Below, in pieces: positions 1 through 33,430 of a DNA stretch of 33,430 nucleotides. The stretch lies in the IMG/VR virus record IMGVR_UViG_3300035703_000285, positions 1 through 33,430 of that record; one strand, 5' to 3'. Made by a program: the position numbers and the translations under genes. The notes beneath the pieces are model-generated. The model had not been told where the DNA came from, made no database searches, and was given only the letters and a program-made list of their open reading frames with translations. Positions within the stretch are counted from its first letter, which is position 1. Each line of letters opens with the position of its first letter. Origin of the DNA: a virus.

Positions 1-11
1 TTTATTGGTAG

Positions 12-46
12 AAAAAAACGCCCCGACTGGTCGTAGCAGTCGGGGC
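12..46 (-). terminator. Rho-independent terminator or attenuator in the primase leader
   Basis: Read on the minus strand, a perfect 9-bp stem (GCCCCGACT / AGTCGGGGC, arms at 46-38 and 28-20) encloses a 9-nt loop (37-29) and is followed by G and seven T (18-12). It ends the operon whose last gene stops at 124. Because the circle closes here, it also sits in the 5' leader of the primase gene. The loop is exactly complementary to bases 91-83 upstream, so a competing fold is possible. A second copy is at 33315-33349. Confidence 0.9.
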
Positions 47-110
47 AGGCCAAGGTAGCGGCTTTGCTTACGTCTACCTGCGGCTACGACCTCGCTGGCA
101 AACTCTAATA

Positions 111-118
111 CAAATATA
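111..118 (-). promoter_or_regulatory. Candidate Bacteroidota promoter -7 box for the primase operon
   Basis: The minus strand reads TATATTTG, an exact match to the Bacteroidota -7 consensus TAnnTTTG. It lies just after the stop of the gene at 124-345 and upstream of the leader hairpin and primase gene. No clear TTTG -33 box is visible 19-21 bp upstream, so this is moderate evidence only. The second copy is at 33414-33421. Confidence 0.45.
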
Positions 119-123
119 CAACA

Positions 124-345
124 TTAAGTCATATTTTGACCTCGCCGGTCGTGTTCGTCTGCGACATTTCGCATCGCGTCAATGATGTTGTTGTCCATGT
201 ACGTTGCGGCAATCGCAAGGTCGTAAAACAACTGCACCAGTTCAGTGGCAGTGAGATCACTGTTGTCACTTTCAATGCTGATGCGCTTGCCGTCGATTTG
301 CAGGCTTAGCTTTAAGCCGAGGTCAGAATGGGAGGTCGCTGCCAT
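124..345 (-). CDS. Hypothetical protein, 73 aa, last gene of the ERF/SSB-like operon
   Basis: I do not recognise a family. The start at 345 (MAATSHSD) was chosen because the preceding bases (AAACCAGAACCCA-ATG) match the A/C-rich leader seen before many genes here. A longer reading to 435 would run far into the upstream gene. The protein is soluble and probably helical in its C-terminal half (residues about 30-70). It overlaps the SSB-like gene by 23 nt, implying coupled translation. The terminator at 12-46 follows the stop. Confidence 0.7.
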   Translation of the reverse strand: MAATSHSDLGLKLSLQIDGKRISIESDNSDLTATELVQLFYDLAIAATYMDNNIIDAMRNVADEHDRRGQNMT

Positions 346-580
346 TGGGTTCTGGTTTAGTGGTGAATGACTGCGCTGGTGCTGGACGCTCTGCGGTCTG
401 CTGCTTGACCTGCACGTTGCCGGCCAAGAACTCACCCTTTGCGCCTTGCTTGCGCCACAGTGCGACTTGATATTCTACACCGTTCAGGAGTAGGTTGCCC
501 TTCCATGACGGTGCGTTGGCATTGTCGGATTGGTTGGTGAAGACGCTGATGTCGCCGTCTTTTTTTTGGTAATTTGACAT
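323..580 (-). CDS. Small SSB-like / DUF736-like protein, 85 aa
   Basis: The N-terminal 55 residues follow a pattern of short beta-type proteins (GDISVFTNQ, then WKGNLLLNGVEYQVALWRK) that resembles DUF736-like and compact OB-type proteins. The last residues, GSDLPF, resemble the acidic tip by which single-stranded DNA-binding proteins recruit partners. A role coating single-stranded DNA beside the ERF annealing protein of the same operon is inferred from this tail and the context. It starts 14 nt after the previous stop, with the leader ACCAAAACCAAACT before ATG. Codons 5-7 contain an A-run that is not obviously slippery. The DNA-binding call is tentative. Confidence 0.6.
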   Translation of the reverse strand: MSNYQKKDGDISVFTNQSDNANAPSWKGNLLLNGVEYQVALWRKQGAKGEFLAGNVQVKQQTAERPAPAQSFTTKPEPNGSDLPF

Positions 581-594
581 AGTTTGGTTTTGGT

Positions 595-801
595 TTAAGG
601 TTTAATTTTGTTGTAATAAGATTCTAAATATGGTCGTTCAACCTTTGTAAGCCCCCAGCGGTCTATCGCCGCTTCGGCAAATTCAAAGGCAAACTCCTCC
701 ATCGCTTTAATAATCCACTCTCTATCGACTTGGTGGAAGTGCATTTCGTTTGCGTCCTCGTGGTATTTCAGGACTTCATCTGCGGTAAAGATTTTTTTCA
801 T
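595..801 (-). CDS. Hypothetical protein, 68 aa
   Basis: No family recognised. The product is a small acidic, largely helical protein (MKKIFTADEVLKYHEDANEM) of the kind common in Bacteroidota phage early regions. The start at 801 follows an A/C-rich leader (CCCCAAACAAA). The gene lies between two other small early genes and is probably co-transcribed with the SSB-like gene, whose start is 14 nt downstream of this stop. Confidence 0.75.
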   Translation of the reverse strand: MKKIFTADEVLKYHEDANEMHFHQVDREWIIKAMEEFAFEFAEAAIDRWGLTKVERPYLESYYNKIKP

Positions 802-869
802 TTTGTTTGGGGATTTGTCGGAATTTCCGATTTTTCTTTTCGTTTTTCATATCGTTCTTGTTTGTAAAA

Positions 870-1127
870 TTAAGCATTGTGACTTTCCCACCAATCAGCC
901 GCTTTCTGCATTTGCCCAAGCAAGCCGCCATCGTGTTCGGTTCCTACGTGGTTGCGCAGGTCGTGGATGATTTCCTTTTGTCGCTTGCTGAATCCGATGT
1001 CGGTGTAGGAAGGAATCGGGATGTCACCGCTGTCATCGTCAAACCAGTCGGATGCAGAAAAGTACATAGGCACGCTAAAGCCACCTGCTTCGGTTTCAAT
1101 TTCAAAGATAAATTCGATGTCGTTCAT
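870..1127 (-). CDS. Hypothetical acidic protein, 85 aa
   Basis: No family recognised. The sequence is acidic (MNDIEFIFEIETE, FDDDSGD) and ends with a probable helix (about residues 45-80, including GQMQKAADWWES). It overlaps the stop of the upstream gene as ATGA, the usual coupling in this operon. The bases before the ATG (AACCCCAACCCAACT) carry the recurrent A/C leader even though they are also the 3' end of the previous gene. Confidence 0.75.
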   Translation of the reverse strand: MNDIEFIFEIETEAGGFSVPMYFSASDWFDDDSGDIPIPSYTDIGFSKRQKEIIHDLRNHVGTEHDGGLLGQMQKAADWWESHNA

Positions 1128-1489
1128 AGTTGGGTTGGGGTTAAAAGTTCAATTAGTTTTTTTAGGCAGGCAAGTTCAGCTTCTTCGTAGTTGTTGCCAT
1201 GATGCACTAAAGAGCATTGAACATAAACATTATAGTAGCTTGGCTCGCAATCAAAATCAAGCTCAACAAAATGATTTAATCCGTGCCTCACCCTAAACCA
1301 CCTGAATGCTTGTTGGTAGAGGGGTGCAATTACTTCATCTTTATGCACATTATGCGAATAGAGGTAATATCCTTCCGATTCATACAACTCACCAATAGCG
1401 TTGTAAAATGAAAAGCATTGCTCATCAAACCCAAGACCTTTTAGTGCAAGGGCTTGTTCATAAGGGATAAATTCGTTTTTCATACTCAT
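1124..1489 (-). CDS. Hypothetical protein, 121 aa
   Basis: No family recognised. The start at 1489 (MSMKNEFIPYEQALALK) was chosen because a 59-aa gene ends at 1509 just upstream and the leader CGCCAAAACAAGAA is A-rich; the ATG at 1483 is an alternative. The pattern 'EQALALKGLGFDEQCFSFY' followed by aromatic-rich segments (YESEGYYLYSHN, AFRWFRVRHGLNH) is typical of small phage proteins that read as 'aa-tRNA-independent' hypothetical proteins without known function. The C-terminal helix ends with LKKLIELLTPTQL. Confidence 0.7.
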   Translation of the reverse strand: MSMKNEFIPYEQALALKGLGFDEQCFSFYNAIGELYESEGYYLYSHNVHKDEVIAPLYQQAFRWFRVRHGLNHFVELDFDCEPSYYNVYVQCSLVHHGNNYEEAELACLKKLIELLTPTQL

Positions 1490-1508
1490 TTCTTGTTTTG
1501 GCGTGAAT

Positions 1509-1688
1509 TTACTTCTTGATTTGGCGGCTGTCAAGTTCCTCCAAGACCAGCCGCAGTTTGTCTGCGGCTGAATCTCGTACGGCGTGGTCATTGGCGATTC
1601 GCATCACCAACTCGCAGTTGGCTTGCTCGACGTGCAGGTTGGCAATGCTCAACCCTGCCAGCCATAGTTTGTAGGCTAATGGTGTCAT
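1509..1688 (-). CDS. Small hypothetical protein, 59 aa
   Basis: An open frame of 59 codons begins with ATG at 1688 and ends with TAA at 1509. It begins MTPLAYKLWLAGLSIANLHV and ends SRQIKK, and is probably one long helix or a helical hairpin. The start overlaps the upstream stop as ATGA, which supports that it is translated. Without it there would be a 195-nt hole in an otherwise tightly packed operon. Function unknown. Confidence 0.65.
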   Translation of the reverse strand: MTPLAYKLWLAGLSIANLHVEQANCELVMRIANDHAVRDSAADKLRLVLEELDSRQIKK

Positions 1689-1771
1689 TTGAATGTAACG
1701 GTTAAGGTGGTTTTATTGGGTTTCATCGGTAGCACTGGCACAATCTCGCCAGTGTCAGGGTCAACTATCAC
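1685..1771 (-). repeat. Diverged 87-bp repeat, copy A (copy B at 2148-2234)
   Basis: The 87 bp at 1685-1771 align without gaps to 2148-2234. Both start with the stop/ATG overlap, share GAATGTAACGGTTAA on the plus strand, and encode the same 29-residue tail. Most differences are synonymous or conservative, so both copies appear to be under protein-level selection. Confidence 0.85.
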
Positions 1772-1840
1772 GGCCTTGCCAAGCTGCATGTTGTTGTGGG
1801 ATAGCGACATCATCGCTTCGTCGCGTTCAAATTGTGTCAT
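1685..1840 (-). CDS. Small protein, 51 aa, duplicate of the C-terminus of the 2148-2582 product
   Basis: ATG at 1840 overlaps the previous stop as ATGA, and its own stop overlaps the next ATG in the same way. The last 29 residues (IVDPDTGEIVPVLPMKP, then KTTLTVTFK) match almost residue for residue the last 29 of the gene at 2148-2582 (IVDPNTGEVVPVVPVKP, then KTTLTVTFR). The N-terminal 22 residues are unrelated. It looks like a partial gene duplication that became a stand-alone small gene, or a piece of an ancestral full-length paralogue. Function unknown. Confidence 0.7.
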   Translation of the reverse strand: MTQFERDEAMMSLSHNNMQLGKAVIVDPDTGEIVPVLPMKPNKTTLTVTFK

Positions 1841-2151
1841 AGTTTAATTAGTTTATACTTTACACCATCGATTTCTATTATTTTATCTTCGCAAGGCTTT
1901 GGCCGTTTGTCTACGATTTTACCATCTGAATCCTCATAGTAAATTTGATTGCCTTGAGAATCGTATTCCCACTTTGCCCAAAATTTATCTGAATCCTCAA
2001 AGTAGATTTCATTGCCCTTAGAATCGTATTCTCGCTTTGTCCAAAATCCATTTGAATCCTCAAAGTAGATTTGATTACCATTCTTGTCTTTGATTTCCAA
2101 TTCATCATTGGTTTCAAAGTTCCATTTGATTTGTTGTGCTATTGTTTTCAT
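1837..2151 (-). CDS. Protein with 21-residue tandem repeats, 104 aa
   Basis: After an N-terminal segment (MKTIAQQIKWNFETND) the protein contains three tandem copies of a 21-residue unit of the form GN(Q/E)IY(F/Y)EDS..FW.K.EYDS, then a C-terminal tail ending DGVKYKLIKL. The unit is rich in aromatic and acidic residues and resembles the YD/MORN-like repeats seen in other phage and bacterial proteins of unknown function. The gene is sandwiched by ATGA overlaps and sits between the two copies of the 87-bp repeat. This suggests insertion or duplication in this cassette. A binding or decoy role is conceivable but not shown. Confidence 0.8.
   Translation of the reverse strand: MKTIAQQIKWNFETNDELEIKDKNGNQIYFEDSNGFWTKREYDSKGNEIYFEDSDKFWAKWEYDSQGNQIYYEDSDGKIVDKRPKPCEDKIIEIDGVKYKLIKL
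1928..2106 (-). repeat. 63-bp tandem repeat inside the repeat-protein gene
   Basis: Units begin at 1928, 1991 and 2054, each starting GAATCCTCA on the plus strand. The period is exactly 63 bp (21 codons), so changes in copy number keep the frame. The third unit is partial and diverged. Confidence 0.9.
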
Positions 2152-2582
2152 CTGAATGTAACGGTTAATGTAGTTTTTGCAGGCTTCACTGGTACCACTG
2201 GCACGACTTCGCCAGTGTTTGGGTCAACGATGGCGGCGGTGCTTGCCATCTTAAACGCGGTCTTGACTAACTCGTGTCTTGCTTTGAGGCGGTCTGCCAG
2301 TTCAACGCAGACTGGATCTTGCGTAAAGTCCGGCATGTCACGCGGCTCGCGTAGCTGCACACTTGCGCCGTGGAACTTAAACTCGCCCTTGCCGTAAGTC
2401 GCGGCGGTGTCTTTCGCCAGCTCTTCTGTGCGCTCGATGATAGCCTCCAGCGCCTTCACAACCGCCTTGCAGCGGATGTGAACGGAAAGCGGATCGACGT
2501 TGCCGTCCATGACTTCGGCGGTGACGTGGTTGACGAAGGCCTCTATCTCTGACCTGTCGATGTTGGTGGGCAGCGTCAGCAC
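2148..2582 (-). CDS. Hypothetical early protein, 144 aa (GTG start with a strong Shine-Dalgarno)
   Basis: A helical protein of unknown function. Residues about 30-60 (IRCKAVVKALEAIIERTEELAKD) look like a coiled segment, followed by a conserved-looking core (KGEFKFHGASVQLREPRDMPDF). A 29-residue tail is duplicated in the gene at 1685-1840. The start is GTG at 2582, preceded by AGGAGGTGACCA, a full match to the anti-Shine-Dalgarno sequence. This is unlike the A/C-rich leaders of its neighbours. It overlaps the upstream 56-aa gene by 7 nt. Confidence 0.8.
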   Translation of the reverse strand: MLTLPTNIDRSEIEAFVNHVTAEVMDGNVDPLSVHIRCKAVVKALEAIIERTEELAKDTAATYGKGEFKFHGASVQLREPRDMPDFTQDPVCVELADRLKARHELVKTAFKMASTAAIVDPNTGEVVPVVPVKPAKTTLTVTFR

Positions 2583-2746
2583 TGGTCACCTCCTTGCAGT
2601 TTTGCGATGAACTGTTGACGCTCCTTCATCTGGGCTTCTTTGAACGCGAGCAGGTCGAGGTTCTGCTTCCATCCGAAGGCGTAGCGCTCTTCGCGTTGCT
2701 TGTTGATGAACTTGGTCATCAGGTTTTTAACTTCTTGCTTTTTCAT
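2576..2746 (-). CDS. Small basic helical protein, 56 aa
   Basis: ATG at 2746 follows TAA and the leader CCAACCAACCAACCA. The product begins MKKQEVKNLMTKFINKQ and is a lysine- and glutamine-rich helix ending AKLQGGDQC. The codons for its last residues also form the strong ribosome-binding site of the next gene (AGGAGGTGA). It fills what would be a 180-nt gap between ERF and the 144-aa gene. Function unknown. Confidence 0.7.
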   Translation of the reverse strand: MKKQEVKNLMTKFINKQREERYAFGWKQNLDLLAFKEAQMKERQQFIAKLQGGDQC

Positions 2747-2761
2747 TGGTTGGTTGGTTGG

Positions 2762-3331
2762 TTAAAGGGTTGAAAGGTATTTGATTCCGGATTCGTACTT
2801 CGCCGCATCCCAGTTCTCGCGCGCCTCCAGCTTGTAGCGCTCTTGTGGATCGGCGACCTTAGCCATCAGCATTTGACCGTATTTCACACGCAGGTTTTGC
2901 AGGTCGTCGCTTTTTGCAGCTACTATTGGCGATTCAATTTCGCTGTCAATCATTGCATAGGGTACAATCATTAACTGCGCAAGAGCATACTTAAATGCTG
3001 CCGACAGTGCCTTGTTTGATGATTTATCGCCGCTGTCCATGCCTTCACCGACGACCTCGGTTGTTGCGCTGCTGCCATCCTCGGCTATAAATGTAAACTG
3101 TGCGGTCATCATTGTGTAAATGAGTGCGCTGCCCTTGTTTGACACTCTTTCCTCGCGACTGATATTAACGATTTTGGTTTGCACGTACACTCCGTGCTTC
3201 GCGAAAATTGGATGACAGGCGTTCATAAAGTCCTCAATGCCGCGGTACTTATAACCTTGCTGTTGATTGGTTTTGTTTTTACCGATAGCACCAATTTCTC
3301 GCATGCATTCTATTATTTTACTGTGAATCAT
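2762..3331 (-). CDS. erf: ERF-family single-strand annealing protein
   Basis: This 189-aa protein matches the ERF superfamily. The signature region begins QQQGYKYRGIEDFMNACHPI, continues with a beta-rich core (IYTMMTAQFTFIAEDGSSA), and has the segment GEGMDSGDKSSNKALSAAFK followed by YALAQLMIVP. ERF proteins form rings that anneal complementary single strands during phage recombination and recombination-dependent replication. The C-terminal 50 residues are variable and probably recruit partners. The SSB-like gene downstream and the VRR-NUC nuclease elsewhere could complete a recombination set. The start overlaps the upstream 46-aa gene by 14 nt. Confidence 0.9.
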   Translation of the reverse strand: MIHSKIIECMREIGAIGKNKTNQQQGYKYRGIEDFMNACHPIFAKHGVYVQTKIVNISREERVSNKGSALIYTMMTAQFTFIAEDGSSATTEVVGEGMDSGDKSSNKALSAAFKYALAQLMIVPYAMIDSEIESPIVAAKSDDLQNLRVKYGQMLMAKVADPQERYKLEARENWDAAKYESGIKYLSTL

Positions 3332-3458
3332 TTTTTGTTGGTTTATTTGGTTTAGTTGGTTGGTTGGCAGCGAAGTTCAACGCGGCGCGGATGCTGCCAT
3401 AGCGCGCCCGGCATAGGGTGAGGGTGTCAGCCTCGCAGTAGACGGAAGTAAGTTGCAT
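3318..3458 (-). CDS. Small hypothetical protein, 46 aa
   Basis: The start at 3458 (MQLTSVYCEADTLTLCRARY) lies 10 nt after the previous TAA, with the leader CCAATCCAAA. A longer reading to 3506 would overlap the upstream gene. The C-terminal QPTKPNKPTKNDSQ is the translation of the A/C-rich leader of the ERF gene, so here the leader motif has been absorbed into coding sequence. Function unknown. Confidence 0.6.
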   Translation of the reverse strand: MQLTSVYCEADTLTLCRARYGSIRAALNFAANQPTKPNKPTKNDSQ

Positions 3459-3468
3459 TTTGGATTGG

Positions 3469-3651
3469 TTAGAAAGTGTAGGTGTCATCGTCTTTGTTGA
3501 GTTCATTGTTTTTCTTTAGGTACGCAAATATACATAAATAAATAATAGGCAGCGCGCAGAATGATATGTACCACCACCAGCGGTCATGGAAGTCAGCCAT
3601 CATGTAGACCATTGACAGCAGGAAGGGGAGGATCAGGAGTAGGTTGGCCAT
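3469..3651 (-). CDS. Small membrane protein, 60 aa
   Basis: Two hydrophobic segments (residues about 3-18, LLLILPFLLSMVYMMA, and 25-44, WWWYISFCALPIIYLCIFAY) are separated by a short polar turn (DFHDR). A charged tail follows (KKNNELNKDDDTYTF). It is probably an inner-membrane hairpin. The start overlaps the previous stop by one base (TAATG). Similar small membrane proteins in phage early regions may affect superinfection or the host membrane, but nothing here shows the role. Confidence 0.7.
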   Translation of the reverse strand: MANLLLILPFLLSMVYMMADFHDRWWWYISFCALPIIYLCIFAYLKKNNELNKDDDTYTF

Positions 3652-3863
3652 TAGTAGAATAGGTTTTGGAAGTTAGACAGTGTGCGGTCTTTGCCCAGCA
3701 CTACAAGCAGCGTTTGTATTTCGTCGAAGGTGCAGAGTGTATAGAAGTGCTTGCGTGTTAGGAACTCAACGCAGAACTCTCTGCTGTGCGGGTGTTCGTA
3801 GCTTTGGATGGCGTCGCGGGTTTCGCCTCTCATGCGATCCCACAGTGTTGGTACTTGTTGCAT
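3651..3863 (-). CDS. Hypothetical protein, 70 aa
   Basis: The start at 3863 (MQQVPTLWDRMRGETRDAIQ) is 2 nt after the stop of the previous small gene and follows AAACCAAAATTAACT, part of the recurrent leader. The longer open frame to 4004 is an overlap artefact. The protein appears alpha-helical and ends with hydrophobic residues (LSNFQNLFY). No family recognised. Confidence 0.7.
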   Translation of the reverse strand: MQQVPTLWDRMRGETRDAIQSYEHPHSREFCVEFLTRKHFYTLCTFDEIQTLLVVLGKDRTLSNFQNLFY

Positions 3864-3865
3864 AG

Positions 3866-4033
3866 TTAATTTTGGTTTAGAAGGTTTTGACGTGCTTGAA
3901 GGTAGCGGCCGTAGAGTTCGTAGTTGAACGTCAGCGGCCTTTTGGTTTCGCTGGATGAAGGCGTTGCGGTTCGTTCCAGCATGTAGCGGATGTGGCGATG
4001 CCACGCGTAGAGGTATGCGGGGATGAAGTTCAT
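3866..4033 (-). CDS. Small hypothetical protein, 55 aa
   Basis: ATG at 4033 overlaps the previous stop as ATGA and TAA at 3866 is 2 nt before the next ATG. The product (MNFIPAYLYAWHRHIRYMLE, ending GRYLQARQNLLNQN) is basic and helical. The tight packing on both sides is the main support. Function unknown. Confidence 0.65.
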   Translation of the reverse strand: MNFIPAYLYAWHRHIRYMLERTATPSSSETKRPLTFNYELYGRYLQARQNLLNQN

Positions 4034-4290
4034 GGTTTGGTTGGGTTTAAGGTTGGCATTGGTAGAGGTGTTGATGAGCGTTGGAAGCGGATGAAGCGAA
4101 ACCAGTCGCGGTGTTGGCTGCGAAATAGCGCGTCTACAATTTGACGTGTCCGCGTCGGGTTGCTGTTTGACCGGAACGGATATTCGGCGTGCATTGCGTA
4201 CATCCCGCTGGGCAGCTTGTGGATGTAGGCCTCAACGATATTGCCGTTGTCAAGGGTGATGGGTGTGTGAGCGATGATGTCGTGTTGCAT
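4030..4290 (-). CDS. Hypothetical protein, 86 aa
   Basis: The start at 4290 follows AAACCCAAACCCA. The N-terminal half looks like beta strands (ITLDNGNIVEAYIHKLPSG). It is followed by a basic segment with the pattern TRTRQIVDALFRSQHRDWFRF. The C-terminal PTLNPTKP is the translated leader of the next gene. No family recognised. Confidence 0.7.
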   Translation of the reverse strand: MQHDIIAHTPITLDNGNIVEAYIHKLPSGMYAMHAEYPFRSNSNPTRTRQIVDALFRSQHRDWFRFIRFQRSSTPLPMPTLNPTKP

Positions 4291-4353
4291 TGGGTTTGGG
4301 TTTAGAGGGTTAAAAGAATGCGCGTTGTCAAGTCGCGCCCCTTGGTGGTTGGT

Positions 4354-4542
4354 TTAGTAAATTTCCCTTCTCCAACTTGTGCCGTGTATTTTTTTTATGG
4401 TTTTATTATTTAAAATCGTACAATAAAAACCATCAGCATAAGCATATTGATTTTCCATTTTAAATGTTTTAGGCTCTCTGCCAAAGTATGCAATAAAATC
4501 AGCTTTAATCTTTTGCTCTAATTTGATGTTTGTGGTAGTCAT
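4354..4542 (-). CDS. Hypothetical protein, 62 aa, first gene after the strong promoter
   Basis: The start at 4542 (MTTTNIKLEQKIKADFIAYF) was chosen because it follows the leader AAACCCAAAAACA. The longer frame to 4722 would cross the promoter. The product is small and basic (pattern GREPKTFKME, then KKIHGTSWRRE). Being first after the promoter at 4592-4624, it is likely expressed early. No family recognised. Confidence 0.7.
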   Translation of the reverse strand: MTTTNIKLEQKIKADFIAYFGREPKTFKMENQYAYADGFYCTILNNKTIKKIHGTSWRREIY

Positions 4543-4591
4543 TGTTTTTGGGTTTAAAGGGTTAGTGTGTTTTTTTCCGTTTTGGTATATG

Positions 4592-4624
4592 CAAATATAC
4601 ATACATATATATATACGTTCCAAA
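4592..4624 (-). promoter_or_regulatory. Bacteroidota-type promoter for the ERF/small-gene operon
   Basis: On the minus strand, TTTG (4624-4621) is followed after 21 bp by TATATTTG (4599-4592). This matches the Bacteroidota -33 (TTTG) and -7 (TAnnTTTG) elements at their usual spacing. The spacer is an unusual run of alternating TA. The region lies in the largest gap on this side of the map (4543-4722) and points into the run of small genes down to 124. Confidence 0.8.
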
Positions 4625-4670
4625 TGTTTTTTTATTTTTTTTTCTGCGTTTCCAGCGCGTAGACGCACTT

Positions 4671-4689
4671 TTGGACAAAACTTGTCCAA
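4671..4689. promoter_or_regulatory. Perfect 8+3+8 palindrome upstream of the promoter
   Basis: TTGGACAA-AAC-TTGTCCAA is a perfect inverted repeat 47 bp upstream of the -33 box and 34 bp after the spanin stop. No T-run follows on either strand, so it is not a classical terminator. It could be an operator for a dimeric regulator or an mRNA 3'-end stabilising hairpin. Confidence 0.6.
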
Positions 4690-4722
4690 CGCCCCCGATT
4701 TCCAAGCCTTGATTTTCCGCAC

Positions 4723-5139
4723 TTACCTCAACCGCGCGAATAAAACGACGCTGGCGAGCAGTCCCAAAATCGCTCCAACAAGCAGTATCGGCCACCTGCT
4801 TTTGCGCTTCTTCGGCTCAACAACGACAGTGCGCTCTACGATTGTCGTGTCGCGCATTATTAAGCGTTCTACGACCGTATCTCTGCGCAGGCGTATGACA
4901 ATGCCACTGCCTGAATTTGCTACGCTTAAAACGCTTGTTTTCGCACTGTCGCGCAGGGCGAAGCGGCGCACAACTCCAGCGCTGTCGCAGAGGTCGGGGA
5001 GCGTCAACTCCGTCAAGCTGCCAGCGGTCACGACTTGCCGGTCAGTATGAACGATAGCACTGGTGCGGATCACCTCCGCCGGCTTCCGGCAGCAGCCAAA
5101 AAGCAGGAGGCTAAATATGAGCGTACTCCTGTGCAGCAT
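4723..5139 (-). CDS. Unimolecular spanin (u-spanin), 138 aa
   Basis: The N-terminus is a lipoprotein signal (MLHRSTLIFSLLLFGCC) with an LFGC lipobox and cleavage expected before Cys16. The C-terminus has a single membrane span (about residues 115-137, WPILLVGAILGLLASVVLF) behind a basic stretch (EPKKRKSR). A periplasmic region rich in beta-type sequence lies between. An outer-membrane lipid anchor plus an inner-membrane span in one chain defines u-spanins such as T1 gp11, which fuse the two membranes in the last step of lysis. It overlaps the endolysin gene by 29 nt, and a holin candidate lies upstream. Orthology to a named family was not tested. Confidence 0.8.
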   Translation of the reverse strand: MLHRSTLIFSLLLFGCCRKPAEVIRTSAIVHTDRQVVTAGSLTELTLPDLCDSAGVVRRFALRDSAKTSVLSVANSGSGIVIRLRRDTVVERLIMRDTTIVERTVVVEPKKRKSRWPILLVGAILGLLASVVLFARLR

Positions 5140-5521
5140 TGAAGGATGGGCAGGCTTTGGCTACCTTTGGGAAGTCACGGTGGCCGAGGATCTTGGCCGC
5201 TGGGTACTTGGCCCGCCATTGGTGCAAGACCTGTGAGAGTGCGTCTTTTTGCCCTTGCGTGCGATTGTCAACCGGGTTGCCTCGGCTGTCAACGCCGCCG
5301 ATGTAACTGATGTGGAGGCTGACCGAATTGTAGCCAGCCACGCCGTTGCACACGGTGTCATCGGGTGCCAGCGTGATGACTTCGCCGTTGGGTTTGACGA
5401 CCTTGTGGTATCCGGGTGACTTCCACTTTAGATTGGTGCGCCAGTAGTTCTGAATCGAATCGATTGTCGTTGAGTGCGGTGTCGCCGTGCAGTGTACTAC
5501 GAGGTATTTGATGTTTCGCAT
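5111..5521 (-). CDS. N-acetylmuramoyl-L-alanine amidase endolysin (Amidase_2, T7 lysozyme-like)
   Basis: At 136 aa it has the size and motifs of T7-lysozyme-type amidases. It shows YLVVHCTAT with the first zinc ligand His10, the SPGYHKVV segment with Tyr38, and ILGHRDFPKVAKACPSFN with His114, Lys122 and Cys124 as the remaining zinc ligands and catalytic lysine. It cleaves the bond between N-acetylmuramic acid and L-alanine in peptidoglycan. There is no signal peptide, so it should depend on a holin. It is followed by the overlapping spanin gene. Whether it also inhibits an RNA polymerase, as in T7, cannot be judged. Confidence 0.93.
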   Translation of the reverse strand: MRNIKYLVVHCTATPHSTTIDSIQNYWRTNLKWKSPGYHKVVKPNGEVITLAPDDTVCNGVAGYNSVSLHISYIGGVDSRGNPVDNRTQGQKDALSQVLHQWRAKYPAAKILGHRDFPKVAKACPSFNAAQEYAHI

Positions 5522-5613
5522 GATGCCTGATTAGGTCACAAAATTAAATATCATTCGCCTTCATTTTGCACCCCATCAGGTACGAATCAATACGCCTCCT
5601 ACCACTTTACACC

Positions 5614-6492
5614 CTATCGGGTGCTGGTCGTCGTGAACGTCGCATCAATGACGCGGGTGTCTATTTTCTTGGTGTTCAGGTGGATCAGTTTCAGCTTCAT
5701 CCAGTAGCCACCCAATGGCTTCGGCGGTCTGCCTCTCTCAACGTGAAAGCCACCAACTCCTCCCTGATACTCCTCCTTGTATGTCGCTGTACGAATTTGG
5801 TGCAGAGGCCGTTGTTTGATTATATAGTCGCTTCGGTTGAGGTAGGTGATGACGTTGACGTGATGATACAACTCATGCACGTGCCCTTGCCAAGTGCAGT
5901 CGTAGCCTTCGACCATCGCCATGATTCGCTGGTCTTGGATGACGCCTTTGGTCACTGGGCCGCCTCCGCCTGAACCGTGGTAGTAGTGCATCGCAAAGCG
6001 TGTGCGGTGGTTGACTTTAGCACTGTGCGTGAATCCGAACAGGATCGCGCCGCCGTATCCGCCGAGTTGGACGTCAGTGCCGCACTCGTGGTTCAAGAGC
6101 ATCACGAACATCTGCAACGCGTCGAACTCAACATTACGGATGACGCTCGTTTCGTGGTTGCCGTAGCCAATTAGAGCGATGTGCTTAGCATACGGCTTAA
6201 ACCAATTAACAGCGTCGTTCACCACCGCTTGCAGGTAGTTGCCCTTGTTGTGTTCAGGCCTGATTTCATCCTTTCCCCTGCGTGGATCGCCTCTGCCTTG
6301 CATGAGGCAGAACGTGTCGCCGTTCATGATGACCTTGGCGTTCCGGCGCACGGCTTCGTCGAGGTGGCTTTTGAGTAGGTCGCGATCGCACTTCGGGTTG
6401 TCCCAGTGCAGGTCGCTGATGAGCAGAAACTCCGCATCCTTCCCTTCGCAGTCGAACGTATGCACATTCGCTGCGTGTCGGGTTATTTTCAT
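5614..6492 (-). CDS. Calcineurin-like metallophosphoesterase, 292 aa
   Basis: The metal-binding motifs appear in order: SDLHWD (Asp27, His29), GDT (58-60), GNHE (111-114) and GHVH (203-206). The start at 6492 is 2 nt after the holin-candidate stop, with the leader AACCCAAACCATAACT. A longer frame to 6831 would read through the holin gene. Homologous enzymes cut phosphomonoesters or phosphodiesters, including nucleic acids. Its position between holin candidate and endolysin is common in Bacteroidota phages, but its role there is not established. Confidence 0.9.
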   Translation of the reverse strand: MKITRHAANVHTFDCEGKDAEFLLISDLHWDNPKCDRDLLKSHLDEAVRRNAKVIMNGDTFCLMQGRGDPRRGKDEIRPEHNKGNYLQAVVNDAVNWFKPYAKHIALIGYGNHETSVIRNVEFDALQMFVMLLNHECGTDVQLGGYGGAILFGFTHSAKVNHRTRFAMHYYHGSGGGGPVTKGVIQDQRIMAMVEGYDCTWQGHVHELYHHVNVITYLNRSDYIIKQRPLHQIRTATYKEEYQGGVGGFHVERGRPPKPLGGYWMKLKLIHLNTKKIDTRVIDATFTTTSTR

Positions 6493-6494
6493 AG

Positions 6495-6797
6495 TTATGG
6501 TTTGGGTTCGGTTGGTGTTGCTTTGAGCAGCTTCAAGATGCGTGTTTCCAGCACCTCCGTGATTTTGACGCCTGAGAATCCCACGATGAAAGCGAGGCCG
6601 TACTCGATGTTCGGTGCTTGGATGTTGAGAATGCCGATTATCACTGGCGCGATGTAGGTTGCCGATAGCGTGCCGCTTAGCACCGCCACCAGTTGCAGCT
6701 TCCAGTTCTTCATACGAGGAGCGAGCAGGAGCGCACCTGCGAAACCTGCGATGGTCAATCCGATGTTGATGCCGATTGATTTGAGGAAGTCTATCAT
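6495..6797 (-). CDS. Small membrane protein, holin candidate, 100 aa
   Basis: Three hydrophobic segments (residues about 8-27, 35-56 and 62-80) and a charged C-terminal tail (KLLKATPTEPKP) are compatible with a class I holin. The gene is 2.5 kb or less from an amidase without a signal peptide and a u-spanin, so a membrane-permeabilising partner is expected here. It overlaps the upstream stop as ATGA. The holin assignment rests on topology and position, not on a recognised motif. Confidence 0.6.
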   Translation of the reverse strand: MIDFLKSIGINIGLTIAGFAGALLLAPRMKNWKLQLVAVLSGTLSATYIAPVIIGILNIQAPNIEYGLAFIVGFSGVKITEVLETRILKLLKATPTEPKP

Positions 6798-7033
6798 TTG
6801 TTTGCGTTGTAATCTTTCGTGTACTGCTCATCCCAACCTAAAAATGTATGGACACCTATTGGCTTTGGATAGACCTCATACGGCTTGTATGCGATGTCAG
6901 GCTCTGCGTCCCAAAGAATGTCGACGCAATATGTGCCCTCAATGATGCCGAGCGGCACTGCGAAACCTTGCGGCACTGGTAGCGCGGTGAATGTCGCTTC
7001 GTTGGGGAAGGCGTATTTGCGGAAGGTCGGCAT
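6794..7033 (-). CDS. Hypothetical protein, 79 aa, downstream of the fibre-like gene
   Basis: No family recognised. It is a short proline- and aromatic-rich protein with probable beta structure (FAVPLGIIEGTYCVDILWDA) and a C-terminal segment GVHTFLGWDEQYTKDY. It starts directly after the fibre-like gene stop. The position suggests a fibre accessory or chaperone-like role, but this is only context. Confidence 0.65.
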   Translation of the reverse strand: MPTFRKYAFPNEATFTALPVPQGFAVPLGIIEGTYCVDILWDAEPDIAYKPYEVYPKPIGVHTFLGWDEQYTKDYNANK

Positions 7034-8473
7034 TTATAGTCGGGTTAATTCGGCGAGTTGGTCGTTAGATAGCCGCGTGGTGTAGAGTGCAGCGGCGCGG
7101 ATGCGGTCGTTGAGGAAATTCGTTGAGGCACTCGTTCCAATCTTGCCTAAAAAAACAGAAGTGCAGGCAGGCACTCCACCGCTACTATCAGTGCCAATTT
7201 GTGTGCCGTTGACGTAAAAGGCGAAGTCGCCACTCGCATAAGTCAATGCACACTTGTAAACACCATTAACCTGCCCTGATGCTGTGCTTATATCAACAAC
7301 ATCGGCACTTGCCGTTGTCACTATTGCCTGCAACGTGCGATTTGCACCTACCTGTATCATAATGCGCTCATTGCTCGTTCCGTTTGAACAGGTTAATATA
7401 CGTCCACTTGCTATCCAGTTTCTTAAATCCACCTCCGCATAAATCGTCCCCTCGGTTTGGCCTATCAGCCCACTCACGAGCGCACCCGATGCGCTGATGA
7501 CATCAGCGGCACGGCTGACTGCTCCTGACGTTGTGGGGATGTATGTGGTCGCGACGCTGCCTAATTCACCTTGCGCACCCCAAACATAAAATTCTGCGCT
7601 TAAATCATTGCCTTGATTTTGTCGGAATCCAAAGCCCAGTAACTCTCTATTCCCTGATGCTAAAGTGCTGACTTTTGTTGTTTCAACTCTCTGCCAATCA
7701 TTAGTGAGTGTAACCAAAATCATGTTTATAATAGCACTTCCATTCCATTGCCACACATTTATCTGCTTTCCAACTTGATTGCTATCTTTTGCTCTTATGT
7801 AAATTGTGCTTGTATATGTTCCAGAAACCGCTAAATTTTGTATTTGAGATACATAAGTTGAACTGCCCGTAGAGCCTGTAACGTTAAGCCTTGTCATTGA
7901 CACTAATGATGCGCTCTGCGTGCCATCAGGAGCAATAATTCCTGATACATTATTCTGAACCGAAGTGCTTGTCCCTTGTAAACTTGCTGAATCAAACCAT
8001 TGCGAAAAAGTTGATACAGTTCCGCTTGTTATGTTTTGACTTTGAAACACCAAATTCTGCCCACTCGCCTCCACCAACAAGCCGGGACACGACTGCCCCA
8101 GCCAATCGATGCGCGGCACTCCCGATGCGACGCTCTCAATCAAACCGCTGCTATTCACGCGCGTCGCCGTAGTGTTGCGACTGACGGTGAAACGCATCGT
8201 GCTATCCTCGGCCACAAACGGAGGCACGTCTTGGTATAGGTTGCCGGCCTTGTAGAATTGCGGAACGATCAGCATCGACGGTGTCGATGGCAGTCCGTCG
8301 GTGTACACGTCTTGACCGCGCGCCACCAAGCAGCTGCCTGTGCCAGCGTTTTCATCTTCGACAGTTGCACCTGCGCCCTTTGCGCCTTCACGCGCCGCCG
8401 CCCACTGCGTCTTGTAGGGGTTTGTGCCGTGTTGCGCGACGAACGGCAAGCCGTAGCCAATGCCTAATGCCAT
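7034..8473 (-). CDS. Tail-fibre-like adhesin with carbohydrate-binding modules, 479 aa
   Basis: An N-terminal segment (about 1-85) may attach to the virion. It is followed by a module often seen in phage adhesins (TMRFTVSRNTTATRVNSSG, then RIDWLGQSCPGLLVE and a NLVFQSQNI segment). A CBM-like jelly roll (about 165-320, ending AQGELGSVATTYIPT) comes next, then a C-terminal LamG/concanavalin-type domain (about 335-479, TIYAEVDLRNW, FAFYVNGTQIG, DRIRAAALYTTRLS). Such proteins bind host glycans. The base composition is locally more A/T-rich around 7700-8050 than in flanking genes, a possible sign of module exchange. Confidence 0.8.
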   Translation of the reverse strand: MALGIGYGLPFVAQHGTNPYKTQWAAAREGAKGAGATVEDENAGTGSCLVARGQDVYTDGLPSTPSMLIVPQFYKAGNLYQDVPPFVAEDSTMRFTVSRNTTATRVNSSGLIESVASGVPRIDWLGQSCPGLLVEASGQNLVFQSQNITSGTVSTFSQWFDSASLQGTSTSVQNNVSGIIAPDGTQSASLVSMTRLNVTGSTGSSTYVSQIQNLAVSGTYTSTIYIRAKDSNQVGKQINVWQWNGSAIINMILVTLTNDWQRVETTKVSTLASGNRELLGFGFRQNQGNDLSAEFYVWGAQGELGSVATTYIPTTSGAVSRAADVISASGALVSGLIGQTEGTIYAEVDLRNWIASGRILTCSNGTSNERIMIQVGANRTLQAIVTTASADVVDISTASGQVNGVYKCALTYASGDFAFYVNGTQIGTDSSGGVPACTSVFLGKIGTSASTNFLNDRIRAAALYTTRLSNDQLAELTRL

Positions 8474-8814
8474 TAGACTGCGCTTACGATGGTTACGCCT
8501 TGCATCGAATAGCCAATGACACTGCCTGCGTTTAGCGTCACGGCGGCGATCCTGCGGCCGTTGTTGGCGGCTATGATCATGCCCGGACTAAACGCCTGCC
8601 CTGATGGAAATAAGCCGATACCACCACCACTCACCGCCGTCATCATATTCGTTCCGTTGCTATCCGTTAGCGTCGTGAACTTCGCCTCTTGGTTGACGAC
8701 CAGTACGTCATAGGTGCGACCTGTCACCGATGAAACTGCGCCAGCGCCGACTGCCAGCACTTCGGCAGCCATTCCGCGCCCGAGTAGCGCATCCATTTGT
8801 TGTCCTACGTTCAT
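8473..8814 (-). CDS. Small structural-type protein, 113 aa
   Basis: The sequence is glycine/alanine-rich and beta-prone (LAVGAGAVSSVTGRTYDVLVV, FSPGMIIAANNGRRIAAVTL). It starts at 8814 with MNVGQQMDALLGRGM. GATATTTA lies 18 nt upstream of its ATG. It lies between connector proteins and the fibre-like gene, so a decoration, connector or fibre-base role is possible. No specific family recognised. Confidence 0.7.
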   Translation of the reverse strand: MNVGQQMDALLGRGMAAEVLAVGAGAVSSVTGRTYDVLVVNQEAKFTTLTDSNGTNMMTAVSGGGIGLFPSGQAFSPGMIIAANNGRRIAAVTLNAGSVIGYSMQGVTIVSAV

Positions 8815-8876
8815 TGTCTTATTCTTTATGTGTAAATATCGTTTTGCCTAATTCTATGCAATTCTGAAATCGTGTT

Positions 8877-9386
8877 TTAACTTGTCGGTATTTGGCAGAC
8901 GTTGCGGCTGAATGGTAACTCAAAAACGACCGTTGCCTGCCATCCTGCGACCTTGTCATCTCGCGCCTCCACAAAACGCGTAGCACTCACCGCGCCGGTG
9001 ATTGTGTAGTCGCGATCAGGATCATCGGTGAACTCCGCAACAAGGTCCTGCATGATCCGTAAGGTGTCGCTTAGCACCTCATCCTCGTTGTCAGTCCACC
9101 GGTAGACCACGCTGCCGCTTATCGTCGCATCCAGTCCGCGCAAGTCTGCAACGCGGTCCATAACAAGCACGCTGACGGTTAGGTTGGTAGCACCGATAGG
9201 CATTGACGCGCTCTGCGCATCGACGAACAACAGCGGGTAGATAACCCTATCCCTGTCGGCCGTCCGTAGGTTTATCGTGTTGTCCGTGCCGATCGCCAGC
9301 GGATCGCCGAACCCCACCGCGTTGATCTGCAGGTGCGACTGTGCGAAGGCTATCAGGTCGTTTTTGATTGTCACCCAACTGCTCAT
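8877..9386 (-). CDS. Neck/tail-terminator-like protein, 169 aa
   Basis: The pattern is that of small neck proteins: an N-terminal helix (SSWVTIKNDLIAFAQSHLQ), beta strands (VIYPLLFVDA, NLTVSVLVMD), and a central helix with acidic residues (EDEVLSDTLRIMQDLVAEFT). Two C-terminal strands follow (TRFVEARDDKVAGWQATVVF). It follows portal and connector genes, where head-tail joining proteins usually lie. The assignment is by pattern and order, so it is a probable rather than certain head-tail connector or tail completion protein. Confidence 0.7.
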   Translation of the reverse strand: MSSWVTIKNDLIAFAQSHLQINAVGFGDPLAIGTDNTINLRTADRDRVIYPLLFVDAQSASMPIGATNLTVSVLVMDRVADLRGLDATISGSVVYRWTDNEDEVLSDTLRIMQDLVAEFTDDPDRDYTITGAVSATRFVEARDDKVAGWQATVVFELPFSRNVCQIPTS

Positions 9387-9425
9387 AAAATTGCTTTAGT
9401 TTGTTTACATTCTTGCTGTGCGCCA

Positions 9426-9992
9426 TCAAAAGTAGTTGCGTCGGTTTTCAGGGTAGTCCAGCGGATCGCGATACCTGCCCCTGCGACCAAGCACCATCCC
9501 TGTCTGATATGCGCTGTTGGCCGGGTAGATCGTGTCAATCGCAACTGGCGGGTTGTCAAAGAGCGGGAATAGCGTGTGGTTCTCCTGCAAGTATCGCGTG
9601 ATGCGCTCGGTGTACCACTCCGCGTCATCGCGGCTTTTGTCCATCAGTCGCGTCATCTCACGCTCGCTCATTGGCGACGACTCCGTGCTGCTCCTGCGAT
9701 CCATGCCTTTATTCATGAACTTAAACGCCAGCACCATCGGAAGTTCAAAGTACATCCACTGAATGATGGCGGGTTGAATGTAGGTCTGCATCAGCGTCGT
9801 GTTGTTAGCCGACAAAGTTCCGGCGATTACCTGCGTCACGAGTTCCGCGTATAGCGCCGATCCCACCGCTGGCTGAATGTGCATCTCCTGAACTTTGACA
9901 ATGGTAGGGCGTAGCTGTGTGTAGCTTACGTTCTCGCTGATGACGGAGTTTTCGATCAGCGTATTTTCGCTTATAAATAGTGCCTTGCTCAT
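9426..9992 (-). CDS. Head-tail connector-like protein (DUF6712-type), 188 aa
   Basis: The N-terminal pattern (ALFISENTLIENSVISENV, then YTQLRPTIVKVQEMHIQPAVG) and the following helices (QTYIQPAIIQWMYFELPMVL) are typical of the DUF6712 family found next to portal genes in Bacteroidota phages. These are thought to be adaptors below the portal. The start overlaps the portal stop as ATGA. Confidence 0.8.
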   Translation of the reverse strand: MSKALFISENTLIENSVISENVSYTQLRPTIVKVQEMHIQPAVGSALYAELVTQVIAGTLSANNTTLMQTYIQPAIIQWMYFELPMVLAFKFMNKGMDRRSSTESSPMSEREMTRLMDKSRDDAEWYTERITRYLQENHTLFPLFDNPPVAIDTIYPANSAYQTGMVLGRRGRYRDPLDYPENRRNYF

Positions 9993-12040
9993 TCGACGAT
10001 TCTTTCAACTTGTGTACCTTTTTTGATTACCAACTGCTGCACCCACATATGCCGGCAGCTTGGCCGGTGCCTGCCATCTTCCAGCGTCAGCCATCCGCCT
10101 CTGCGCTCCCAGACGCTATATCCCATCAATGCCGTAAGCTGGTTGATGTCATCGCGTGTGTATAGCCGCGCGCTGCTCAAGTCCATCATGACTTGGCAGA
10201 ACTTGCGGCTTTTGTCGTAACCGTCAGCCTTGCTCAACCCCCGATATTCTGGCCGCCAGTCGTAGCGGTAGCGCACCTCGACAATCGGCTCTGGCACTTT
10301 CTCCTCTTTGGTCGCCTCACCAATGCCGCGCTTCAACGGATACTTGTTGACTTGCAGGAGGTACTGGATGCGCTTGCGGATTCGCGCCTTGCTCACCCCG
10401 AACTCTTTGGCCATTTCTTCAACGGTGGCGTCCTCGCGTTTGCGCCTGTATTTTACGATTTTGTCGTCCAGCGCCTTATCTTGGTCGGAAATTGCAAACT
10501 GCATGAAGAACTCCGCCTCGCCGTATTCGTTGAAGTCCAATTCGCGCTCTTGCAGTACCTCGAAGCTTTCACGCACCTCACCGAACTGCTGGCCAACTTG
10601 CGCAAGAAACTCCAGCTCATCAGCTTCATCGCTGAACGCCTGCTCCTTCACGCCCAGTAGCTGGTCAACCTGTTCGGCGTTGAGGCCGAAGCCAGCGGTC
10701 AGCATCGTGCGCGCCTGTTCGAGCGTGACCTTGCCTTGTGAATAGTGACGCACAATACGCATCAGGTTTTGATACTGCCTGCCTGAAAGCGTCTTAATAG
10801 CTTCATTAACGCCAGCGCTGGCTTCTACGGCCACTTCCCCTGCGTCGGGTGCCGCCTCTGCAAGTGGCTCATAGCCTGCCTTCTCGCGTAGTTCGTCCTG
10901 CGTCAAAATCTGCATCAGCGCTTGCTCTGAAAGCTGCTCGGTGATCGGATCGAATGGCTGCAAGTACAAGCACTCGTAGCCGTTGAACGACGTTAGGTAG
11001 TTAATCATCCTCTCGACGATCAGAACGCGGTTCATGATGTAGGTGTTCTTAAACAGCTCAAACGCCTCTGCCAGCTCCTTGCGGCCTCCAAGCTGCCCCT
11101 CGGTTCTGATGCCAAACAGCATCGGCGAGGTGACGTTGTGCGCGACGAAAATCTCCTGTTGGATTTGCTTGTTCAGCAGGTCAAACTGCTTGTCAAGGTC
11201 GCTTGGTGTCAGCGACTGAATGCTCGGCGCGTTTTCCTTGCCGGTGCTGAACGTCAGCACGAAGCGCCCTGCGTTGTTTGCGCCGCTGAACTTGTTGCGC
11301 ATCTGCCGCTCAATCTCTTGCTTTTCTTCGTCAGTAGGGATGCCATCGGCGAAGTTGATCATCTGCCCACCCCAGAACTGGTTGCGGATGTTGCTGATAT
11401 GAAACTTAGCAATCTCAACGTCGCACTCAATGTATGCCAGCGCGCCTTGGTAGTTTGGCAATGGGTAGTGCTTGACACCTGCTGCGTAGTGCCTGTAATA
11501 AAAAAGCTGCTTGCCGACGCGGTTATTCGGGTCGAACTTGGGCATGCGCTCAACTTCCGCGCCCTTCGGGTACTGGCGGATCATACGCTCGTCGTACCAA
11601 TCGGCAATCAGAAACATCGTATCATCCAGCGACACGCGCACCTTTTCAAACGGCACATGTTCAATGAAGGCGATGCCGCCACCCCTGTTCCACGTCACCG
11701 CAAGCGCGAAGCCGTTGAACAGCTCAAGGTCTAAAACGAACTTTTGCGTCAAGTCGTTGAGGTCATCGTCTTCGTTGACGTCAGCCATGAACGCCTCCGC
11801 CTTTGCCTGCTGCGCAACGGTGGTCTTGTCTGCATCCACTGCCCAGCCTTTGCCAGCAATGTAGTTGCATTTGCCGTTGATGATCGCGTTGTGCTTCGCG
11901 CTTTTCTTGTATATGTCGAGCAAATAATACGGGTAGTCGTTCATCTCCCCGAAGGTATACAGGTCGTTAGCCTTGCTTTGCAGCATCAAAGGGTAGCGAT
12001 AGTCCGCCTGTGGGATGAAGCTAAAATTCAGTTTAGTCAT
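9989..12040 (-). CDS. Portal protein with C-terminal extension, 683 aa
   Basis: The start at 12040 (MTKLNFSFIPQADYRYPLML) overlaps the previous stop; the longer frame to 12097 is an artefact. Residues about 40-440 follow the portal fold, including KCNYIAGKGWAVD, the stem region with KQIQQEIFVAHNVTSPMLFG and the clip region ending YLQPFDPITEQLSEQ. Portals form the dodecameric ring for DNA entry. The extension (about 440-683) contains helices, a helix-turn-helix-like segment (EMAKEFGVSKARIRKRIQYLL) and a WRPEYRGLS..C domain with several Cys/His residues. The gene lies far from the terminase, unusual for a portal. Confidence 0.9.
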   Translation of the reverse strand: MTKLNFSFIPQADYRYPLMLQSKANDLYTFGEMNDYPYYLLDIYKKSAKHNAIINGKCNYIAGKGWAVDADKTTVAQQAKAEAFMADVNEDDDLNDLTQKFVLDLELFNGFALAVTWNRGGGIAFIEHVPFEKVRVSLDDTMFLIADWYDERMIRQYPKGAEVERMPKFDPNNRVGKQLFYYRHYAAGVKHYPLPNYQGALAYIECDVEIAKFHISNIRNQFWGGQMINFADGIPTDEEKQEIERQMRNKFSGANNAGRFVLTFSTGKENAPSIQSLTPSDLDKQFDLLNKQIQQEIFVAHNVTSPMLFGIRTEGQLGGRKELAEAFELFKNTYIMNRVLIVERMINYLTSFNGYECLYLQPFDPITEQLSEQALMQILTQDELREKAGYEPLAEAAPDAGEVAVEASAGVNEAIKTLSGRQYQNLMRIVRHYSQGKVTLEQARTMLTAGFGLNAEQVDQLLGVKEQAFSDEADELEFLAQVGQQFGEVRESFEVLQERELDFNEYGEAEFFMQFAISDQDKALDDKIVKYRRKREDATVEEMAKEFGVSKARIRKRIQYLLQVNKYPLKRGIGEATKEEKVPEPIVEVRYRYDWRPEYRGLSKADGYDKSRKFCQVMMDLSSARLYTRDDINQLTALMGYSVWERRGGWLTLEDGRHRPSCRHMWVQQLVIKKGTQVERIVE

Positions 12041-12842
12041 AAGAAACGTAGTCGATCGTGTTTGTTGTACTCGTGAAACTGCCCTCCGTCGTTTCAATCA
12101 TCGCCAATCCTGTTTCGATCACCCTTGGCGCGGTTGCTGGCAGAAGAAAGCGGCGCATGGCTCTGGTGTAGCGGTTAGAGGTATTGTCTTTGCTGTGAGT
12201 GCCTGTAACTCCGTTATTGAAGTTAATAGTGTAGGCTTCATCAGCATCGTATTCAAATGATGTCCAATAGGTGTGATTTGCGAAATTGCCTAATCCTGCG
12301 TTATGCAGCTTAACTCGCATCTCGCTCAATTCGCCCACTGATGGCAGGAACCAATCGCTAAATCCGTTCAGCACCAAGTCATTGGCAAGCCGTGCAGCGA
12401 TGCCAGCAGTTGCGCAACCTGCCACGATTGCTGCGGTATTGGCAATGCCTTGACCTATCTGCCCAGACAAGCCTCCAATGAACGTCCCCTTACACCCCCA
12501 AGGCGCATTCGTAGATTGGTCTGATTCCGCCGTTATGTAGGCATAACCGCTGTCGGTAAATGTGTACAAGCCGCCCTGCACGAAGTCGCCAGCAGCGTAG
12601 CTGGCAGGGTTCTCGGTGACCTCGTAGCGATACTGCCCTTTGTCCAACGCGCCCAACGTAAACGCGAATTTGTCGTAGCGGCTTTCGTAGCTGCTTAGGT
12701 TGTCAACGGCGTTGAGGTATATGTCAGTGGCTTCCAGCGTCGCCAAGTTGGTCAGCCGCAAGCGGTAGACCGTCGCGCTGTTCGCACGCTCGGTCCACGT
12801 CACCGCTATCGTGTTGCTTTGGCTGGCTTTCAGGTATAGCAT
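12033..12842 (-). CDS. Virion protein with C-terminal lectin-fold (DUF1566/Lcl-type) domain, 269 aa
   Basis: The N-terminal about 100 residues (MLYLKASQSNTIAVTWTERA, then RYDKFAFTLGALDKGQYRYE) resemble a short beta module common beside structural genes of Bacteroidota phages. Residues about 105-255 show the Lcl C-terminal/DUF1566 pattern: GFSDWFLPSVGELSEM, a YWTSFEYD strand and TRAMRRF near the end. This is a C-type-lectin-like fold used for ligand binding and is the fold of several diversity-generating retroelement targets. No reverse transcriptase or template repeat was seen here. A receptor-binding or head-fibre role is inferred. The start overlaps the GT4 gene by 119 nt. Confidence 0.75.
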   Translation of the reverse strand: MLYLKASQSNTIAVTWTERANSATVYRLRLTNLATLEATDIYLNAVDNLSSYESRYDKFAFTLGALDKGQYRYEVTENPASYAAGDFVQGGLYTFTDSGYAYITAESDQSTNAPWGCKGTFIGGLSGQIGQGIANTAAIVAGCATAGIAARLANDLVLNGFSDWFLPSVGELSEMRVKLHNAGLGNFANHTYWTSFEYDADEAYTINFNNGVTGTHSKDNTSNRYTRAMRRFLLPATAPRVIETGLAMIETTEGSFTSTTNTIDYVSYD

Positions 12843-13926
12843 GGAGTTCTTTTATTGAAATATCCCTTGCGACGTTTTTATACAAATTGAACCGCCTCCG
12901 CGTGATCTCATCAATGTCCAGTCGCTTCTGCATCTTCGCCGTCAGCCTGTCTGCCATCTCGCGCACCATCGCTGGCTCATTGATCATAGCCTTCATTGAC
13001 TTGTACCACTTCTTCGGCTGCTTTTCGTCCACCAGAACGCCATCCCATCCGTCGGTGATGCAATCCGCATACATGCAAACGTTGCTGGCGATGATGGCCT
13101 TGTTCATCCACGCTGCCTCCGTAACCTTCAGCTCGGACTTTAGCCTGTTGAACTTGTTGTCCCTCAGCGGTGCCAGCGCAACGTCCACGAAGTTGTAGCC
13201 GCCAACATACGAGTAGATGTCAGCCGCCTGAATGCGTCCGTAGTTGTTGTTCTTGCCGCGATTGCTGAAGACCTGCTCGTATTGTTGGTAAATCGGGTTA
13301 TTCTCATTCCATCCTGCAAGGTATAGCATGTAGCGGCCTTCCAGCGACTGGTCATCGCAGAGGCGCGACAATGGCAGCTCCAGCAAGGCGACATCCTCGG
13401 TGTGTTGCGCCGCGCCGAAGTAGCCAAACCGCAGACGCTCGCTCTGTGTCGGGTTACGCTTGAATTGGTCGTAAAGTAAGTGCGGCACGTTCTCGCATAT
13501 CGTGACGTTCTTATTCAGCTTTATGATCTCATCACGCAGGTACGTCGTCGTCGTGATGACCGCATCCGCAAGTTTGACGTGTTCAGCAACAATGGCAGAC
13601 ATATTGGTGTCATGGTAGTGTTTGTAGAAGCTATGCCCTGTCCCCAAGTGCCAGTAGTCGTCCATGTCCAAAATAATCTTCGCACCGTATTGGCGTAGAA
13701 TATCAGCGACAGGCTTGACCGCCTCAATTGGCCCTGCAATCCAAGTTCGGTTGTATAGAAACAGGTCAATCGTTCGCAGTTCTTCGTCGCTCATCGTTCG
13801 CACGTCGGCGATGCTCACGAACTCGGCTTCGCTGCTGAACATCTCATGGACACGGCTGCTTGGCATCTCCAAGCGATAGTAGCTGCACCCGGTGGGATGC
13901 TGATTATAGACGATACATACACGCAT
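12724..13926 (-). CDS. Glycosyltransferase, group 1 (GT4-like), 400 aa
   Basis: The N-terminal MRVCIVYNQHPTGCSYYRLE and the DMDDYWHLG segment begin a GT-B type fold. The C-terminal half contains the donor-binding pattern (DVALAPLRDNKFNRLKSELK, EAAWMNKAIIASNV, then DGVLVDE). It is close to group 1 glycosyltransferases carried by Bacteroidota phages. It probably transfers a sugar to a phage or host acceptor. It is the first gene after the strong terminator at 13943-13978, so it needs its own promoter or read-through. The last about 40 residues overlap the next gene and are low complexity and polar. Confidence 0.85.
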   Translation of the reverse strand: MRVCIVYNQHPTGCSYYRLEMPSSRVHEMFSSEAEFVSIADVRTMSDEELRTIDLFLYNRTWIAGPIEAVKPVADILRQYGAKIILDMDDYWHLGTGHSFYKHYHDTNMSAIVAEHVKLADAVITTTTYLRDEIIKLNKNVTICENVPHLLYDQFKRNPTQSERLRFGYFGAAQHTEDVALLELPLSRLCDDQSLEGRYMLYLAGWNENNPIYQQYEQVFSNRGKNNNYGRIQAADIYSYVGGYNFVDVALAPLRDNKFNRLKSELKVTEAAWMNKAIIASNVCMYADCITDGWDGVLVDEKQPKKWYKSMKAMINEPAMVREMADRLTAKMQKRLDIDEITRRRFNLYKNVARDISIKELHAIPESQPKQHDSGDVDRACEQRDGLPLAADQLGDAGSH

Positions 13927-13942
13927 AGAACAAAGTTAGCCC

Positions 13943-13978
13943 AAAAAAAAGAACCCTGCGCCACCATTCGCAGGGTTC
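13943..13978 (-). terminator. Strong Rho-independent terminator after the capsid/tail-tube genes
   Basis: On the minus strand a perfect 10-bp stem (GAACCCTGCG / CGCAGGGTTC, arms 13978-13969 and 13960-13951) with an 8-nt loop is followed by eight T (13950-13943). It lies 30 bp after the stop of the gene ending at 14009 and before the glycosyltransferase start at 13926. Confidence 0.95.
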
Positions 13979-14008
13979 TCCAACCAACCAAAACTGATGC
14001 TAATATAG

Positions 14009-14569
14009 CTATCCTTCGAGCGTTTGTGTCGATGAGGTGACAGCGTTTGCCGCGGCAGCCGTAACCTCAACGCATGGCTCTTCTTCCATGCCAGTTAGCG
14101 TCAACTCATTGCCGCTTCTATCACCCATCGCCGTACCTGTCTGCGACGTGCCAGCACTTACTTCGATGCCGTTGTTCTTGCCAAGTAGCCAATACTTGCC
14201 ATTTCTATCTTTAACAATAGCCATCATACGCGCCGTAGTCACCAGCCTCAACTCGTTGCGTACAGCTTGATGCAGCTTGTTGATGATAAGCGTAGCCTCC
14301 TGCTGATAAAAGACCGTGCCGTTCTCCGTTGATGCGTTTATCGTTTCCGTGAACTGGCCGACACCTTTCGGCAGTTCGTACTTGTAGAAGCCGCTGACAC
14401 CTGCACCTGTTGTGCCGCTGCCAACGCTTCCAGTTATCGCTGTCACCTGCGATGACGCGTTAGTGACTATGCTTGTAACCGCCGTGAATGGCGCAAGCCT
14501 AATCTCCGTAATGCCGCCGACGCTGTCGCGGCATCCTAATTTATATCCAGTTGTTAGAGCGCAAGCCAT
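14009..14569 (-). CDS. Probable major tail (tube) protein, 186 aa
   Basis: The start MACALTTGYKLGCRDSVGGI matches a family often found just after or near the capsid gene in Bacteroidota siphoviruses. A beta-rich sequence follows, with a central segment FTETINASTENGTVFYQQEA typical of tail-tube strands. A C-terminal part (DRNGKYWLLGKNNG) is followed by a Gly/Thr-rich and Glu-containing tail. Its placement directly before a strong terminator and after the capsid gene fits a highly expressed structural protein. The tail-tube role is inferred; a capsid accessory protein is the alternative. Confidence 0.7.
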   Translation of the reverse strand: MACALTTGYKLGCRDSVGGITEIRLAPFTAVTSIVTNASSQVTAITGSVGSGTTGAGVSGFYKYELPKGVGQFTETINASTENGTVFYQQEATLIINKLHQAVRNELRLVTTARMMAIVKDRNGKYWLLGKNNGIEVSAGTSQTGTAMGDRSGNELTLTGMEEEPCVEVTAAAANAVTSSTQTLEG

Positions 14570-14589
14570 ATCTATTTCGTTTAGTTATT

Positions 14590-14626
14590 GACAAAAGAAA
14601 AGAAGCGGGGAGGGTTGCCCCTCCCC
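14590..14626 (-). terminator. GC-rich hairpin with U-rich tract between capsid and tail-tube genes
   Basis: The minus strand has an 8-bp stem (GGGGAGGG / CCCTCCCC) with a GCAA tetraloop at 14626-14607, followed by the interrupted T tract CTTCTTTTCTTTTGT. This is a weaker intrinsic terminator or attenuator 7 bp after the capsid stop. It may set the ratio of capsid to downstream message or protect the capsid mRNA 3' end. Confidence 0.6.
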
Positions 14627-14632
14627 ACGTCA

Positions 14633-15619
14633 TCAGCCAGCAGGAGTCGTCGCGTTCGATGCTTTGTACAGCACCATCTGCTCTGGGAAGGCGAACTGCA
14701 CGCCGTACTTAAACGCTGCTTGGAAGCGCACTTGGTCATTGTCGTAGGATGCCCAGATGCGGAATTGATCTTCGTCGGAGAGCAAGTCTGTGCCGTAGTA
14801 CAGGTTCTCAAGCGAAGTAGCAACGATCCTGCGCGTGTTGTTCATACCGTTGACTGCAACAATCTTGAGGTTCGTGCCGGGGTAGAACATCTCACCACCA
14901 CCAAGCTGTCCGAGGTCGCCTTGGAATAGGTTTTCGCTGACCAGCTTATTAGCTAACAAGCGATACACGTCCCATCCGCAAAAGGCAACAAGGTCAGGCC
15001 TGCTCACTATCGCGACGGGGATGTTTTGATATACGTTTTCAAAAGCCGAAACGATAGTCGCATCGCTGAACGCAGCACCTGCCAACGATGACACGATAGA
15101 CGCTGATGCCGTGGTTTTCTCCATCAGGTGCAAAAGTCCTACGGTTTTGTTCAAAGTCGCGTCACCGCTTATTGTAGCCGACCCTCCAGTCCATCCAGAC
15201 GCGCCTGTCGCCGATGTCGACTGCCAAATAGCAGTTTCGATGTTAGCGGCGATCTTCTTAGCCTTCTGCGTCGCAAACGCCTGCTCAAATGGCACGCCTT
15301 CGTAGTTGCTGCCTTGCGAGAGCTGTGTGGCAAGCCACTTGGTTTCCAACTCGCGAGGGCACAACTCCTCTTGCACCTTAACACGAGCAACGCTGATGAC
15401 GCGCTGGCTAAACGTGGTTGTGCCGTTGGCGTTCCATGCGCACGCTGTGGCCGATTGAAACACGGCGTCGGTGTCCATAAGGTTCAACGCCTCTTGATTT
15501 TTCACGCCCACGCGCTTCTGCATGAGCGACTGCGTTTTCGCGTCGAAAACGGCAGTAGTCAACAACGGGAGCTTATTCTGCTCAACGTAGTCGGTTAGTC
15601 CTCCAATTGAAAATGACAT
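14633..15619 (-). CDS. Major capsid protein (HK97-fold type), 328 aa
   Basis: The pattern fits Bacteroidota phage major capsid proteins of about 330 aa: FSQRVISVARVKVQEELCPR and LETKWLATQLSQGSNYEGVP (E-loop/P-domain), a long helix AFATQKAKKIAANIETAIW, the A-domain segment VSRPDLVAFCGWDVYRLLAN, and a C-terminal YDNDQVRFQAAFKYGVQFAF. It self-assembles into the icosahedral shell on the scaffold encoded just upstream. The leader AAAAAATAAATT before the ATG is strongly A-rich, as expected for efficient initiation in Bacteroidota. The GC-rich hairpin follows. Confidence 0.9.
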   Translation of the reverse strand: MSFSIGGLTDYVEQNKLPLLTTAVFDAKTQSLMQKRVGVKNQEALNLMDTDAVFQSATACAWNANGTTTFSQRVISVARVKVQEELCPRELETKWLATQLSQGSNYEGVPFEQAFATQKAKKIAANIETAIWQSTSATGASGWTGGSATISGDATLNKTVGLLHLMEKTTASASIVSSLAGAAFSDATIVSAFENVYQNIPVAIVSRPDLVAFCGWDVYRLLANKLVSENLFQGDLGQLGGGEMFYPGTNLKIVAVNGMNNTRRIVATSLENLYYGTDLLSDEDQFRIWASYDNDQVRFQAAFKYGVQFAFPEQMVLYKASNATTPAG

Positions 15620-15622
15620 AAT

Positions 15623-16246
15623 TTATTTTTTAAGGGTTTTTAGGGTTTCATTCAATTCTGCAAGGCGGCTGGCGCGGCTCATCTTCACCGACTCCACAAC
15701 AGCGTCACTTGCTCTTTTCTTGGGTGCAGCCGTCGGCATCTGCGCCAACGCTGACAACGCCGTGTCAATGGTGCTGAACCTTGCGGCGTTAGCTTCAACC
15801 TCGCCGCCCATCTTCGCCATCATCTCCTCGACCTTTGCAGCCAAGGCAGCGATAGCCGCCTCCATAGCTTGCATCCTCTCCTCGTGCGGATCGGCCGGTG
15901 CGCCTTCGCCTTCGGGTGCTACTTCAATCTCTACATCTTGCGCCTCAACAGCTTCGGGTGCAGCTGGTGCCGGTGCAGCGTCGCCGATCTCGACGATCTT
16001 GCCGCCCTCGGTAGTCACCACGCCGACTTCGGGGATTGAGTGCGCGCCATCAGGGGCAGGCAGCAATCCTTCTTCGGTGACGACGTAGACCAACGTGCCA
16101 ACGGCTAACTCGCCGTCAACACGGATCATCGTACCATCCTCCAATTTATAGTCGCTGAACGCCAACGGCGCAGCGGCTGGCGCCGGCGCAGCGGAGAAGC
16201 TACGCAGCACGCGTGTTAATTCTGAAATTCGATCTGATAGGTTCAT
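15623..16246 (-). CDS. Capsid scaffolding protein, 207 aa
   Basis: The start at 16246 (MNLSDRISELTRVLRSF) follows GATATTTA with a 5-nt spacer. Residues about 20-150 are Ala/Pro/Glu-rich with a small beta module (DGTMIRVDGELAVGTLVYVV). Residues about 125-175 form a strong coiled coil (HEERMQAMEAAIAALAAKVEEMMAKM) and the C-terminus is basic and helical (SRASRLAELNETLKTLKK). This matches scaffolds that bind the capsid protein through a basic C-terminal helix. It sits between a protease and the capsid protein, as expected. Confidence 0.85.
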   Translation of the reverse strand: MNLSDRISELTRVLRSFSAAPAPAAAPLAFSDYKLEDGTMIRVDGELAVGTLVYVVTEEGLLPAPDGAHSIPEVGVVTTEGGKIVEIGDAAPAPAAPEAVEAQDVEIEVAPEGEGAPADPHEERMQAMEAAIAALAAKVEEMMAKMGGEVEANAARFSTIDTALSALAQMPTAAPKKRASDAVVESVKMSRASRLAELNETLKTLKK

Positions 16247-16250
16247 AGTG

Positions 16251-16838
16251 TTAAATATCATTGGTTTTGATAGTATGCAAAAAACTTTCAAAGGCTTGGG
16301 CAAACTCCGCCATCGCCACCTCTATCTCCGTGTCCGTTGGTTGCATCCCGAAGTAGCCTTCAATGCTGAACCCGGTGAACTGTTCGCGATCCTCCCACAC
16401 TTTGTCGTTCTCAACTTTGAACGACCCAAACCAGCTGCCATCCTTCGCGTCCTCGTAGCCATTCGGTGGGTTGATGCCTCGGTCTCTGTCGATCAGGTAG
16501 CTTTCAAACATGTACACGCCATCAATGGCGGTGCTGTGTTCAGCGTTGACGTTGTGCTGATTGCCCTGCTTGAAGTACTTCTGCACCATCTTGCGGATGG
16601 TTTCCCTTTGGAAAATAACAAAATACTCGCCCCGCGTTTTGTCGCGGCGTATGATCGGCGTATCGGCAAGCATCAACGGCCCTGTCAACACGCGCTTTTC
16701 GCCTGTTTCGGTGAATCGCATCTTCTCTTTGCTGAACGCCTGAAATGGCCGTTCAATCGCAGGCGATTCAACGAGCGCGACGTAGCTGACGCCTTCGTCA
16801 ACTTCATCAATGGTCATCAGGTATACTGGTAGTTCCAT
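16251..16838 (-). CDS. XkdF-like prohead maturation protease, 195 aa
   Basis: The protein matches the XkdF-type putative serine protease domain. It has a strand MTIDEVDEGVSYVALVESPA, a domain with PLMLADTPIIRRD, the conserved histidine in NVNAEHS, and the conserved serine in FTGFSIEGYFG near the C-terminus. It should cleave scaffold and capsid during head maturation. The ATG at 16838 follows GATATTTA with 5 nt; an in-frame ATG at 16853 overlapping the tape-measure stop is an alternative. The stop (GAT ATT TAA) itself supplies the GATATTTA of the next gene. Confidence 0.88.
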   Translation of the reverse strand: MELPVYLMTIDEVDEGVSYVALVESPAIERPFQAFSKEKMRFTETGEKRVLTGPLMLADTPIIRRDKTRGEYFVIFQRETIRKMVQKYFKQGNQHNVNAEHSTAIDGVYMFESYLIDRDRGINPPNGYEDAKDGSWFGSFKVENDKVWEDREQFTGFSIEGYFGMQPTDTEIEVAMAEFAQAFESFLHTIKTNDI

Positions 16839-16852
16839 AGCGTTAAATATCA

Positions 16853-18679
16853 TCAGTTGCCCAACTGTGCAAATTGCCGAATGGTGCGCAGCCTGTTTTG
16901 TATCCCACTCACGTCGGACTCTACGACGTAGGCGCGTAGTGGCTGGCCTTGTGGCTGCCCGGTGTTCGGGTTGATCAACTGGCTATTCGGGTTCAGCGCG
17001 TTGCCCTGTGGCGCTGCCATGCCTCCGCCTCCGCCTGTGCCAGCTGTGCCGCCTCCGCCTCCGCCTCCGCCTCCGCCAGTGATGCTCCTGACCTGCCCGA
17101 TGCTCGTGGCTGCAATAGCCGCGATGCGCAGGCCAGCGTTAATCTTCGCCATCGTGCTAAGGCTTAATGCCTGCGTCACGCCAGCAGCACCAGCTGTCAA
17201 GGCGTTAGCAGGGTTCAGCGCTGCGTTGGCGTTGATGCCTGCCAGTTCCTTCTGCAAGTTTATAACAACTTGCGCTATTGCCATGCCTTTCTCCAACGCC
17301 AGCGCCGCCAACATGACGGCTTTGCTCTTGCCCCCGAGCGATCGCATAATCTCAACCACGCTACTCGACGCGGCGTTGTAGAACTGAACACGCGCCTCAT
17401 TGTACGCCTTATCCCGCTGCAAGTCCTCCTGTCGCTTCTTTTCGCGCTCGGCGTATAGCTCATCTTCAATTTGTATCTGATGGTCCAACTGCGCCCTCTG
17501 CGCGTCTAACTCCGCCTGATCCGCTGCGTCCTGCTGCTCTTGGATCTTGGCAATACGTTCAGCACGGAGCTGCGTCAACAACAGGTTGGTCGCCTCCTCG
17601 TTGCCCTGAACCTTGGCAAGGCGCTCCTCGTAGCTGGCGTCAATCTGCTCCAGCTCGCGTGCGTTGGCAGATAGGCTATTTTCTAACAACACCTGCCTGC
17701 TGTCGGCAATGATGCCGTCAATTTCCTTCTGCTTGGCGGCGGCAGCTTCACGCTGCTGCTCTTGTTTTCTTCTGCGCTCTTCGGCGGCCTTGTCGCGCTC
17801 TTGCTGCCTCTTATCCGCATCTTTTGCGGCAGCGTCCTGCTTTTCTAACTCTGCCTTTTTCAGATAACTTTCATACTGCGCGCGCAACACATTGTGCTGA
17901 TGCCGCGCCTCCGCCATCTCTTCCTCATCCTTCGCATTTTGCAGTCGCTTCCTGCTGATGTCGAACTCCATCGCGAAGACCTCGGCTTCGGTAGCGCCGC
18001 GCTCCTTGGCGATTTCAGCGGCACGCTCCATCGACTTAATCTGACCGTCAAGGTTCTCCTTGACCTCGATACGCAAAAAGCGTTTGACCGCCGCCGTCAG
18101 CTTGTCATAGTTAGCAATCAGCAAGCCAATGGCTACCACCGCCGCGCCGATGCCGGTGGAGACCAATGCAATCCTAAACGCCTTTAGCGCCCCTGTGCTG
18201 GTGCCGACTGCCAGCGCATAGACACGCTGCGCCGCTGCGTTCAGGTTGACCATAAGCGCGGAGTCCTTGTTGAGCGCGTTAGCAATAGCCGTAGCACCAT
18301 TGACCAACGCCAGCGCCGCCTGCACCTTCATCATCGCCTTCTGCACATCCTCGTTCTCCTCGCCGAACAACGCCGCTGCACCCTGGGCAACAGCAAAGCC
18401 GCCTGCAATGCCTTGGATTGCAGAGGTGAACGTGTCCAGCGTCCTTGTGTCCGACGCCAGCGCCTTAACCTGTGCGCTTGTGTCGCCGATAGCGTCCTTC
18501 AGCGATCCTGCCTCGGCAGCCATCCGCCGGAACTGGTCGGTGTTCTTCTGCCCCGCCGCTTCGAGGTCAAGCATCTGTTTCTGCAGGTCGCGGAGGCGCG
18601 CCTTCGCTGACTGCGTCGCCTTCTGGGTGTCGTCCTCGGCTCTGACCTTGACGGTGATCTCTTTGTCTACTTCTGCCAT
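16853..18679 (-). CDS. Tail tape measure protein, 608 aa
   Basis: This long, mostly helical protein has the N-terminal pattern of tape measures (EITVKVRAEDDTQKATQSAK, then RLRDLQKQMLDLEAAGQ). It has hydrophobic segments at about 105-135 and 165-190 (ALVSTGIGAAVVAIGLLIAN), a long charged coiled coil (about 200-430, rich in KQ, EE and RR), and a C-terminal hydrophobic and polyglycine section. The polyglycine tract is encoded near 17040-17090. The short length suggests a tail of roughly 90 nm at about 1.5 angstrom per residue. It lies downstream of the tail-tip-type genes, where it usually precedes them. Confidence 0.9.
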   Translation of the reverse strand: MAEVDKEITVKVRAEDDTQKATQSAKARLRDLQKQMLDLEAAGQKNTDQFRRMAAEAGSLKDAIGDTSAQVKALASDTRTLDTFTSAIQGIAGGFAVAQGAAALFGEENEDVQKAMMKVQAALALVNGATAIANALNKDSALMVNLNAAAQRVYALAVGTSTGALKAFRIALVSTGIGAAVVAIGLLIANYDKLTAAVKRFLRIEVKENLDGQIKSMERAAEIAKERGATEAEVFAMEFDISRKRLQNAKDEEEMAEARHQHNVLRAQYESYLKKAELEKQDAAAKDADKRQQERDKAAEERRRKQEQQREAAAAKQKEIDGIIADSRQVLLENSLSANARELEQIDASYEERLAKVQGNEEATNLLLTQLRAERIAKIQEQQDAADQAELDAQRAQLDHQIQIEDELYAEREKKRQEDLQRDKAYNEARVQFYNAASSSVVEIMRSLGGKSKAVMLAALALEKGMAIAQVVINLQKELAGINANAALNPANALTAGAAGVTQALSLSTMAKINAGLRIAAIAATSIGQVRSITGGGGGGGGGGTAGTGGGGGMAAPQGNALNPNSQLINPNTGQPQGQPLRAYVVESDVSGIQNRLRTIRQFAQLGN

Positions 18680-18682
18680 AAT

Positions 18683-21001
18683 TTAGCTTGTTGGGTCTGC
18701 TGGAAATGCTGGGGTATCATACGTCTTGCCGAAATTCGTGTCAAGCAACGTCACAGGTGCGTAGATGCTGGCGTTGATCTCGCCGTCAGTCTTGGCCGTT
18801 GGGTCATCGCTGAAAGTTGGGTCAAGTGTCGTAGGCACAAAGGCGTCGATTGGCAGCACCCTGCGCATCGTCACCCTGCATAACTTAGACTGGCCAACGG
18901 CGTAGTCCTTTATCTCCAACAGCCGCCAGTTTATGCCCTTCCAATAAATCAACTTGCGAAAGTCAAGCGTCGCGATGTCGGTAGAGGTCAATAGCATCGT
19001 ACACTCAACGGTCATCGCCTGCTTGCTGGTCAATTCAAAAATGTAGCCGTTCCAAAAGTTGTTGAACAGGTTGTTGTTGTTGTAGCTCATCGGATTCCCG
19101 CTGACGTCATAGGTACGGTAGAAGATGCGCCGCGGTATGCCAAACGACAGGTCGAAGTTGCCAGTGGCGCTGGTGTTGTATGGGTTCTGCAGGTGCGTCG
19201 CTAAGCTGATAGCCGACACAACGCTGATCACACTGGAGGCAACGCTGTTGCTGTACAGCTGCCCAAAGTAAATCATAAACGTTGGGTTAAATCCAGTGTT
19301 GTTCGGCTGAACATAGCCGCTATGTAGCGCCAACCGATAGCCGAGCTGCAAGCTACGCGGGTTGCCGTTGCCATCGGTGTCGAAGCCTCGCCCTGCGATG
19401 AGGTTCGTCGTGTACTGCGCCGGGATCAGCGTCTTTGCCTTCAACCCAATTACCTGATCGCCGCTCCTGTTGTAATTGTCGCTGTCGTAAATCCGCGAGC
19501 CATAGCCTTCCTTGAACTCACTCTGGTACAGCTTTCCAAGTGCGTCGCCTCCATCCGCGTATTTGAAGACATAGCGCTTCTTGCTGCTGGGGTCTCCCAT
19601 CAACACTGTCATCTCCGCGTTCTCATCAGACTTCTGCGACCAGTCCAAAACACTACTGGCATAAAACGACGTGAACGGCTCAATGTAGATCAGCTTCGGG
19701 TCTTGCGGCGATTGGTAGAAGTACAGGTTGAACATCTTCTGCAAGTCTTGCAAGAAGTCAATCTGCCTCACGTCCATCGGCAAACCCTTCTGCATGCTAA
19801 TGGTATTGAAGCGCCCCATCGTCGTGCCTCTGATGGTTAGCTTGCGGTTTGTTATATTCACGGCCTGCGAAGACCGAAAGGCCTTTAAGTAGAAGCTCTG
19901 TTGCGGTTGCAGGTAAAGATGCCCGCGCATACCAAACGATTCAGTGCCTCCAGTGTAAATGCGCCCTTGCTGTATGACCAAACCTGCGGGGTTTTGGAAC
20001 AGAACTTGGATTGTAACCTGACCGATTGTATTAACCGATCCGCTGGTGTTGAAGGCGAAATCAAACTCAATGCCATGCGCAACCGTGTCATCATTGCGGA
20101 AGTAGGTGTCAGCACTTACAACGATTCCGCTGGACAAAGTAAAAGGCGCGGTGTTGTTAGTTGGGAAGGTGACGTTTGTGCCGCCCGTCGCAACTGTTAG
20201 CGTCGTACTCCCGCTCACGTTGCCGCTGATGTCGCTGTTTGCGGTTAGCACCCAGTCATTCGCCCAAGGCACGACCAGCTTTGAAAAGACGTTGCCGCTG
20301 GTGCTAAAGAAGTTCGATTCGTAGCGGTAGCCATGCTGCGCGAAGATTTTGTCGACGAGCATCTTGGCAAAATAGCACGGACGCCACTGATAAATCGGCA
20401 CAAGGTTAGGCGCAATATATCCGTATAGGTTCAGGATCGGCGCGAGCGTCCCTGTCGGCACAGTGCCATTGACGTCGGCGTTACCCTCTGCGTCGATGTA
20501 AGCATAGCAGTAGCCACTGGTCGCGCTGTTGGCGTTTCCAGCGACGATGACGTCAAGGTTGTTGAACTCATGGTCGTAAGTGTCGACGCCTGCCGTAGAC
20601 GCCAGCAGCGTTTCACCCATGACGCTGAACAGCGACACGCTCTCTCCGTAGATGCTGATCTCATAGGTCGGCACTCCCCGCGTGACCCTCATCGCCATAA
20701 GCTGCATCGATCCGCTGAAGACTTGCACGCCATCACTCCACACCGCGCACTTGACCTGCTTGTTTGGTGTGAAGCCGCCAACGAAGCTCTGCACGTTGTA
20801 GGCGTGGCGAAACGCGGCGTCGTTGCGCGGAGTGCTTGGCAGCGTGATCGTCTTGGAGTACGTTCCGCTGCGGCGCGTGATGTCCTGCGCATCCTGTATC
20901 GTGTACGTCAACTCGATGTCGAAGTCCTCCATCAGATCGAGGTCGACACCTGATGCCAGCTTGTTGTCAGCGTCCGGGTAGCATACAAACTTTATGTTCA
21001 T
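18683..21001 (-). CDS. Tail tip/baseplate-type protein, 772 aa
   Basis: The N-terminus (MEDFDIELTYTIQDAQDITR, then RSGTYSKTITLPSTPRND) is typical of a large beta-rich tail protein family of Bacteroidota phages. The rest alternates beta strands with aromatic-rich segments (IYQWRPCYFAKMLVDKIFAQ, DFLQDLQKMFNLYFYQ). It ends with KLCRVTMRRVLPIDAFVP and an acidic tail. A role at the distal tail (tail-tip or hub) is inferred from size, fold pattern and position before the tape measure. The start overlaps the previous stop as ATGA. Confidence 0.75.
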   Translation of the reverse strand: MNIKFVCYPDADNKLASGVDLDLMEDFDIELTYTIQDAQDITRRSGTYSKTITLPSTPRNDAAFRHAYNVQSFVGGFTPNKQVKCAVWSDGVQVFSGSMQLMAMRVTRGVPTYEISIYGESVSLFSVMGETLLASTAGVDTYDHEFNNLDVIVAGNANSATSGYCYAYIDAEGNADVNGTVPTGTLAPILNLYGYIAPNLVPIYQWRPCYFAKMLVDKIFAQHGYRYESNFFSTSGNVFSKLVVPWANDWVLTANSDISGNVSGSTTLTVATGGTNVTFPTNNTAPFTLSSGIVVSADTYFRNDDTVAHGIEFDFAFNTSGSVNTIGQVTIQVLFQNPAGLVIQQGRIYTGGTESFGMRGHLYLQPQQSFYLKAFRSSQAVNITNRKLTIRGTTMGRFNTISMQKGLPMDVRQIDFLQDLQKMFNLYFYQSPQDPKLIYIEPFTSFYASSVLDWSQKSDENAEMTVLMGDPSSKKRYVFKYADGGDALGKLYQSEFKEGYGSRIYDSDNYNRSGDQVIGLKAKTLIPAQYTTNLIAGRGFDTDGNGNPRSLQLGYRLALHSGYVQPNNTGFNPTFMIYFGQLYSNSVASSVISVVSAISLATHLQNPYNTSATGNFDLSFGIPRRIFYRTYDVSGNPMSYNNNNLFNNFWNGYIFELTSKQAMTVECTMLLTSTDIATLDFRKLIYWKGINWRLLEIKDYAVGQSKLCRVTMRRVLPIDAFVPTTLDPTFSDDPTAKTDGEINASIYAPVTLLDTNFGKTYDTPAFPADPTS

Positions 21002-22167
21002 AGCGCGGTGTTTTCGTAGCCAACTTGAACGTCAACGCTGATCTGCTGCAATTTATCAACCACGCGCTTGCGGACGTTGTAGGTGTTGGTCTGCACCACG
21101 ACCGGCACTAGCTGCGTGCCAAGTTGAATCCAGCAGTCGGGGGAGTAGATCATCTCTTGAAGCCAAGAGAACTCCGCATCGGTGAGCCAGTCGCTGTTCA
21201 GTGTGTAGGTGTCGCGGTAGGTCACCGACCACTGCTTATCATAGACGTCATCGCCGTAGACGCTGGCATTGTAGCCGTAGGTCTTGCGATCCACATCGAC
21301 GCGCTGCCTGTTCATCCGGGTGAAGGTGTAGCCGTCAACACCGCCGTACATGTTGCGGAAGAAAACACGCAGGTCGTTGTAGCGCTGGCAGTTGTCGATG
21401 GTGATGGTGTAGGTGATTGTGTAGCTGTTTTCGGGTAACACGTCATCGAACCAAAGGTCAACGGTGTAGTAGTCGCCAGAAATTGGAAAATCCTCGCTTC
21501 CTACCTTTGAATCGCTGCAAGCTGTGTCAGGTAAGTTGTACAGGCCAATCGGCCCCATGTTGAAGTAATTGCTGATGTTCGATGTTCCCGAAACTGTGAA
21601 CGCCCGCTTCTCGCCGTCTTTGTCATAGTACTTAATCCGAGCCACTGGCACGCCTCCCGACTTAATGAGCCACCCCATAAAATCGTGTTGACCGCTTGCC
21701 ATCGTGTACGATGTTGGCCTGTTGGTCACCGTTATCTGCGAACTTGGCTGCAACCCCGCCTGATACCCACTCGGCGAATAGGCCGCGTAGTCCTGCTGCC
21801 TGAACGCCGCCTGCCACGCGATAAGCGACGCGGACGCAGTGCCGCCTGTCGCCACCGTCGGAGGCGAGCCAAACTCCTCGCGGAAGGTCAGGTTGGTGTT
21901 GACTGCATAGCCGCCATCCTGCCAGCCGCTGGTCAGCTGCGGTATCTTCGGCGCTATCAGCGTTTCCACGACCTTACTCACCCCGAAGAAGCCGTTGCTC
22001 GTCGTCGGCAGCTTGTCGCACTTCAAGCGCGCAGACGAAAGCGAGCCTGACACGTCGCAGACATAGCGGAAGTTGGCGGAGGCGGTGTTGTTGCTCGACA
22101 CGACCACCACGTCGCTGTTGCCGACTGGAAGCAGCGATGGCAGCGCGGATATTATAGTTATGCTCAT
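20998..22167 (-). CDS. Tail structural protein, distal-tail-like, 389 aa
   Basis: A beta-rich protein with an N-terminal jelly-roll-like part (ANFRYVCDVSGSLSSARLKC), a fibronectin-like middle, and a C-terminal module with QRYNDLRVFFRNMYGGVDGY, TRMNRQRVDVDRKTYGYNA and WLTDAEFSWLQEMIYSPDCW. This last segment is recurrent in tail proteins of Bacteroidota siphoviruses and resembles a Dit-like module. It is flanked by ATGA overlaps with the HK97-gp10-like and 772-aa genes. The exact position in the tail is not shown. Confidence 0.7.
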   Translation of the reverse strand: MSITIISALPSLLPVGNSDVVVVSSNNTASANFRYVCDVSGSLSSARLKCDKLPTTSNGFFGVSKVVETLIAPKIPQLTSGWQDGGYAVNTNLTFREEFGSPPTVATGGTASASLIAWQAAFRQQDYAAYSPSGYQAGLQPSSQITVTNRPTSYTMASGQHDFMGWLIKSGGVPVARIKYYDKDGEKRAFTVSGTSNISNYFNMGPIGLYNLPDTACSDSKVGSEDFPISGDYYTVDLWFDDVLPENSYTITYTITIDNCQRYNDLRVFFRNMYGGVDGYTFTRMNRQRVDVDRKTYGYNASVYGDDVYDKQWSVTYRDTYTLNSDWLTDAEFSWLQEMIYSPDCWIQLGTQLVPVVVQTNTYNVRKRVVDKLQQISVDVQVGYENTAL

Positions 22168-22727
22168 ACGTTGATTGAAATTGATATTTCCTTGCCGACG
22201 ACCTCGGCGATGCTGCTCACCAGCTCATCCAGTTTCGCCTCGCTTAGTACCGGGTTGAGGAACGGCCGCCCCTTGATGCCTCTGCGCTTGATTGACTTGG
22301 CGATGTTGTACGCCGCCGCGTCGATTTCTTCGGCGGGGATGCCGAGTGCTTTGTCTATTGCCCACTTGCGGATCGCTGCCACGTGCGAAGGACTTGGGTA
22401 GATGCTCCGAAAGCTGAACGGCGCGCCCCTGTTGACGCGCACCCCATTGACGCCGTATTCGACGAACTTCCAGTACGACGCCATCTCCATCGCAACCTGT
22501 GCGACCTTCTGCTCAACAGGCAACTCTGCGAAGCCTACCGACTGGCGGAGGTTAAGTGTAGCCTTGGCATCAACGCGCTCGATGCCCTCAATGGTCAGCT
22601 TGATAACATCCTGCATCCACCTGATAAGAGCGGCGTTCACCTCAGGAGATCTGGACAGGCTGAACTCCTTAGTTACGTCAGTGCCGACGCCAAGTACGTC
22701 GCCCTCTATCTCCGTGGTAAACTTCAT
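22164..22727 (-). CDS. HK97 gp10-like tail completion protein, 187 aa
   Basis: The pattern of the HK97-gp10 family is visible: a helix TIEGIERVDAKATLNLRQSV, the core motif YWKFVEYGVNGVRVNRGAPF with FSFRSIYPSP, and the C-terminal motif KRRGIKGRPFLNPVLSEAKL. These proteins close the tail end or join it to the head. The ATG at 22727 follows GATATTTA with exactly 5 nt. It follows the tail chaperone genes with a 33-nt gap. Confidence 0.85.
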   Translation of the reverse strand: MKFTTEIEGDVLGVGTDVTKEFSLSRSPEVNAALIRWMQDVIKLTIEGIERVDAKATLNLRQSVGFAELPVEQKVAQVAMEMASYWKFVEYGVNGVRVNRGAPFSFRSIYPSPSHVAAIRKWAIDKALGIPAEEIDAAAYNIAKSIKRRGIKGRPFLNPVLSEAKLDELVSSIAEVVGKEISISINV

Positions 22728-22760
22728 GCAGGTAAATATCGCAACGCGAAAATCTATGCA

Positions 22761-22979
22761 CTACGGCATCGCCTTCATCAGCAGCAGCGCGTTCATGAAC
22801 TCCCGCGCCGGCATCTTAAACACCTCATCCATGCGCAGTGGGTCTTTACCCGCCATGCGATAGACCACACCCACCCAGCCGTAGTTCGGCTTTTTTACGC
22901 CTTGGCCGTTGTCGTCGTCTTCTGCTGATCCGTCAAAGACTTCCGCATAATCGTCAACAAAGGCTCTGAAAGCTGCAAA
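22761..22979 (-). CDS. Frameshift extension of the tail assembly chaperone (gpT-like), 72 codons
   Basis: This frame is open from the run of nine T and has no good start of its own. It encodes FAAFRAFVDDYAEVFDG and then the typical chaperone T-domain pattern (YGWVGVVYRMAGKDPLRMDE, ending PAREFMNALLLMKAMP). A -1 shift in the upstream gene at 22985-22979 would give a 235-aa fusion (163 + 72 aa), analogous to lambda G-T. It lies directly before tail structural genes, where such fusions help the tape measure assemble. Confidence 0.8.
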   Translation of the reverse strand, partial: FAAFRAFVDDYAEVFDGSAEDDDNGQGVKKPNYGWVGVVYRMAGKDPLRMDEVFKMPAREFMNALLLMKAMP

Positions 22980-23467
22980 AAAAAAGCGGCATAACCCCAA
23001 ACGTCACCCATGTTCATCTGCAACATCGCCTCTGCGCGCTGCTTGTGCCCCTTTCCGTCGTATGCCTTCGGCCACCACTTCCACACCCTGCACTCGCGTG
23101 AAAGCGTCGCCAAGATCAGGTGCAAGTTGTCAATCACGCCCTGCTCGCTGCTCATGTCGTAGCTGTATAGCTCAACCAACTGCCCTGCGCTTATTTCGTC
23201 GATGAACCACTCAAATTGATACCACTTTCCGGCGACCTTGGCGTGACGATTGGCCGCCAGTGACGATAGCGATTTGCTCGCGGCGTTGATCTCACCATAG
23301 CGCTTGTTGACCTCCGCAATCGTCATCTTCTTGACCTGCTCGATCGGCACGTTGTCGATAACGGCAACAACGCCGATCTTCTTGTCGCTGGTCGTGTAGA
23401 TGCTGTTGGCCTCAATCGATACAATACGCTGGAACTGGTCGACGGTTAATCGGTTAAGCAACTTCAT
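22895..23467 (-). CDS. Tail assembly chaperone (gpG-like), 190 aa
   Basis: A mostly helical protein (MKLLNRLTVDQFQRIVSIEA, FIDEISAGQLVELYSYDMSS). The C-terminal part contains NMGDVWGYAAFFLQLSEPLL and an end rich in Gln/Thr/Lys. The zero-frame product would bind the tape measure in excess, with the -1 frameshift product as minor partner. The start overlaps the methyltransferase stop as ATGA. Family membership is by position, length and the frameshift architecture. Confidence 0.8.
   Translation of the reverse strand: MKLLNRLTVDQFQRIVSIEANSIYTTSDKKIGVVAVIDNVPIEQVKKMTIAEVNKRYGEINAASKSLSSLAANRHAKVAGKWYQFEWFIDEISAGQLVELYSYDMSSEQGVIDNLHLILATLSRECRVWKWWPKAYDGKGHKQRAEAMLQMNMGDVWGYAAFFLQLSEPLLTIMRKSLTDQQKTTTTAKA
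22977..22985 (-). promoter_or_regulatory. -1 ribosomal frameshift site, nine T in a row
   Basis: On the minus strand the zero-frame codons are GCT TTT TTT TTG. The heptamer T-TTT-TTT fits X-XXY-YYZ, so re-pairing one base back leads into TTT GCA and the open frame down to 22761. The zero frame continues another 27 codons to its stop at 22895. Confidence 0.8.
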
Positions 23468-23958
23468 AGCAGGTAATTCACATAGTAGCCATAAGCGTTG
23501 TCGCCAATCAGCAGGTTTAGTTCAGGGTAACGCTCTTGCATTATTGCTGGCGTAAGGTCAGGCTGGTGGTGCGTTTCGTAAACATTGCCCTCCCATTCGC
23601 CTTGTTCGTACAAAAATGGCACGGCTATCATTACGCGCTTGCCTTCAATGCGGTTCAGCAGTTGCCGCCCTTCTTCCGCAGTTAGATGCTCAAAGACATC
23701 GCCCATAATCAGGTAGGTGTATGGCGTTACGTCAAAGGTGCGGATGTCAGCGATAAACAAATTGCGGTATAGGTTACGCAAGCCAAAGCGTTCAACGTAA
23801 GGCTCGTAAATCTCGCATCCATCCATTTCAATGTCTGATAGCAGTTGCGCGTATGTGCCGCAACCGCAACCCACATCAAGCACGTTATCAAAGGCTCGCA
23901 ACTTGGCGCGGATGTGTTTAGCGACCAAATCCTTGTACATCGGGTAACTGTATGGCAT
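23464..23958 (-). CDS. SAM-dependent methyltransferase, class I, 164 aa
   Basis: The glycine-rich SAM-binding motif I is NVLDVGCGCGTY (about residues 25-36). It is followed by an acidic motif II (DGCEIYEPY), and DVTPYTYLIMGDVFEHLTAE with the conserved post-motif helix. The family (methyltransferase 11/25-type) usually acts on small molecules or sugars. It is coupled by overlaps both to a GT2 glycosyltransferase and to the tail chaperone. A joint role with the GT2 in modifying a glycan is inferred from position. No DNA-methyltransferase motif (DPPY or similar) is seen. Confidence 0.85.
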   Translation of the reverse strand: MPYSYPMYKDLVAKHIRAKLRAFDNVLDVGCGCGTYAQLLSDIEMDGCEIYEPYVERFGLRNLYRNLFIADIRTFDVTPYTYLIMGDVFEHLTAEEGRQLLNRIEGKRVMIAVPFLYEQGEWEGNVYETHHQPDLTPAIMQERYPELNLLIGDNAYGYYVNYLL

Positions 23959-24515
23959 TAGTGTCTGACGTTATACATAACTTCATCTGCTACAATAAAT
24001 CGCGAATAGATGCCTTGTAGCTTTTGCACCATATCAAAATCCTCGCCATCCCTGTTGCTATCAAACAATATCTTTGGCTCTCGCATCTTGTAGGCAAAGG
24101 AAATACCAACGTTGCAGAAGTACATTGTTGAATCGTGAGGCAATGGAATTATAGCACCATTCTGGTACTTCATACGAAAAACAACCGCGTCAAAATCTTT
24201 GTATTTGGATAGTAGCTTTTCAACATAGCCAAGCATCAAGGTGTCATCATCATCAAGAAATGCGACCCACTCCGTATCCACAGTTTCAATGCCGATATTC
24301 CGAACCAAGCCAGCCATTCCTGTTTGCCCAAAACCGCCCAGCTTATTCGCTCTAATTGTGCGGATGCGTGGGTCGTCAAAATCAGAACCATCCACGCCAT
24401 CGTAAACAATGACGCACTGCCAATTTGGGTTTGACTGCATTATCAATGAATCAATCGAAGCCTGCAAAGTAGGTCGATTTACGGAAGGAATTACAAATGT
24501 CACGCCGTGCTTCAT
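23958..24515 (-). CDS. Glycosyltransferase family 2, 185 aa
   Basis: The GT-A hallmarks are present: VTFVIPSVNRPTLQASIDSL at the start, a YDGVDGSDF segment, the motif NIGIETVDTEWVAFLDDDDT with the DxD-type metal-binding aspartates, and a C-terminal DGEDFDMVQKL. It is short for the family (about 230 aa), consistent with a single compact catalytic domain. It overlaps the methyltransferase by one base and follows the terminase gene by 12 nt. The acceptor is unknown; virion proteins or host surface glycans are possible. Confidence 0.88.
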   Translation of the reverse strand: MKHGVTFVIPSVNRPTLQASIDSLIMQSNPNWQCVIVYDGVDGSDFDDPRIRTIRANKLGGFGQTGMAGLVRNIGIETVDTEWVAFLDDDDTLMLGYVEKLLSKYKDFDAVVFRMKYQNGAIIPLPHDSTMYFCNVGISFAYKMREPKILFDSNRDGEDFDMVQKLQGIYSRFIVADEVMYNVRH

Positions 24516-24527
24516 AACGCAAATTTA

Positions 24528-25739
24528 CTACATTATCACATACCTACCACCGGCGTTGGCTGATAGCTTGTTAAGCGCGACGTAACGCACCGCGTCAATG
24601 GCGTGGTTGTACCTGTCAATCGGCACTCCCAACGACGCGCCAGTTCGATCTGTGTCCCATGTGTAGTTGCGCAGTTCCTTGATCAGGTTCGTCGATTCTC
24701 TGGTGACGAGCAGCGGCTGGCGTTTCAGGATGTCGATGCTGTTCCTGATGCTGTCTGCGCCCTTCGTCGCCGGGTGGATGTTGAAGCCAAGGCGATGCAC
24801 CTCTTCGATGCTCTTTGGTTCAGCACTGTCAGCGATGATAGGCCACGACCTGCCGATGCCCAGCTTGCGCAGGTGGTCAGCGATGTCTTGGTTGGTCAGT
24901 CCGTTTTGGTAGAGTAGTTCGTGCAGGAGGATAGCGCTGCCACGCTTGTAGACCGCAACGACCGCCGTGGGATCGTTCGTATATCCCCAGTCCAAGCCGA
25001 TCGCAACCAGCTTATCACCCGCAAAGTCAATGCCGTCGACCTGCTGCCAATCATCAAAGACAACGCCCTGCAATAATCCGACCTCACCCAAGCCGTAGAC
25101 CTTCCACCAGTTCGCCCAGTACGTCGATGTCGCCGCCTTGACCTGCGCCGCTTCGATGTCATCGCGGATCGTCGCTGGCAGCGCCTCATTATCGCGATAC
25201 GTCAAGACTACCAGTTCGCTATCCGGTTCTTTCAGCACCTCCGTGTGCGCCCAAAACTCCGACACAGGGTTGAAGTCGATGTAGATGGCTTCGCTCGTTC
25301 GGATTGCCAGCTGATGGTACGCCTCGAAGTCGATGTTGTTGGCCTCGTTGATGTATAGCACCTGCCGCCGTGCGCCGCGTAGCTTCGCCTCCTGATCAGC
25401 ACTGAAAAACTCAATCGTGCTGCCATTGGCAAACGTGTATGTCAGCAGCGTCTTGTTCCACCCTTCGTCGCGCCAGCGGTTTGTCCACTGCATGACCTTG
25501 CCGAAGTCCTTCATCGCACCACGTCGCAGGTGCGGGATTGATTCAGATACGACGCTGATTTCGGTCTTTGCCTTTGCGGCTATGTTGATAAGCACTGCAA
25601 GGATGGCGATGGTTTTTCCGTTCCCCCACCAGTTGCCCAGTGGGGGTCAACATCCAGCAGATGTCCCGCCCTGAATCACCTTCTTCCGAGCGGCCACCTG
25701 CCGAATGCGTTTGATGGCGGTTGTGTATTTGAAATCCAC
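24528..25739 (-). CDS. terL: Terminase large subunit interrupted by a predicted translational bypass, 391 aa if bypassed
   Basis: The N-terminus starts at GTG 25739: MDFKYTTAIKRIRQVAARKK, then VIQGGTSAG. The frame then meets TGA at 25649-25647. From 25616 the same frame continues KTIAILAVLINIAAK and shows all later terminase parts: EISVVSESIPHLRRGAMKDF, Walker B-like VLYINEANNI, nuclease motifs (AIGLDWGYTNDPTAVV, IIADSAEPKSIEEV) and C-terminal RYNHAIDAVRYVAL. Joining the parts at the matched GGA codons (25655-25653 and 25619-25617) gives GGTSAGKT, the P-loop expected for this family. Read-through would insert 12 residues inside the P-loop. TGA is a normal stop in neighbouring genes. The GTG lies just after the tRNA-like element. 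Confidence 0.88.
25617..25652 (-). other. 36-nt bypass-like gap inside the Walker A codons of terL
   Basis: The gap follows take-off codon GGA (25655-25653) and ends with landing codon GGA (25619-25617). It contains TGT, the stop TGA, then a 24-nt hairpin (25646-25623): ten pairs, eight Watson-Crick and two G-U, closed by a GCAA tetraloop; AAC then leads to the landing GGA. The G-rich 3' arm lies just before the landing codon. The matched codons, the near stop and the hairpin are the known features of the T4 gene 60 bypass. The mechanism is inferred. Confidence 0.75.
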
Positions 25740-25742
25740 TTG

Positions 25743-25832
25743 CAGTCAGGACAGGATTCGAACCTGTAATCAAGGCATCTCACCTATATGGGCTGGCGTT
25801 GCTACCACGCGTTTAACCAATTTCGCCACTTA
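25743..25832 (-). tRNA. Degenerate tRNA-like element (class II-type length), anticodon uncertain
   Basis: On the minus strand there is a D-arm (GCG...TTGGTTAAA...CGC, about 25826-25809) of the leucine/serine type, and a canonical T-arm (ACAGG-TTCGAAT-CCTGT, 25767-25751). The 3' acceptor strand is CCTGACT with GCA after it. The 5' acceptor strand pairs imperfectly (AGTAAG with CTGACT, one mismatch), and the anticodon arm is about three bases too short. No CCA is encoded. It may be a decayed or unusual tRNA, or a tRNA 3' end captured from a host. It overlaps the end of the upstream gene and ends just before the terL GTG. Confidence 0.55.
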
Positions 25833-26049
25833 CTTGTACTGGAGTTAACTCCTCTGCATTAAAATAGTCAGGAGCATAAATTTTGCCAATTTCAAGAGGT
25901 CTTTTGACGTACTCTTGCAGTTTCGCCATTGCCCCTTCAGTACTTTCAAAGGCAAAAGACTTGCATCCAACTCTAACCACGCATCCGCGGTCAAAAAAGT
26001 TAATCTCAACGGAGTGGGATTTTAAAAATGAAATTTGTTCTCGTGTCAT
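25813..26049 (-). CDS. Hypothetical protein, 78 aa
   Basis: No family recognised. It is a compact alpha/beta protein (EINFFDRGCVVRVGCKSFAF, then STEGAMAKLQEYVKRPLEIG). The start at 26049 follows AACCTAAACCAAACC and an A-run. Its last codons and stop overlap the tRNA-like element, so either the tRNA is not processed from the same transcript or one of the two is not functional. Confidence 0.65.
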   Translation of the reverse strand: MTREQISFLKSHSVEINFFDRGCVVRVGCKSFAFESTEGAMAKLQEYVKRPLEIGKIYAPDYFNAEELTPVQVSGEIG

Positions 26050-26072
26050 TTTTTTTGGTTTGGTTTAGGTTA

Positions 26073-26080
26073 CAAATATA
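26073..26080 (-). promoter_or_regulatory. Candidate -7 box TATATTTG upstream of the 78-aa gene
   Basis: TATATTTG on the minus strand matches TAnnTTTG and lies just after the stop at 26082, 24 bp before the ATG at 26049. No TTTG -33 element is visible at the right spacing. If active, it would drive the 78-aa gene, the tRNA-like element and terL. Confidence 0.35.
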
Positions 26081-26081
26081 A

Positions 26082-26273
26082 CTACTTTTCAGCAATTTCA
26101 CCCTTAATCTTCTCAATGTAAACCACCGCATCCATCAACTCCTCCTGCAAGTGCTGAATCCATTGTGCGAATGTCAGGTCATCGCGCTCCATCGTAGTGC
26201 CGTACTTCTCCTTGCCCTTTTCCGCTCTTGTCCTAAGTTGGTCAATAACTGATTCAACAATGCGGTCACTCAC
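26082..26273 (-). CDS. MazG-like nucleotide pyrophosphohydrolase-type protein, 63 aa
   Basis: The start is taken as GTG 26273 (MSDRIVESVIDQLRTRAEKG), overlapping the previous stop as GTGA; an in-frame ATG at 26312 would overlap more deeply. The motif GKEKYGTTMERDDLT followed by WIQHLQEELMDAVVYIEKIK matches the small phage MazG-like/all-alpha NTP pyrophosphohydrolase family, including the EELxDAxxY metal-binding helix. It may dephosphorylate nucleotides such as dNTPs or (p)ppGpp. Its small size suggests it acts as an oligomer. Confidence 0.75.
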   Translation of the reverse strand: MSDRIVESVIDQLRTRAEKGKEKYGTTMERDDLTFAQWIQHLQEELMDAVVYIEKIKGEIAEK

Positions 26274-26557
26274 GCGAATAAAAATTGATGCAGTTCTTCC
26301 ACCGTGCGGCAAATCTCTTTCCCATCCTTATCCCACATCTGCAAATCCTCACGCCTGCCATAATCCTTCTCGTACATCCACCAAGTCAAGCACTCATACT
26401 GATCTTCGTTCAATACGTGCTTCAATAGCAGGTCTATAACTTGTTGTGCAATCTCTCTAAATTCGGTTAGGTCGATGCCAAGTTTGTAAGCCTCCAGCGT
26501 TCTTTCGTTATCCGCATCGATCAAATTCAAGAGGTGTTGTAGTTCGGGTAGGGTCAT
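26270..26557 (-). CDS. Hypothetical protein, 95 aa
   Basis: The start at 26557 (MTLPELQHLLNLIDADNERT) is 2 nt after the stop of the small membrane protein; the longer frame to 26593 is rejected. The product is helical and acidic with a tryptophan-rich segment (YECLTWWMYEKDYGRREDLQ) and ends EEICRTVEEL-type sequence, a pattern seen in small Bacteroidota phage proteins. Function unknown. Confidence 0.7.
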   Translation of the reverse strand: MTLPELQHLLNLIDADNERTLEAYKLGIDLTEFREIAQQVIDLLLKHVLNEDQYECLTWWMYEKDYGRREDLQMWDKDGKEICRTVEELHQFLFA

Positions 26558-26559
26558 AA

Positions 26560-26715
26560 TTATAAAGGAAATAGTTTGAAAAGAAAAAAACAAATTTTAT
26601 AGGAAATTATAAAAACAAGAGTAGCGATAATAGTTATAGAAATTGCAGGTACAAGAACTTGTATAAGCATTTCTACAATTTCGTAAAGCGCACATTTGAT
26701 TTCTCGTAGGGTCAT
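26560..26715 (-). CDS. Small single-span membrane protein, 51 aa
   Basis: ATG at 26715 overlaps the terminase small subunit stop as ATGA, and TAA at 26560 precedes the next ATG by 2 nt. The sequence begins MTLREIKCALYEIVEMLIQV and contains a long hydrophobic helix (residues about 16-48, VLVPAISITIIATLVFIISY). It accounts for a 150-nt stretch that is otherwise A/T-rich and empty. It could be a membrane-active or phage-exclusion peptide; no evidence decides. Confidence 0.6.
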   Translation of the reverse strand: MTLREIKCALYEIVEMLIQVLVPAISITIIATLVFIISYKICFFLFKLFPL

Positions 26716-27131
26716 AGGTCGTCATTAAATAGCGGTTGTTCGATGTGTACCTTCTGCTCTTGCTTGTCCACAAGGTTGTTCAGGCGCTGCGTGATGCTCG
26801 TGTTGTAGATGCCGCACATGCCGCCCCTGATCTGGTCAGCGCGGATCGTGGTCTTGATGCGCGTACAGACATCCACATAACGGTCGTATCTCCCATCGGG
26901 ATTTGTGAAGTATTGATCAATGCTTTTGCCAATGCCCTGCTCGTAGCAATAGACTTGAAAGCCCTCAAACGTCAATGGGTTCTCACGCTCACGATGCACT
27001 TTATCGGCCTTGACGCCAACATAGTCTTCAACCAGTACAGGTGTTGCCTTCGCTTTCTTGCAATAGTCGGAAAACGCCTCCCACATTTCGTCAGGCGTTT
27101 CAAAACTCGGTGGTCTGCCTGCTTTATTCAT
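26712..27131 (-). CDS. terS: Terminase small subunit, 139 aa
   Basis: The N-terminus (MNKAGRPPSFETPDEMWEAF, then SDYCKKAK) is the GRPPxFxTPEE-type start of Bacteroidota small terminases. It is followed by PLTFEGFQVYCYEQGIGKSI (helix-turn-helix for DNA recognition) and a helical middle that ends RIKTTIRADQIRGGMCGIYN. The C-terminal region TQRLNNLVDKQEQKVHIEQP likely binds TerL. It would recognise the packaging site and feed DNA to TerL encoded about 1 kb downstream. Confidence 0.88.
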   Translation of the reverse strand: MNKAGRPPSFETPDEMWEAFSDYCKKAKATPVLVEDYVGVKADKVHRERENPLTFEGFQVYCYEQGIGKSIDQYFTNPDGRYDRYVDVCTRIKTTIRADQIRGGMCGIYNTSITQRLNNLVDKQEQKVHIEQPLFNDDL

Positions 27132-27319
27132 GCCTCCATGTTTGTAACGATGTCAATGATCTTTTCTATGACCGCGACCTTGGCGTGCATCGCGTTGGGT
27201 GCTGTACTGTCTTCGAGCGAATCCAACACGTTTGAGAGGTTTGTCAGCAGGTGTCCGCGATCCTGCCAGTCCAATGCGCGTGCGTCCTGCTCTGCTGTGA
27301 TGTCGGGTTGTGTCTGCAT
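27128..27319 (-). CDS. Hypothetical helical protein, 63 aa
   Basis: The protein is acidic and helical (AEQDARALDWQDRGHLLTNL, ending KVAVIEKIIDIVTNMEA). It overlaps the TerS start as ATGA and starts 2 nt after the previous stop. No family recognised. Confidence 0.65.
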   Translation of the reverse strand: MQTQPDITAEQDARALDWQDRGHLLTNLSNVLDSLEDSTAPNAMHAKVAVIEKIIDIVTNMEA

Positions 27320-27320
27320 G

Positions 27321-27788
27321 TCAATCTTCGTTTAGTTCGCCTAATTCTCGTAGCTTGTTCCTGCTCCAGCCAAGCGCAGCCTTGCCGCCCCATAGCAGGT
27401 AGCTGATGTATCCGCAGTCGCTCGTGCTGTCTGCGTTGTCGTAGTACGTTTCCGCCCGCGACAGGTAACTGTGCATGCGCTTGATCGTTTCAAGGCTGAT
27501 GCCTTCGCCTTTTGCCAGTTGCTGCGCCCTGACCTTGCCTGTCTGCGTTGCGCACTTGTTGCCGTTGCGCTCGTTGAGTTCAATGCCGCGCTTGGCGTTG
27601 TTGCGCACACCCTCGCCGTAGTCTGCGTAGGTGTCAGCAAAGGCGCTGCGGTCTGCCTCCCACTGCCTCGCGCAAACAAGGTAGCGCTGCTGCTGGCTTG
27701 GGAACTCGCTGGCGATTTTGTCATCACCCATGCAACGCTGGATGAAGTCCGTTTTGCTTTCGCTGTCTGCTGGTGTAGGTAGTGGCAT
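27321..27788 (-). CDS. Conserved phage protein with a head-gene-associated domain, 155 aa
   Basis: The start at 27788 (MPLPTPADSESKTDF) follows GATATTTA with 5 nt; an in-frame ATG at 27803 (MIFTT) is an alternative. The second half (AQQLAKGEGISLETIKRMHS, then YLSRAETYYD and CGYISYLLWGGKAALGWSRN) matches a small module found in many phage head-region or protease-linked proteins, usually with KAxxLAxG.xxS.xTI and YxxWLLWGG. Its function is not known. Its location before TerS is consistent with a morphogenesis role. Confidence 0.7.
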   Translation of the reverse strand: MPLPTPADSESKTDFIQRCMGDDKIASEFPSQQQRYLVCARQWEADRSAFADTYADYGEGVRNNAKRGIELNERNGNKCATQTGKVRAQQLAKGEGISLETIKRMHSYLSRAETYYDNADSTSDCGYISYLLWGGKAALGWSRNKLRELGELNED

Positions 27789-27802
27789 AGTAGTAAATAT
27801 CA

Positions 27803-28030
27803 TTAGGTCGATAATCGTGCGCGTGATTCCTGTGCATCAGCCATCATCTCCTGCAATCGGGAAACGGCGCATGATCCGCACCACCAGTTCGTACGTCCGT
27901 AGCCGTTGGCGTTGGCGACGTTTTCAAGCATCGCGACCTCGCTTGGCGATAGCGACATGGTCTGCGACGCGTAGTAACCGTCAAGCTTATGCTTGACCGA
28001 TAGCACCTGCATTGCTTCGTCAAGTGTCAT
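27803..28030 (-). CDS. Hypothetical protein, 75 aa
   Basis: The sequence (TLDEAMQVLSVKHKLDGYYA) is helical at the N-terminus and has WWCGSCAVSRL, a CxxC that might bind metal or be redox active. The start overlaps the previous stop as ATGA and the stop overlaps the ATG at 27803 of the next frame (TAATG). No family recognised. Confidence 0.65.
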   Translation of the reverse strand: MTLDEAMQVLSVKHKLDGYYASQTMSLSPSEVAMLENVANANGYGRTNWWCGSCAVSRLQEMMADAQESRARLST

Positions 28031-28281
28031 TTCTCCGACAGTTTAATGATCAGCACCGTAAGCCCGGCGGCGGAAAGACCGACAGGAATAGCAAGTAGCC
28101 AAGGTATATTTGACGCGGCGATGGTCAGGACTACACCCCACCAAAAGGCAAGGCACGTCATGCACGTCAGCGGCTTGCACTTGGCGTAGCGGTAGTACCA
28201 CGAGGGCAGTACGTTATAGCGGTTCATCGCCAAGGCAGTCAATGCCGCCAAAAGCAAGATGGTAATCAGATCCAAGTTCAT
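28027..28281 (-). CDS. Small membrane protein with a cysteine cluster, 84 aa
   Basis: Hydrophobic segments lie at about residues 4-22 and 44-80 (the latter enough for two spans). Between them is KCKPLTCMTCLAFWWG with three cysteines, which may bind metal or form disulphides. Similar proteins occur in Bacteroidota phages near packaging genes, but no function is known to me. The start overlaps the sigma-like gene by 68 nt. Confidence 0.65.
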   Translation of the reverse strand: MNLDLITILLLAALTALAMNRYNVLPSWYYRYAKCKPLTCMTCLAFWWGVVLTIAASNIPWLLAIPVGLSAAGLTVLIIKLSEK

Positions 28282-28783
28282 GTTTTAGTCTTTGTTTGCA
28301 GTTGTTGATCGTGTATGAAATTGATCGCCACGGTATCTTGGTGTGGCGCTCGATGAGCTTCTTGTTGCCCAGTTCAAGCCATAGGAGGAATAGCTGTTTG
28401 TCGTAGGGGTAGGCACCGGCTTTCGCCCAGCCATCCATGACTTCGAGCGCCCGGTTAAATATCGCATCAGGCCGCTGGTCATACGGCTCATCAGCAGCCT
28501 CCATCTGCTGATTGGCGATTTCTTCACGCAGTTCATTGTGTCGGAAGTCACGTTGAAATTTAGAGTTGCGACTTCGGTAAAGGTTGATAGCCATGCGCAC
28601 GACGTAGAAGTTGAGGTAGCCTCCAGCGTGCATTGCTTCGATCTTATCGGCTGGCTTTTCATATAAGCGGATGACGAGTTCATGTTCGAGGTCAGGCGCA
28701 AGGTCAGGCGTAGCCAGCTGCCGCGCTATCTGGCGCAGCTTGCCGCTCGTGTAAAGCGTTAGTATGATCGTGCGTGCCTCCAC
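28214..28783 (-). CDS. Sigma-70-like transcription factor, 189 aa
   Basis: The first half resembles sigma region 2 (DLEHELVIRLYEKPADKIEA, then YLNFYVVRMAINLYRSRNSK with the basic aromatic pattern). The C-terminal part has a region-4-like helix-turn-helix (RHTKIPWRSISYTINNCKQR). Phage sigma-like proteins of this size recruit host RNA polymerase to late promoters, and the GATATTTA and AACCAAACC signals could be connected. The start is GTG at 28783, and the first 80 nt overlap the DnaA-like gene, so both are translated from one message in different frames. Sequence similarity is distant, so the activity is not certain. Confidence 0.75.
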   Translation of the reverse strand: MEARTIILTLYTSGKLRQIARQLATPDLAPDLEHELVIRLYEKPADKIEAMHAGGYLNFYVVRMAINLYRSRNSKFQRDFRHNELREEIANQQMEAADEPYDQRPDAIFNRALEVMDGWAKAGAYPYDKQLFLLWLELGNKKLIERHTKIPWRSISYTINNCKQRLKHELGSDYHLAFGGIDCLGDEPL

Positions 28784-29111
28784 ATTGGTCGCAAATATAC
28801 ATAGTATCTTTTGGTCTGATATTGTGCGGTTCGTAGCGCTTAATTTCTTTCAGCCACGTGTACTGCTTCATGGTGACCTGCAAAATGTGCATGACCTCTA
28901 AGCCGTGGTGTATTGTGGAATAATGGCGACGCATCAGCTTGGCTATCTCCATCAGCGTCAATTTCATTTTATGGCGCATGAGGTAAATCAGGCAGTAGCG
29001 TGCCTCCGCTACTTCGCGGTGGCGGTCTTGGCTCTGCATCTTACGCAGTCCAACGCCTGTGCGCTTGGTCACCTGCTCCGCGTAGTAGTAAAACTCACTT
29101 TGTCTGTTCAT
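28704..29111 (-). CDS. DnaA domain IV-like DNA-binding protein, 135 aa
   Basis: Residues about 15-75 follow the DnaA C-terminal domain pattern: TGVGLRKMQSQDRHREVAEA, then RYCLIYLMRHKMKLTLMEIA with the helix-turn-helix KLMRRHYSTIHHGLEVMHIL. It lacks the ATPase domain. A CDQC..H.H motif near residues 106-115 might bind zinc. DnaA domain IV reads 9-mer boxes, and the phage has a cluster of 9-mers at 30906-31106, making this a candidate origin-binding or repressor protein. The start overlaps the VRR-NUC stop as ATGA. Confidence 0.8.
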   Translation of the reverse strand: MNRQSEFYYYAEQVTKRTGVGLRKMQSQDRHREVAEARYCLIYLMRHKMKLTLMEIAKLMRRHYSTIHHGLEVMHILQVTMKQYTWLKEIKRYEPHNIRPKDTMYICDQCGGTHDHTNALHERQAAPDSAAAGYA

Positions 29112-29446
29112 TGGTTGGTGGTTGATTTGTTGATTGCCTTGAGAAAGTCATCGAGTGATCGGACGATGAAGTATTTGTATCCGGCGGATTCAATCTGCAT
29201 CTGCCAAATCTTCTGCGCCACGTTTTGCCGCCCTGTTTCGGTCTTAAACTCCAGCGCTATCATCCCTGACGGCGAAAGGTAAAGCATGTCAGCGACGCCA
29301 GCGACAACGCCCATGCCCTTCATGACTGCGCCTTGATAGCTGTTGTTGCTGTTGTTGTTCACCGCAAAGAGTAATCCGCGCTCTGCTTGGTAGTTGTTCC
29401 AGTGATAGACGAAGCACTGGGATTGTAGTCTGAATTCTGAAGACAT
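29108..29446 (-). CDS. VRR-NUC domain nuclease, 112 aa
   Basis: The start at 29446 (MSSEFRLQSQCFVYHWNNYQ) gives the usual compact VRR-NUC length; the longer frame to 29518 lies inside the helicase gene. Motifs: GLLFAVNNNSNNSYQGAVMK, then GMGVVAGVADMLYLSPSG and IALEFKTETGRQNVAQKIWQ, with the catalytic D...E.K pattern, and YFIVRSLDDFLKAI at the end. VRR-NUC enzymes resolve branched DNA. It overlaps the helicase 3' end by 88 nt and should act in replication or recombination with it. Confidence 0.87.
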   Translation of the reverse strand: MSSEFRLQSQCFVYHWNNYQAERGLLFAVNNNSNNSYQGAVMKGMGVVAGVADMLYLSPSGMIALEFKTETGRQNVAQKIWQMQIESAGYKYFIVRSLDDFLKAINKSTTNQ

Positions 29447-30894
29447 TTGAATAGTGGTTGGCCGTGATCGTTTTTGAGTTCCTGCAAAAAGAAAAAGTAC
29501 CCCATGCGGTATCCGCACAAATTTAGCAATTTCTTTGCGGTTTGTTTGTCCTTGATGATGTTGTGCAACACCCAGTGTAGCTTGATTTTCTTTAGCTTAA
29601 TCAATGCCGCCACCTCTTCCAATGTTGCCTGTTTTGCCATGTTGCGGTAGTCGATTGGTGTGTAGCTTCCGTTGATTTGCAATATGACTTCCTCACCCAT
29701 CTCACCGACTTTGACTGGCGCGACGTAGCCGCACGCAGGACATTCTGCCAATGCGGATAGCATGATGTACCCGCACTTCCGGCAGTTCTTCTGCGGCGCG
29801 ACGCCTTTGCTTTTCTTAGCTTTTTTCTCCAGCATCCAAACGCGGTCAAACTCCCACGCCTTGTGCTGCTCCCTGTTGTTGCCAAAGTCCAGTATGGTAA
29901 ACTCCTTCTTGGTCTGCGTCACCCGGCTGCCTCTTCCGCACATCTGCAAGTATAGCGGCAGTGACTTTGTCGCCCGGTAGAGGATTACGACTTCGACGTT
30001 TGGATCATCGAAGCCAGTTGTTAAAATGCCACAGTTGCACAGGATGCCGTTTGCACTTGCCTTAAACCACGCCAGCACCTCCTGTCGTTCATCAGGCTTC
30101 ATCGTGCTATCCAAGTGCCTCGCTGGCAATCCTGCGCTTTGCAGTTCGTCGCATAGCTCTTTGCTCGACGCAATACTTGGCGCAAATGCCAGCGCCTTCT
30201 TGCCAGTGCAGTAAAGGAGGTAGTTCGTTATCACTCCGCGAAAGACCTTCTGCTTGCTGTACGCCGCCCCCAGTTGCGCCGCGTCGTAGTCGCCGTTGTA
30301 GGTTCGCACTCCTGTCAAATCTACTGGCACGCTGTACGTCGTTGGCGTGGCGAGGTAGCCGTCGTCTATCAACTCGCGGATGGTCACAGGATCGACGATT
30401 TTCGTGTAGAATTCCTTGAGCGCCTTTTGGTTGCCTTCGCGATGCGGCGTTGCTGTCGCACCTATGACCGTTGCTTTATCCGGTATGTAGGCAAAGAGTT
30501 TGTCAAAGCTGCCTTTGTGCGCCTCGTCGATGATTACGAGGTCGATGTCCTGCATCATCTTTTCGTATTCTGCCTTTCCCATCCTGCGATTCAATGATTC
30601 TATCATCGCAATGTAGCATGTTGATGGTTGCAGCTTTGCTTTGCCTTGCTTGATGGCTATTGGTGAAACGTCAAAGCGCGTCAGTGCGCCGTCGGTTTGC
30701 GTCAGCAGTTCGACGCGGTCAGTAACGATCAGCACCTTCTTTCCTTTGCTTAGCGCAGATTGCACCATAGCGCTAAACATGACGGTCTTGCCGGCACCTG
30801 TTGGCGCGCAGAGGATCACGCGCCTGTTGCCTTCCCCAATGGCAACGCGCAGTTGCTCAATGGCCTTTTGCTGATATGGTCGGAGTGTAGTCAC
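29359..30894 (-). CDS. DEAD/DEAH-box DNA helicase (superfamily 2), 511 aa
   Basis: The chosen start is GTG 30894, giving MTTLRPYQQKAIEQLRVAIG, the usual N-terminus of the family; ATG 30981 would translate a hairpin. Motif I is CAPTGAGKTV (Lys about 36), motif II DEAH (123-126), motif III TATP (147-150), motif VI QMCGRGSRV, all as in type III restriction/RecQ-like phage helicases. A C-terminal zinc ribbon (CRKCGY...CPACGY) follows, then a tail overlapping the VRR-NUC gene. It unwinds DNA during replication or recombination. Confidence 0.9.
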   Translation of the reverse strand: MTTLRPYQQKAIEQLRVAIGEGNRRVILCAPTGAGKTVMFSAMVQSALSKGKKVLIVTDRVELLTQTDGALTRFDVSPIAIKQGKAKLQPSTCYIAMIESLNRRMGKAEYEKMMQDIDLVIIDEAHKGSFDKLFAYIPDKATVIGATATPHREGNQKALKEFYTKIVDPVTIRELIDDGYLATPTTYSVPVDLTGVRTYNGDYDAAQLGAAYSKQKVFRGVITNYLLYCTGKKALAFAPSIASSKELCDELQSAGLPARHLDSTMKPDERQEVLAWFKASANGILCNCGILTTGFDDPNVEVVILYRATKSLPLYLQMCGRGSRVTQTKKEFTILDFGNNREQHKAWEFDRVWMLEKKAKKSKGVAPQKNCRKCGYIMLSALAECPACGYVAPVKVGEMGEEVILQINGSYTPIDYRNMAKQATLEEVAALIKLKKIKLHWVLHNIIKDKQTAKKLLNLCGYRMGYFFFLQELKNDHGQPLFKCLQNSDYNPSASSITGTTTKQSADYSLR

Positions 30895-30904
30895 TTGTAG
30901 TTGG

Positions 30905-31106
30905 TTTGTAGTAGGTTTTTTGCAAGATAAGTTACTACAAAAAAACGGCCTTTGCAATATCGTGAAGGGCGTTTTTTGCATTTGTAGTAAGTGTAGTAAG
31001 ACTTTTTTAATAAAAAGAGTGTATATTATATGATGACGATATGAATAATATTTACGCGCATATAGGGTTTCAAAAGTGCGTTTGTAGTAACTACATCTTA
31101 CTACAA
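30905..31106. repeat. Cluster of six TTGTAGTAA iterons, candidate origin or operator
   Basis: 9-mers TTGTAGTAA (or its complement TTACTACAA) occur at 30906-30914 (last base differs), 30932-30940 (reverse), 30982-30990, 30991-30999 (first base differs), 31082-31090 and 31098-31106 (reverse). The last two form an inverted pair seven bases apart, the reverse one covering the primase stop. The stretch 31001-31070 is very A/T-rich. Iterons plus an A/T-rich segment between primase and helicase genes fit a replication origin. The 9-mer is not the DnaA box consensus TTATCCACA. Confidence 0.65.
30940..30977. terminator. Hairpin with A- and T-runs, candidate bidirectional terminator
   Basis: Arms AAAAAACGGCCTT (30940-30952) and AAGGGCGTTTTTT (30965-30977) pair with a single mismatch, loop of 12. 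On either strand the GC core is followed by six T. On the minus strand it would end the primase transcript before the helicase GTG at 30894. It is flanked by inverted iterons, making an imperfect palindrome of about 59 bp. Confidence 0.6.
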
Positions 31107-33290
31107 AATCGGGGGAATGTACGTTTCCAAGTCGCTTGGGCATATTTGCCATTTTTTAATAGGACACTTACCTGCCTCCTCCCTGCGACTTTGCTGAATG
31201 TAGCCGAGTGCTTTCAGCTGCTGGCCAAGCTTATGGAGGCTCAACGACTGCCGTGAGTTCATGTCGATGTAGACTTTTATCTCGCTTGTGGTCATCCACT
31301 TTTGCACGTTTGTACTTGGTGGCTTGAAATACTTGACGATCAACTCTCGCTCCAAACTTGGCTGTTCATTGTCCATCGTGTTGTTGTTTAGATACGCCGT
31401 GTCTTGCGTATCCAAATACCATGCCTTCGGGTTTGCCTTCCACTCGTTGTAAAGCTCAACCCACAGGTCTATTTTGTCGATGGCTTCGTAGCTATCCCAG
31501 TCAATGCTAACCACGTCAATCGGCACGATACGTCTATTGCCGGTCGGATCGTTTATTATTTCGGCCTCGTTTGACGTGCCGCACAAGACTGCTATTCGTC
31601 GCAATTCTTCATGCACTTTGCCGTATGGCTTGCGGATTGTAAACGTCTGGCGGCTGGAAAGTTCTTTCAGCTTCTTCGCCTCCTGTTTGCTCTTTCCGCC
31701 AAATTCGTCATCGCACAGTATTATCTTCTTGCACATTAAAATCTCATCATCCTTTCCGGCATCGAGTTTTGATTCACCGTAATACGAGCGCAGTTCTTCG
31801 GGTAGCAGGTATCGGAAGAAATTGGTCTTGCCGATGCCTTGCGCTCCTGTCAGCACAAGGCAGATGACGGAGTAGTCGTAGTGCATGGATGCGACTACGC
31901 CATGTAGCCATTTTTTAAGAAAATTAGCGACGTAGAACGGATCATGACCTTTTGCGTGTATACAGTCCACCAACTGGATAAAGTTGCCTCTTGGTTGACG
32001 TGAGGCGTGTTTAGCGAAGAACTCCATGAATGGGTTGTAGCGCGATGTATTTTCACTATCGATAATGTCAAAGACCAGTTGCTTTTTCACCTTTGATCCG
32101 TAGGCGTGAACGGCTTGCAGGTATATTGTGTTCAGCTCTCGGTCGGTCACTGGATCTCCTGCTTTCTCGTAGTTGCGTGTTATTTCATTCATGCGAATGT
32201 TGATGCCTCCGATAAATGCTTTCAGCGCGTCGAGCATCTCATCGGCGCTTGGCTTTTCGATGTCTTTTTCTTCCAATGCGAAAGCCTGCGTCACGCGTTC
32301 TTCTACGTCTTCAAGGCCGTCTACTTCGGTCAGGTAGCTTATGGTTTCCTTTCGTGCGTCGTCTGTAGACCTGAAGCCACCAGCGACGCCAACGCGTGCG
32401 CGGTTAATGAGCGACATGCGTTCAATGCGCTTTGTCTGCTCGGTCTGCGTTTCTACGCCAGCGGCGCGCGCCATGTAAACGAGTGTCGCGAATGTTATCT
32501 CGCGTCGCGACGAGCGTTGCAACTCGGCGTATTTAGCGTCGCACTTCTGCGCGTTGTACTTGGCGCTCATCTGCGACAGTGTATGAAAGTGATCCAGTCC
32601 TTTTGGATCGTCTTTGTACTTGCTTATCAAGGCGCAGCCGACGCGATACCAGTCTTGATAGCCTTCGCATAGGTTTATGTTGCGACTTACGATTTGGGCG
32701 ATCATGTAGTCGCTATCTGATTCGTTGCCGACGTACTGCGCACGCACTGGCGCTGATGGCTTAGGTAGATAATCTTTGAAGCGTGCCGGCTTTTTCTCTG
32801 CGATGTATAGGTCAGGATCGTAGCTTACGTAGCGCAGGCGTGTCACGTCTTTACAGGCGCGGTCTACTATCAACTCATACCTGTCGGCGATGCGCTTTTC
32901 AAGGCCGAGGTATGCGTCGAGGTGTCTGTTTGGATCAATCGGGAAGATGGCGCAGTAGCCTTTTCCTCCAGCGCTTCGGAACATAGCGTATAGCAATGGA
33001 TCGTGTCGCAGCTTTGCCGCGCCTTCTTCGATGTTTGGGTTGTCCTGTTCATCAATATCCATGCATATAAAACCGCTATGCTGTATCAGCTGATCGGACT
33101 TGCGCGCTTTGAACTCTCCGCTTGTTGTGAATGCGGGTAATTTGTCTTTGGTTGTCTTGCCGGTTCGATATGCGAGGATGTGATCTTGCCAGCGGCCGTC
33201 TTTAATGTTGGCCAGCACGGTGTTTAGGTCGCCTGAATTTATCGGGGTTGTATTGCGGTGGCTATCAAAAATTGATACTTTAATGGACAT
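31101..33290 (-). CDS. Primase-helicase with BT4734-like N-terminus and VirE-type ATPase, 729 aa
   Basis: The start at 33290 (MSIKVSIFDSHRNTTPINSG) avoids reading through the leader hairpin, unlike the ATG at 33356. Residues about 30-200 resemble the BT4734/BF3469 N-terminal primase-like domain (HSGFICMDIDEQDNPN, RSAGGKGYCAIFPIDP). A PriCT-like segment follows (YQDWYRVGCALISKY). The VirE ATPase has Walker A GAQGIGKT (about 482-489), Walker B KIILCDDEF and GTSNEAEIINDPTGNRR as sensor. It probably primes and unwinds DNA for phage replication and is the first gene after the leader. Confidence 0.9.
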   Translation of the reverse strand: MSIKVSIFDSHRNTTPINSGDLNTVLANIKDGRWQDHILAYRTGKTTKDKLPAFTTSGEFKARKSDQLIQHSGFICMDIDEQDNPNIEEGAAKLRHDPLLYAMFRSAGGKGYCAIFPIDPNRHLDAYLGLEKRIADRYELIVDRACKDVTRLRYVSYDPDLYIAEKKPARFKDYLPKPSAPVRAQYVGNESDSDYMIAQIVSRNINLCEGYQDWYRVGCALISKYKDDPKGLDHFHTLSQMSAKYNAQKCDAKYAELQRSSRREITFATLVYMARAAGVETQTEQTKRIERMSLINRARVGVAGGFRSTDDARKETISYLTEVDGLEDVEERVTQAFALEEKDIEKPSADEMLDALKAFIGGINIRMNEITRNYEKAGDPVTDRELNTIYLQAVHAYGSKVKKQLVFDIIDSENTSRYNPFMEFFAKHASRQPRGNFIQLVDCIHAKGHDPFYVANFLKKWLHGVVASMHYDYSVICLVLTGAQGIGKTNFFRYLLPEELRSYYGESKLDAGKDDEILMCKKIILCDDEFGGKSKQEAKKLKELSSRQTFTIRKPYGKVHEELRRIAVLCGTSNEAEIINDPTGNRRIVPIDVVSIDWDSYEAIDKIDLWVELYNEWKANPKAWYLDTQDTAYLNNNTMDNEQPSLERELIVKYFKPPSTNVQKWMTTSEIKVYIDMNSRQSLSLHKLGQQLKALGYIQQSRREEAGKCPIKKWQICPSDLETYIPPIL

Positions 33291-33303
33291 GAAGATTGTT
33301 GAA

Positions 33304-33430
33304 TTTATTGGTAGAAAAAAACGCCCCGACTGGTCGTAGCAGTCGGGGCAGGCCAAGGTAGCGGCTTTGCTTACGTCTACCTGCGGCTACGACCTCGCTG
33401 GCAAACTCTAATACAAATATACAACATTAA
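33304..33430. repeat. Terminal direct repeat, copy 2, with the primase leader
   Basis: This is identical to bases 1-127. Within it, in minus-strand order, are the -7 box (33421-33414), the upstream complement of the hairpin loop (33394-33386) and the terminator hairpin with its T-run (33349-33315). The primase ATG follows at 33290. Confidence 0.95.

Follow-up and report, generated by a model that had tools for sequence, protein, structure and literature searches.

The analysed window, a stretch of 33,430 nucleotides of viral DNA, begins and ends with the same sequence. Bases 1-127 are identical to bases 33304-33430, an exact terminal overlap of 127 bp, indicating that the window represents one circular (or circularly permuted) complete phage genome of 33,303 bp with a single leader locus. 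A sequence-only reading of this DNA had reported that the hairpin described below also ends the previous operon; this second copy proved to be an artefact of the circular-assembly overlap. End overlaps were also seen in related contigs (127 bp in G001 and G003, 119 bp in G007 and 99 bp in G013). Every window gene with a match in the family searches is encoded on the minus strand, among them a primase/helicase, a DEAD-type helicase, an endonuclease/VRR-NUC-like protein, terminase subunits, the portal, tail and lysis proteins, an Erf-like annealing protein and an SSB-like protein. Pfam and PHROGs searches turned up no integrase or repressor in the window, and no tRNA genes were found in it. The promoter type and the protein relatives point to a Bacteroidota host. 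A replication origin at the leader was considered and rejected, since the GC skew showed no sharp switch.

Read along the minus strand, the locus holds a -7 promoter box, a hairpin H1 with loop L1, a second hairpin H2, a perfect intrinsic terminator with loop L2 and the primase ATG, in this order. The features are as follows.

1-127, minus strand: terminal overlap of the contig, the leader locus again and no second hairpin, from its identity to 33304-33430.
124-435, minus strand: 103-aa gene on the far side of the circle junction, upstream of the leader, without family match.
33414-33421, minus strand: -7 promoter box TATATTTG of the Bacteroidota type TAnnTTTG, from the sequence.
33383-33398, minus strand: H1, the 5′ hairpin bearing loop L1, from the sequence and comparison with relatives.
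33386-33394, minus strand: L1, GGTCGTAGC, an exact 9-nt complement of the terminator loop with two-sided covariation.
33352-33365, minus strand: H2, the small middle hairpin GCC...GGC, from alignments A2 and A3 and pair counts.
33323-33349, minus strand: intrinsic terminator hairpin with a 10-bp stem, a perfect inverted repeat whose stem is 100% paired in relatives.
33333-33339, minus strand: L2, the terminator loop CTACGAC and partner of L1, from complementarity and covariation.
33315-33321, minus strand: T7 tract of the terminator, from the sequence.
31101-33290, minus strand: primase/helicase gene downstream of the leader, 729 aa, with BT4734-like_N, PriCT_2 and VapE-like domains (Pfam).

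The promoter box comes straight after the stop codon of the 103-aa gene, and the transcript would be expected to start about 7 nt downstream of the box, near 33408. No good -33 promoter element was seen, with weak candidates at most. Leaders of families A and B keep TATATTTG, where its presence was preset because the box belonged to the search pattern. For family C, 80 of the 82 leaders among the matches listed carry TAAATTTG, TAACTTTG or TATCTTTG as the -7 box. An inverted repeat, GTGTAAAT...ATTTAC, overlaps the box in family C leaders such as L113 and L114 and is possibly an operator.

The terminator reads GCCCCGACTG-CTACGAC-CAGTCGGGGC, occupies 33315-33349 (minus strand) together with its T7 tract, and is followed about 25 bases later by the primase ATG at 33290. 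L2 together with its closing pair is GCTACGACC (33332-33340), which is exactly complementary over 9 nt to GGTCGTAGC (33386-33394). Both the perfect terminator between the -7 box and the primase ATG and the exact pairing of its loop with an upstream segment had been proposed in the sequence-only reading, and both were found as described. L1 lies within the H1 hairpin loop in most alleles; family C and several A/B alleles have a strong H1, whereas the window has a weak one, its stem being 3 bp long versus 8 bp or more in close relatives, and in the GTCGAAG allele H1 is unclear. The 3′ arm of H1 at 33380-33385 reads CGCAGG in the window versus CGCTTG in relatives, a change that weakens H1 and at the same time creates an AGGTAG/CTACCT pair. 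This second inverted pair, also noticed earlier, is present in the window but is not conserved, as relatives carry CTTGTAGACG or CTTGTGAACG. In family C the place of the GCC...GGC hairpin H2 is taken by GGGTT...AACCC. One family C leader (L216, 2837-2975) carries about 30 extra nucleotides within its middle hairpin, and both its loops remain complementary.

The pairing of the two loops was then compared across 133 non-redundant leaders from related viral contigs, some of which are short. These leaders were chosen through the promoter and middle-hairpin motifs, not through the loops, and one motif match (L552) was excluded because it is not this leader RNA. L1 and L2 were complementary throughout in 129 of the 133 leaders among the matches listed, while only 2.2% paired fully when loops were swapped in from other alleles. 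The four imperfect kisses comprise one G-U pair in L575, one mismatch each in L539 and L077 (the latter on the same contig as L244) and two mismatches in L403, which is apparently a recombinant. At least 17 loop pairs with full complementarity were found, with loops of 6-8 nt. Upstream of primase relatives the co-changing L1/L2 pairs include GTCGTAG/CTACGAC, GTCGAAG/CTTCGAC, TTCGCAG/CTGCGAA, GTAGGAG/CTCCTAC, ATACCAG/CTGGTAT, GTGGTG/CACCAC, ATAGCAG/CTGCTAT, ATTCCAG/CTGGAAT, ATTGCAG/CTGCAAT, TTGCGG/CCGCAA and TTCCGG/CCGGAA, among others. In the kissing helix, pair counts on two alignments (22 and 32 distinct sequences) found 98.7% and 100% of the cells paired; single positions showed as many as four pair types, and the changes were exclusively two-sided, with zero G-U intermediates. 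When the partner was slid as a control, this pairing collapsed. Covariation of the loop with its complement in related phages, the check that the sequence-only reading had suggested, was therefore strongly positive.

The complementarity also exceeded what chance would give. In 16 related contigs, 113 terminator-like sites were found, of which 18 had a loop complement just upstream, and 16 of these 18 were this leader. A scan of all collected loci gave 125 loop-complement matches, 109 of them of this leader type, against 46 in two null scans summed. The pool of loci was drawn partly from a loop-specific search, so the window's own allele may be over-represented in it.

In the alleles seen, the complement of L2 covers the loop of 6-8 nt and reaches no further than its closing pair, without any extension into the stem, and the terminator stem does not covary with L1. 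A complement limited in this way indicates a loop-loop kiss that is compatible with the terminator, and no classical anti-terminator. Loop-loop kissing complexes typically show loops of this size that are fully paired, so both hairpins would be able to coexist with the kiss, and from the extent of pairing both stems probably stay formed. Of the two possibilities raised earlier, a pseudoknot or an anti-terminator, the covariation supports a pseudoknot-like loop-loop pairing of L1 with L2. A classical attenuator, in which L1 would serve as an anti-terminator and break the terminator stem, could appeal to a terminator in the leader with a complementary segment upstream; with the complement stopping at the loop-closing pair, we regard it as highly improbable. 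The spacing between L1 and the terminator was 32-42 nt in all leaders measured among the matches listed, and, by reading, 31-37 nt in L041/L045, L108/L111 and L352/L370, which are unrelated sequences built on the same three-hairpin plan. Covariation alone gives the same signal for pairing within and between molecules; the conserved spacing favours pairing within a molecule and is still compatible with pairing between molecules.

The genes behind the leader differ in kind. Among the matches listed, about 67 leaders are followed by a VirE-type primase (59, and a further 8 whose frame had been miscalled), 48 by a cluster of other small proteins, six by a protein that is ParB-like by eye and has no Pfam match, and another six by a DUF3223 protein. 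A DnaB-type helicase lies further downstream in the four small-protein-cluster cases that were read (L358, L400, L403 and L411), and one first gene of such clusters matches DUF6291. The leader would be independent of the kind of replication protein behind it. The promoter motif TAnnTTTG was found in none of the 130 spacers between terminator and start codon among the matches listed, indicating that, barring an unusual hidden promoter, transcripts of the downstream genes must pass the terminator. The leader is called attenuator-type for this reason, and a control role before replication genes is plausible.

Loop alleles turn over rapidly and are exchanged between phages. On a tree of 63 primases, the 12 loop alleles need 30 changes, with a minimum of 11. 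Three pairs of loci encode identical primase proteins and carry different loop alleles, and in L081/L082 the 600-nt coding starts and the terminator stems are identical while H1 and L2 differ. The same loop alleles recur on primases about 53-76% identical to that of the window. Between families A and C the primases are about 49% identical and the terminator stem is nearly unchanged, though the loop inside it differs. The contigs compared are genome-wide mosaics of roughly 72-95% nucleotide identity. Such loop changes could reflect diversifying selection for loop identity, or recombination together with compensated drift. In several samples, different alleles of one family were found in the same metagenome, at a frequency that a rough count did not place above random drawing.

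The RNA does not accompany every primase of this type. L109 and L112 have the same primase type and lack the leader RNA, indicating that the RNA is not essential to the primase gene. L107 and L110, primase relatives that likewise lack the RNA, carry a different large hairpin, CCCCATTCGG...CCGGATGGGG, in its place. No such leader was found in the primase-containing stretches scanned of the cultured relatives Nonlabens P12024L/S, Cellulophaga phi46:1 and phi3:1, and Flavobacterium mumin6-4 and FPSV-S1. In bacterial genomes, a detector scan found the leader at none of 11 primase relatives, and a covariance-model search gave no matches with model R1; the single match of model R2 has a similar terminator, lacks the loop complement and was rejected. 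None of the matches from model searches of 295 genomes belonging to one class was genuine. Of the kissing terminators beyond this leader, only L041/L045 and L352/L370 look genuine in the locus scan and pattern search, among the matches listed. L041 (9359-9512, minus strand) and L045 have the hairpin-hairpin-terminator kissing plan with the window's loop allele and different stems. The RNA in L041 comes right after a tRNA-like sequence, which scores 60 bits against the Rfam tRNA model, is not called by ARAGORN and has an imperfect acceptor stem, and it precedes a ParB-like-looking gene. L352 (7385-7480, minus strand) and L370, from an unrelated phage, carry a kissing-loop terminator with the pair GTGCGGC/GCCGCAC between two genes, before a glycosyltransferase-like gene.

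We consider it probable, if far from certain, that the locus encodes a leader RNA of about 95 nt, built of H1, H2 and the terminator, which belongs to the phage replication module, forms an L1:L2 kiss and exerts attenuator-type control. The RNA would be made from its own promoter box and would end at the intrinsic terminator, just ahead of the first replication-type start codon. As the covariation shows, the H1 loop and the terminator loop pair over 6-9 bp, probably with both stems still formed. The first replication-type gene would then be expressed only upon read-through by RNA polymerase, and an attenuator of this kind would keep expression of the replication genes low or timed. The kiss would most likely be intramolecular and would affect the firmness or speed of the arrest at termination, or the stability of the short RNA. 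More speculatively, the rapid two-sided turnover of the loops raises the possibility that kiss identity also matters between molecules, with short RNAs of sibling copies being told from those of other phages. The weak -33 element, the 3-bp H1 in the window, the unclear H1 of the GTCGAAG allele, the 4 imperfect kisses in 133 and the relatives without the RNA count against this leader-attenuator explanation.

Two other readings of the kiss are possible, though both appear unlikely. In the one, the RNA acts in trans and is self-specific: the short RNA of one genome copy would pair, L2 with L1 or L1 with L2, with another nascent leader and would hold down the expression of replication genes in same-allele genomes, whether sister copies or superinfecting ones, like P4 CI RNA or ColE1 RNA I. 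Hypervariable loops within a conserved terminator stem, the exchange of alleles between loci with identical primases, their sharing across divergent ones and the presence of different alleles in one metagenome are all in line with this. However, the lack of a recognised integrase or repressor in the window would leave no lysogenic state to protect, the conserved spacing favours pairing in cis, several alleles are only one base apart, and alleles co-occur no more than by chance in the rough count. In the other, the kiss does no more than stabilise the 3′ end or shape a fold for protein binding, making the RNA compact and resistant to nucleases or the terminator tight, and the loops drift neutrally with compensation and recombine. 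The neighbouring alleles CTGCAAT, CTGGAAT and CTGCTAT, one compensated pair apart, and the two unrelated instances before other genes (L041/L045 and L352/L370) suggest such a fold. It fits less well with the terminator stem, which stays the same in sequence beside primases of about 50% identity even as its loop changes, and with a leader tied to the starts of replication-type modules.

An independent small RNA whose loops target other mRNAs of the phage or the host would explain why the RNA has its own promoter box and terminator. We think this very unlikely, given that 7-mers of the own allele were not enriched elsewhere in 13 phage genomes and that the loops diversify rather than stay conserved. 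An extended form of the reading in trans would make the RNA a hypervariable identity tag with interchangeable kissing-loop alleles, in which the short terminated RNA would single out nascent leaders carrying its own allele and bring about RNA-based incompatibility or dosage control between co-infecting tailed phages in which no lysogeny genes were seen. This proposal is doubtful and is offered as a conjecture. If the loops do confer specificity between molecules, the natural set of alleles would make it directly testable.

The leader was also compared with known RNA families and systems, of which P4 immunity, ColE1-type loop-loop control and phi29 pRNA are its closest parallels in function. 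In Rfam 15 the whole window had no gathering-level match, the best scores of the window leader, L114 and L352 stayed below every gathering threshold, and in L041 only the adjoining tRNA-like stretch passed. Matches to NsiR1, Spot 42 and similar families were sub-threshold and were rejected. A literature search of partial coverage found no description of such a leader. A loop-loop kiss also occurs in ColE1 RNA I/RNA II, where fully complementary loops of about 7 nt with diversifying loop identity control replication. The leader resembles that system in its fully paired loops of 6-8 nt and at least 17 loop types. Whereas the ColE1 RNAs are transcribed from opposite strands, here both loops lie on the same strand in one RNA, and there is no convergent pair of transcripts. 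Attenuators and terminator-type riboswitches share with the leader an intrinsic terminator just before the gene in a 5′ leader; unlike them, it lacks a conserved ligand-type core and any anti-terminator helix that would exclude the terminator, and its loops are the most variable part.

Among phage RNAs, phi29 pRNA likewise carries, within one molecule, two loops that are complementary to each other (PMC7357161). The pRNA loops pair over 4 bp between molecules in the packaging motor, in contrast to 6-9 bp with a terminator loop as partner in a replication leader here; the whole-window Rfam scan gave no match at all, and the context of the locus is replication, not packaging. In P4 immunity the short CI RNA, from the replication-operon leader where seqA and seqC also lie, stops transcription of the replication genes by pairing with sites of that leader. 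It arises by processing of a longer transcript and functions during lysogeny (PMC4825925). The present RNA likewise would be a short untranslated RNA in a phage replication leader, and it stands directly before the primase or another gene of replication type. It too is complementary to a stretch of its own leader (L2 to L1), and a tie to premature termination is predicted here as well. Unlike the P4 RNA, it would end at an intrinsic terminator whose own loop is one of the partners, and lysogeny genes were not found. By the tests run, the RNA belongs to none of the systems compared, namely P4, ColE1, phi29 pRNA and the anti-terminator attenuator. It appears to be a structured RNA family, new to the literature searched and shared by a large group of uncultured phages, that shows remarkably clear two-sided covariation and sits at the entrance of their replication genes. 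Should the loops confer specificity between molecules, RNA-based incompatibility, known from plasmids and from P4, a satellite phage, would also exist in phages that show no lysogeny genes.
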